Assembly: GCA_020054035.1 (NCBI GenBank)
Contig: JAGVLY010000011.1
Span: 1-42,148, forward strand
Source: Bacteroidia bacterium
GTDB taxonomy: Bacteria > Bacteroidota > Bacteroidia > SXHM01
Length of the DNA: 42,148 bases
Direction of reading: 5' to 3'
Shown here: one piece after another, positions 1-42,148 of the stretch
How the letters are laid out: every line of letters starts with the position of its first letter
How positions within the stretch are numbered: position 1 is the first letter of the stretch
The notes under the pieces: model-generated
The model's database searches: none
The model's input: only the letters and a program-made list of their open reading frames with translations
Told to the model about the DNA's origin: nothing
Position numbers and translations under genes: made by a program

Positions 1-182
1 CTTCTCCATGCTATGGAGCGCATAAGGGACTTACACCCTCTGGGTTTTTCTTCTAATTCAAAGAACTATATTTGCCATTCAGGGCACACACATAGCCTTG
101 CCTAAATGCGGGGTGCTGTGGAACTTCAAACGGCATTACTTTTTACATACTTTTGTCGGTAAGGACACTGTTGTGCATCTAA
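1..182. other. Left edge with no supported gene
   Basis: I see no supportable gene here. The reading frame of the downstream surface protein is closed by a TAA at 180-182. A different plus frame stays open from about 90 to 256, but its translation does not look like an adhesin repeat. The stretch may be an inserted element, a degraded part of the adhesin gene, or a misassembled contig end. The sequence alone does not decide which. Confidence 0.4.
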
Positions 183-1715
183 TACCCGCACTTCGGCAAG
201 CCCTCAAACGTTGTTTACACGATTGCTTCAACAGGCTGTTCGCCACAGACGTTTAAAGATACAATCTATGTAATAGACCCGCCCACCATACAAACAGGGG
301 GGGCTAATATGACCTGTTTTGGTCTTTGTGACGGTATGGTTACCCTTTTAATTAATGGTGTGCATAATGATTACGTTACAAGATGGGATGACCCTGATAG
401 CACCTATGCAATTTCAATTTCCGGTCTTTGTGCAGGAGACTATACAGCTACTGTTAAGGATATCTATGGATGCACCGCATCTTCCGGGCCACTTACTGTG
501 AATGAACCTGATCAAGTAATAGTGGAAGCCGGGTCGGATATTTTTATTTGTATTGGTGACTCGCCTTATAAAATACACACTACCACCTCGGGCGGAACAG
601 GTTCAAATTATACCTATAGCTGGGAGCCGGGAATGGTTGCAGGGTTAGATGACCCCACATTAGAAGCCCCTACCCTTACTCCTAATGGATTATCCTATGG
701 TGAGTTTTATGTTACAGCTACGGATGGCAATGGGTGTTCCGGTTCAGATTATCTAGAAGTATTTATGACCCCGGCAAGCATTATGGGAACAGTTTTTAGA
801 GATGGGTTAGGAACCCCGCAGACCAGCGGTAACGTTTACCTGATAAAAGTAGATGCACCTGATATGCAATGGATGTACTTAGATACCGTTCCGGTGAATA
901 ATACTAATGGAACCTACTTTTTTCCTTCTGTTCCTATGAATGATGTGATTGTTCTTTATCGTCCTGAAGAATCTGTGCCTGTAAGCTACCTGCCAACTTA
1001 TTATGGCGATACAACGGATTGGGAAGGTGCATTTCAGATAAGCCCTAATTGCGGTGACGCCTTCACAGGTAAAAATATTACTTGCGAGCAGCCACTGAAT
1101 GAATACCTGGATGGAACTTGCACATTCACAGGAACGGTGTATTTAGTGCGCACCGGTAAAACATTAACCGAAGACCCCATTCCATTGATTGATGTAATAG
1201 TGAAGAAAACCCCTCCGGGCAATGCTGCCGTTACTTATGATATAACAGATGCTAGTGGAGTATTCCTGATCAATAACATTGATACCGGTGGAGTATACAC
1301 CTTCCAAGTAATGATACCGGGAATAGGTATGCAGGAAAATTATCCTATTGAAGTGGAGGTGGATGATCTGGGATATAATAACCTTGATTTTTATGCCGTG
1401 GTTGATACTATTACAGGAGAAGCTGGCATTTATACTGCAAACCCTGATGGTATTTCGCCCATAAAACGCGACCATAAGGATATGCTTGTATTTCCAAATC
1501 CTTTTACGGATCACATACAATTGATATTTGCCAATGAGCCTTCCGCAACTTTTACTGTAAACCTGTTTGATGTTACAGGGAAACTTATAACCGCTGTTGC
1601 TGAACAAACCGGCAACCTTTACTTATTAAACACCGGAATGCTTGACCAAGGCATATACATTGCCGAGGTAAGAACAGAAAACGAAGTGTTTCGCACACGG
1701 GTGATAAAAAAGTAA
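183..1715 (+). CDS. T9SS type A sorting-domain surface protein, 5' end missing or broken
   Basis: This is the C-terminal part of an exported cell-surface protein. The first ATG in frame is at 309, but the frame is open back to 183, and the residues before the ATG (ending in TGCSPQTFKDTIYVIDPPT) read like adhesin sequence. The gene therefore probably began further upstream and is truncated or broken near 183. After beta-rich SprB/PKD-like sequence come two carboxypeptidase-regulatory-like beta-sandwiches, one beginning IMGTVFRDGLGTP and one beginning GTVYLVRTGKTL. The last ~75 residues are a type A T9SS sorting domain: the LVFPNPFTDHI motif, a 'NLFDVTGKLI' strand and a final basic VIKK. Such domains direct export through the type IX system and attachment or release at the outer membrane. 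No signal peptide is visible because the N-terminus is missing. A strong terminator follows. Confidence 0.75.
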   Translation, partial: YPHFGKPSNVVYTIASTGCSPQTFKDTIYVIDPPTIQTGGANMTCFGLCDGMVTLLINGVHNDYVTRWDDPDSTYAISISGLCAGDYTATVKDIYGCTASSGPLTVNEPDQVIVEAGSDIFICIGDSPYKIHTTTSGGTGSNYTYSWEPGMVAGLDDPTLEAPTLTPNGLSYGEFYVTATDGNGCSGSDYLEVFMTPASIMGTVFRDGLGTPQTSGNVYLIKVDAPDMQWMYLDTVPVNNTNGTYFFPSVPMNDVIVLYRPEESVPVSYLPTYYGDTTDWEGAFQISPNCGDAFTGKNITCEQPLNEYLDGTCTFTGTVYLVRTGKTLTEDPIPLIDVIVKKTPPGNAAVTYDITDASGVFLINNIDTGGVYTFQVMIPGIGMQENYPIEVEVDDLGYNNLDFYAVVDTITGEAGIYTANPDGISPIKRDHKDMLVFPNPFTDHIQLIFANEPSATFTVNLFDVTGKLITAVAEQTGNLYLLNTGMLDQGIYIAEVRTENEVFRTRVIKK

Positions 1716-1736
1716 TCGATAAAATAGATGAAAAAT

Positions 1737-1772
1737 AAAAAGCCATGTATCAGTTTTGATACATGGCTTTTT
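1737..1772 (+). terminator. Rho-independent terminator
   Basis: There is a perfect 16-bp inverted repeat (1737-1752 with 1757-1772) and a GTTT loop. The outer ends are A5 and T5, so the hairpin ends in a T-run on both strands. It lies 21 bp after the adhesin stop codon. Confidence 0.92.
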
Positions 1773-1848
1773 ATTTAAAGTGACCATATTTAATATGAAA
1801 ACCTATTTTAACATGTATCGTTAAACGACAGATTAAATTCCTCTCGTC

Positions 1849-2940
1849 ATGCCCGAATCCAAAAGTTATTACCTGTTCAAAAAGCTCAGTAGCGACAGGC
1901 TGAGCCTCATTTTCAACGGAGAAGTAAACGATAAAATCACTGACGGAATTATCCGCCTTACCGATTTTAACGTCAATAGTCTTGAAGATCTGTCGAAAAT
2001 GCGCAACCGTGTAAACTACATTATGGTTGAGTGTTTTCAAAATCTGGTGCGCCATGGCAAACCTGAGAACAGCGAGGGTTTGAATGACAGCACCCTCTTT
2101 TCAACCCGTGTAATAGGTCAGGCAAACTACATCAGCTCCATCAACCTGATTGATGCTAGCAGAGCCGATATGCTTAAAGAGAAATTGCACCAGCTCAATC
2201 ACCTTGAAAAAGACAAGTTGAAAGCCTTGTATTTTGAGATTCTTGAAAACAAACAATTCAGCGATAAAGGCGGAGCCGGTCTAGGTCTTATTGAAATAGC
2301 CCGCAAAGCAGGTCAGCCTATTGACCATTCCATTGAAAGCATAAACGATAAGTTTTATAATTTTTATCTGTCACTCAAATTAGCCTCGCGCGAAGACCTT
2401 ATGCAACGCAGCCATGGCGAAACCCTGCGTTTTACTCGCCAGTTTGATGACGAGATAAAAAACTCAAACATACTGATGGTTTATAAAGGCGATTTTTCAA
2501 AAGAATCAATCCTGCCCATCATCAACATTATTCAGGAACGCATGTATTCGCCTGACGAAAGTTCGCGCGGAAAAAGCCTCTACTCTATTTTGGTTGAATT
2601 GCTGCAAAACGTTTCGCGCCACTCTTTAGACACCCAAAATAAAGAAGGTCTTTTTATGATTACCTTTCACGACAATACCTACACCATCAGCGCAGGTAAT
2701 ATGGTAACTGTAGAAACAAAAAATATTCTTGCCGAAAAAATTGACAGCTTAAACAAACTGAATAATTACGAATTGAAAGACCTTTACAAGAAAACCCTGA
2801 AAGAAGGCATGTTCAGCGAAAAAGGCGGAGGCGGACTGGGTATGATTGAAATAGCCCGCGAAAGCAGCGGTCCGCTTAAAGGAACATTTGATGATGCAGA
2901 CAACAACTTAAGTTTTTTTACCCTAAACGTAACGTTCTAA
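1849..2940 (+). CDS. Tandem-duplicated SiaB-like (DUF6272) protein kinase
   Basis: The protein resembles two copies of the SiaB/DUF6272 domain, a GHKL-type ATP-binding fold related to anti-sigma-factor kinases. Copy 1 (about residues 1-180) has an N-box-like VECFQNLVRHG and a G-box-like KGGAGLGLIEIAR. Copy 2 (about 190-363) has VELLQNVSRHS and KGGGGLGMIEIAR. In Pseudomonas, SiaB phosphorylates SiaC and the phosphatase SiaA removes the phosphate. Here the gene is first in a tight operon with a SiaC-like protein (6 bp downstream) and a SpoIIE/PP2C phosphatase, so the same partner-switching role is inferred. The unusual point is that both copies sit in one polypeptide and both keep the E...N and glycine-rich motifs. 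This may allow an internal dimer. The -33/-7 elements upstream are not clear. Confidence 0.8.
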   Translation: MPESKSYYLFKKLSSDRLSLIFNGEVNDKITDGIIRLTDFNVNSLEDLSKMRNRVNYIMVECFQNLVRHGKPENSEGLNDSTLFSTRVIGQANYISSINLIDASRADMLKEKLHQLNHLEKDKLKALYFEILENKQFSDKGGAGLGLIEIARKAGQPIDHSIESINDKFYNFYLSLKLASREDLMQRSHGETLRFTRQFDDEIKNSNILMVYKGDFSKESILPIINIIQERMYSPDESSRGKSLYSILVELLQNVSRHSLDTQNKEGLFMITFHDNTYTISAGNMVTVETKNILAEKIDSLNKLNNYELKDLYKKTLKEGMFSEKGGGGLGMIEIARESSGPLKGTFDDADNNLSFFTLNVTF

Positions 2941-2946
2941 CACACC

Positions 2947-3324
2947 ATGCCAGAAGTAATAAATATACCCGCTACCGAAGATACACCAGCAATTATATTG
3001 GATGCCGTTAAAGGACAAATATCTATATCAGGCAAAGCACTGCCCGAAGATTCACTTGCATTCTTTAAACCCATTTATGACTGGTTGAAAGAATATTATC
3101 AGTCTCCACTTGCCACCACTGAGCTGCATCTGCATTTAGATTACATCAACTCGGCATCAACCCGCCACCTGTTCAACATCATCAGCGGTATGCAGGATTT
3201 AATTGACAAACAAAAAAACGCCAAAGTAATCTGGCACTGCAAAAGCAGTGACGAAATGATGAAAACAAAAGGCGAAGAATTGCAAAGCATTGTGGATATT
3301 TCGTTTGAAATAAAGGAAAGCTAA
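2947..3324 (+). CDS. SiaC-like DUF1987 phospho-switch protein
   Basis: This is a small, soluble DUF1987-family protein of the usual length (about 125 residues). In Pseudomonas SiaC, phosphorylation of one threonine controls binding to a diguanylate cyclase. The equivalent segment here is probably LDYINSASTRHLFNI, with Ser69, Ser71 or Thr72 as candidate acceptors. That alignment is from memory and is an inference. The fold also resembles STAS-type anti-sigma antagonists. The gene lies between the kinase-like gene (6-bp gap) and the phosphatase gene (3-bp gap), which supports a three-component switch. No diguanylate cyclase (SiaD) gene is adjacent, so the downstream target is unknown. Confidence 0.8.
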   Translation: MPEVINIPATEDTPAIILDAVKGQISISGKALPEDSLAFFKPIYDWLKEYYQSPLATTELHLHLDYINSASTRHLFNIISGMQDLIDKQKNAKVIWHCKSSDEMMKTKGEELQSIVDISFEIKES

Positions 3325-3327
3325 TTA

Positions 3328-4410
3328 ATGAATTACAGAACACGTTATTTTATTTACGGAGCTATCTTCGGATGCTTCTTTCCCGTTATTTCCAGCATAG
3401 TTGACCTGCTTGTTCAGGGATTGCCTTTCAGCTTAGACAGCATCATGCAGGTGCAGCGCACCCAGCCACTGCATTGGGTAATTGACAGCGCCCCGCTTTT
3501 TCTCGGTGTGTTTGCCATGCTTGCCGGAATAAAACAGGATGAGGTAATGCAGATGAATCAAAATCTGGAACAGAAAGTTCAGGAACGCACCCGTGATTTG
3601 CATGAGAAAAACAGTGAGTTATCCATAGCGCAGAAAGATTTAAGTAAATCACTTGAAAAAATATCACAAAGTATTGACTATGCGCAGCGCATACAAATGG
3701 CATTGATTTCAAATGCCGAACAAATGAAAACGGATTTCCCCGGTTCATTCTTTTTGTTTCGTCCGCGCGATGTGGTAAGCGGTGATTTTTTATGGTATCA
3801 TCGTTCAAACGGTTATGTGTATGTGGCAGCAGTAGATTGCACAGGGCACGGAGTTCCCGGAGCCTTTATGTCATTAATCGGGTATTGTTTGCTCAACAAA
3901 ATTACCAGTGAAAATAAACATGCCGGCACTGCCGAAATCTTGGATACTATTCACATTGAAATTCAAAAAATACTGAATCAGAAACGTGATTCGGAAGTAC
4001 ATGACGGAATGGAAATGGCACTTTGCCGTATCGACACCAAAAACAAAACCGTTGATTTTTCAGGCGCAGGAATGGGGCTGTGTTACATCAGCGCCAATGG
4101 TAATATGCGTGAAGTTAAAGCAGATTTCTTCAGCCTCGGAGGATTTCACTTCAAACCTAATTTCAAATATTCTACGCAAACAATCTCGTATCAGGCGGGC
4201 GATCGCTTCTATATGTTCAGCGATGGTATCACTGACCAGTTTAATGCGCAGGACGAAAAATTCGGGCTAACCCGTTTGCGCAAAAACATGGCAGCGCATT
4301 CAAATAAACCTGCTGCCGAGCAAGAAAAAATATTCTCTGCTGAAATTGACAACTGGAAAAAATCTACCCGACAGTTAGATGATATGATGCTGGCAGGAAT
4401 AGCGTTGTAA
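3328..4410 (+). CDS. Membrane-anchored SpoIIE/PP2C-family phosphatase (SiaA-like)
   Basis: Two N-terminal hydrophobic segments (about residues 8-30 and 52-70) are followed by a charged coiled coil (about 75-130) and a SpoIIE-type PP2M phosphatase domain. The metal-binding motifs are all present: VVSGDFLW, DCTGHGVPGAFMS, FSDGITDQF and the terminal RQLDDMMLAGI. By analogy with SiaA it should dephosphorylate the DUF1987 protein encoded just upstream, with the membrane segments or coiled coil carrying the signal. There is no separate HAMP or large periplasmic sensor domain, so the stimulus is unclear. It is the last gene of the operon. The convergent ferritin gene ends 2 bp after it. Confidence 0.88.
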   Translation: MNYRTRYFIYGAIFGCFFPVISSIVDLLVQGLPFSLDSIMQVQRTQPLHWVIDSAPLFLGVFAMLAGIKQDEVMQMNQNLEQKVQERTRDLHEKNSELSIAQKDLSKSLEKISQSIDYAQRIQMALISNAEQMKTDFPGSFFLFRPRDVVSGDFLWYHRSNGYVYVAAVDCTGHGVPGAFMSLIGYCLLNKITSENKHAGTAEILDTIHIEIQKILNQKRDSEVHDGMEMALCRIDTKNKTVDFSGAGMGLCYISANGNMREVKADFFSLGGFHFKPNFKYSTQTISYQAGDRFYMFSDGITDQFNAQDEKFGLTRLRKNMAAHSNKPAAEQEKIFSAEIDNWKKSTRQLDDMMLAGIAL

Positions 4411-4411
4411 A

Positions 4412-4936
4412 TTATTTCCCCGCATCCGCAGCATCTGCTGCCGGTGCAGCTGCCATAGAAGCCAGATCACGGTCAAAAAGATAAAGCCCGCCACGGTCTT
4501 CACCCAGCAATTCTAATTTATCAAGAATAGTCATGGCTTGTTTTTCCTCTTCAACTTGTTCCGAAACGTACCATTGCAGAAAGTTGTGGGTGGTATAGTC
4601 TTTCTCTTTCAGGCAGGCATCCACTAATTTATTGATCTCGTGAGTTACAGCTAATTCGTGTTTCAGCAAATCTTCAAAAACTTCTTTTACGTTTTTAAAT
4701 TTTGCCTTTGGTGCTTTTGAACCACCGACAACAGCGTGAGCTCCGCGCTCGTTTATGAAATGAAAAAGTTTAAGCATGTGAACACGCTCTTCATCTGCCT
4801 GTCCGTAAAGAAATCCTGAAACTCCGTTCAGTCCCTTTGCCTCAGCCCACGAAGCCATGGCTAAATAAAATTGTGATGATTCAAATTCTAACTGAACTTG
4901 TTCGTTCAGCAGTTTCTCTATATTTTTTGATAGCAT
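4412..4936 (-). CDS. ftnA: Bacterial non-haem ferritin
   Basis: An iron-storage ferritin that would assemble into a 24-subunit cage and oxidise Fe(II). The ferroxidase ligands known from E. coli FtnA are visible at matching positions: Glu17, Glu50, His53, Glu94 and Gln127, with Glu49, Glu126, Glu129 and Glu130 as the third-site candidates. The length (174 residues) is normal apart from an Ala/Asp-rich C-terminal tail (MAAAPAADAADAGK). The gene appears to be monocistronic, with a TAnnTTTG-like -7 element 24 bp before the ATG. No Fur-like operator was identified with confidence. Confidence 0.95.
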   Translation of the reverse strand: MLSKNIEKLLNEQVQLEFESSQFYLAMASWAEAKGLNGVSGFLYGQADEERVHMLKLFHFINERGAHAVVGGSKAPKAKFKNVKEVFEDLLKHELAVTHEINKLVDACLKEKDYTTHNFLQWYVSEQVEEEKQAMTILDKLELLGEDRGGLYLFDRDLASMAAAPAADAADAGK

Positions 4937-4959
4937 AATTTCTTGTTTTTTAGTTGTTA

Positions 4960-4967
4960 CAAAATTA
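4960..4967 (-). promoter_or_regulatory. Candidate -7 promoter element of the ferritin gene
   Basis: On the minus strand this reads TAATTTTG, a match to the Bacteroidota -7 consensus TAnnTTTG. It lies 24 bp before the ferritin ATG. I do not see a clean TTTG -33 partner at the usual spacing. Confidence 0.45.
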
Positions 4968-4989
4968 ACAAAATATAAGCTGAAAAGTT

Positions 4990-5499
4990 CTAAAGCCCGT
5001 ATCTTTCAGTTAACACATTGAGGTGATGAAGTTCGTGTCCGGCAATAACATAGAGCAGGGAAATAACGGATGCAGGATTGTTGTTGGTTGTTCCTTTACG
5101 CGAAAATTGTTCTTCGTCAAATGATTTAACAAGGTATAAAGTGCTTTGTCTTACGGATAAAAATTCTTCAAGCACATCTGCAAGCGTTCGTTTTTCTGCA
5201 GCACAATTATTTGCCCAGATATTTTCGTCATAACCGGGAAGTGGTGTGTTGTCAGCTCTTGCAATGGTTAAAGCGCGATAAGCAAAAACCCTTTCGGTAT
5301 CAGTGATATGAATGATTACTTGCTTAACACTCCATTTTCCATCAGCATAAGCGTAATCAGCTTTTTCTTCCGGAATGGATTTCAAAAAATCACGCGTGGT
5401 TCTCAAATTGCTTTCGAGAACAGCTATAATATTTTCGCCTTTTACCAGCGAAATATAATTGTCGAAATAAGGATTGTAGTCACCCTGTTGCGGTCTCAT
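4990..5499 (-). CDS. DinB/YfiT-like four-helix metal-binding protein
   Basis: A protein of the DinB-2 superfamily (DinB/YfiT/bacillithiol transferase-like). The expected three-histidine metal site can be seen as the His in KQVIIHITDTERV and the C-terminal HELHHLNVL motif. Members use a divalent metal and often transfer thiols or hydrolyse small substrates. The substrate cannot be told from the sequence. The stop codon of the upstream VOC gene is 3 bp before this ATG, so the two are co-transcribed. An N-terminal segment with NPYFDNYISLV is typical of the family. Confidence 0.82.
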   Translation of the reverse strand: MRPQQGDYNPYFDNYISLVKGENIIAVLESNLRTTRDFLKSIPEEKADYAYADGKWSVKQVIIHITDTERVFAYRALTIARADNTPLPGYDENIWANNCAAEKRTLADVLEEFLSVRQSTLYLVKSFDEEQFSRKGTTNNNPASVISLLYVIAGHELHHLNVLTERYGL

Positions 5500-5502
5500 T
5501 TT

Positions 5503-5922
5503 CTAGGTTGCAAAAATGGAAGCATCGCTTTTGAATGCTTTAAACTCCAGAGCATTTCCGCTTGGGTCAAGAAAAAACATAGTGGCCTGTTCCCCCACCT
5601 GTCCTTTAAAGCGAATATAGGGTTCAATAATAAATTTGATGTTGTGTGTTTTCAGATTTTCTGCCAGTTTTTCCCATTGTTCCATTTCCAGAATTGCACC
5701 CCAATGCAATACGGGAACATTTTTCCCGTCAACGGAACTGCCTTCAACCTTGCGGGTTTCAGAAGGTTTTAAATGTGCCGAAAGTTGATGACCAAAAAAA
5801 TCAAAGTCAATCCAGTTTACATCTGTCCGGCCAACTTTGCAGCCAAGAATTTCGGTGTAGAATTTTTTTGTTTCCTGTAAATCTTTTACCGGGAAAGCAA
5901 GGTGAAAAGGGCGGATAGACAT
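5503..5922 (-). CDS. VOC-superfamily glyoxalase/dioxygenase-like protein
   Basis: A single VOC unit with two beta-alpha-beta-beta-beta halves. The metal-ligand candidates are His in FHLAFPVKDL at the N-terminus, His in VLHWGAILE in the middle and Glu in DPSGNALEFKAF at the C-terminus. This gives the usual 2-His-1-Glu pattern. The length of 139 residues is normal. The family includes glyoxalase I, extradiol dioxygenases and resistance proteins, and the reaction here is not known. It is translationally close to the downstream DinB-like gene. Its stop codon is TAG. Confidence 0.85.
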   Translation of the reverse strand: MSIRPFHLAFPVKDLQETKKFYTEILGCKVGRTDVNWIDFDFFGHQLSAHLKPSETRKVEGSSVDGKNVPVLHWGAILEMEQWEKLAENLKTHNIKFIIEPYIRFKGQVGEQATMFFLDPSGNALEFKAFKSDASIFAT

Positions 5923-5953
5923 GTTTAAAGTTTTAAAGTCTAATGTTTAAAGT

Positions 5954-5978
5954 TGTCACCCTGAGCGTAGTCGAAGGG
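5954..5978. repeat. Dispersed 25-bp palindromic repeat, copy 1
   Basis: The segment containing CACCCTGAGCGTAGTCGAAGGG is identical over 25 bp to 24290-24314. Its ends (CCCT...AGGG) are weakly dyad-symmetric. It lies in the intergenic gap upstream of the VOC gene. Similar repeats are common between genes in Bacteroidota genomes. Confidence 0.8.
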
Positions 5979-6015
5979 CTTTAATAATTTTCACAATAAT
6001 AGAGAAAACTATAAA

Positions 6016-8325
6016 TCAATCCAACGCTTTTTTATTGAAAAGAATGTACCCTACGTTAAATAAAAACGACCAGTTGTCGTTTTGCTTGTCATAAAAATTT
6101 GCACTGAAACTCACAGGCGCAATGGGCGAACTAAAGACCAGGGCAAACGAAGCCATAAAGCGTGGCATCTTTATTTTATCGGCATAAGAAGCCGTAAAAT
6201 CATTATTGCGAACTATTTCGCGCCAAGGTTGGAAAGCGTATCCTTCTACCCGCAAATCAAGATTTTTAAGAATTTCAAAAACATTACGTGCGCCTAAACC
6301 TATGTATTGATTAGCCCTGAAATCAGGATAAAACAATGTGCTGCTTTCCGGAAAAGGTTGAAAGGCAGAAGCAAACTGAATAGATGAAGAATAGTTGGCA
6401 AAGAAAGGTTGAGAGCTGTAAACCGCTTCGGCATAAATGCCGAGTTTGTAAAAACTATAGCTGCGGAAATAATTATCAAAAACCACCTTTGCTTGAACCC
6501 AGCGTTTGAAGTCAACTGCACGAACATCACTCATGCCTGTTGTGCCGGGGTTTTCATACACATCGGCTTGAACGTAACGCACGCGCATGTTGAAAAATCT
6601 CCCCTTGTTGGCATATTGTTTCCGGTTGTGAGTATTAGTTTCGTACGAAGCGTGAGTGGATATAAATTTAAATGTTAAATCATCTTTAGTGTCGGTTTGC
6701 AGAAAACTTTTTGTCTGATAATATTCATTGATAATTTGCCCGCCATTAACACCAACCACTACTTTGCCTTTGTAGCTTGCCGGCATTCCTACTGAAATTT
6801 CGCCATCGGTGTCGGTTGAAACAAAGAACGAAGGTTTTATTGTTTCAAAAAAAGTAGTAGCGCTGTTAAAATAGTTCCACTGGTTGATGGTAGCACCTCC
6901 TTCAATATAAAATGGAACTATAAACGGAAAATCTATTCGTGCTTTAATTTGCCCTGAGGTATAAAATCTGCCGAAATAAGTGTTTGCCGAAATGCTCAAA
7001 GCTGTTACGCCAAGGTATTTGTATTGCAATCCAATAAAGGCATTGTTAATGGAACGCGAAGCAAAGTTTCCTCCAAACTGTGCAATAAAATCATTGTCCT
7101 TCTGAATGTCGAGATACAGATCATAGAAGCCTGTGCTGCGGTTTATTTTTGAACGCGGATAAATCTTTTTGATCTTATCATCTGCCACTAATTTAAAATA
7201 TCGTTTCCGTAAATCATTAACACTAATGTTTTCATTTTTCTTCTTTTTCAGACTGCGTTCAACATACAATGCTTCATAGCGGCTGAGACCATTGATATAA
7301 ATATTATCAAAAACCAGAGCATCTTTTTTATTCAGAAAGGCATTCCGTTTTATAGTGCGTTCTTCTACCGAAACTCTTCTGGAAATTGCAGCTTTTATTT
7401 CAGGCATCCGTTTCATGGTTTCTTTATAGCCTTCATCAATCACGTATTTGGATTGGGTGAAATCAAAGAGTCCGATGTCATTCAGTTGCGGCTCAATAAT
7501 AATTCCGTTTTCGCAAATAACACTGTAATCGGTTTTCATCATCAGCATGTTTTTTATCTGGCTGATTACATTGTCTTCGTCAGGTGGTGCGGTGTTTGCA
7601 GCAACCGTACTTCCTATAATTATGTCGGGATAAAAATCTTCCAGCACCACATCGGCTGGGAAGTTGTTATACAAACCACCGTCAAACAAAACCTGTCCGT
7701 CAACGGTAATCGGTTTCAGATAAAACGGATACGAAATAGTAGAGCGAATAGCCTCTGATAGATTTCCTTTTCTGAAAATTACCTGCTTCTTGTTTGCCAC
7801 ATCAGCAGCCACACAGCGGAAGGGAATAAACAAACTGTCGAAGTTATAATTGCAGGCAGCCGAAGCTGCTGAAGACAGTTCCATCAACGAAAAATCCATT
7901 GGAAAAGGCGACATAATGTTAGTAGGCAATACTGCCTTAAACACTGAGTCTTTATCGCGGTTAAAGCGGATGGAAATCCAGTCCGATGCTTCATCGCGCG
8001 ACTTAAAATAATAAAGATATTGTTCTTCTATAACCCCTTTGCTTATGTTGATAAACTGGCGTGAGGTAACATACGCTTCCATTTCAGATGGTGTCATTCC
8101 TGCGGCATACATACCGCCCACCAAGCCACCGGCAGAGGTTCCGGCAATGTAATCAACAGGGATATTGTTTTCTTCCAAGGCTTTCAGTACACCAATATGC
8201 ACCATACCGCTGCTGCCGCCACCGCTTAATACCAAACCAACTTTCTGTGCAAAAGAAAAAAATGAGCAGGCTGTTATAATAAGAAAACAAAGAAGAGTTT
8301 TTCTGACAAAAGCAGTAAAAAACAT
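6016..8325 (-). CDS. Patatin-like phospholipase fused to an Omp85-type outer-membrane barrel
   Basis: A signal peptide (about residues 1-26, ending FSFAQ) is followed by a patatin phospholipase domain. The oxyanion loop GGGSSG is at 35-40, the nucleophile Ser64 is in GTSAGG, and the catalytic Asp215 is in FDGGLYNNFP. A single POTRA-like segment (about 330-410) and a beta-barrel of the Omp85/BamA type to residue 769 follow. This architecture matches PlpD/FplA-type autotransporters (type Vd), in which the barrel places a class A lipase at the cell surface. The catalytic Ser/Asp dyad is intact, so activity is expected. The gene stands alone on the minus strand. The length of about 770 is usual for Bacteroidota members. 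Confidence 0.93.
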   Translation of the reverse strand: MFFTAFVRKTLLCFLIITACSFFSFAQKVGLVLSGGGSSGMVHIGVLKALEENNIPVDYIAGTSAGGLVGGMYAAGMTPSEMEAYVTSRQFINISKGVIEEQYLYYFKSRDEASDWISIRFNRDKDSVFKAVLPTNIMSPFPMDFSLMELSSAASAACNYNFDSLFIPFRCVAADVANKKQVIFRKGNLSEAIRSTISYPFYLKPITVDGQVLFDGGLYNNFPADVVLEDFYPDIIIGSTVAANTAPPDEDNVISQIKNMLMMKTDYSVICENGIIIEPQLNDIGLFDFTQSKYVIDEGYKETMKRMPEIKAAISRRVSVEERTIKRNAFLNKKDALVFDNIYINGLSRYEALYVERSLKKKKNENISVNDLRKRYFKLVADDKIKKIYPRSKINRSTGFYDLYLDIQKDNDFIAQFGGNFASRSINNAFIGLQYKYLGVTALSISANTYFGRFYTSGQIKARIDFPFIVPFYIEGGATINQWNYFNSATTFFETIKPSFFVSTDTDGEISVGMPASYKGKVVVGVNGGQIINEYYQTKSFLQTDTKDDLTFKFISTHASYETNTHNRKQYANKGRFFNMRVRYVQADVYENPGTTGMSDVRAVDFKRWVQAKVVFDNYFRSYSFYKLGIYAEAVYSSQPFFANYSSSIQFASAFQPFPESSTLFYPDFRANQYIGLGARNVFEILKNLDLRVEGYAFQPWREIVRNNDFTASYADKIKMPRFMASFALVFSSPIAPVSFSANFYDKQNDNWSFLFNVGYILFNKKALD

Positions 8326-8388
8326 AACAGCAGGAAAGAATGAGAAGAAGAAAATCCGGCTGTAAAATTAAGAAAGATAAATGCCTCT

Positions 8389-8739
8389 TTACAACAAAAG
8401 CAAAACATTTTCAGGCGGCCTTCCAATCACCGCTTTATTCCCTTTTACTACAATGGGACGTTCAATCAGAATAGGATTTTTTGCCAGCACGTCCATCCAT
8501 TTTTCATCGCTTAGCTTTTTGTCTTTGTATTTTTCAATGAACAGCGGTTCTTTTTTGCGGATAATATCCTGAACACTTAATCCGAGTTTTTTAAGCAATG
8601 CTTTTAGTTCTGTTGCCGAGGGTGGCGTTTTCAGATATTCTACAATTTCAGGCTTTTTCTTTTCTATCAGCGCAAGTGTTTCGCGGCTTTTGGTGCAACG
8701 GGGATTATGATAGATAATCAGCGTATCAGTTTTTGCCAT
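8389..8739 (-). CDS. arsC: ArsC/Spx-family arsenate reductase-like protein
   Basis: A thioredoxin-fold protein of 116 residues in the ArsC/YffB family. The redox cysteine is Cys15 in [11 protein letters not shown]. The arginine ligands of ArsC correspond to [20 protein letters not shown] near the C-terminus. It would reduce arsenate with glutaredoxin, or act as a YffB/Spx-type oxidoreductase of unknown substrate. There is no ars operon nearby, so the arsenate role is only by family. The start codon lies inside the end of prfB (14-bp overlap), which implies translational coupling. Confidence 0.87.
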
Positions 8740-9815
8740 ATTCCATTAAATATGTTTTGATAAAATCATAAAGGTCGCCATCCAGAACGCCCTGCGCATT
8801 GGACGTTTCATAATCCGTGCGCAAGTCTTTTACCAATTTATAAGGGTGCAAAACATAATTGCGGATTTGCGAACCCCACTCAATTTTTTTCTTGGAGCCT
8901 TCAATCACATCACTCGCCTCTCTGCGTTTGCGCATTTCCATTTCATACAATTGCGATTTCAAAAGCTTGATTGCATTCTCTTTGTTTTGCAACTGCGAGC
9001 GGCTTTCCTGGTTCTTAATAATGATGCCGGTAGGCTTGTGTAACAAGCGCACAGCTGTTTCCACCTTGTTTACATTTTGCCCTCCTGCACCACCTGCCCT
9101 GAATGTTTCAAATTCCAGATCACCGGGATTAACATCAATCTCAATGGTCTCGTCAATTAATGGATAAGCATAAACGGAAGCAAAAGAAGTATGGCGCTTT
9201 GCATTCGCATCAAAGGGTGAAATACGAACAAGGCGGTGAACACCGTTCTCTCCTTTCAAATAACCGTAAGCATATTCGCCTTCAATGTGAATGGTTGCCG
9301 ATTTTATTCCTGCCACATCGCCATCTTGTAAGTCCACATCACTTACTTTAAAACCGTTTTTCTCGGCCCACATTCTGTACATGCGCAAAAGCATAGCTGC
9401 CCAGTCGCAGCTTTCGGTTCCGCCTGCGCCTGCATTAATGCTTATAACACAATCCAGATGGTCTTCTTTGCCACTCAGCATGTTCTTGAATTCTAAATCT
9501 TCAACAACCTTTTGGGTGGTTTTGTATTGCTGCTCTAATTCTTCTTCGCTTACTTCGTTGGCCTTGAAGAAATCATACATCACGGCAAGGTCATCACGTG
9601 ATGCCTCCGCATTTTTAAAAGCATTGGTCCATGCTTTTTTAGAATTTATTTTCTTGAATAGTCCTTCGGCTTTTTCGGGGTCGTCCCAAAAGCCCGGTGC
9701 GGTTGTTGTTTCTTCCTCTTCCGCTATCTCACGCAGTTTCCTGTCGATGTCAAAGATGCCTCCTCAGAGCCTCTACGCGCCCGTTAATCTCTTGAATATT
9801 GTCTACTGTTACCAT
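8726..9815 (-). CDS. prfB: Peptide chain release factor 2, made by programmed +1 frameshift
   Basis: RF2 recognises UGA/UAA and triggers peptide release. The main open frame (from the ATG at 9583) lacks the normal N-terminus. Reading from the ATG at 9815-9813 gives 21 codons ([21 protein letters not shown]), then an in-frame UGA at 9752-9750. A +1 shift at CTT-TGA-C continues into the main frame ([11 protein letters not shown]...) without further stops. The joined product is 362 residues, normal for RF2. The stop-codon-recognition motif SPF (RISPFDAN) and the catalytic GGQ ([11 protein letters not shown]) are both present. The low level of RF2 favours shifting at its own UGA, so synthesis is autoregulated. 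It is followed by arsC with a 14-bp overlap and preceded by recX. Confidence 0.95.
9749..9764 (-). promoter_or_regulatory. prfB: prfB recoding site: AGGAGG stimulator plus CTTTGAC slippery stop
   Basis: On the minus strand this reads AGGAGG-CAT-CTT-TGA-C. The Shine-Dalgarno-like hexamer is 3 nt before CTT, the same spacing as in E. coli prfB. It is the best Shine-Dalgarno match I noticed in the window and it is inside a gene. Confidence 0.95.
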
Positions 9816-9838
9816 GCCGCGAAGATATAGTATTCAAA

Positions 9839-10291
9839 TTATTTCTTCAGCATTTTTTCTACAACGCCTCTCACCAAATCATTTTCAAACCCTTTTCCGA
9901 CAAGAAAAGTCATCAGCTTATATTTCTTTTTCAGAGGATGTTTTTCTTTTATCAGTCTTGACTTTTTCTCTGCTGACTCCTGTAATGTTTTTATGTATTC
10001 CTTCTCGTCAATCTCCTGCAAGCCGCTTTTGATGCAGTAATCAGTGATGCGGTGCTTCTTCAGTTCGTATTTTATTTTCATTCGTCCCCATTTCTTTATC
10101 CTGAATTTTCCGCGCGCAAAACTTTTTGCAAAACGCTCTTCATTAATAAATCCTTCTGAAATCAATTGCGAAATAATCTGTTCCACTTCTTTCTGGTGCA
10201 GTTCCCAGTCATAGAGTTTGTCGCGCACCTGTTGCTGGCAACGTTCTTCGTAGGCGCAATACTTTCGGGCTTTTTCTAATTGTATGTCCAT
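9839..10291 (-). CDS. recX: Regulatory protein RecX
   Basis: RecX binds RecA filaments and limits their activity. The protein is made of three-helix repeats. Family-typical segments include CAYEERCQQQVRDKL near the start, ISEGFINEERFAKSFARGKFRIKKWGRMKI in two parts in the middle (residues ~45-80), and GFENDLVRGVVEKMLKK at the end. Upstream GTG at 10303 would add four residues encoded by the adjoining CGCAAAG repeat, so I prefer the ATG at 10291 (150 residues). No recA is in view. The gene is 23 bp upstream of prfB on the same strand and may be in the same transcript. Confidence 0.9.
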   Translation of the reverse strand: MDIQLEKARKYCAYEERCQQQVRDKLYDWELHQKEVEQIISQLISEGFINEERFAKSFARGKFRIKKWGRMKIKYELKKHRITDYCIKSGLQEIDEKEYIKTLQESAEKKSRLIKEKHPLKKKYKLMTFLVGKGFENDLVRGVVEKMLKK

Positions 10292-10302
10292 AGATTGGTT
10301 CA

Positions 10303-10353
10303 CGCAAAGGACGCAAAGATTTTTTTACCGCAAAGGCGCAAAGAGCGCAAAGG
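10303..10353. repeat. Short CGCAAAG direct-repeat cluster
   Basis: Five CGCAAAG units lie at 10303, 10312, 10329, 10337 and 10346, with 8-17-bp spacing. The cluster lies in the gap between the divergent recX and MFS genes and touches the alternative GTG of recX. Repeats of this kind are common intergenic elements. No function is evident. Confidence 0.75.
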
Positions 10354-10380
10354 GAAAACGGGTAGCTTTGTCGCGTTGTT

Positions 10381-11643
10381 ATGAAAAACAAAAAAGCCCT
10401 CACACTTCTTTTCATTGCCAATGCCATTTCGGGTTTTGCGCAGGGTGTGAGCATGCTGGCTATTCCCTGGTATTTTACTACGGAGTTAAACGACCCGGGC
10501 GCATTCGGAACAATGTATGCGGCAGTTACTTTTCTCACCCTCTTTTGGAGCTTATATTGCGGAACGCTGGTTGACAGGTTTCCACGCAAAAACATTTTTC
10601 TCATCTCATCTCTTGCAGGTGGAATTATTCTCGCGGCAGTTGCCTTGTGTGGTTATTTAACCGGCAGCATCCCTGTATTATTAGTGATGCTGGTTTTTGC
10701 TGCGACCATGTTCAACTATAATATTCATTACCCGACACTGTATGCCTTCGGACAGGAGCTCACAACCAAAGAATATTACCGAAAGGTAACATCCTACATT
10801 GAGATAATGGGCCAAAGCACCAGCGTGCTTGCAGGAGCTATTGCAGCAATACTTTTATCGGGAACGGATAATGGGATATTTGATTTGTTAGGCATAAAGA
10901 TCCACCTGGGCTTTGATATTCCGAAATGGGATTTGCATGATATATTTCTCTTAGATGCAACAACCTATTTTCTTGCATTTGCACTCATTCTTTTTATCCG
11001 GTACACACCGGTTGAAGAGTTGGAAGTTGACCGCGAAAGCATTTATAAACGTGTACTTTCAGGAATACAATTTCTGAAGGAACGCCCCATGGTATTCATT
11101 TTCGGAAACTGCTCTTACAACATTTTTGTAGTCCTTCTTGTTGAGATACACTTGCTGCTGCCGCTTTATGTTGACAGGCATTTGCACGAGGGTGCAGATG
11201 TGTATGCCTCATCTGAAATTTATTATGCGCTGGGTGCTTTGCTCGCAGGTTTCGGAACCAATTACTTAATGCGGTTTATGAATGAGGTGAGAGCCATTAT
11301 TGCAAAGATGTTGCTCACCACTTTTGTTTTGGTTCTTTGTGCTTTTACACAAAGCGTAGGTATATTCTTTACCATCTCATTCCTGATAGGAATTACCAAT
11401 GCAGGCACCCGTATTCTTCGGGTTACGTGGCTGTTTCATCATATCCCTAACAACCTGATCGGAAGAACAGGCGGAGTATTTCATGTGATTAATATTTTGC
11501 TTCGTTCCGGGTTTATTGTATTGTTTTCCATTCCTTTTTTTGCACAGGGAAGCAATGTTACATGGGCATACTTTATCTGCGGGGTATTTGTATTGATAAG
11601 CGCATTACCGCTTATAATTTACAGGAAACAAATGGAGATGTAA
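10381..11643 (+). CDS. Major facilitator superfamily transporter
   Basis: A 420-residue inner-membrane protein with about 12 hydrophobic segments. The N-terminal half carries the MFS motif A-like loop GTLVDRFPRKNIF between helices 2 and 3. A second loop (FLKERPMVFIFGNCSYN) begins the C-terminal half. It resembles the MFS_3/enterobactin-exporter-like group of efflux proteins, but the substrate is not evident. The gene is alone, divergent from recX and convergent with the YeeE/YedE pair (1-bp gap between the two stops). No terminator hairpin separates the convergent stops. Confidence 0.85.
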   Translation: MKNKKALTLLFIANAISGFAQGVSMLAIPWYFTTELNDPGAFGTMYAAVTFLTLFWSLYCGTLVDRFPRKNIFLISSLAGGIILAAVALCGYLTGSIPVLLVMLVFAATMFNYNIHYPTLYAFGQELTTKEYYRKVTSYIEIMGQSTSVLAGAIAAILLSGTDNGIFDLLGIKIHLGFDIPKWDLHDIFLLDATTYFLAFALILFIRYTPVEELEVDRESIYKRVLSGIQFLKERPMVFIFGNCSYNIFVVLLVEIHLLLPLYVDRHLHEGADVYASSEIYYALGALLAGFGTNYLMRFMNEVRAIIAKMLLTTFVLVLCAFTQSVGIFFTISFLIGITNAGTRILRVTWLFHHIPNNLIGRTGGVFHVINILLRSGFIVLFSIPFFAQGSNVTWAYFICGVFVLISALPLIIYRKQMEM

Positions 11644-11644
11644 C

Positions 11645-12058
11645 TTAGTGCGGCAGCTTTTTCTTCAACAGGCCGTAAACAAAAGTTCCCAGAACAGCGC
11701 TTGCAAGCACAACAATAAAGACAGAAACTCCTGTACCGATAATCATATAGATAGGACCCGGACAAGCGCCTGTCAGCGCCCAACCTAAACCGAAAATAAT
11801 TCCACCAAACAAATAGTTTTTCCAGGCTTTTGTTTTTTCAGGAGGACTTATTTTTACGCTTTCAATGGTTTTCCATCCAAACTTTTTGGCAAGTAATAGA
11901 ACAACTGCTCCTAAAACAACAGCTGAACCAATAACGCCATACATGTGAAAGCCCTGGAAGCGGAACATTTCCTGTATGCGATACCACGATATGATTTCAC
12001 CTTTAGTAAGTACGATACCAAACAAAACGCCTGTTAATATGAATTTGATGTATTTCAC
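11645..12058 (-). CDS. YeeE/YedE-family half transporter (DUF6691)
   Basis: A 137-residue membrane protein with about four transmembrane helices and the family cysteine motif LTGACPGPIYMIIGTG. YeeE/YedE proteins take up thiosulfate through a line of conserved cysteines, and in many bacteria the transporter is split into two halves. This is the C-terminal half. Its ATG overlaps the stop of the upstream half by 4 bp, so the two are translationally coupled and probably form one complex. The sulfur substrate is inferred from the family. Confidence 0.87.
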   Translation of the reverse strand: MKYIKFILTGVLFGIVLTKGEIISWYRIQEMFRFQGFHMYGVIGSAVVLGAVVLLLAKKFGWKTIESVKISPPEKTKAWKNYLFGGIIFGLGWALTGACPGPIYMIIGTGVSVFIVVLASAVLGTFVYGLLKKKLPH

Positions 12059-12621
12059 AAAGCAATTAAATAAGGTAAAATCAACCAGGTCATAAGTAGT
12101 CCGCCAATAAAGAAACCGATGGTGGCGATGAGTGAAGGCAATTGTAAATTACTTAAGCCGCTGATGGAATGTCCGGAGGTGCATCCTGCTGCATAGCGTG
12201 TTCCGAAGCCGACCAGAAAACCTCCAATAACCATAAACACAAATCCTCGCAACGTGAATAGATTCTCCCAGCTGAAAATGGATGCCGGTAAATATTCGTT
12301 TCCGCTTTGGGTTACTCCAAGTGCTTGCAGATCCGCAACCGTTGCTTCTGAAATAGCAATTGGTTCAGCGTTCGGGAAAAACTGTGTGGCGATAAAAGCA
12401 CCAGCAATGGCTCCACCCAGGAAAAGTAAATTCCAAAGCTGGTCTTTCCAGTTAAAGTTAAAGAAGTCTGACATGCGACTTGCACCACATGCGGCACAAA
12501 TCGTACGCATGGATGATGAGGCTGAAAAAGTTTTTCCGAAATAAATGAGCAGAAACATCACCAGCGTAATAAGCGGACCACATACAAACCAAGGCCAGGG
12601 CTGGCTCAGAAATTCAATCAT
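12055..12621 (-). CDS. YeeE/YedE-family half transporter, N-terminal partner
   Basis: A membrane protein with about five helices and two cysteine motifs: TICAACGASRMSDF and YAAGCTSGHSISGL. These are the pore-lining cysteine positions expected for thiosulfate/sulfur-compound transport. An upstream TTG at 12633 is possible, but the ATG at 12621 gives a better start (MIEFLSQPWPWFVCG). The loop at about 85-130 is large and rich in acidic residues. Paired with the DUF6691 half through a 4-bp overlap. No sulfur-metabolism gene is next to it. Confidence 0.87.
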   Translation of the reverse strand: MIEFLSQPWPWFVCGPLITLVMFLLIYFGKTFSASSSMRTICAACGASRMSDFFNFNWKDQLWNLLFLGGAIAGAFIATQFFPNAEPIAISEATVADLQALGVTQSGNEYLPASIFSWENLFTLRGFVFMVIGGFLVGFGTRYAAGCTSGHSISGLSNLQLPSLIATIGFFIGGLLMTWLILPYLIAL

Positions 12622-12630
12622 AGCAGGCAG

Positions 12631-12662
12631 CAAAAGTAATGTAACTTTTTAAATTACTTTTG
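12631..12662. promoter_or_regulatory. Divergent promoter pair: inverted TACTTTTG elements
   Basis: An inverted repeat AAAAGTAAT (12632-12640) / ATTACTTTT (12653-12661) lies between the YeeE/YedE and pssA genes. Read outward, each arm is TACTTTTG, a match to the -7 consensus TAnnTTTG: plus strand 12655-12662 and minus strand 12638-12631. Either divergent overlapping promoters or a dyad operator is possible. No -33 TTTG is visible for either one. Confidence 0.5.
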
Positions 12663-12666
12663 CCGC

Positions 12667-13488
12667 GTGAAAGTGAGAGAGAATATACCCAACGCAATTA
12701 CCAGCATGAACCTGATCTGCGGTTGCCTGTCTATAGCAGCCTCATTTGACGGGTATGATAATGCACCGGCTTTATTTATTCTGGCAGCAGCAACGTTTGA
12801 TTTTTTTGACGGGCTTGCAGCCCGCATTTTAAATGTGCAGAGCAATATAGGCAAGCAGCTTGATTCGCTGGCCGATGTTATTTCATTTGGAGTTGCGCCT
12901 TCCATTATACTGGTTATGTTGCTGCGTCAGAAGTTGGGCTTAAATCCACATGACGGGGCGTTTCTAGCTGCCGGTGCCAAAACGGTTCAATATTTTCCTT
13001 TGGTGCTGGTTGTTTTTTCGGCCATGCGTTTAGCAAAGTTCAATATTGATACGCGCCAATTCGATTCATTTATTGGTGTGCCCACTCCCGCCAACGCTAT
13101 ATTTATAGCTTCACTTCCGCTTATTATTCAATCCAATAATTCAACGCTGTTTCCGGGTTTGCTTTTCCCTCCGGGCTATAATCCGGTGTCGGAATTTATT
13201 GCAGGGCTTACTGAAATTCCTGCTGTTATTATTGGCTACAGTGTTGCCATGAGTTACCTGCTTGTTTCAGAAATACCGTTGTTTGCGCTGAAGTTCAAAA
13301 CCCTTTCGTGGGAAGACAACAAAGTAGTGTTCATTTTCCTTATGATTTCGCTGCTGCTGTTTTTCATTTTAAATGTGGCCGCCATTCCAATCATAGTCAT
13401 ATTATACATAGTTTTGTCCGTTATTAAAAATCAAATCAACCCTGTTCATCTTCCGCCTTTTGGCGAGGGTGGCGAAAACAACAAATAA
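12667..13488 (+). CDS. pssA: CDP-diacylglycerol--serine O-phosphatidyltransferase
   Basis: Makes phosphatidylserine, the precursor of phosphatidylethanolamine, at the inner membrane. The CDP-alcohol phosphatidyltransferase signature (D-G-x2-A-R-x8-G-x3-D-x3-D) is complete: DFFDGLAARIL followed by GKQLDSLADVISFG. The start is a GTG at 12667 (first residues MKVRENIPNAITSMNL), which fits the family N-terminus. About eight hydrophobic helices follow. The last ~17 residues (HLPPFGEGGENNK) are coded by a dyad (CGCCTTTTGGCG) and look like a repeat-derived extension. First gene of a run with purS (6-bp gap) and hemCD. Confidence 0.95.
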   Translation: MKVRENIPNAITSMNLICGCLSIAASFDGYDNAPALFILAAATFDFFDGLAARILNVQSNIGKQLDSLADVISFGVAPSIILVMLLRQKLGLNPHDGAFLAAGAKTVQYFPLVLVVFSAMRLAKFNIDTRQFDSFIGVPTPANAIFIASLPLIIQSNNSTLFPGLLFPPGYNPVSEFIAGLTEIPAVIIGYSVAMSYLLVSEIPLFALKFKTLSWEDNKVVFIFLMISLLLFFILNVAAIPIIVILYIVLSVIKNQINPVHLPPFGEGGENNK

Positions 13489-13494
13489 GTTCAA

Positions 13495-13749
13495 ATGAAA
13501 TTCAAAGCAGAAATTGATGTAATGCCCCTTAAAGAATTGCTTGACCCGCAAGGAAAAGCTGTGGGCGCAGGTATGAAAAACTTAGGCCTCACCGAAATTC
13601 ACGATGTGCGTATTGGCAAACATATTTCACTGGAATTTGAAGCGGCAACCAAAGAAGCGGCAAGCGAAAAAGTAGAGCAGGCCTGCAAAAAACTGTTGGC
13701 AAACCAGATTATGGAAAGCTACAAGTTTGAGCTTACCGAGTTGAATTAG
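13495..13749 (+). CDS. purS: Phosphoribosylformylglycinamidine synthase subunit PurS
   Basis: A small (84 residues) PurS-like subunit of the multi-subunit FGAM synthase of purine synthesis, which bridges PurL and PurQ. Typical features are the N-terminal beta strand KFKAEIDVMP, the LDPQGKAVG segment, the helix that follows and the central GLTEIHDVRIGKHISLEF motif. PurL and PurQ are not in the window. Its placement between pssA (6-bp gap) and hemC (15-bp gap) is a neighbour arrangement, not a pathway. Stop codon is TAG. Confidence 0.93.
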   Translation: MKFKAEIDVMPLKELLDPQGKAVGAGMKNLGLTEIHDVRIGKHISLEFEAATKEAASEKVEQACKKLLANQIMESYKFELTELN

Positions 13750-13764
13750 GCTTGCATCCCTGAG

Positions 13765-15330
13765 TTGAATTCAAAGATCATAATAGGAACGCGCGGCAGC
13801 GAGCTTGCCCTTTGGCAAGCCCATTTTACACAGCAAAGCCTACGCGATATTGGTGTTGACTCAGAGCTGAAAATCATAAAAACAAAAGGCGACAAAATTC
13901 AGGACCTGAGTTTTGATAAGCTGGAAGGCAAAGGCTTTTTTACCAAAGAAATTGAAGATGCTTTGCTTGCCGGTGAAATTGACCTGGCTGTTCACTCACA
14001 CAAAGACCTGCCCACCGAAAGTCCGAAAGGGCTGGTGATTGCTGCCGTATCTGCCCGCGAGAATCCGGCAGAGCTTATTCTTATTCGTAAGGAATCTGTT
14101 GACACCAAACAGAAATTCTCGTTTAAGCAGAATGCAATTGTGGGCACTTCATCGGCCCGCAGAAAAGCGCAATTGCTTTCGTTCCGCACCGATATAACAT
14201 TGAAAGACCTGCGTGGCAATGTACCCACGCGCATTGATAAATTGCGAAATGGCGGCTACGATGCAATCATGTTGGCAGCAGCAGGAGTAGGGCGATTGAA
14301 AATTGACTTGTCTGAGTTTCATGTAGTAGAACCTGCTCCCAATGAATTTATTCCTGCGCCTGCACAGGGCGTTCTGGCATGGCAGATACGCGAAAATGAT
14401 TCTGCATTGCACGAACTGATGCAGAAACTAAACTCCCCCGAAGCGCAGCAGGAAATAGAAACCGAGCGTAAAATACTGGAACTTTTTCATGGTGGCTGTC
14501 AGATACCCATTGGTGTTTTCAGCAAGGTTGAAAAAGGAAATCACAACGTTTGGGTTTCGCACGCTGCAAGCTGGGATGCATTTCCGAAACGCATTTTTCT
14601 TCAGGCAACTTCTTCAAAAGGACTTGCAGAAACTGCGGTGCAGAAAGTAAGAACTAACACTGCATCTTCTGTCTTCATCACCCGCGATATTTCGGAAAGC
14701 GATTATTTTTTCCGTGCCTTAAATGCCTTTGGTTACACGGTTTCCGGAACTTCCTTAATTGAATCTACAGAGGTTTCTTTTCAATCCGTACCAGTTTGCG
14801 ACTGGATATTTTTCTCGAGCAAAAACGGAGTAAATCATTTCTTTGCGCAAAAACCGCAATTAAATAACAACGTAAAATTCGGAGTAACGGGACAAGGCAC
14901 CGGAATGGCTTTACGCAAATACGGTTTTACCGAATCATTCTGCGGAACCTCAACCGACATGGACGAAACGGGGAAACAGTTTTCTGAACTGGTGAAAGGA
15001 AAAAAAGTACTCTTCCCGCAGGCGGCTGATTCGCTGCAATCGATTCAGAAACAGGTAGGCGCAACGGCTGAGTGCATCAATCTGATTGTTTACAAAACAT
15101 CGGAAAGGGCAGGAGTGGAGATTCCCGAATCGGATGTTACAGTATTCACGAGTCCCTCCAACGTTGCGGTTTTCTTTTCCCTTAAAAAAGCTTCGGCCCT
15201 TAAAAAGGTAATTGCCATAGGTAAGAGCACGGAGGCTAAACTCAAAGAGTTTGGAGTCACCAACGCACTTTTACCCTCTTCGCCTGATGAAACAGGATTG
15301 GCGGAGGCGGTGTTCAGTTTGAACAACTGA
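13765..15330 (+). CDS. hemC: Fused porphobilinogen deaminase / uroporphyrinogen III synthase
   Basis: One 521-residue protein appears to carry two consecutive haem-pathway enzymes. Residues ~1-300 are HemC: N-terminal GTRGSELALWQA, catalytic Asp region AVHSHKDLPTE, substrate-binding GTSSARRKAQLL and the dipyrromethane-cofactor cysteine in FHGGCQIPIG. Residues ~305-521 have the two-lobed HemD fold (ITRDISESDYF... WIFFSSKNGVNHF ... VFTSPSNVAVFF). A fusion would hand hydroxymethylbilane directly to the ring-closing step. The start codon is TTG at 13765; no ATG gives the family N-terminus. A second HemD-like gene is at 32528-33316. Confidence 0.93.
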   Translation: MNSKIIIGTRGSELALWQAHFTQQSLRDIGVDSELKIIKTKGDKIQDLSFDKLEGKGFFTKEIEDALLAGEIDLAVHSHKDLPTESPKGLVIAAVSARENPAELILIRKESVDTKQKFSFKQNAIVGTSSARRKAQLLSFRTDITLKDLRGNVPTRIDKLRNGGYDAIMLAAAGVGRLKIDLSEFHVVEPAPNEFIPAPAQGVLAWQIRENDSALHELMQKLNSPEAQQEIETERKILELFHGGCQIPIGVFSKVEKGNHNVWVSHAASWDAFPKRIFLQATSSKGLAETAVQKVRTNTASSVFITRDISESDYFFRALNAFGYTVSGTSLIESTEVSFQSVPVCDWIFFSSKNGVNHFFAQKPQLNNNVKFGVTGQGTGMALRKYGFTESFCGTSTDMDETGKQFSELVKGKKVLFPQAADSLQSIQKQVGATAECINLIVYKTSERAGVEIPESDVTVFTSPSNVAVFFSLKKASALKKVIAIGKSTEAKLKEFGVTNALLPSSPDETGLAEAVFSLNN

Positions 15331-15355
15331 TTATTTTTCCTACCTTGTGTCCACT

Positions 15356-15390
15356 TTTGTAAAGGCTTTATAAACAAAGCGGTATAATTG
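15356..15390 (+). promoter_or_regulatory. Candidate promoter before the type B T9SS gene
   Basis: TTTG at 15356-15359 and TATAATTG at 15383-15390 are separated by 23 bp, close to the Bacteroidota pattern TTTG-N17-23-TAnnTTTG. The ATG follows 21 bp after the -7 element. Confidence 0.4.
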
Positions 15391-15410
15391 TTGTTACTAT
15401 TTCATCCCGC

Positions 15411-18014
15411 ATGAAAAAAAATTTTCTACTTCTTGTTTCTTGCTTCTTACTTCTTGCTTCGGCCTATGCAACGCATAACCGCGCAGGCGAAATAACCTAC
15501 CGAAAAATTACCGACCTTACTTACGAAGTAACAATTACAACCTACACCAAAATTTCCAGTCCTGCCGACAGACCTTCATTATTAATGGAATGGGGTGACG
15601 GAGATACCACAACTATTCCCAGAGTAAACGGAAATGGAGACCCTGTTGGACCAGATATAAAAAAGAACATTTACATAGGGCAGCATACCTACAGTTCTAT
15701 CGGTTCGTACTGTATGTTCTTCGAAGATCCTAACCGCAATTCGGCAGTAATCAATATTCCTAACTCGGTAAACGTACCTTTTTCAGTAAATACCTGTTTA
15801 TATATGAATCCGTTTTTGGGCGGCAATAATTCTCCCATTTTACTCAATCCGCCAATTGATGATGCTTGTATCAATAAGGTTTATGTCCATAATCCGGGAG
15901 CATATGACCCTGATGGAGACAGTCTTTCCTATGAGCTAACAGTGTGTCTTGGACTTGGGGGCGACCCGATACCGGGCTATTCGCTTCCTGGCGGAATTGA
16001 TGTTAATCCCTACACCGGTGATTTTACATGGAATGTTCCCACAGCCATTGGCGAATACAATTATGCCATGTACATTCACGAGTGGCGCAACGGAATTAAA
16101 ATAGGAACAGTAACCCGTGATATGCAGATTACTGTTATTAACTGCGATAACAATCCGCCTGTAATAAATACCATATTGGACACCTGCGTTGAAGCGGGCA
16201 CCCTGCTTGAGTTTATGGTTTACGGAACCGATGTTGACCATGATTTTCTCACCATGACTTCAACCAGCGGCCTGTATTCTTTTACCGGAAATCCTGACGA
16301 GCCTCAATTCCCCGCACAATTTCCACAACCGGTAACAGGTGTTGCAAACGTTAGTGCAGAATTTTCATGGCAAACCGCTTGCTCTGATGTGCAGTTGCAA
16401 CCACATACTGTTCTGTTCCGTCTCGAAGATGATGGCAATGGCTATCCGGTTCACCTAGTGGATTATCATACGGTGAATATTACCGTTGTGGGTCCGTCAC
16501 CCAAAAACCCTACAGCCATTCCGGTTGGAAATACCATTCATGTTGGGTGGGATGCAAGCGTGTGTACCGAAGCAAGCTGCTATAAAATTTATCGTAGAAA
16601 CGGCTATTACGGATTTATTCCTGACCACTGTGAGACCGGAGTTCCGGGCTACACAGGCTATACCTTTATCGGCAGCGTTTCAGGTTTAAATACTACAACG
16701 TTTATTGATGATAACAACGGTGCAGGACTACTTCATGGTGTTGAATATTGCTACATGATTGTCGCTTGTTACCCCGATGGAGCTGAAAGCTATGCCTCGC
16801 TGGAAGTTTGCACCGATCTGGTAAAAGACATTCCGGTTATCACCAATGTTTCTATAATTACAACAAATCTTACAACAGGTTCTGACTCGGTAGTGTGGAG
16901 TAAACCAACCGAATTAGATACGGTTCAAATTCCCCCTCCGTATGAGTATCGCGTTTACCGTTCCAATGATTTTACAGGAAGCAGCTTTACATTGGCAGCA
17001 ACGTTCAATGACTTGAACGACACGGTCTATGTTGATAATAATGTAAATACCGAAGCAACTCCCCTCTCTTACAAAATTGAATTATACAGCGTGCCGCTGG
17101 ATTTAATTGTAGGTTCAACACAAGCATCATCTGTTTTCCTTTCCATTGCCGAAACGGATAATCAACTCATTCTCTCGTGGGAAGAGACTGTCCCCTGGAC
17201 AAACTATACCTATGAGATTTATAAATTCAACGGAATAGATTTTATCTTCCTTGACTCAACCGATCTGCATACTTATACAGATACAGGCTTGGTGAACGGC
17301 ACTTCGTACTGCTATAAAATACGCAGTGTTGGTTCCTATTTTTCAGATGGATTGACCTCTCCGCTTTATAACTTCTCGCAGGAGAAATGTGGCGTGCCGT
17401 TAGACTCAACTCCTCCCTGTCCTCCGGCTTTAGGGGTTACTCCTGATTGTGATAATTACCAAAATCAGTTGGTGTGGGGCTACCTTGACCAGGATACATG
17501 CTCTGATGATATTGTTGAATACCGTATTTATTACACTCCGTTCTTAGATAGTGCCTTTACCTTTCTCATTAGCATTCCCGACCCCAATCAAACTCAGTTT
17601 ATACACGACAGTCTTCTTTCTATTGCAGGATGTTATGCCATTACAGCAATCGATTCAATGGGTAATGAGAGTGCCATCATGGATTCGGTTTGTGTGGACA
17701 ATTGTCCTGAGTATGAGTTGCCAAATGTCTTTACTCCGGGCGAAGATAATTTCAACGACTTCTTCGTTCCCTTCCCTTACCGTTACATCCAAAGCATTAA
17801 CCTCACCATTTACAACCGTTGGGGAAACATAGTGTTTGAAACCACCGACCCCGCCATCAATTGGGATGGCACAAATCAAGACAGCAAACTGATGTGCTCT
17901 GATGGTGTTTACTTCTACGTTTGTGAAGTAAATGAAATACACCTCACCGGAATAGAAACCCGCAAACTGAAGGGCTTTGTTCATTTAATAAGAGGTCCGG
18001 GAAGCAGTAATTAA
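15411..18014 (+). CDS. Gliding-motility-associated C-terminal domain (type B T9SS) surface protein
   Basis: A large exported protein of 867 residues. The signal peptide (about 1-21) is encoded by heptanucleotide repeats. Residues ~22-240 contain a beta-rich domain beginning THNRAGEITYRKITDLTYEV, seen at the N-terminus of many Bacteroidota adhesins. The middle contains about three fibronectin type III-like units. The last ~95 residues are the CHU_C/type B T9SS sorting domain: LPNVFTPGEDNFNDFF, IYNRWGNIVFE and GVYFYVCEV. Type B signals need additional shuttle proteins such as SprF in some species. The likely role is adhesion or gliding. The 3' end abuts ribE with no gap. I find no enzyme domain. 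Confidence 0.88.
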   Translation: MKKNFLLLVSCFLLLASAYATHNRAGEITYRKITDLTYEVTITTYTKISSPADRPSLLMEWGDGDTTTIPRVNGNGDPVGPDIKKNIYIGQHTYSSIGSYCMFFEDPNRNSAVINIPNSVNVPFSVNTCLYMNPFLGGNNSPILLNPPIDDACINKVYVHNPGAYDPDGDSLSYELTVCLGLGGDPIPGYSLPGGIDVNPYTGDFTWNVPTAIGEYNYAMYIHEWRNGIKIGTVTRDMQITVINCDNNPPVINTILDTCVEAGTLLEFMVYGTDVDHDFLTMTSTSGLYSFTGNPDEPQFPAQFPQPVTGVANVSAEFSWQTACSDVQLQPHTVLFRLEDDGNGYPVHLVDYHTVNITVVGPSPKNPTAIPVGNTIHVGWDASVCTEASCYKIYRRNGYYGFIPDHCETGVPGYTGYTFIGSVSGLNTTTFIDDNNGAGLLHGVEYCYMIVACYPDGAESYASLEVCTDLVKDIPVITNVSIITTNLTTGSDSVVWSKPTELDTVQIPPPYEYRVYRSNDFTGSSFTLAATFNDLNDTVYVDNNVNTEATPLSYKIELYSVPLDLIVGSTQASSVFLSIAETDNQLILSWEETVPWTNYTYEIYKFNGIDFIFLDSTDLHTYTDTGLVNGTSYCYKIRSVGSYFSDGLTSPLYNFSQEKCGVPLDSTPPCPPALGVTPDCDNYQNQLVWGYLDQDTCSDDIVEYRIYYTPFLDSAFTFLISIPDPNQTQFIHDSLLSIAGCYAITAIDSMGNESAIMDSVCVDNCPEYELPNVFTPGEDNFNDFFVPFPYRYIQSINLTIYNRWGNIVFETTDPAINWDGTNQDSKLMCSDGVYFYVCEVNEIHLTGIETRKLKGFVHLIRGPGSSN
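15424..15460 (+). repeat. Heptanucleotide tandem repeat coding for a signal peptide
   Basis: Five 7-nt units (consensus TCTTGYT: TTCTACT, TCTTGTT, TCTTGCT, TCTTACT, TCTTGCT) lie back to back within codons 5-17 of the 15411 gene and encode the LLLVSCFLLLAS hydrophobic core. See the finding on signal-peptide repeats. Confidence 0.85.
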
Positions 18015-18608
18015 ATGTTCACAGGAATTATAGAACAAGCAGGAACTATTACCGCCATTGAACAACAAGGCAGCAATGTGCATTTCACTATTCAGGCATC
18101 GTTTGCAAATGAGTTAAAAGTTGACCAAAGTGTGGCACACAATGGAGTTTGCCTAACCGTTACCGAAGTAGTTGATAACAGCCATTACAAGGTAACCGCC
18201 ATTGACGAAACTTTACAAAAAACAAATCTTGGCGACTGGAAAAAAAGCGATTTAATAAACCTTGAACGTTGCGTAAAAGCAGACAGTTTTTTAGACGGAC
18301 ATATTGTGCAGGGACATGTTGACCAAACTGCTACCTGCACATCAAAAGAAAATAAAGATGGAAGTTGGATCTTTCGTTTCAGCTATGCCACAAGCGAACA
18401 AAATCTGATTGTAAAAAAAGGCTCCATTTGCATCAATGGAGTAAGCCTTACCGTTGTTGATGACCTGCCCGGAGAGTTTTCAGTGGCAATTATTCCTTAC
18501 ACCTTTGAGCATACTGGCTTCAAAACACTTGATGCGGGAATGAAAGTAAATCTGGAGTTTGACATCATCGGCAAGTATGTTGCGAAGATGATGAGGAAGA
18601 GTTCATAG
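18015..18608 (+). CDS. ribE: Riboflavin synthase alpha subunit
   Basis: Catalyses the dismutation of two lumazine molecules to riboflavin. The N-terminal MFTGIIEQ is the family signature, and the two tandem lumazine-binding repeats are seen at about 1-95 and 96-197. The second has the DGHIVQGHVDQTA motif. Length (197) is normal. The ATG directly follows the stop of the 15411 gene. No other riboflavin gene is present and I found no FMN riboswitch upstream. A repeat hairpin follows the stop codon (TAG) and probably serves as the terminator. Confidence 0.95.
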   Translation: MFTGIIEQAGTITAIEQQGSNVHFTIQASFANELKVDQSVAHNGVCLTVTEVVDNSHYKVTAIDETLQKTNLGDWKKSDLINLERCVKADSFLDGHIVQGHVDQTATCTSKENKDGSWIFRFSYATSEQNLIVKKGSICINGVSLTVVDDLPGEFSVAIIPYTFEHTGFKTLDAGMKVNLEFDIIGKYVAKMMRKSS

Positions 18609-18614
18609 GCCTTT

Positions 18615-18672
18615 GCCACAGATTACACAGATTTCCACAAATTAATCTGTGCCCATCTGTGTAATCTGTGGC
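18615..18672. repeat. Palindromic 'CCACAGATTACACAGAT' repeat, copy 1
   Basis: The arms 18615-18632 and 18655-18672 are a perfect 18-bp inverted repeat. The element lies between the convergent ribE and DUF5777 genes and could act as a bidirectional terminator. Related elements are at 36402-36464 and 37647-37705. Confidence 0.9.
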
Positions 18673-18678
18673 TATCCC

Positions 18679-19620
18679 TTAAAAATTAAACACCCTCGAA
18701 ATATTGAACCCCCATTTAAAACCACCTAAGTTCCAGGTGTCGGGTGAGTTAACAACAAAATCGTTTTCAATAATTCCCACCGCGTTGCTGAAGTTCATAT
18801 GAAAAACGTGTCCGCCTGTTTCAATTTCATAGCCGATGCTCACCGGCTGATAATAAGGTCGTGTAGGATTATTTTTTCTGAACGCTGAAAACGTATAGAA
18901 ATACTCCACCAGAATAGACGAGCGTTTGGTCAATTTTATCCGTGCTGCAGCACCTAATGCAAACAGCCCGTTGGTTTCGCCCGCACCGTTTTCAGGGTTA
19001 ATGTATGTCTTTACATAGTTGCGGTGAACATACGTTGGCAACAATTCCAGTGAACCAAGGTTTCCGAATTTGCGGGCGATGATCAATTGTGCAGTGTATG
19101 ACAAGCGATGCAGAATATTGTTTTTAAACACTGGAACATCGGCATAAAAAATCTCGCGCTTAACAGGTGAAATAGCTGCGTTGAAATACACCGCAAGCGA
19201 AAGCGGAACTTTGTTGTTAGTGGTTTGTGTCAGGAAACGCCATTTGGTAAATGCATCAATGTTGCCCATTGTTTTGCTGCGACCAACACCAACCATCCAG
19301 TTCTCTAAAATTCCGTATTCAAATGCTATGCGGATGTTGGCAGCATTATCCATTCCGTAAAACGAACTGTAGCCGCCTCCGCTTGCTGCACCTATATTTC
19401 CGAAGCGGTGGGTAATGCGCAGATCCATTGCATTTTTAGGAACTGTTTCGGTGGATTGTGCATTAATAACACGAGTTGTTTTAAAAGTTTCCAGAACGGG
19501 TTCGTTCTTTGGCTTTTCGTTTTGGTCAAGCAGGTTCATAATATCATCCTGAGCAAAACAAATACCCAATGACAAATAACAAATAACGAATAACAAAAGG
19601 GCAGGTACTTTTTTAATCAT
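18679..19620 (-). CDS. DUF5777-like outer-membrane beta-barrel protein
   Basis: A 313-residue protein with a signal peptide (about 1-23, ending GICFAQ) that is encoded by heptanucleotide repeats. The mature part is made of alternating hydrophobic strands and ends in a phenylalanine (NISRVFNF), as expected of an outer-membrane barrel. Typical segments are MDLRITHRFGNIG and IRIAFEYGILENWMVGVGRS. The family has no assigned function, but it is commonly encoded beside YceI-like and c-type-cytochrome-like proteins, as here. Its ATG is 3 bp from the stop of the YceI gene, so the group is one operon. Confidence 0.82.
   Translation of the reverse strand: MIKKVPALLLFVICYLSLGICFAQDDIMNLLDQNEKPKNEPVLETFKTTRVINAQSTETVPKNAMDLRITHRFGNIGAASGGGYSSFYGMDNAANIRIAFEYGILENWMVGVGRSKTMGNIDAFTKWRFLTQTTNNKVPLSLAVYFNAAISPVKREIFYADVPVFKNNILHRLSYTAQLIIARKFGNLGSLELLPTYVHRNYVKTYINPENGAGETNGLFALGAAARIKLTKRSSILVEYFYTFSAFRKNNPTRPYYQPVSIGYEIETGGHVFHMNFSNAVGIIENDFVVNSPDTWNLGGFKWGFNISRVFNF
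19559..19600 (-). repeat. Heptanucleotide tandem repeat coding for a signal peptide
   Basis: Six 7-nt units on the plus strand (consensus CAAATAA: caaatac, ccaatga, caaataa, caaataa, cgaataa, caaaagg) encode, on the minus strand, the hydrophobic core LLFVICYLSLGI of the DUF5777 protein. Confidence 0.85.
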
Positions 19621-19623
19621 GCT

Positions 19624-20190
19624 TTAGGGTTTAACGTAAAGTTTGTAATCAGCCGAAACGCTTACTTCTATTTCTTTCCCGATGTTCATCAGTTTATCGC
19701 TTGGTATTTTTATTTTGTGGTCGGCTACCAACACTTTGAATTTTGATTTCAGATTTACCTTGCCTTCTTTCACGGTAAATATGCCCTCAAAATTGCGGGG
19801 TTGGTCCACACCGTGCATTCTCAATACTCCAGTGCAGGTTACTTTGTATTCGCCATCGGTTTTAAAGTCAATGTCTTCGTTTATTTTTCCTTTCAGTGTT
19901 GCGTTTTCATAGCCTTTTTTATCGCTTTCCATGTAGTTGCTGTTAAAGTGGCGCTGCATCAATCCGTCTTTAAATACAAAGCCGGTAATGGGCACTTTAA
20001 ACGCAATACTGTCGTTATGCAGTGTAATAATGGAAGTGGACATTTTGTTCACCGCATCAATATCTTCAACAGGTGCTTTTGAGAAAAAGGAGATTTCAGT
20101 CTTTTCGCTGATGTAAACGGTTTGCCCGAAAGCAGTAGGCAGTAAGCAGTAAACAGTAAGCAGTGATGATAGAGCAAGTAATTTTTTCAT
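19624..20190 (-). CDS. YceI-like periplasmic lipid-binding protein
   Basis: A 188-residue protein with a signal peptide (about 1-22, encoded by heptanucleotide repeats) and a lipocalin-like YceI barrel. The sequence shows family features such as ISFFSKAPVEDIDA, the central GVLRMHGVDQPRNFEGIFTV strand pair and a C-terminal KEIEVSVSADYKLYV. YceI proteins bind isoprenoids or amphiphiles in the periplasm. Its neighbours are the DUF5777 barrel (downstream, 3-bp gap) and the cytochrome-like lipoprotein (upstream), so a small-molecule or redox-related envelope role is inferred. Confidence 0.85.
   Translation of the reverse strand: MKKLLALSSLLTVYCLLPTAFGQTVYISEKTEISFFSKAPVEDIDAVNKMSTSIITLHNDSIAFKVPITGFVFKDGLMQRHFNSNYMESDKKGYENATLKGKINEDIDFKTDGEYKVTCTGVLRMHGVDQPRNFEGIFTVKEGKVNLKSKFKVLVADHKIKIPSDKLMNIGKEIEVSVSADYKLYVKP
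20132..20166 (-). repeat. Heptanucleotide tandem repeat coding for a signal peptide
   Basis: Five 7-nt units on the plus strand (gcagtag, gcagtaa, gcagtaa, acagtaa, gcagtga) encode, on the minus strand, the hydrophobic core of the YceI-like protein (SLLTVYCLLPTA). Confidence 0.85.
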
Positions 20191-20228
20191 GGCTATGTCT
20201 TTTGTTCCCCTTCGGGGGTTAGGGGGTG

Positions 20229-20606
20229 TTAGTTATTTTGTGCGCCATCTTCTATCCAGCAAAGAAATATATCTAACTCCTCCTGTGTAAGTGTTCCTCC
20301 TTGCGGCATGTGTAAAACATCCGTAGCGGGCAATTCAATACGTGTCTTAACCGTTTGCGAAACTCCGCTCAGTGCCTCATAAGTAGTAAAATCACCGGGA
20401 CCGCTGCCGCCTGATACATGGCAACCGATACTGTTGGCACATTTGGTTTCGGCAAGTGGTTTCACATGCAGGTTGTAGCTAACATCCAGACTGTCGCAAA
20501 ACGTTTCGGGCGGGAGAGGAACACTGCCCTTATCATTCAAACAACCCTGTAATACAAATACTGTTGTTGCAAGGGTAAAACTAAGAAGAAGAAGACTTTT
20601 TTTCAA
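20229..20606 (-). CDS. Lipoprotein with a cytochrome c-like motif
   Basis: A 125-residue protein. The hydrophobic leader ends in the lipobox VLQGC, so it should be a lipoprotein. The mature part begins with NDKGSVPLPPE and contains CANSIGCH, a C-x5-CH arrangement, instead of the canonical C-x2-CH haem motif. A later HMPQGG could provide an axial methionine. Bacteroidota have many related proteins with C-x4-CH. The stretch LTQEELDIFLCWIEDG is typical of small cytochrome c-like ends. The start codon is TTG (no ATG in frame). The heme attachment is uncertain: either a degenerate cytochrome or a disulfide-linked relative. Same operon strand as the YceI and DUF5777 genes. Confidence 0.75.
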   Translation of the reverse strand: MKKSLLLLSFTLATTVFVLQGCLNDKGSVPLPPETFCDSLDVSYNLHVKPLAETKCANSIGCHVSGGSGPGDFTTYEALSGVSQTVKTRIELPATDVLHMPQGGTLTQEELDIFLCWIEDGAQNN

Positions 20607-20654
20607 GCTGATATATTTTTGGCGTTTATGAAATTACAATAACTCTGCCATTCC

Positions 20655-20675
20655 CCCCTCTCCTTTGGAGAGGGG
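20655..20675. repeat. Palindromic 'CCCCTCTCCTTTGGAGAGGGG' repeat
   Basis: A perfect 9-bp inverted repeat with a TTT loop that lies 15 bp beyond the stop codon of the 20691 gene (minus strand). A variant of the same type is at 39303-39327. Confidence 0.85.
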
Positions 20676-20690
20676 CCAGGGGTGAGGCTT

Positions 20691-21554
20691 CTACTTCACC
20701 ATTACTTTTTTACTATAAACATTTTTCCCGTCATTCAAACGGATAAAATAAACTCCTGCTTCCATATTACCGTGTGCGTTGAATTTCAGTTCATGTCTTC
20801 CCGGATGCAGATTTTCGGTGGTGGTTTGTTTTATCAAACGACCGTTGAGGTCAAAAATTTCTGCGTTTACGTTGGTCATTTCATACAGGTAAAATGAAAC
20901 GTTAACAATATCGTTTGCCGGATTGGGAAACACATCAAAACCACCTTGCACAACTGTTTCGTCAATGCCAATACTAGTGTTTTCGGTTATGTCAAGCGAG
21001 GCGTTTTTAATTACATCACCGCTGCTGTTATTGTTGCTGTTAGTAAAGTTAAATGCTCCGTAAAAAGTAACCGTTCCGGTTCCTTGTACAGGGGCAGTCC
21101 ATTGCACAGTCCATGTTTTAGTATCAGTGCCCCCAGTTCCTAAACTTGTATGGGTAACATATTTGTTGGCTAAACCTGTATTAGGGTTTGCAAATTGTGT
21201 TCCTGCAGGCAATGGTATTACAAACTCACCCAGTTTAGTTCCGCTGGCATTTTGGGGCGATAGCTGAAAACCAAATTCGCTTACACCCGTTTTGCTTGCT
21301 GTAGCTGTAATGTTATAAGTAGTTCCCGGAAGATAACCGCTAACCGGAACATCTGAAGTAATTGTTGCCACCTGATCAGTAGGTGCAGCACCTGAATGGC
21401 AACTGCCGTTGTTACAGGTTACACCATCACCGGGAGAGCCTGTACGTCCTGCTGGTGCGCCACTGCCGTTGGTGTGTGCATTGTTGTAATTAGCATCGTA
21501 AACAATAACTAAAGCGGAAATAAAAACTAAGGCAAGCGTAAACTTTTTAAGCAT
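20691..21554 (-). CDS. Reelin-like (choice-of-anchor V) domain protein with type A T9SS sorting domain
   Basis: A 287-residue exported protein. An N-terminal signal sequence is followed by ANYNNAHTNGSGAPAGRTG and a CNNGSCHSG motif (C-x4-CH), as in choice-of-anchor V/reelin-like proteins. A beta-sandwich follows (about 65-190). The last ~80 residues form a type A T9SS sorting domain: FDVFPNPANDIVNVSF, IFDLNGRLI and KKVMVK. The CH-containing motif may bind heme or metal but this is not proven for the family. A -7 element TATTTTTG is on the minus strand at 21591-21584. The role of the domain is unknown. It sits beside the cytochrome-like/YceI/DUF5777 genes. Confidence 0.82.
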   Translation of the reverse strand: MLKKFTLALVFISALVIVYDANYNNAHTNGSGAPAGRTGSPGDGVTCNNGSCHSGAAPTDQVATITSDVPVSGYLPGTTYNITATASKTGVSEFGFQLSPQNASGTKLGEFVIPLPAGTQFANPNTGLANKYVTHTSLGTGGTDTKTWTVQWTAPVQGTGTVTFYGAFNFTNSNNNSSGDVIKNASLDITENTSIGIDETVVQGGFDVFPNPANDIVNVSFYLYEMTNVNAEIFDLNGRLIKQTTTENLHPGRHELKFNAHGNMEAGVYFIRLNDGKNVYSKKVMVK

Positions 21555-21583
21555 ATAAAGGGGTTTAGATTTTTTATGAGCGC

Positions 21584-21591
21584 CAAAAATA
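21584..21591 (-). promoter_or_regulatory. Candidate -7 promoter element (TATTTTTG)
   Basis: A match to TAnnTTTG on the minus strand, 30 bp before the ATG of the 20691-21554 gene. No TTTG -33 was found at the usual distance. Confidence 0.4.
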
Positions 21592-21742
21592 GAGATTTAT
21601 AGGGCTTAGATGAATCTAAATTCATGGAATTTTAAGTTTCAATCCCATTATTAAGACTTTGTCTGGTTACTTTTGTTGAGAATTACTAACATTAGGATTA
21701 AACCTTTGTATAGATGAGCATCTAACGCCAAAATCCTTTCTG

Positions 21743-23047
21743 ATGAAATATACCTTTACTCTTCTTGCAATTCTATTTGCTTTATCCGTAAAATCTCAAA
21801 CACTCTATTTCCCGCCAACGGTGGGCAGTACATGGGATACTATTTCACCACTTTCACTCGGCTGGTGTCCTGATAAGATTGACACCTTGCTCAATTATTT
21901 GGAAGATAGAAACACCAAAGCATTTATCGTGTTGAAAGATGGAAAAATTGTAATTGAAAAATATTTCGGAACGTTTACACAAGACAGTGTTTGGTATTGG
22001 GCTTCGGCAGGTAAATCGCTAACTGCTTTTACTGTTGGCATTGCACAACAGGAAGGGCACCTGTCTATCAACGATAAAACTTCTGATTATTTGGGAACGG
22101 GTTGGACTGCTTGTCCGCAACCAAAAGAAGATTTAATTACCATCCGCCACCAACTCACTATGGCAAGTGGCTTGGATGATGGAGTTGCTGATAACGATTG
22201 CACACTTGACACGTGCCTTCAATATCTTGCCGATGCAGGAACAAGATGGGCTTACCATAATGCCCCATATACTTTGCTTGATAGTGTTATTTACTACGCT
22301 ACAGGCCAATCACTCAATACTTATTTGTATCAGAATATCGGCTTGCCTACAGGCATTTTGGGAGCGTATGTTCACACCAACTACAACAATGTATTTTACA
22401 GCAAACCCCGTAGCATGGCTCGTTTTGGTTTGCTCGTTCTCAATCACGGCAACTGGAACGGCAACCAGATCATGACTGATGCAACTTACTTTAACGAGAT
22501 GGTTAACACTTCGCAAAACATTAATCTCTCCTATGGTTACCTCTGGTGGTTAAATGGCAAATCATCTTACCACCTGCCCGGCTTGCAGTTTCAGTTTAAC
22601 GGTTATTTAAATCCAAATGCACCTGCCGATATGTATGCAGCTATGGGAAAAAACGGGCAATTCATAAATGTGGTTCCGAGTCAAAATTTGGTGTTTATCC
22701 GAATGGGGAATGCTCCTTTTGACGATGCCGTTCCCTTTACTATGAACGATACTATCTGGCAAAAACTGAATGATGTTATGTGCAGCACTATTTCGATTGA
22801 TGAATTAAATCCGGTAAAACAGGCGCATGTTTTTCCCAACCCCGCACAACATAAAATTACGGTTGAACTCAAGGAACAAATACTTGCTTTTAAAGTGTTT
22901 GACCTCACAGGAAAGGAAATTTATGCAGAAAATACCGGCAGTAAAAAAGTGCAAATTGATTGTTCCCAATTTGCAAGCGGAATTTATTATCTGCAACTGC
23001 AAACGGGTAATGAGACTATCATGACCAAATTCAGCGTGAGCCGCTAA
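21743..23047 (+). CDS. Secreted serine hydrolase (beta-lactamase fold) with type A T9SS sorting domain
   Basis: A 434-residue protein. Signal peptide about 1-18 (ending VKSQT). The hydrolase domain belongs to the class C beta-lactamase/esterase group: the catalytic S-x-x-K tetrad is in WASAGKSLTAF, the Tyr-x-Asn motif is AYHNAPY, and a late GKNGQF takes the place of the KTG-like third motif. The last ~75 residues are a type A T9SS sorting domain (AHVFPNPAQHKITVEL, KVFDLTGKEIY, KFSVSR). The likely function is an extracellular esterase or peptidase; penicillin hydrolysis is not implied. The gene is alone between divergent and intergenic repeat regions. An imperfect promoter TTTG...AACCTTTG lies at 21672-21708. 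Confidence 0.9.
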   Translation: MKYTFTLLAILFALSVKSQTLYFPPTVGSTWDTISPLSLGWCPDKIDTLLNYLEDRNTKAFIVLKDGKIVIEKYFGTFTQDSVWYWASAGKSLTAFTVGIAQQEGHLSINDKTSDYLGTGWTACPQPKEDLITIRHQLTMASGLDDGVADNDCTLDTCLQYLADAGTRWAYHNAPYTLLDSVIYYATGQSLNTYLYQNIGLPTGILGAYVHTNYNNVFYSKPRSMARFGLLVLNHGNWNGNQIMTDATYFNEMVNTSQNINLSYGYLWWLNGKSSYHLPGLQFQFNGYLNPNAPADMYAAMGKNGQFINVVPSQNLVFIRMGNAPFDDAVPFTMNDTIWQKLNDVMCSTISIDELNPVKQAHVFPNPAQHKITVELKEQILAFKVFDLTGKEIYAENTGSKKVQIDCSQFASGIYYLQLQTGNETIMTKFSVSR

Positions 23048-23131
23048 ATAGCAGGCATCTTCTCAAATTTCATAGAATTGCAAGCTCCCGAAAAAAATCG
23101 TAGCTGTATTTCTTGGTTTAAAATATCTTTA
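23048..23131. other. Intergenic spacer, nothing recognised
   Basis: I see no gene in the 84 bases after the serine hydrolase. It leads into the promoter and long leader described next. Confidence 0.5.
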
Positions 23132-23139
23132 TACATTTG
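23132..23139 (+). promoter_or_regulatory. Candidate -7 promoter element (TACATTTG)
   Basis: A match to TAnnTTTG. A TTGG/TTTC-like sequence about 18 bp upstream is only a weak -33. If used, transcription would start near 23146 and the leader to the ATG at 23581 would be about 435 nt long. Confidence 0.45.
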
Positions 23140-23208
23140 CGCTACTCAACGATGAAACCACTCAACACATCAGCGAAAACCACACATTGCACCCCTGCCA
23201 AAATTAAT

Positions 23209-23223
23209 GGGGGGGGGGGGGGG
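23209..23223 (+). repeat. Homopolymer of 15 G
   Basis: A run of 15 guanines in an otherwise mixed sequence, 370 bp before the 23581 gene. In a non-coding leader it could alter transcription; it may also be a sequencing or assembly product, as runs of this length are often mis-sized. Confidence 0.85.
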
Positions 23224-23322
23224 TTAAATAGCCCTTGTTCAGGCGCAGTTCAGCGCATTTTTGATTTAAACACCCATTTTCACCATTTCAGCAACAGCGG
23301 TCTTGTAAATGCTGCTTTTTGC

Positions 23323-23537
23323 GCACACAGCCACTTACAGGTGTCAGTGGCAGGTTGCAGCACCCGCACACAGCCACTTACACCTGTAAGCAGCACCTTG
23401 CAGCACCCACACACTATCACTTACAGTAGTAAGTTTACTATTGCGCCAGCCGCACACAGCTACTTAGCCCTGCAAGCAACCCCATGCACCCTGCGCACAG
23501 AGTTACAGCACCCTGTAAGTTGCCCTATGCAGCATCA
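23323..23537 (+). repeat. Five tandem 43-bp degenerate repeats in the leader of the 23581 gene
   Basis: Units start at 23323, 23366, 23409, 23452 and 23495, exactly 43 bp apart. Units 1 and 2 match at about 36 of 43 positions. Units 1, 2 and 4 begin GCACACAG, and most units have TTAC...GTAAG-type arms near positions 13-25 and a TGCAGCACC-type end. Since 43 is not a multiple of 3, the array does not encode a protein repeat. Small hairpins can form in units 2 (CTTAC/GTAAG), 3 (ACTTAC/GTAAGT) and 5 (TTACAG/CTGTAA). Confidence 0.9.
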
Positions 23538-23580
23538 ACTTCTATACATCAACAATTAACCACTCTAAAATAAAAACACC

Positions 23581-24285
23581 ATGGCAGACCCAACATTACC
23601 AACCAACCCTACAACACCTACAACTCCAAAACCCGAAACCGCTAAAACCGGCACCGTGCCCCGCAGCGATGTTGATTTGGGCAATGTAGCAGCCGATGTA
23701 AGCAACAAATGGAATAGCACACCCGGCATTATACTGCTGTGGACAGGCCCGCCCATTTTTGCTGTTAAAGTAACCCAATACAACACTACACTGGGCGAGC
23801 GCAAAAGCACAGGAGGCGGACGCAAATCCATTACCGCGCAACTGAAGATTGGCGACAAAGAAATAGATACCCGCACCGAAAATGTAAAAGGATACTTAGA
23901 AGAAAAATACGGCAAAGCCCTTGCCCCCTCTTACTACCCCGCTTTTGGAATAGTAAAAGAAGGCGACCGCTACAAGTTACCCTTAGACCGCAACAACCGC
24001 CTGCAGGCACTTGACCTGATGGTAGCCGCCATAACTAACGAAGGCTTTGCCGGCAATACATACGGTGATATCTACTGGCAAAACATACGTACCCAATACA
24101 ACGCCCTGCTTACCCAAGCCGAAACAACAGACAGCACCGTATCGGGCAAAGTAGGAACCAAAAACCAACTGAAAAAAGAAATTAAAAAAGTGTTGAACGC
24201 TTTGGTATTAACCATAAAAGCCAACTACCCCGATACCTGGAAAACTGAATTAAGGGTTTGGGGATTTCAGAAGGAGAAGTATTAA
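23581..24285 (+). CDS. Hypothetical protein with Pro/Thr-rich N-terminus
   Basis: A 234-residue protein that I do not recognise. The first ~28 residues are Pro/Thr-rich and low in complexity. The rest is mixed alpha/beta, charged and soluble-looking, with no signal peptide or membrane helix. A C-terminal segment ending TELRVWGFQKEKY seems compact and possibly conserved, which is a guess from its look. The ATG at 23581 is the first residue of a clean frame, and a purine-rich AAAATAAAAACACC precedes it. The long leader with 43-bp repeats and a G15 run suggests regulation at RNA level. Alternative: a Bacteroidota-specific structural protein. No function is claimed. Confidence 0.65.
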   Translation: MADPTLPTNPTTPTTPKPETAKTGTVPRSDVDLGNVAADVSNKWNSTPGIILLWTGPPIFAVKVTQYNTTLGERKSTGGGRKSITAQLKIGDKEIDTRTENVKGYLEEKYGKALAPSYYPAFGIVKEGDRYKLPLDRNNRLQALDLMVAAITNEGFAGNTYGDIYWQNIRTQYNALLTQAETTDSTVSGKVGTKNQLKKEIKKVLNALVLTIKANYPDTWKTELRVWGFQKEKY

Positions 24286-24289
24286 AATC

Positions 24290-24314
24290 TGTCACCCTGA
24301 GCGTAGTCGAAGGG
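24290..24314. repeat. Dispersed 25-bp palindromic repeat, copy 2
   Basis: Identical over 25 bp to 5954-5978. It lies 4 bp after the stop of the 23581 gene and 21 bp before the next ATG. Confidence 0.85.
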
Positions 24315-24335
24315 TATAAATAAAACAAACTCCAA

Positions 24336-25250
24336 ATGAACAATAACGAAAAACAAGCGCCAAAAATACCTACCCCCGAAGAACTGCAAGCCATGATGGT
24401 TGTGCCTGCTTTTTTGGTTACACTGGGAGTGTTTGTTTTGCATGTGCTTATTTATGGGTTGCCTGCTTTAGCTGTTGTATTGCCATTTATGTATAGCCCT
24501 GCTTTATGGTTTACCCTTGTTTGGGTAGTTTGCGCACCTGTTGTTTATGCCTTTTTATATGGGGTTGTAGCGGGTGTGTTAAGTCGCCTCTTTCAGGCGG
24601 GTATTATAAAAGGAGTATTTCCCCGTGACACTCGCTTTCCCGTTTATGCGTTGCGTAGGTTGTATGGCACTTGCTGGACAGCGGTGTATTATTTTCATCC
24701 TATTTATAATATTATTCTGAGCACCCCGGTATTTAAAGCTATCGTATTCCGGCTTTTTGGTTACAAAGGAAGTTTGAATGCTAACATTCCACCTGATGCA
24801 TGGATAAGAGATTTGCCGTTATTAAGGATTGAAGAAGGTGCATACGTAGGTAATAAAGTAACATTAGGTACTAATGTTTGCTTGCTTGGCGGAAATATTA
24901 TAATAGGTAATGTTACATTAAAGAAGGGTGCAATGGTTGGGCACCGAACTAATATTGCAATAGGAGTAACGATAGGTGAAAGAAGCGAACTAGGTGTTGC
25001 CTGCATTGTAGGATTTCATGCAAAAATCGGAAACGATACCCACATAGGTTCATCAAGCGGTATAAGTCACGGGGCAAAAATCGGGAACAATGTATATATA
25101 GATGTGAGGAGTTTTATTGGCACAAAGGCGGTAATAGGCGATAACCTTACGCTTCCCTCAGACATTAGTATTCCCGATGGTGCAGTAGTGAATACTATGG
25201 AAGATGTAATGAAGTACACTAAATATAAAGAGGTTAAAGCAACTATATAA
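24336..25250 (+). CDS. Membrane-anchored left-handed beta-helix (hexapeptide-repeat) protein
   Basis: A 304-residue protein. Residues ~1-150 have two or three hydrophobic segments, and from about 150 to 300 there is a left-handed beta-helix of hexapeptide turns ([LIV]-G-x-x-x-x): GAYVGNKVTLGTNVCLLGG, IIIGNVTLKKGAMVGHRT, GVTIGERSELG and so on. Members of the family are acyltransferases or structural proteins; similar membrane plus hexapeptide domains occur at the C-terminus of Pls-type peptide synthetases. The GHRTNIAIG turn has a histidine that could be catalytic. Its start is 21 bp after a repeat, and the desaturase gene follows by 1 bp, so lipid or fatty-acyl modification is inferred. Confidence 0.8.
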   Translation: MNNNEKQAPKIPTPEELQAMMVVPAFLVTLGVFVLHVLIYGLPALAVVLPFMYSPALWFTLVWVVCAPVVYAFLYGVVAGVLSRLFQAGIIKGVFPRDTRFPVYALRRLYGTCWTAVYYFHPIYNIILSTPVFKAIVFRLFGYKGSLNANIPPDAWIRDLPLLRIEEGAYVGNKVTLGTNVCLLGGNIIIGNVTLKKGAMVGHRTNIAIGVTIGERSELGVACIVGFHAKIGNDTHIGSSSGISHGAKIGNNVYIDVRSFIGTKAVIGDNLTLPSDISIPDGAVVNTMEDVMKYTKYKEVKATI

Positions 25251-25251
25251 A

Positions 25252-26256
25252 ATGATAGCACCAAAACCTGAAAACATTGGCTTCTATGCTAAAGAGGTAA
25301 AGTCTGTAATACCAAAAGAAGCATTTAAGCCAGCCAGCTACAAACTGGTTATCATGTTTCTTTACCTAGCCATAGCTATTGGGTGTTTCTATTACATAAG
25401 AATCACGCCAAGCTGGGGATTGATATTATTACTCAGTTCAATTGCAGGAGTATTGTTCTCAGGGCTATTTATGTTTTGTCATGAGTTTTCACATGGCACG
25501 ATTGTCAAAAAAAAGATTGCCAGAAATATTCTTCAAATTTTCTTTTGGTCATTTAATTATATGCCTGCAACCATGTGGCGAAGAATACATCATCAAACAC
25601 ATCATTTAAATGCAAATAATTACAAAGATCCTGATCGCAGGCCTTTTAAATCTGAGAAAAGTTTTGTAAACAAGATACTTAACACTTTAACTTATCCGAA
25701 TAAAGTATTGAAATTTTCTTTTACTGTTGGCTTTGCTATGCCGGTTTATACCTGGAAGCATATTGCTTCTGTTTATTATCCTGAAGGTAAAAAGCCCTCA
25801 ACAGTTTTATATAAACCAGATTATTCAAATAAGGAAAAAAGAAATATAGCGTTGGAAGTTTTCTTTATTATTTTGATTCAAATCGCCATTGCATTGATTA
25901 TTGCATCACCGATAAAATATTTGATTACTACATTAATTTCATGGTATGTTTCTTCTTTATTTACGGTTTTAGTAATTATGACTCAGCATTACCTGAGACC
26001 AAATTATTCTGAAGGTTCCGATCCTTTGATGACAACCACAACTACTGAGGTACCAAAACTTATGGACCTGCTTATGGATTATCATTCTTATCATGTCGAA
26101 CATCACATAATACCGGCAATTAACTTTGATTATTATCCAATTGTAGCAAGGGAGCTCAAAAAAAAAATTCCTGATAAATATCACTCCTTACCTTTTCTTA
26201 CCGCGGTTAAACAGGCATTTGATTACGAAACATTTGTTGATGATCCGCTTGAATAA
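25252..26256 (+). CDS. Membrane fatty acid desaturase / hydroxylase family protein
   Basis: A 334-residue di-iron integral-membrane oxygenase. The histidine boxes are present: HEFSH, HHQTHH and a late HVEHH (SYHVEHHIIPAIN), which together bind the two irons. Four to six membrane segments surround them. Members insert double bonds or hydroxyl groups into acyl chains. The substrate is unknown. The gene follows the hexapeptide-repeat protein by 1 bp, so the two probably act on the same lipid. Neither a cytochrome b5 domain nor a ferredoxin is fused. Confidence 0.9.
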   Translation: MIAPKPENIGFYAKEVKSVIPKEAFKPASYKLVIMFLYLAIAIGCFYYIRITPSWGLILLLSSIAGVLFSGLFMFCHEFSHGTIVKKKIARNILQIFFWSFNYMPATMWRRIHHQTHHLNANNYKDPDRRPFKSEKSFVNKILNTLTYPNKVLKFSFTVGFAMPVYTWKHIASVYYPEGKKPSTVLYKPDYSNKEKRNIALEVFFIILIQIAIALIIASPIKYLITTLISWYVSSLFTVLVIMTQHYLRPNYSEGSDPLMTTTTTEVPKLMDLLMDYHSYHVEHHIIPAINFDYYPIVARELKKKIPDKYHSLPFLTAVKQAFDYETFVDDPLE

Positions 26257-26291
26257 GTTTATGCCTCAACTAAAGACACCTGATAACAATT

Positions 26292-26495
26292 ATGAATCTA
26301 ACTTTAATAGACAATCAATCACTAACCAACACCGTAGCTTCCGGTGCAACAGACTGGGTAGTAGTTTGGCACTACACTATAATAGTGTTGGTTATGCTGG
26401 GCTGCGCCATAGTATCGTGGGCAACAGTACAATTATTGTTTAGCCCAAAATGGAGAGGGCGTTTTGTGAGGGTGCTTGGGTTGGGTAAGAAGTAG
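26292..26495 (+). CDS. Small one-helix membrane protein
   Basis: A 67-residue open frame starting 35 bp after the desaturase stop. It has one long hydrophobic segment (YTIIVLVMLGCAIVSWATVQLLF) and a basic C-terminus (KWRGRFVRVLGLGKK), a topology common for small membrane subunits. No homologue is recalled. The length and the TM composition argue for a real gene, but a chance ORF cannot be ruled out. If real, it belongs to the hexapeptide/desaturase operon. Confidence 0.45.
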   Translation: MNLTLIDNQSLTNTVASGATDWVVVWHYTIIVLVMLGCAIVSWATVQLLFSPKWRGRFVRVLGLGKK

Positions 26496-26497
26496 GG

Positions 26498-26551
26498 TTA
26501 TAGCGGAGCTACGTTGTTAAACCAGGGCTGTGCTTTTTCTAATTGTGTAGT
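26498..26551 (-). repeat. Amidase-tail repeat C (degenerate)
   Basis: On the minus strand it encodes QLEKAQPWFNNVAPL and a stop, closely matching the C-terminus of the 27986 amidase (QLEKAQPWFDNVAVI). It starts directly beyond the TGA of the PIN toxin gene, and in this copy the tail is in frame with that stop. The TTTG/TAnnTTTG promoter seen in the other two copies is absent. Confidence 0.85.
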
Positions 26552-27028
26552 TCACTCACCCGCCTGCAGCAAAACATTTTTATACAGTTTCTCCGAAATC
26601 CAGAAGTCACTTTTTGCTATTAAAGCATCTATAAGTATTTTCACTTCTGTTATCAGCCCTTTTTCTTTTGCAACTAAAAGCAAACCAATTACACCAATTA
26701 TTCTCACACCCTCATTCATAGCAACTTTACGCCCGGCAGTTTCATCTATCAATAAAAAATCTGCATGAAGTTGTTTGGCTAAAACAATCGCCTCTGCTTC
26801 GCCTTTGTCTAAATCAGCATTCAAAATAACAGTATCTGAAACCGTTTTTTCAATAAGCCAATTACAACTTTTGTAAATAATTAGTTCTTCTTCTGTAAAA
26901 CGTGCAAGGCTCAACTCCTCCCTAACAGCCGAAGGAATTACCACTTCGTGAAACAGTGTTGGCAATAATTGAATTTGATTAATACGGATAAGTGCAATAA
27001 CAGGCGAAGTATCGCTTACAACAATCAT
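26552..27028 (-). CDS. PIN-domain toxin, DUF3368 family
   Basis: A 158-residue PIN-fold nuclease. Acidic residues that could form the metal site are Asp6 (VVSDTSPV), Glu38 (AVREELS), Glu77/Glu79 (DKGEAEAI) and Asp90/Asp95 (ADFLLIDE). It follows the UPF0175 gene with a 4-bp overlap, the usual arrangement of DUF3368-UPF0175 toxin-antitoxin pairs. It is likely an RNase toxin, and its RNA target is unknown. Its last codons touch amidase-tail repeat C. Confidence 0.88.
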   Translation of the reverse strand: MIVVSDTSPVIALIRINQIQLLPTLFHEVVIPSAVREELSLARFTEEELIIYKSCNWLIEKTVSDTVILNADLDKGEAEAIVLAKQLHADFLLIDETAGRKVAMNEGVRIIGVIGLLLVAKEKGLITEVKILIDALIAKSDFWISEKLYKNVLLQAGE

Positions 27029-27258
27029 TTAAGATGCTTCAGATTTTCTATATCTGTATTTAAATCATCAACATCATACTGCAAAGGAATTTTTCGTTTC
27101 CAAAGCTCGTGCTGAAAATCATCACGACTTAATCCTGCGATGCGGGCGCATCTGGGTAATGAAACATTTGCTTTACCATAAAGTGTGCAGGCAAGTTCCA
27201 ATAAAAATTTATCAGCGTTTTTCTCTGTTACAACCGAATCCGGGATTTCAATTTTCAT
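27025..27258 (-). CDS. UPF0175 antitoxin
   Basis: A 77-residue antitoxin of the UPF0175 family, usually a small helix-turn-helix-type DNA-binding protein. Typical segments are FLLELACTLYGKANVSLPRCARIAGLSRDDF and a C-terminal acidic helix DVDDLNTDIENLKHL (here given as two parts). I take the ATG at 27258 (MKIEIPDSVV); the TTG at 27279 would lie inside the -7 promoter element. The overlap with the toxin gene is 4 bp. It is expected to repress its own operon. Confidence 0.87.
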   Translation of the reverse strand: MKIEIPDSVVTEKNADKFLLELACTLYGKANVSLPRCARIAGLSRDDFQHELWKRKIPLQYDVDDLNTDIENLKHLK

Positions 27259-27276
27259 AACACAAAGATAAGTAAA

Positions 27277-27305
27277 CAAATTTAAAGCTCCGCCACCTTA
27301 CCAAA
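27277..27305 (-). promoter_or_regulatory. Candidate promoter of the UPF0175/PIN operon, inside the amidase tail
   Basis: On the minus strand TTTG is at 27305-27302 and TAAATTTG at 27284-27277, with a 17-bp spacer. The TTTG is the coding sequence for the conserved Trp-Phe of the tail, and the -7 TA overlaps the tail's stop codon. The same layout with the same spacing is found at 27981-28009. Confidence 0.7.
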
Positions 27306-27337
27306 CCACGGCAGCGCTTTTTCTAACTGCACAGCCA
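27282..27337 (-). repeat. Amidase-tail repeat B
   Basis: On the minus strand it encodes LAVQLEKALPWFGKVAEL and a TAA. About 40 of 47 bases match the real amidase 3' end at 27991-28037, and the similarity goes on about 20 bp past the stop codon. It begins directly after the stop of the second PIN toxin gene. Confidence 0.9.
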
Positions 27338-27339
27338 AT

Positions 27340-27711
27340 TTATTTAGCCAGTTTAAGTCCTTTAATAAACTTAAAATCTTTAGTGTTAAAGGTAAGCAGC
27401 TTGGCATTGTGTTCAATGCAGGTGGCTGCTATAAGGGCATCGGGCATTTGCAACCTGCGTTGGGGTGTGTTATATAAATCAACCAATTGTATTGCCTTTT
27501 CTCCTGTATACTTGCTAAGTGGTATAACAGAAAAAATATCAGTAACCATTTCAACAGCTCTTTTCTTTTTTTTATCAGTAGCACCCACTTTAAGCTCAAT
27601 CAAACTAATAACCGATATACCCAATTGTTTTTGGTATTTCATCAAAAGAGTATCAGCTATTTCATTACCTCTTATTGATGCAATAAAAATATTGGTATCG
27701 GCTATTACCAT
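27340..27711 (-). CDS. vapC: PIN-domain toxin, VapC family
   Basis: A 123-residue VapC-type PIN nuclease. The four acidic metal-binding residues are Asp5 (VIADTNIF), Glu39 (SLIELKVG), Asp91 (MPDALIAAT) and Asp112 (FNTKDFKF). It is preceded by its antitoxin gene with a 7-bp overlap. VapC toxins cut tRNA or rRNA at specific positions, and the target is unknown here. The gene ends right at amidase-tail repeat B. It is not closely related to the 26552 toxin, so two different TA pairs use the same flanking sequence. Confidence 0.9.
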   Translation of the reverse strand: MVIADTNIFIASIRGNEIADTLLMKYQKQLGISVISLIELKVGATDKKKKRAVEMVTDIFSVIPLSKYTGEKAIQLVDLYNTPQRRLQMPDALIAATCIEHNAKLLTFNTKDFKFIKGLKLAK

Positions 27712-27941
27712 CCGGCAGTTCGTTTGGCAATGCCACCATACCTTAGTTCTTCAGCATCAATATCCCAATCAGGACACATCCCAAAAAAGGGCAGGTGTTT
27801 TTCTTTCTGCGCTTTAGTTACCTTTTTTTTCTTTCTTCCGCTACTTGCTTTTTCGGGCAGAGCAATATCCATTTCTTTCAAAAAAGCCAACAAGGTTTTT
27901 TCCTTTTTTTCGTCAACCGAAATAGTATAACTAACTAACAT
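27705..27941 (-). CDS. Antitoxin partner of the VapC toxin
   Basis: A 78-residue small protein that overlaps the PIN toxin gene by 7 bp. It has an N-terminal VSYTISVDEKKEKTLLAFL helix, a basic SGRKKKKVTKAQ middle and a C-terminal FFGMCPDWDIDAEELRYG motif, the last of which resembles the toxin-binding tail of several Bacteroidota antitoxins. The DNA-binding fold is not identified. Its ATG lies 44 bp past the amidase stop codon and is expected to be driven by the promoter at 27981-28009. Confidence 0.8.
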   Translation of the reverse strand: MLVSYTISVDEKKEKTLLAFLKEMDIALPEKASSGRKKKKVTKAQKEKHLPFFGMCPDWDIDAEELRYGGIAKRTAGW

Positions 27942-27980
27942 TTTTAATCTTATTATTTAACAACTGCAAATATAAATAAA

Positions 27981-28009
27981 CAAAATTATATCACCGCCAC
28001 GTTATCAAA
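27981..28009 (-). promoter_or_regulatory. Candidate promoter of the VapC operon, inside the amidase 3' end
   Basis: On the minus strand TTTG is at 28009-28006 and TAATTTTG at 27988-27981, with a 17-bp spacer. The -7 box overlaps the amidase stop codon. The -33 box is the codons for its conserved Trp-Phe. Confidence 0.7.
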
Positions 28010-29479
28010 CCACGGCTGCGCTTTTTCTAACTGTGCGGCTACCTGAAATAAAGTTGCTTCATCATTCATAGGTGCGGTAAACATAACGCCTATAGGCAGG
28101 TTATCGCTGCTCCAGTGCAGAGGCACACTCATAGAAGGTTGCCCGGTAATGTTTGCCAAAGCAGGGTAGGGCATCCATGCAAACGTTTTGTTGGCTACTT
28201 TTTCAATCATACCGGTGTAGCGCACCATAGAAGAAAGACCTAATACATTTAAAGTTTTTAAAGCGGCATCTTCAAACGCGCTGTTGTTCATGCTGCCTAT
28301 TTTAAAAGGTTTGCGCCCAACAGTGGGTGTAAGTAGTAAATCATACTTGGCATGGTAAGCCGCCATTTCACGGTCTAACTGGTTCCACTTCTGGCGTGCC
28401 AGTGCAAAATAGTTTGCACTGAATGATTTACCTAATTGGTATATCAGCTAGGTGTTGGGCTCCAGTTCATCGCGCTGCGGTTTTCTGCCGCGCTGTTCGC
28501 CAATCAGTTCAAAGGTGGCGCTGGCTTCGCCTAATACCAAGGTATAAAGCAATTCAGAATTTACTTTGTTGGTAAAGGGCAATTCCACTTCATCAACCGT
28601 ATGTCCTGCGCTGCGCAGCAGCGCAACTGTTTTTTCAATGGCTTTTATATTTTCTTCGTCAATGGGAGCGTTCAGTCCTTTTGGCATCTGGTAGCTGTAA
28701 CCTATTTTCAGTTTGCGGGGGGCTTGTTTTATTTCTTCGCTGTAGGGTTTTTCGGGCGGGGCAATGGTATAAGGGTCGCCTTTCAGCTCACCCTGCACCG
28801 CATCAATATAGGCAGCGGCATCGCGCACACTGCGTGATACAATGCCAGAAGAGATAGCACCACTCCACATCTCACCCCATATAGGTCCGTTGGTAATTCT
28901 GCCACGCGATGGCTTTATTCCAAACAGACCGTTGCAGCTTGCCGGTATGCGTATAGAGCCTCCGCCATCACTTGCCCATGCCATAGGCACAATACCTGCG
29001 GCTACACTTGCGCCTGCTCCTCCACTGCTGCCGCCTGTTGTATGGTTAGTATTCCAGGGATTACGGCATACGCCTAACAACTTGCCCTCAACAAAAGGAG
29101 TAAGTCCAAACTCTGATGTATTGCTCTTACCAAAAATAACAGCACCTGCCTTTTGTATGCGCAACACCACTTCTGATGTTTCGGTTGAAATATAATCTTT
29201 CAGTATTCGAGAACCTTCGGTAAAACGTGTGCCTTTCAATTGTACATCCACATCCTTCAACAAAAAAGGAACACCTGCAAAGGGGGCGTTGGTGTCAATG
29301 TTTTTCAGTTGTTGCTTTCCTTCTTCATACAGCTTTGTTACCACCGCATTTATTTTCGGGTTCACTTCCTCCGTGCGTTTAATGGCAATCTCAAGAAGTT
29401 CAGAAGGCGTTACTTCTTTTTTCTTTATCAGTTCTGCCAGTGCAACTGCATCTTGTTTGCGGTATTCTTCAAAATTCAT
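27986..29479 (-). pseudogene. Amidase-signature family gene with an in-frame amber codon
   Basis: The frame is open through 497 codons except for one TAG at 28450-28448 (codon 344). The frames on both sides are in register, and translating TAG as Trp would give ...ELEPNT-W-LIYQLGKSF, which fits the family's typical EP.TW pattern. The Ser-cis-Ser-Lys triad of the amidase signature is intact: Lys in FLLKDVDV, the glycine/serine loop GGSSGGAGAS and DGGGSIRIPASCNG. Substrates of the family include acid amides, aminohexanoate cyclic dimers and aryl amides. Truncation at 343 residues would remove the C-terminal ~150 residues, so the gene is a pseudogene unless the codon is read through or is a sequence error. 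The 3' end is copied twice downstream. Confidence 0.85.
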
Positions 29480-29613
29480 AGTAGTAGTATTAAAGCACCA
29501 AAATACAAAATGCTAAGCATCAAGCACCAAAAAACAAATCACAAACAAATTCCCAATCTGAAATACAAAATTTCAAACTACTGAATTGTTATTTGTCTTT
29601 TGCTTTTTGTAAT
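29480..29613. other. AT-rich intergenic spacer between mgtE and the amidase
   Basis: The stretch holds loose direct repeats of the type CAAATCACAAACAAATT and AAGCACCAAAATAC, a common intergenic type in Bacteroidota. No gene or hairpin was recognised. Confidence 0.45.
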
Positions 29614-30969
29614 TTAAAACAAGCCGTACATCAGCCTGCCTATCATAAAATAAATGAACAGCCCGATGATGTCGTTAGAGGTAGTGATAAAAGGACCCGT
29701 GGCAAGTGCAGGGTCAATATTAAAGCGGTTAAGCGCCAGCGGAACAAACGAACCGAAGATAGCAGCAAACACAATTACCGAAAGCAGCGCAACGCTAACG
29801 GTAACACTCAACGCTAGGTAATCATTAAAGATAAGATTATAGGCCAGCAACAAAACTGCGCAGATTAAACCGTTGAGCAAACCAACGAGTAATTCGCGCA
29901 GCAACTTTGGAATCATATCGCCCTTGCTGATGGTTTGATTGGCAAGACCCTGCACAACAAGCGCAGAACTTTGTACACCCACATTGCCGCCCATGGCGGC
30001 AATCAGCGGCATAAAAAAAGCCATCTCAGGATGTATCTGTATCTGTGGCTCATAAGCAGTTAATACACGTGAACCAACTACACCGCCTGCCAGAGCTACA
30101 ATCAGCCAGGGAAGGCGTGCACGAGTGCTAAGCCACAGCCCGTCATCGGCCTCAATGTTTTCCGAGATACCACTCATTAACTGGTAATCCTCGGTGGCTT
30201 CTTCACGCACCACATCCATTACGTCATCCACGGTAATTCTACCTAACAACTTGCCGGTAATATCTACTACGGGTATTACAACCAAGTCATATTTCTCAAA
30301 CAGCGCGGCTACATCTTCACTTTTTGCATGGGCCTCAATAGATATTACATCTTTAAAATAAATCTTTTCTATTTTTTCTTCGGGCGGTGAGATCAATAGT
30401 CGTTTCAGCGAAAGAATTCCGTGCAGCTTTTCATCATCATCTGTCACGTAAACAGTATAAATGCTGCCCACTTCTTCGGCCTGCTTTTTCATTTCAACAA
30501 TGCTTTGCTGCACCGTCCAGTTCAGGTTAGCGGTTACCAGCTCGGTAGCCATCAAACCACCTGCCGTGTCTTCATCATAGCGCAACAGGTCAACGATGTC
30601 GCTGGCCTGCTCAGCATCATCCATCTGCTCCAGTACTTCCCTTTTCATTTCGTCAGGAAGTTCAGCGATCAGGTCGGCAGCATCGTCCGAATCAAGGTTG
30701 TCAGCATGTTTTGCAATTTCTTCTGATGTAAGGGAGTTGATGAATTTCTCCCTCACCTCATCATCCATCTCCATCAGCACATCGGCTGCTTTTTCTCCGT
30801 CTAAAAGATTGTAAACATATTGCGCATCGTGGGTCCACGATTCTTTGATCAGTTCCGCAATATCAGCCGGGTGAAGCGGTTCCAGCATATTAACCACATC
30901 CTCGTGCCGATGATGCTTGATGGCATCATGCACTTCAAAAACAAATGAGGGGGTTACTTCAAACTTCAT
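29614..30969 (-). CDS. mgtE: Magnesium transporter MgtE
   Basis: A 451-residue Mg2+ channel. The N domain (about 1-130), two CBS domains (about 135-260, with GGLMATELVTANLNWTV and LLGRITVDDVMDVV) and the plug helix precede five transmembrane helices (290-451). The pore segment PLIAAMGGNVGVQSS and the selectivity-filter Asp in ITTSNDIIGLFIYF match the family. In known MgtE proteins the N and CBS domains close the pore at high Mg2+. The ATG at 30969 is the natural start. It lies downstream of a repeat region that separates it from rsmA. Confidence 0.95.
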   Translation of the reverse strand: MKFEVTPSFVFEVHDAIKHHRHEDVVNMLEPLHPADIAELIKESWTHDAQYVYNLLDGEKAADVLMEMDDEVREKFINSLTSEEIAKHADNLDSDDAADLIAELPDEMKREVLEQMDDAEQASDIVDLLRYDEDTAGGLMATELVTANLNWTVQQSIVEMKKQAEEVGSIYTVYVTDDDEKLHGILSLKRLLISPPEEKIEKIYFKDVISIEAHAKSEDVAALFEKYDLVVIPVVDITGKLLGRITVDDVMDVVREEATEDYQLMSGISENIEADDGLWLSTRARLPWLIVALAGGVVGSRVLTAYEPQIQIHPEMAFFMPLIAAMGGNVGVQSSALVVQGLANQTISKGDMIPKLLRELLVGLLNGLICAVLLLAYNLIFNDYLALSVTVSVALLSVIVFAAIFGSFVPLALNRFNIDPALATGPFITTSNDIIGLFIYFMIGRLMYGLF

Positions 30970-30983
30970 GATGCACTATTAAC

Positions 30984-31056
30984 CGTCATTGCGAGGGAGG
31001 AACGACCGAAACAATCTTTCAATAAATGAGATTGCTTCGCTTCGCTCGCAATGACG
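30984..31056. repeat. Palindromic 'CGTCATTGCGAG' repeat
   Basis: Inverted ends CGTCATTGCGAG (30984) and CTCGCAATGACG (ending 31056), with a smaller internal hairpin. The right end is directly next to the rsmA stop codon (31057-31059). A common dispersed intergenic element; it may also terminate rsmA transcription. Confidence 0.85.
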
Positions 31057-31824
31057 TTATTTTGCGACAGACAGCAACTTCGTCAGTTCAACAAACTCTG
31101 CAACACTCAGTTGTTCTGCACGTTTGTCAAACAGTTTGCTTTCTGCAACGGGTGCGAAAGTAAGACTTTTGAGTGCATTACGTAATGTTTTTCTGCGTTG
31201 GTTAAAAGCTGTTTTCACTACCATGAAAAATTCTTTTTCATCGCAGTCAAGCGCTTCAGTGGTGTTGCGCGTAAGGCGTATTACACCCGATTTTACTTTT
31301 GGTGGCGGAACAAAAACCGTTTCGTTTACCGTGAACAGGTATTCAATATCATAGAAAGCAGAAAGCAACACACTCAGTATTCCATACTCTTTACTTCCGG
31401 GAGGTGAAGCTATGCGCATCGCCACTTCTCGCTGTATCATGCACACCACTTCCGGTATCTTGTTGCGGTGTTCCAGTACATTGAAAAATATCTGTGACGA
31501 AATGTTGTAAGGAAAATTTCCGATGATAGCATATCGTTCAAGGTCAATGTTCAGTCTCAGAAAATCACCTTCTATTATTTTGCCTTTCAGTTGCGGAAAA
31601 TTCAGTTGCAGAAATTCAACCGATTCACGGTCAACTTCTACTACGCTTACATTAATTCCTTTATTTTCTAAAAGGTATTTGGTCAGCATCCCCGTTCCGG
31701 GACCTATTTCCAGCACCTGTTTATAAGTACCATGCCCGCTAAGACTTTCAGCAATTTTGCGGGCAATATTTTCGTCTTTCAGAAAATGCTGACCCAAGTG
31801 TTTTTTGGCGCGAACAGGATACAT
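31057..31824 (-). CDS. rsmA: 16S rRNA dimethyladenosine transferase
   Basis: RsmA (KsgA) methylates two adenines near the 3' end of 16S rRNA. The SAM-binding motif [14 protein letters not shown], the N-terminal [12 protein letters not shown] signature and the catalytic [12 protein letters not shown] motif (N-[FL]-P-Y) are present. Length (255 residues) is normal. The start codon overlaps the last base of the nfu stop codon (TAATG-type overlap), so it is translationally coupled to nfu. Confidence 0.95.
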
Positions 31825-32447
31825 TACTCCGCTACCGCTACTACTTCCTGCACTTCAGGGATCATTTTTTTCAGCAATGCTTCAATGCCCGCTTTCAGCG
31901 TAATGGTAGAAGAAGGGCATCCGCTGCAGGCACCCTGCAACACCACATTCACCTTACCATCTTCAAACGATTTGAACTGAATATTTCCTCCATCACCCTC
32001 CACTGCCGGACGAACATATTGCTCCAGTATTGCAATGATCTTCGCATCAATAACAGGATTAGCTTTTGTTGAAACTTCTGTTTTATCCTCTGTTGCTTTC
32101 GCCTCAGGCGATACTTCTTTCTTCTCAGGAAGTTCAGCCACAGCTTCTCCGCCATTTGCCAGAAACTCACGGATAAAACTGCGCAGTTCCAGCGTTATGC
32201 TTTCCCATTCCACTGCATTGGTTTTGGTAACCGACACAAAGTTGGCTGCAATAAAAACACCTGCCACAAACGGAAAATCAAACAACTTTTGCGCAAGAGG
32301 CGAACCTTTTGCCTGCGCTTTGGAAGTATATTCTACACTTACATCTTTCAGCAGCCCTATATTGGCAACAAATTTCATTGCATTGGGATTGGGCGTGCTT
32401 TCAGCGTATATAGTAACGGGGAGTTTTTTTGTTTCGGTAGTGTTCAT
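31824..32447 (-). CDS. nfu: Nfu-type iron-sulfur scaffold protein
   Basis: A 207-residue Fe-S carrier. The N-terminal Nfu domain begins with [17 protein letters not shown] charged linker (about 110-130) joins it to a C-terminal NifU-like domain whose two cysteines are in [13 protein letters not shown] and ligate a 4Fe-4S cluster between monomers. Such proteins hand clusters to apo-targets. Its neighbours (rsmA directly downstream with 1-bp overlap) give no target. No suf or isc genes are in view. Confidence 0.93.
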
Positions 32448-32527
32448 ACCGCAAAGGTAAACAAAAAGCCCCGCTGCTGAGAGACCTTTTGTATTTCCTA
32501 AAATCGTTTTATTTTACTTTTAGAAAC

Positions 32528-33316
32528 TTACTTCTTGTTTGCTTCCTTAATATACTGCTCCAACGCCATTGTCATGGATGGAGCCGAAGGAACAGGTGCG
32601 CTGATGTCAAGATATAAACCTGCTTCTTTTACAGCCTGTGAAGTAGTAGGGCCAAAAGCGGCAATACGGGTTTTATTTTGTTTGAACTTCGGGAAATTCT
32701 GAAACAACGATTTTATTCCTGCAGGACTGAAGAAAACCAATACATCATAATTAACATTTGCCAGATCACTCAGGTCACTGCAAACGGTGCGGTAAATAAC
32801 GGCACGGGTAAATTTGATGTGATTTTTTTCTAATAAAACAGGTATCTCTTCTTTCTGAATATCGGAAGAAGGCAACAGAAATTTTTCGGCTTTGTGTTTC
32901 TTGATAATGTCAATCAAATCGTTAAACGTTTGCTTACCATAAAATATTTTGCGCTTGCGGTAAAGCACGTATTTCTGCAAATAAAAAGCTGTGTTTTCAG
33001 ATATACAAAAATACTTCAACGTTTCAGGAACAGAAACACGCATTTCTTTGCACATGCGAAAAAAATGGTCAACCGCATTGCGGCTGGTCATAATAACAGC
33101 GGTGTAATCCGGAAAATGAATTCTGTCTTTACGAAACTCGGCAGCCGGAATTCCTTCAACATGAATGAAGGGACGAAAATCAATTTTTACGTTGTGCTTT
33201 TTTGCCAGATCAAAGTAAGGCGATTTATCTGTTTCAGGTTTGGGTTGCGAAACAAGAATTGACTTAACCTTCTCTTTTACTTTTACTTTTTCGGCTTTTT
33301 GTAGTTGTTTACCCAT
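32528..33316 (-). CDS. Second uroporphyrinogen III synthase (HemD)-like protein
   Basis: A 262-residue protein with the two-lobed HemD fold: VIMTSRNAVDHFFR in lobe 1 and the mirrored VFFSPAGIKSLFQNF in lobe 2, with a basic N-terminal leader (GKQLQKAEKVKVKEKVK). The window already has a HemD domain in the HemC fusion, so this paralogue may serve another tetrapyrrole or a structural role. In many Bacteroidota it is encoded beside a DUF4271 gene, as here (28-bp gap), which argues for a linked membrane function. No essential catalytic residue is known for HemD, so activity cannot be judged. Confidence 0.83.
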   Translation of the reverse strand: MGKQLQKAEKVKVKEKVKSILVSQPKPETDKSPYFDLAKKHNVKIDFRPFIHVEGIPAAEFRKDRIHFPDYTAVIMTSRNAVDHFFRMCKEMRVSVPETLKYFCISENTAFYLQKYVLYRKRKIFYGKQTFNDLIDIIKKHKAEKFLLPSSDIQKEEIPVLLEKNHIKFTRAVIYRTVCSDLSDLANVNYDVLVFFSPAGIKSLFQNFPKFKQNKTRIAAFGPTTSQAVKEAGLYLDISAPVPSAPSMTMALEQYIKEANKK

Positions 33317-33344
33317 GCACCTTAACCAATAAAATTTTACTTTT

Positions 33345-34274
33345 TTAGACTGTGTGTCTTAAAATAATTTTTGCTAACACCGCAGCCGGCAAAATTTCGA
33401 GGGTGCAAAAATAGAAAAATAAATAGAACTTATTAAAGCCTTGTTTAGCTAGGCCAATATTTAAACCCCGAATTAATCTGGCAATGTAACTTATCGCAAA
33501 AAGAATAATTCCTGTGTAGATGAAAACCGCTTGCGGAAAAGCATTAGCATATATCAGGCAAATCAAGATGGGCAGGAGTGCAAGGCCAAGTGCCTTATTA
33601 TAAAGAAACACATGAAAATTGTAGAATGAAAATTCGTTTTGTGCATTAAACACAAAACCGGTAAGCTCTGAAACAAAAACTCTTAAAAGGAATAACAAAA
33701 AAACGGTGAGTGTAATTTTACCAAACACCAATAAACTTTCACCTGAGAATAACTGCAAATTAAAGTATTTGCTGAGAAGAAAAAGAAAAGCTGAGGCCGA
33801 AAAGAGAAAGATAACCGTAAGAAAAACCGAAACTCGTTGCGAAAGCACTTTTTCTTCGCGCACCAGTTGCGAAGCAAAACGCATATCCAAAACTGCACGA
33901 AAGAATTCTGTGAACCGTTTAGGATATGATGCTCTGAGGTATGCAATAATTACTACACAGCCCAACAATAAAACAGTTATCCATCCGGGATAAAAATTGG
34001 TTATTCCTAACGGAGTTTGATTAGTGGGTTTTAGTTGATGCCCCGTAAATAATGAAACTGCCGGAACCTCAGCAATTATTGTATCCTGCTTAGGAAGACT
34101 ATCAACAACTGCTGTCGTTTCTTCAACTTGTTCAGGCTTTGGCTTAGCAACCTCTGTTTTTACAACTGCGGATTTTTTCAAACTATCCGATGACGAATTT
34201 TTCTGCACCGTTTGCTTTGCCGCGCTATCTTGCGTCCCGACAGCTATCGGTATGATTTGTTGTTGTTGAGCCAC
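33345..34274 (-). CDS. DUF4271 membrane protein
   Basis: A 309-residue membrane protein. An N-terminal polar stretch ([12 protein letters not shown] and a Ser/Lys/Glu-rich segment to about 95) is followed by about six hydrophobic helices and ends [11 protein letters not shown]4271 proteins are a Bacteroidota family without known function. The start is a GTG at 34274, only 8 bp from the divergent ATG at 34283. No good internal ATG exists before about residue 130, so I keep it. The codons for IIPIAVG come from a palindromic repeat (34238-34251). It is paired with the HemD-like gene downstream. Confidence 0.82.
34238..34251. repeat. Short palindrome inside the DUF4271 coding region
   Basis: CCGACAGCTATCGG is an almost perfect 14-bp palindrome (one C/A pair unmatched) that encodes part of IPIAVGTQ in the N-terminus of the DUF4271 protein. 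This kind of palindrome (CCGATAGCTATCGG) is usually seen between genes. Confidence 0.75.
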
Positions 34275-34282
34275 CTTTTTTA

Positions 34283-36409
34283 ATGAAATTTACCCGAACA
34301 AAATTAGTTGAAATACTTTCGTGCCTTGCAACAATTTCTCTTTTATTATCTTGCAACCAAAGAACTGAAATGACCGACACGAATCATAAACATACCAACG
34401 CACTTATAAACGAAAGCAGTCCTTATCTGCTGCAACATGCCCACAACCCGGTTAACTGGTTTCCTTGGGGTGATGAGGCTTTGAAGAAAGCGAAAGAAGA
34501 AAACAAACCTTTGCTCATCAGCATCGGGTATTCGGCTTGCCACTGGTGTCACGTAATGGAACACGAGAGTTTTGAAAACGAAGAAGTAGCTGCATTAATG
34601 AACGCACATTTTGTTTGTATAAAAGTTGACCGCGAAGAGCGTCCTGATATAGATGCTGTTTACATGACTGCCGTGCAACTTATGAACGGACAAGGCGGCT
34701 GGCCACTCAATTGCTTTGCTTTGCCTGACGGAAGACCGATTTATGGCGGGACTTATTTTCCGAAGCAAAACTGGATGCAGATATTGCAGAATATTGATAG
34801 TCTTTACCGCACCCAACCCGAAAAAGTATTGGAGTATGCAGAAAAGCTGAGCGCAGGAATTCGCCAAAGTGATTGGATGGAAATGAATACTTCGCCTTCC
34901 AACTTTCATGTTTCTGATTTAGAGAAAATGATGGAAAACTGGGAGAAGCGCTTTGATAATGTAGATGGCGGTCCCGATAAAGCACCGAAGTTTCCGATAC
35001 CGAATAACTACCAGTTTTTGTTGCGCTATGCGCATTTGAAAAAAGATGAAACACTTCTGAAGCATGTAAATCTTACGCTTGAGAAAATGGCTTATGGCGG
35101 AATTTACGACCAGATAGGTGGCGGCTTTGCCCGCTACAGCACCGACCGTTACTGGAAAGTTCCGCACTTTGAAAAGATGCTGTATGACAATGCGCAGTTG
35201 GTTTCGCTTTATTCAGAAGCCTATCAACTCACAAAAAATACACTTTATAAAGAAGTGGTTTACGAAACGCTGGAGTTTATTGAGCGTGAAATGACCTCAC
35301 CCGAACATGCTTTTTATTCTGCTTTAGATGCCGACAGCGAAGGCGAGGAAGGAAAGTTTTATGTGTGGACAAAAGAAGAGTTAGAGAAATTATTGAAAGA
35401 TGATTTCAAGTGGGTTGCTGATTATTACAACATCAACGAAACCAGTTTTTGGGAACACGATAATTATATTTTATTGCGCACTACACCTGATAAAGCGTTT
35501 GCAAAGTCGCACGGGTTTTCATTATCAGAGCTGAAAGAAAAAGTACAATCTGTAAACACTATTCTGCTTACTGAACGCGCTAAACGCATTCGTCCGGGAT
35601 TGGATGATAAGCAATTGACATCTTGGAATGCTTTGATGCTAAAGGGTTATGTGGATGCTTACCGCGTTTTTGGTGACGCTAAATTTCTGAACACTGCTGT
35701 TGCCAACGCCAATTTTATTTTGCACAAACAAAAGAAAGCAGATGGTGGTTTGTGGCACAATTACAAAAATGGAAAATCAACTATCAATGGTTTTCTGGAG
35801 GATTATTGTTTTACGATTGAGGCATTCATCTCTTTGTATGAAGTAACATTTGACAGCAAATGGCTGAACGAAGCAAAGCAATTAACTGATTATTGTTTTC
35901 CTCATTTTCAAGACCAAAACAGCAAACTGTTTTTCTTCACTTCGGATGAAGATGATTCGTTAATCACGCGCAAGTGTGAAATAAACGACAATGTTATTCC
36001 TGCTTCCAACTCATCATTGGCACGCAGTTTATTTGTGTTGGGAAAATTGTTTGATAACGAGCATTACCTGCAAACTTCTGAGCAGATGTTGAAGAATGTT
36101 ATTCCTTCCATTGCAGCTTATGGGCCTGCTTATTCCAACTGGGCAATGCTGGAACTGAATCATGTTTTCCCGTTTTATGAAGTGGTGGTGTGTGGCGAAC
36201 TTGCAATGAGTAAACTTCAGCAACTGGAACAATATTTTATTCCGAATAAACTTATTTGCGGTTTAAAAATACAAGACAATAACAACACGCTCCCGCTAAC
36301 GGAAGGAAAATTTGTTGCCGGCAAAACAATGATTTACGTTTGTGTAAATAAAACGTGCAGGCTGCCACACGAAGAAGTTTTTGAAGCCATAAAAGAGATG
36401 AGCCACTGA
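34283..36409 (+). CDS. DUF255/YyaL-type thioredoxin-domain lipoprotein
   Basis: A 708-residue protein. Residues 1-24 are a lipoprotein signal (TISLLLSC). A DUF255 thioredoxin-like domain (about 36-200) contains the C-x-x-C motif in [15 protein letters not shown]. The rest is an (alpha/alpha)6 glycosidase-like toroid: [47 protein letters not shown]. Related YyaL/SPATA20 proteins have no settled reaction. The last two codons and the stop (SH*) overlap the 36402 repeat. Divergent from DUF4271 with 8 bp between starts, so their promoters must overlap the genes. Confidence 0.9.
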
Positions 36410-36464
36410 TTACACTAATTTGCACAGAAGAAAAAAATCTGTGTTAATCTGTGTAATCTGTGGC
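36402..36464. repeat. Palindromic 'CCACAGATTACACAGAT' repeat, copy 2
   Basis: It starts GCCACTGATTACAC and ends GTGTAATCTGTGGC. The gene upstream stops at TGA inside the left arm (36407-36409), where other copies have AGA. Confidence 0.85.
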
Positions 36465-36490
36465 TATATTCTTATTTTTGATTTACGATT

Positions 36491-36895
36491 ATGAAAAAAG
36501 ATATTGAACATCCCGAGGTGGAAGACATTGCCGTGGCAGTGGTAAAACAAACAAATGAGTTGGGCGAAGAAAACTGGTATGCTTATTTTCTGAACCTGAA
36601 AAATGTAACGGTTACCAACGTGTTGGTTACTTCGCGCGGTTACGGAATGCTGGACGATGAGGAAATAAAAACCTCTACCCTGCGCCATTTTCTGGAAGAT
36701 GTCGCGCCTATGAGTGCTATGAAAATTGAACTGCTTATGGATAATGTTTTCGGGCTGAGCAACGAGTACTGGGTGAGCTTTTATATCGGCAAAACCATTT
36801 ACGACAAAAAATATATTTTCCTGCCCGAGAGTATTATTGAAGATAACTTCACCCACATTCCTGTTCTGGAAACTCAGGGCGTAATGATTAAGTAA
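36491..36895 (+). CDS. Conserved hypothetical protein of Bacteroidota
   Basis: A 134-residue soluble protein that I cannot assign to a function. It begins MKKDIEHPEVEDIAVAVV, has a central beta-rich NVLVTSRGYGMLDDEEIKTSTLRHFLED and ends in PESIIEDNFTHIPVLETQGVMIK. Proteins of this type are often carried beside a predicted 3'-5' exonuclease in Bacteroidota. Here the exonuclease gene follows 5 bp downstream. Co-transcription is likely. The role is not known. Confidence 0.75.
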   Translation: MKKDIEHPEVEDIAVAVVKQTNELGEENWYAYFLNLKNVTVTNVLVTSRGYGMLDDEEIKTSTLRHFLEDVAPMSAMKIELLMDNVFGLSNEYWVSFYIGKTIYDKKYIFLPESIIEDNFTHIPVLETQGVMIK

Positions 36896-36900
36896 GCACG

Positions 36901-37647
36901 ATGTTAGAAAACATTAACATACACGATGTATTGTTTCTGGACATTGAAACTGTTCCGGGCGTTAATGGTTATAACAAGCTTTCGCCACAGATGAAAGAAC
37001 TGTGGGATCACAAAGCAGGTTTTCTGAAAAAATCGGAAGAAGACACGCCCCAACTGCTTTACAACCGTGCAGGTATTTATGCCGAGTTCGGAAAAATCAT
37101 TTGCATTGGTGTCGGGTTTTTCAACCCCAATACCGGAAAGAAAAAACCTGGCCTGCCGGCAGGCAGGGAGTTTCGCATGACTGCGTTTTATGGTGATGAT
37201 GAGAAACAATTGCTGCAGGATTTTGCTGCCTTGCTGAACAAACATTTTAATTCGCCCGAGCATCAGTTGTGTGCCCACAACGGAAAAGAATTTGACTTTC
37301 CTTTTCTTGCCCGCAGAATGCTGGTGAATAAAATCAAGATACCATTTGTGTTGGATGTGGGCGGGAAAAAGCCTTGGGAAAATACCTTGTTGGATACTAT
37401 GCAACTGTGGCGTTTTGGCGATTACAAACATTATACTTCGCTGCAACTGCTTGCTGCGTTGTTCAACATTCCCACGCCAAAAGATGATATGCAGGGCAGC
37501 GATGTGCATCGTGTTTATTGGCAGGAAAATGACCTGCCGCGCATAGCCACCTATTGCTGCAAAGACACGCTTACGGTTGCGCAGCTCTATCTCTCGTACT
37601 GCGGTGAAGAGTTATTGAAAGATAAAGAAATTGTATTATCATTATAG
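36901..37647 (+). CDS. Predicted 3'-5' exonuclease (DEDDy, PolB-like)
   Basis: A 248-residue RNase H-fold exonuclease. The metal-ligand motifs are Exo I FLDIETVPG, Exo II AHNGKEFDFPFLARR and Exo III YCCKDTLTVAQLY (Y-x3-D), the DEDDy arrangement. It probably removes 3' ends of DNA. A 14-bp palindrome (37151-37164) is inserted in the coding frame and gives the loop KKPGLPAGREF, which would lie before the RMTAFYGDDE strand. The product probably tolerates this surface loop. The stop TAG is at the edge of the third copy of the palindromic repeat. Confidence 0.88.
   Translation: MLENINIHDVLFLDIETVPGVNGYNKLSPQMKELWDHKAGFLKKSEEDTPQLLYNRAGIYAEFGKIICIGVGFFNPNTGKKKPGLPAGREFRMTAFYGDDEKQLLQDFAALLNKHFNSPEHQLCAHNGKEFDFPFLARRMLVNKIKIPFVLDVGGKKPWENTLLDTMQLWRFGDYKHYTSLQLLAALFNIPTPKDDMQGSDVHRVYWQENDLPRIATYCCKDTLTVAQLYLSYCGEELLKDKEIVLSL
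37151..37164. repeat. Perfect 14-bp palindrome inside the exonuclease gene
   Basis: GCCTGCCGGCAGGC is perfectly self-complementary and encodes LPAGR within a loop of the exonuclease. The composition (GC-rich) differs from the gene around it. Confidence 0.85.
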
Positions 37648-37705
37648 CCACAGATTACACAGATTTACACTAATTAAATCTGTGCTAATCTGTGTAATCT
37701 GTGGC
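37647..37705. repeat. Palindromic 'CCACAGATTACACAGAT' repeat, copy 3
   Basis: The arms begin GCCACAGATTACACAGAT and end ATCTGTGTAATCTGTGGC. The first base is the last base of the exonuclease stop codon (TAG). Confidence 0.9.
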
Positions 37706-37719
37706 AAAAAGATTGAACT

Positions 37720-38061
37720 ATGAATATTGAAAAACTACGCAAACTCTGTCTTTCTTTTTCTCATGCAACCGAAGAGGTAAAATGGGGAAATGACCTGTGT
37801 TTTTGTGTAGGCAAAAAAATGTTTTGCGTTACAGGCTTGTCGGGAAATTTTAAAGTTTGTCTTAAAGTAAATGACGAGGAGTTTGCTGAGCTTTCTACCT
37901 CGCAGGGCGTAATTCCTGCGCCCTATCTTGCGCGTTATAAATGGATTTTAGTTGAAAACGGCAGCCGTTTTTCTGAGCGCGAGTGGGAACACTATATTCG
38001 CCAGAGTTATGAATTGGTAAGAGCAGGTTTATCAAAAAAAGTTACTGAAACACTGGTATAA
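37720..38061 (+). CDS. MmcQ/YjbR family protein
   Basis: A 113-residue MmcQ/YjbR domain protein. Typical family segments are TEEVKWGNDLCFCVGKKMF, KVCLKVNDEEFAEL and APYLARYKWILVEN. The fold is similar to a DNA-binding 'double-wing' motif, but the biochemical function is not settled. The gene follows a palindromic repeat and has no operon partner with a linked role. Confidence 0.88.
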   Translation: MNIEKLRKLCLSFSHATEEVKWGNDLCFCVGKKMFCVTGLSGNFKVCLKVNDEEFAELSTSQGVIPAPYLARYKWILVENGSRFSEREWEHYIRQSYELVRAGLSKKVTETLV

Positions 38062-38094
38062 AAAGAATTCCCCTGTTTTTCAACAAGGGAATTC
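38061..38094 (-). terminator. Convergent terminator
   Basis: GAATTCCCCTG (38065-38075) pairs with CAAGGGAATTC (38084-38094) with one mismatch. The T-run is on the minus strand (plus AAAA at 38061-38064), so it best serves the minus-strand gene at 38120-38539. It may also help end the MmcQ/YjbR transcript. Confidence 0.75.
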
Positions 38095-38119
38095 CAAAAC
38101 TTGAACGTTGGAAAAAAGA

Positions 38120-38539
38120 TTATCCTTTATTTCCTGTACCCAACACTAAGCCGATAACACCGCAAGCCAGCGACCATAAAACGGTATTAACTACAATGTC
38201 AATTACCAATAATTTGGTGGTGTACATATCAACAAAAAATGCCACAAACGATAAGTCGTAGCCCAGCACCAATAAAAAGCTAAGCATACCGCCTGCCATC
38301 AAGGCATCCATAAATGATTTTTTGCCCATTTTGTCAAGAACAAAAGCAAGCATAAGGCTCCAACAAAGTTGCCATCCAGCCAGCATAGGCAGATCGGGCG
38401 GGCTTTTCATTAAACCATCATAGGCATGCGACATCTCGCCAGCCATCATATCCATTAATAACATTCCGAAAATAAGCCAGCCGCCAAAAAAGACAACCAG
38501 CGTTGAGGCTAATGCGCCAAGTAAAACTTTTGTATTCAT
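38120..38539 (-). CDS. Small polytopic membrane protein
   Basis: A 139-residue protein with about four transmembrane helices (about residues 5-25, 47-65, 72-92 and 110-135). It begins MNTKVLLGALASTLVVFF from the ATG at 38539. The longer frame to 38632 would add about 31 residues, encoded in part by a palindromic repeat (38556-38573), so I prefer the shorter start. It is similar to small DUF1761-like membrane proteins, a resemblance I hold weakly. No function known. Confidence 0.7.
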   Translation of the reverse strand: MNTKVLLGALASTLVVFFGGWLIFGMLLMDMMAGEMSHAYDGLMKSPPDLPMLAGWQLCWSLMLAFVLDKMGKKSFMDALMAGGMLSFLLVLGYDLSFVAFFVDMYTTKLLVIDIVVNTVLWSLACGVIGLVLGTGNKG

Positions 38540-38555
38540 TGTTTGGGGTTTTAAG

Positions 38556-38573
38556 TCCCGCAGTATTGCGGGA
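38556..38573. repeat. Short palindrome upstream of the membrane protein gene
   Basis: TCCCGCAGTATTGCGGGA has 7-bp arms around GTAT. It lies 17 bp before the ATG (minus strand). Palindromes of this kind recur in this window. Confidence 0.8.
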
Positions 38574-38735
38574 GAGGTTTGTAAAGCAAACTTATAACCT
38601 TTTATTTCTTCTGCAATAGGGTTGATAACCATTTTATTAACCGTTAGCGGTTGAAATCAGAATCTGATGGTTATTTTCTTTTCCGTGAGTTGCATTTTTT
38701 GGCAATTTTTTATTTTTACAGGAAAATTCATTCCC

Positions 38736-39095
38736 ATGACTGACGATAAAACAGCCCTTCTTGAAAAAGAAAATACCCGTCTTAATCGTATTATAGAAGC
38801 TTTATTATTCGAACATGAGCGTTTAAGACGAGGTTATTCCGTTTCCGGAAACAGAAATGCACCCGAATAGTTCGGGTATTCCGTTGCAGAAAAAGGTAAC
38901 GGAATAACTGACGTTGGGAGCCCTGCTGCAGAAAAAGGCAACGGAATAACCGAAGTCTTGAGACCTCTTCCCGAAAAAATTGACCCTACATCAGGCGTTG
39001 TTTATAAGCTCAAAAAAACTAAGGACAATGAAAAAGGGAAAAATAAAGCGCAGCGGAAGCATCAACAGCGCAAAGCTGCTCATCCACTTCCATAA
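38736..39095 (+). pseudogene. Broken small DNA-binding-type gene, in-frame amber codon, 42-bp repeats
   Basis: From the ATG at 38736 the frame codes for 44 residues (a charged helix: LLEKENTRLNRIIEALLFEHERLRRG in two parts) and stops at TAG 38868-38870. The same frame then runs open for 74 more codons to a TAA at 39093-39095. This includes two 42-bp repeats (38883-38924, 38925-38966) that encode VAEKGNGITDVGSP and AAEKGNGITEVLRP. The end overlaps the start of the 39028 gene in another frame. I think one gene was damaged by the amber codon and a frameshift near 39025. The dyad CCCGAA-TAG-TTCGGG is at the amber codon. Confidence 0.55.
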
Positions 39096-39273
39096 CAAAA
39101 GCAATAGTGACCATCCAACACTCCGCAAACTCAACGGCTTATCCGAAGGCGGCTTGGGAAAGATGATTATGTCGCTTACCCGAAGAGGTTTAATAGTGCG
39201 CGATGGCTGGCAGAAGTTTGCTTTAACGGCAAGCGCGAGGAAGTTGATGAGTGAGGCGTTACACCTCCTCTAA
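39028..39273 (+). CDS. Winged-helix-like DNA-binding protein (or C-terminal part of a broken gene)
   Basis: An 81-residue basic protein from the ATG at 39028 (MKKGKIKRSGSINSAKLLI). The segment HPTLRKLNGLSEGGLGKMIMSL, then TRRGLIVRDGWQKFALTASA, looks like a winged-helix/MarR-type DNA-binding unit. An upstream TTG at 38980 would extend it by 16 residues. It could be the intact C-terminal half of the gene discussed for 38736-39095. A strong terminator (39331-39360) follows. Confidence 0.6.
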   Translation: MKKGKIKRSGSINSAKLLIHFHNKSNSDHPTLRKLNGLSEGGLGKMIMSLTRRGLIVRDGWQKFALTASARKLMSEALHLL

Positions 39274-39302
39274 ATCTCCCACACAGGGGGAGACCCCCCT
39301 AA

Positions 39303-39327
39303 CCCCCTCCTTGAAAAAAGGAGGGGG
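39303..39327. repeat. Palindromic 'CCCCCTCCTT...AAGGAGGGGG' repeat
   Basis: 10-bp inverted repeat with a GAAAA spacer, downstream of the 39028 gene. Related in type to 20655-20675. Confidence 0.8.
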
Positions 39328-39330
39328 AAC

Positions 39331-39360
39331 AAAAAGCCTTGCAATCGTGCAAGGCTTTTT
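39331..39360 (+). terminator. Rho-independent terminator
   Basis: AAAAAGCCTTGCA and TGCAAGGCTTTTT form a perfect 13-bp stem around ATCG, followed by further T residues. Confidence 0.92.
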
Positions 39361-39438
39361 GTTTTTTATGATTTAAATCATTCACCAAATTTCAGGGTGT
39401 AGCATCTTTGCGCTGTATTTAACTCTGTGAACCATTTT

Positions 39439-40362
39439 ATGAAAAAAGCTCTTACATTATTTCTTATTGCAGCGGCATTGGTTAGTTGCAAAAAGGATAA
39501 AGGCGGAAACATGAACTTTTCCATGCACTACACCACCTCGCCTGATGTATTTAAAACCGATGCCGCGCCCGATAGTTTATACACCGGTTTTGGTGATTAC
39601 ATAACCAGCGTAACACCTTCGCATTTTTCGGGAAAATTTAGGATGCTTGGCTTTCAGGATGCTGTTAGTCCGATAGACCAAAACACCAATATGCTGCTGT
39701 TTATTGATGGTAGTATGTCGAATGATGACCCCGCTCGTATTGCCGATTTTTCGAACAACGCGGTGGTTAGTTATTCGCCCGGACTTGCCGGCATTCAGGA
39801 CGACCACGGCCTGTTTACGGGCGAACAGATTGACTTTATCTATTTTTATTTTGATGTTATTTATTTTTATCAGGAGGTTGCCCTGCCTGCGCAGTATGAT
39901 ACCGTTACCCTTGCTATGTTTAACCGCAGTTATGGCAATGGCAACTTTGATTACCGCAGCGATTCGGTTAAGGTAAACAACATACTGAAGGTAGATTATT
40001 ATCCTCTTATCAGCTATGTTTTTAATGACGAAAACTACTGGCCGCAGTCTTATGTTTTTGGTAATTGCGATTCAACTTTTCTTTTTAATACGGAGCATAA
40101 TATTGTGCCTAACTCTGTTAACTGGCCCTTTGGAGGCTATACGCATGAATCAATAATCCGTAGTAACAACTACCAGATGGCAACGGTTAACACCCCCACC
40201 GAGGGCGAAACGGTGCAAATGACCGCTACCGTTGGTTTTGATACCCAAAACCTGATTCAGATTTATGCCGGTGCCGATAACATCCCTTACAACAGCGATG
40301 ATGTGTTTGTTTATGCTCCCAACTATTGGGAGCGGATACAGGCTAACCTGGTGGTGGAGTAG
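39439..40362 (+). CDS. Hypothetical exported lipoprotein
   Basis: A 307-residue protein that I do not recognise. The N-terminus (MKKALTLFLIAAALVSCKKDK) ends in a lipobox LVSC, so a lipoprotein is expected. The ATG at 39439 is preferred to the GTG at 39427. The mature part is rich in Tyr, Phe, Asn and Asp with alternating strands, and looks like a beta-rich extracellular or periplasmic domain. No enzyme motif was found. It has its own terminator (40396-40428), so it appears monocistronic. Stop codon is TAG. Confidence 0.75.
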   Translation: MKKALTLFLIAAALVSCKKDKGGNMNFSMHYTTSPDVFKTDAAPDSLYTGFGDYITSVTPSHFSGKFRMLGFQDAVSPIDQNTNMLLFIDGSMSNDDPARIADFSNNAVVSYSPGLAGIQDDHGLFTGEQIDFIYFYFDVIYFYQEVALPAQYDTVTLAMFNRSYGNGNFDYRSDSVKVNNILKVDYYPLISYVFNDENYWPQSYVFGNCDSTFLFNTEHNIVPNSVNWPFGGYTHESIIRSNNYQMATVNTPTEGETVQMTATVGFDTQNLIQIYAGADNIPYNSDDVFVYAPNYWERIQANLVVE

Positions 40363-40395
40363 GTTTTTCTTTTACCACTAAGGCGCTAAGATTTT

Positions 40396-40428
40396 AAAGC
40401 CCCTTTCGCCACAGCCGAAAGGGGCTTT
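40396..40428 (+). terminator. Rho-independent terminator
   Basis: AAAGCCCCTTTCG (40396-40408) pairs perfectly with CGAAAGGGGCTTT (40416-40428), then GTTTTTT follows. It ends the 39439 gene. Confidence 0.93.
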
Positions 40429-40502
40429 GTTTTTTAACACCTTTTTATTTTATTTGCACCTTGTTATAACTGCTGAATTAGCAACCTTAAAAACAATATG
40501 CT

Positions 40503-41999
40503 ATGAGATTTCTGAACTTTTTCTTCATCATTTTTATGCTTGGTATGCTTATGCCGCAAGGGGTTTTTGCACAAAGCAAAAACCTTTTTGGCAAAGTGTA
40601 TATGATGACCAAGAATGGAAAAACCGGTATTTATGATAAAGAATATAAGAAATGGGCTATGGAGCAGATTTACGATTCTATTGTAAATGTGGGCATCACC
40701 TATTACTGTCACGAATATTCTCTTGATTATGATTATGTGGGATACATTAACGGTAGCATTACCCTTGCTGAATATCCCGGTAGCAAAAAACCAATAACCA
40801 ATATACAGGATTACAAATATCTGGGCGAAGGTAAAAACTGCCACGGACTTGCACTGAAGCGCACTAATAAATGGGCCTGGATACCGGGAAGCAAAACGAG
40901 TTCGGTTGCTGATGCTGAAACTATTTCTTATGAATTTGACAGCATTGCCCCTTTTAAACCGCTAAACCCTATATCGCTTGCGCATTATTTAATTGGTTAT
41001 AAAAACGGATATATGAATTTGTATGACGTTTACACCAAAGAAAAATTTATTGATAGCGAACAGATTATTTCTGTTTCGCCTATATACTCTCCGTTTTTTA
41101 ATACCTGGGAGGGTAGGGCCGATGCCATTATGATTAAAAATGCTGCAAACAAATTGGGCATAACCGTTTTTGGTCCGCGCCATTATATAAAACCCATAAC
41201 CCTGGCACCGCAATACGACCAGATTGAGATTGATACCCTAAAAACGTATATGTATTGCACTAATGTGGATAAAAACGTACTGGATATTTACAGTTTTTTG
41301 CTGCGGGTAGGAAGCCCCATGAAATTTACGCTCGAATACACTACAACGCCTGGCGGAGTAAACAACTTTTTTGCTTTTAAAAAAGAACAAGAACAACTGA
41401 AAAAAGAAGAAGAACTAAAAAAACAAAAAGCTAAGGAATATGCAGCAAAAACAGGCCTTACGGTAGAAGTTAAAACCAAAACACATACACTGAATGCGTA
41501 TCCCAGCTGGGCAGGCATTTTTAAAAACGCAGAAAAATATTCGGATTTACGTTCTGACTATGGTGATAAAAAGCCATCTGAACTATTTAATGAAGCGCCT
41601 GATGGTTGGCTAAAAGACGCATCATACGTTTATTCAATGCACATTAAATTTGAAGAAACAGAAAATTTTACTCTTGAAAAAAACAAGCAAAATTTTATAG
41701 CCTTGGCCATGCGAAGAAGCGAGCTGCCCAAAGAAAAAATTAAGCTCGTTGAGGAACAATTTACCCTGCCTGACGGACGAAAAGCAATGGTATTGTTTTA
41801 CGTGTGTGCCGATGCCCAAGGCATGGTAGGCGGCTATTATGTAGACTGCGATTTATCATTTGTATCCGAAAAATCGCCTACCACCATAACCTCTTACACT
41901 TTTTTTATTGATGGAGGTGCGCCCGAATTACCACAACAAGAGGCCGCTGCCTGGAAAGATTATTTTAAAAATGTGTTGCTGAGCATACGACCTAATTAA
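40503..41999 (+). CDS. Hypothetical exported protein with WG-repeat-like start and coiled coil
   Basis: A 498-residue protein that I do not recognise. The signal peptide ends near residue 23 (GVFAQS). The first ~80 residues carry WG-repeat-like units (KNGKTGIYDKEYKKWAMEQIYDSI), and residues 50-290 look beta-rich. A strongly charged stretch (KKEQEQLKKEEELKKQKAK, about 295-320) is likely a coiled coil. The C-terminal part (about 330-498) has DGRKAMVLFYVCADAQGM and SEKSPTTITSYTFFIDG. No catalytic motif was found. It begins 75 bp after the preceding terminator and is probably a single-gene unit. Confidence 0.75.
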   Translation: MRFLNFFFIIFMLGMLMPQGVFAQSKNLFGKVYMMTKNGKTGIYDKEYKKWAMEQIYDSIVNVGITYYCHEYSLDYDYVGYINGSITLAEYPGSKKPITNIQDYKYLGEGKNCHGLALKRTNKWAWIPGSKTSSVADAETISYEFDSIAPFKPLNPISLAHYLIGYKNGYMNLYDVYTKEKFIDSEQIISVSPIYSPFFNTWEGRADAIMIKNAANKLGITVFGPRHYIKPITLAPQYDQIEIDTLKTYMYCTNVDKNVLDIYSFLLRVGSPMKFTLEYTTTPGGVNNFFAFKKEQEQLKKEEELKKQKAKEYAAKTGLTVEVKTKTHTLNAYPSWAGIFKNAEKYSDLRSDYGDKKPSELFNEAPDGWLKDASYVYSMHIKFEETENFTLEKNKQNFIALAMRRSELPKEKIKLVEEQFTLPDGRKAMVLFYVCADAQGMVGGYYVDCDLSFVSEKSPTTITSYTFFIDGGAPELPQQEAAAWKDYFKNVLLSIRPN

Positions 42000-42148
42000 G
42001 AACACAGATTCCCTTCTGTTTACTGATTTTCCACAGTAGCTATTTCGCTCTAATCTCGTCCTAAACGTTTTTTCGAAAAATAAAAGCTATTGATTTCATT
42101 GGATAAATGTTAAAGGATTTGACAATTTCAAAAAAGAACCCCTTGTAA
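42000..42148. other. Right edge, nothing recognised
   Basis: The last 149 bases are AT-rich and hold no supported gene or clear hairpin. Confidence 0.5.

Follow-up and report, generated by a model that had tools for sequence, protein, structure and literature searches.

Tandem DNA repeats that are private to their locus, helically phased and placed beside the gene of the protein binding them are typical of the plasmid Rep-iteron and parC-ParR systems, in which the repeats step by roughly 11–22 bp. A different arrangement is found in REP/BIME elements, which are dispersed intergenic palindromic repeats with a linked trans-acting gene, that of the RAYT transposase. As for BOX elements, we know of no linked protein family. 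BOX of Streptococcus pneumoniae is a composite dispersed repeat made of end modules and variable tandem internal modules, with some copies at the 3′-ends of genes (PMC3049150). Within Bacteroidota, the BrickBuilt MITE of Porphyromonas gingivalis is a dispersed intergenic minisatellite with a leader, a tail, 23-nt units and inverted-repeat ends (PMC4596501). In ToxIN, a type III system, short tandem repeats lie just upstream of one gene and are private to each cluster (PMC8860590).

The arrays described here, together with the gene beside them, point to a previously undescribed protein-DNA system in Bacteroidota; a partial literature search found no published description of the family or its arrays, which does not by itself prove novelty. 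Like iterons and parC, these arrays are tandem, private and phased, and they adjoin the gene of a presumed binder; unlike them, they step by 42 bp, belong to a chromosomal single-gene module and have matching arrays elsewhere in the genome, and the protein has no similarity to Rep, ParR or ribbon-helix-helix proteins. Dispersed intergenic palindromic repeats and a linked gene recall REP/BIME and RAYT, but the family protein is predicted to be helical, with no Pfam hit, no Y1/HUH similarity and no conserved HUH motif in its alignment, and the gene-linked array stands on the 5′-side only, with its 42-bp step fixed. BOX does not consist of private arrays that share a conserved period. BrickBuilt shares the phylum and the dispersed intergenic arrays with leader and tail, whereas its units are 23 nt long, its ends are inverted repeats and no gene family is linked to it. 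The private tandem repeats upstream of a gene are also seen in the type III systems (ToxIN, CptIN, and TenpIN), from which the present loci differ in that no terminator between array and gene and no RNA-type signature was found, and in that the protein is predicted to be all-helical; it has no match in Pfam, NCBIfam, PADLOC or PDB that would place it in the ToxN, CptN or TenpN families.

The Array and Its Neighboring Gene

The window, a stretch of 42,148 nt analyzed as a whole, is a contig (C30) of a 1.87-Mb assembly that is 68% complete (genome G000; the locus is L045). An initial annotation had proposed that five repeats with an exact period of 43 bp and hairpin arms precede the gene at 23581, and this array is indeed present (Table 1). 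All its steps are 43 bp, and its lag-43 self-match score of 53 is far above chance, the shuffled sequence giving 9–12. TRF calls the first 2.4 copies (23322–23425, period 43, score 131), units 3–5 being the more diverged part. The paired arms with differing loops that had been noticed in units 2, 3 and 5 are all there, and the palindrome content of this array taken alone only marginally exceeds that of permuted units (by column; z 1.7, p 0.09). The earlier view that no standard repeat class fits holds. No Rfam model matched the array above its gathering score, the only signals being sub-threshold microRNA noise. At BLAST sensitivity, no second copy was found elsewhere in this incomplete genome. 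The TAnnTTTG element to which the annotation pointed exists as TACATTTG at 23132–23139; such elements are not enriched in leaders of the family (26 of 72 loci against 21.4 expected).

Table 1. Positions in the window of the array units and of the adjoining gene.
Feature	Position	Strand	Description
Array unit 1	23322–23364	+	43 bp; arms CCACTTACA/TGTCAGTGG with one mismatch
Array unit 2	23365–23407	+	43 bp; palindrome CTTACA-CC-TGTAAG at 23377–23390
Array unit 3	23408–23450	+	43 bp; palindrome ACTTAC-AGTA-GTAAGT
Array unit 4	23451–23493	+	43 bp, degenerate; CTT..AAG only
Array unit 5	23494–23536	+	43 bp, degenerate; palindrome TTACAG-CACC-CTGTAA
Gene of the array-associated family	23581–24285	+	234 aa; two helices of ~54 residues; C-terminus WGFQKEKY

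Several other repeats are found in the window. A run of 15 G at 23209–23223, between the upstream gene and the array, is possibly a phase-variable tract or an assembly artefact. Another 42-bp tandem repeat of 2.2 copies (38887–38978) lies mostly between the ORFs 38667–38870 and 38980–39273. Just 3′ of the gene, at 24290–24325, lies a dispersed repeat, TGTCACCCTGAGCGTAGTCGAAGGGT…, which has many copies in all six of the same-genus genomes searched and a 25-bp exact match inside the window at 5954–5978. A few kb downstream (26552–27711) are DUF3368 and PIN-domain genes, probably part of toxin-antitoxin loci, and these are not conserved beside homologues of the array-linked gene.

The protein gave no family match above noise in Pfam, NCBIfam, PHROGs or PADLOC, and neither a sequence profile search of PDB nor a structural search of PDB and BFVD, covering solved and viral structures, returned a significant hit. 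Its AlphaFold2 model is confident and almost all-helical, contains two long helices (pLDDT 91 and 95), and has no recognizable DNA-binding fold; the N-terminus, modeled at low confidence, is probably disordered. In the first alignment of the family, the last eight residues are invariant, and no catalytic motif occurs among the invariant residues. A nucleic-acid signal in this invariant 3′-end of the gene was considered and rejected, since the codons vary and the conservation is therefore at the protein level. The net charge of the family averages +6, with conserved K/R residues.

The gene is missing from 59 relatives, six members of its own genus among them. Scanning genome contigs yielded 40 homologues, in records of Flavobacterium, Bacteroidales, Cytophagales, and Ignavibacteria. 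The gene is infrequent and patchily distributed: it is present in 6 of the 396 genomes from the phylum, in 15 of 400 from the genus of G138, and in 11 of 242 from the order to which G220 belongs, with up to seven copies per genome. Generally, no neighbor gene is conserved, flanks being shared mostly by orthologous loci only; no tRNA was found in the family loci checked, and gene-free equivalents of one family-gene site exist in related species. An origin from a phage or plasmid was rejected, as no match was found in phages, plasmids or viral contigs.

A Fixed Step with Private Unit Sequences

The homologues have the same kind of leader. Tandem arrays with lags of 40–44 bp occur upstream of the gene in 62 of the 71 non-redundant homologous loci that have at least 140 bp of upstream DNA. 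Most of the other nine are loci at a contig edge, fragments of the gene, a gene that is interrupted (L067), or arrays visible at twice the period alone; L039 is the clear exception. In the upstream region of L067, a family gene is truncated by an insertion that carries a RAYT-like transposase gene and REP-like repeats. The gene-linked arrays mostly consist of 3–9 units directly upstream of the gene, and the distance from array to ATG ranges from about 5 to 390 bp.

In a search confined to lags near 42, the 225 steps were distributed as 40 (1 step), 41 (29), 42 (157), 43 (36), and 44 bp (2), and the 43-bp step of the window falls inside this distribution. The modal step is 42 in 41 loci, 43 in eight, and 41 in seven. 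The mean of 42.04 bp corresponds to 4 × 10.51 bp, i.e., four helical turns, so that the units form helically phased tandem sites adjoining a gene, as in iteron/parC-type systems. When the lag was left unrestricted (15–129), the best value was 41–43 or twice that in nearly every locus, and none of the gene-linked arrays found had a step of three, four and a half, or five turns. That periods of 41, 42, and 43 all occur bears out the suggestion of the initial annotation that the constraint is non-coding.

Arrays of this period are rare away from the gene. TRF periods of 41–43 were found at most 700 bp upstream of the gene in 52 of 72 loci and once elsewhere in the same ~350 kb, and random stretches from six genomes, ~2.2 Mb in total, contained one clear intergenic 42-bp array without a 21-bp substructure. 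Separately, every Bacteroidota genome sampled, whether or not the gene is present, has frequent degenerate arrays in intergenic DNA that repeat every ~21 bp (two helical turns) and are often palindromic: TRF gave 9–18 rows of period 20–22 per sample, with examples at L136, L152, L154, L158, L269, L270, and L294 from the samples of G672, G000, G506, and G826. G672 also has a true 42-bp array (L153, 15640–15866; about five units) that directly precedes a small HTH (XRE-like) gene and whose unit differs from that of the array linked to the family gene in this genome.

While the step is retained, the sequence of the unit is replaced rapidly. The mean unit similarity is 0.88 when the proteins are at least 80% identical and falls below that to about the level of shuffled sequences (0.37–0.46), and even paralogues within one genome have different arrays. 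At L012 and L024, the proteins are 80% identical and the arrays are unrelated, the leader being otherwise partly alignable; in the ortholog group of L009, one species (L058) lacks whole units. The step is kept across the phylum while the unit sequence is replaced, and the spacing is thus under constraint. A covariance model made from the five units of the window would be expected to find no relatives, since the unit sequence is private to the locus and only the period is conserved.

Signals Probably at the DNA Level

The initial annotation had suggested an RNA leader with a tandem binding module, a reading that the strand-equal palindromes and the position of a promoter-like element do not support. 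Collectively, the arrays exceed column-permuted units in palindrome content (Wilcoxon p 1e-7), and 22 of 56 do so individually at p ≤ 0.05; palindromes are common rather than universal, and most arrays taken singly are not significant. A weak common palindromic core, TTACAATTGTAA, scores 5.0–5.1 against at most 4.3 in permutations. The folding z of the arrays averages −3.04 on the plus strand and −3.12 on the minus strand (Wilcoxon p 0.73), and this equality suggests a signal of DNA, as RNA hairpins, which tolerate G-U pairs, would differ between the strands. Mismatches in the arms are G-T rather than A-C at a ratio of 83:56, a mild excess that derives mostly from GC-rich loci with composition uncontrolled and is not used as evidence here. 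Intrinsic curvature was rejected as the cause of the arrays, for it is slightly above that of permuted units (mean z 0.67, p 0.002), an effect that is too small.

A TGGCA-N6-TTG element with the −24/−12 spacing of sigma54 promoters (consensus as in PMC12316311) is found in 13 of the 72 leaders, where 0.5 would be expected, and lies 51–80 bp before the start codon; it is absent from the leader in the window and from clades other than Flavobacterium. Sigma54 is encoded in 19 of the 19 genomes checked. In 12 Flavobacterium loci, the element sits between the array and the gene, and the array would accordingly be outside that transcript. Hairpins resembling terminators are not overrepresented between array and gene (6 of 55 loci; mean dG −2.08 observed and −1.60 shuffled), and none is listed for the locus of the window.

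Arrays without the Gene

Unit-matched arrays without the gene were found in six genomes: in G672 and, by a combined search, in G766, G526, G506, G138, and G343. Their identity to the gene-linked array of the same genome is 91% in G672, 83% in G766, 84–85% in G506, and 74% in G526. In the near-complete genome G672, the 91%-identical copy is ~180 kb away from the gene-linked array, and weaker copies exist at two further places. Units of the gene-less arrays match the gene-linked array of their own genome or of a close relative better than those of more distant genomes, as is seen in G672 and G506. No dispersed copies were found of array L087, one of the seven in G1055. When six array types were searched, matches occurred in none of 36 gene-less Flavobacterium relatives and in 8 of 15 gene-bearing genomes; this is a weak control of gene dependence, as the queries came from gene-bearing genomes, the units are private to lineages, and eight candidates per genome were scored.

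The gene-less arrays are intergenic, mostly at the 3′-ends of unrelated genes (those for enolase, an aromatic amino acid lyase, an IMPDH/GMP reductase-domain protein, a PpiC-type peptidyl-prolyl isomerase, dehydrogenase E1, and FG-GAP proteins), and occur in either orientation relative to them, which also speaks against an RNA leader. Copies that follow GMP reductase-like and PpiD-like genes in G138 and G506 have mixed unit types and share, beyond the units, leader and tail sequence with the terminator-like hairpin AAAAGCCACAGTGAAGTGGCTTTTTG. By this shared leader and tail, they are composite elements resembling BOX (PMC3049150) or BrickBuilt (PMC4596501). L020, which is the gene-linked copy of this type of array, does not show the shared tail. 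At L205 (13836–15303), a gene-less array borders on an Rhs C-terminal-like fragment and on small hypothetical genes, a setting like that of a variable cassette site.

What the Arrays May Be

The reading we favor, to which we give about an even chance, is that the arrays are a DNA platform bound by the neighboring protein, which would regulate its own gene and act at dispersed arrays where these are present. What the data show is the association with the gene, the spacing, the privacy of the units, the strand symmetry, and the dispersed copies; the binding, the regulation, and any chromosome-level role of the protein are what we infer. A protein that is basic on average and has two helices of ~8 nm would form a symmetric assembly on each 42-bp unit; the assemblies would share one face of the DNA helix and touch their neighbors, and this contact would fix the step. 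Such co-facial sites and neighbor contact are suggested by the four-turn step, gene-linked arrays with steps of three, four and a half, or five turns not having been found. Bound upstream of its own promoter, the protein would regulate its own gene, and its wider role may be to bind gene-less arrays for chromosome marking, organization, or maintenance of the element. What stands against this favored reading is that L012 and L024, with their unrelated arrays, are awkward for strict sequence recognition, that the protein has no recognizable DNA-binding fold and no significant structural match, that the palindromes of most single arrays lack significance, and that dispersed arrays were not found in the source genome or for L087 in G1055. 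A tentative, rather doubtful extension is a self-contained element, in which the helical protein recognizes arrays mainly by geometry and marks or spreads matching intergenic arrays over the chromosome, each paralogue having its private array; if recognition relies mainly on symmetric sites every four helical turns, the unit sequence can turn over freely.

It is unlikely, in our view, that the arrays are REP-, BOX- or BrickBuilt-like repeats copied between intergenic sites, with the gene as a trans-acting factor beside a resident copy, even though the gene-less arrays in six genomes, the common leader, tail and terminator-like sequence of the mixed-unit copies in G138 and G506, the patchy distribution with up to seven paralogues, the lack of conserved neighbors, and the gene-free equivalents of one site are what this would produce. 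The predicted long helices show no nuclease or transposase fold and the invariant residues no catalytic motif, L020 does not show the tail, dispersed copies were not found for some arrays, and mobility leaves the fixed 42-bp step unexplained. This explanation overlaps with the DNA platform and may be another side of the same thing. Neutral minisatellites that by chance lie in long intergenic regions would account for the changes by whole units and the fast turnover of the unit sequence, but they are hardly credible given a step of 42 ± 1 bp held across the phylum while the sequence is replaced, and given how rarely arrays of this kind turn up in other parts of the same DNA, where they are all but absent.

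The gross layout, 3–9 short private tandem repeats upstream of a gene of ~230 codons, is that of a type III toxin-antitoxin-like module, in which the array would be transcribed into a repeat RNA that is bound or processed by the protein as the toxin; this seems quite unlikely, because the palindromes are strand-symmetric, terminator-like hairpins are not enriched, a promoter-like element lies 3′ of the array in 12 Flavobacterium loci, the array-to-ATG distance varies, gene-less arrays exist, the repeat length is fixed whereas that of ToxI varies between clusters, and the predicted all-helical fold has no significant PDB match. Alternatively, another regulator of the host, e.g., a sigma54 enhancer-binding protein, may use the array as its upstream activating platform, and the neighboring protein would be only the regulated product. 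The excess of TGGCA-N6-TTG and the presence of sigma54 in all genomes checked agree with this, but only Flavobacterium loci have the motif whereas arrays are found throughout, and a common regulator is not expected to have differing sites at paralogues in one genome, so that we regard it as very unlikely.

A protein family for which the searched libraries offer no annotation is linked, throughout the phylum, to arrays that conserve their spacing and not their sequence, and this pairing makes the function directly testable in cultured Flavobacterium species. If the protein binds the arrays, it would offer a clear example of how helical geometry can guide recognition, the private sites of each paralogue being open to pairwise tests, and possibly a new chromosome-organizing or selfish element in Bacteroidota.
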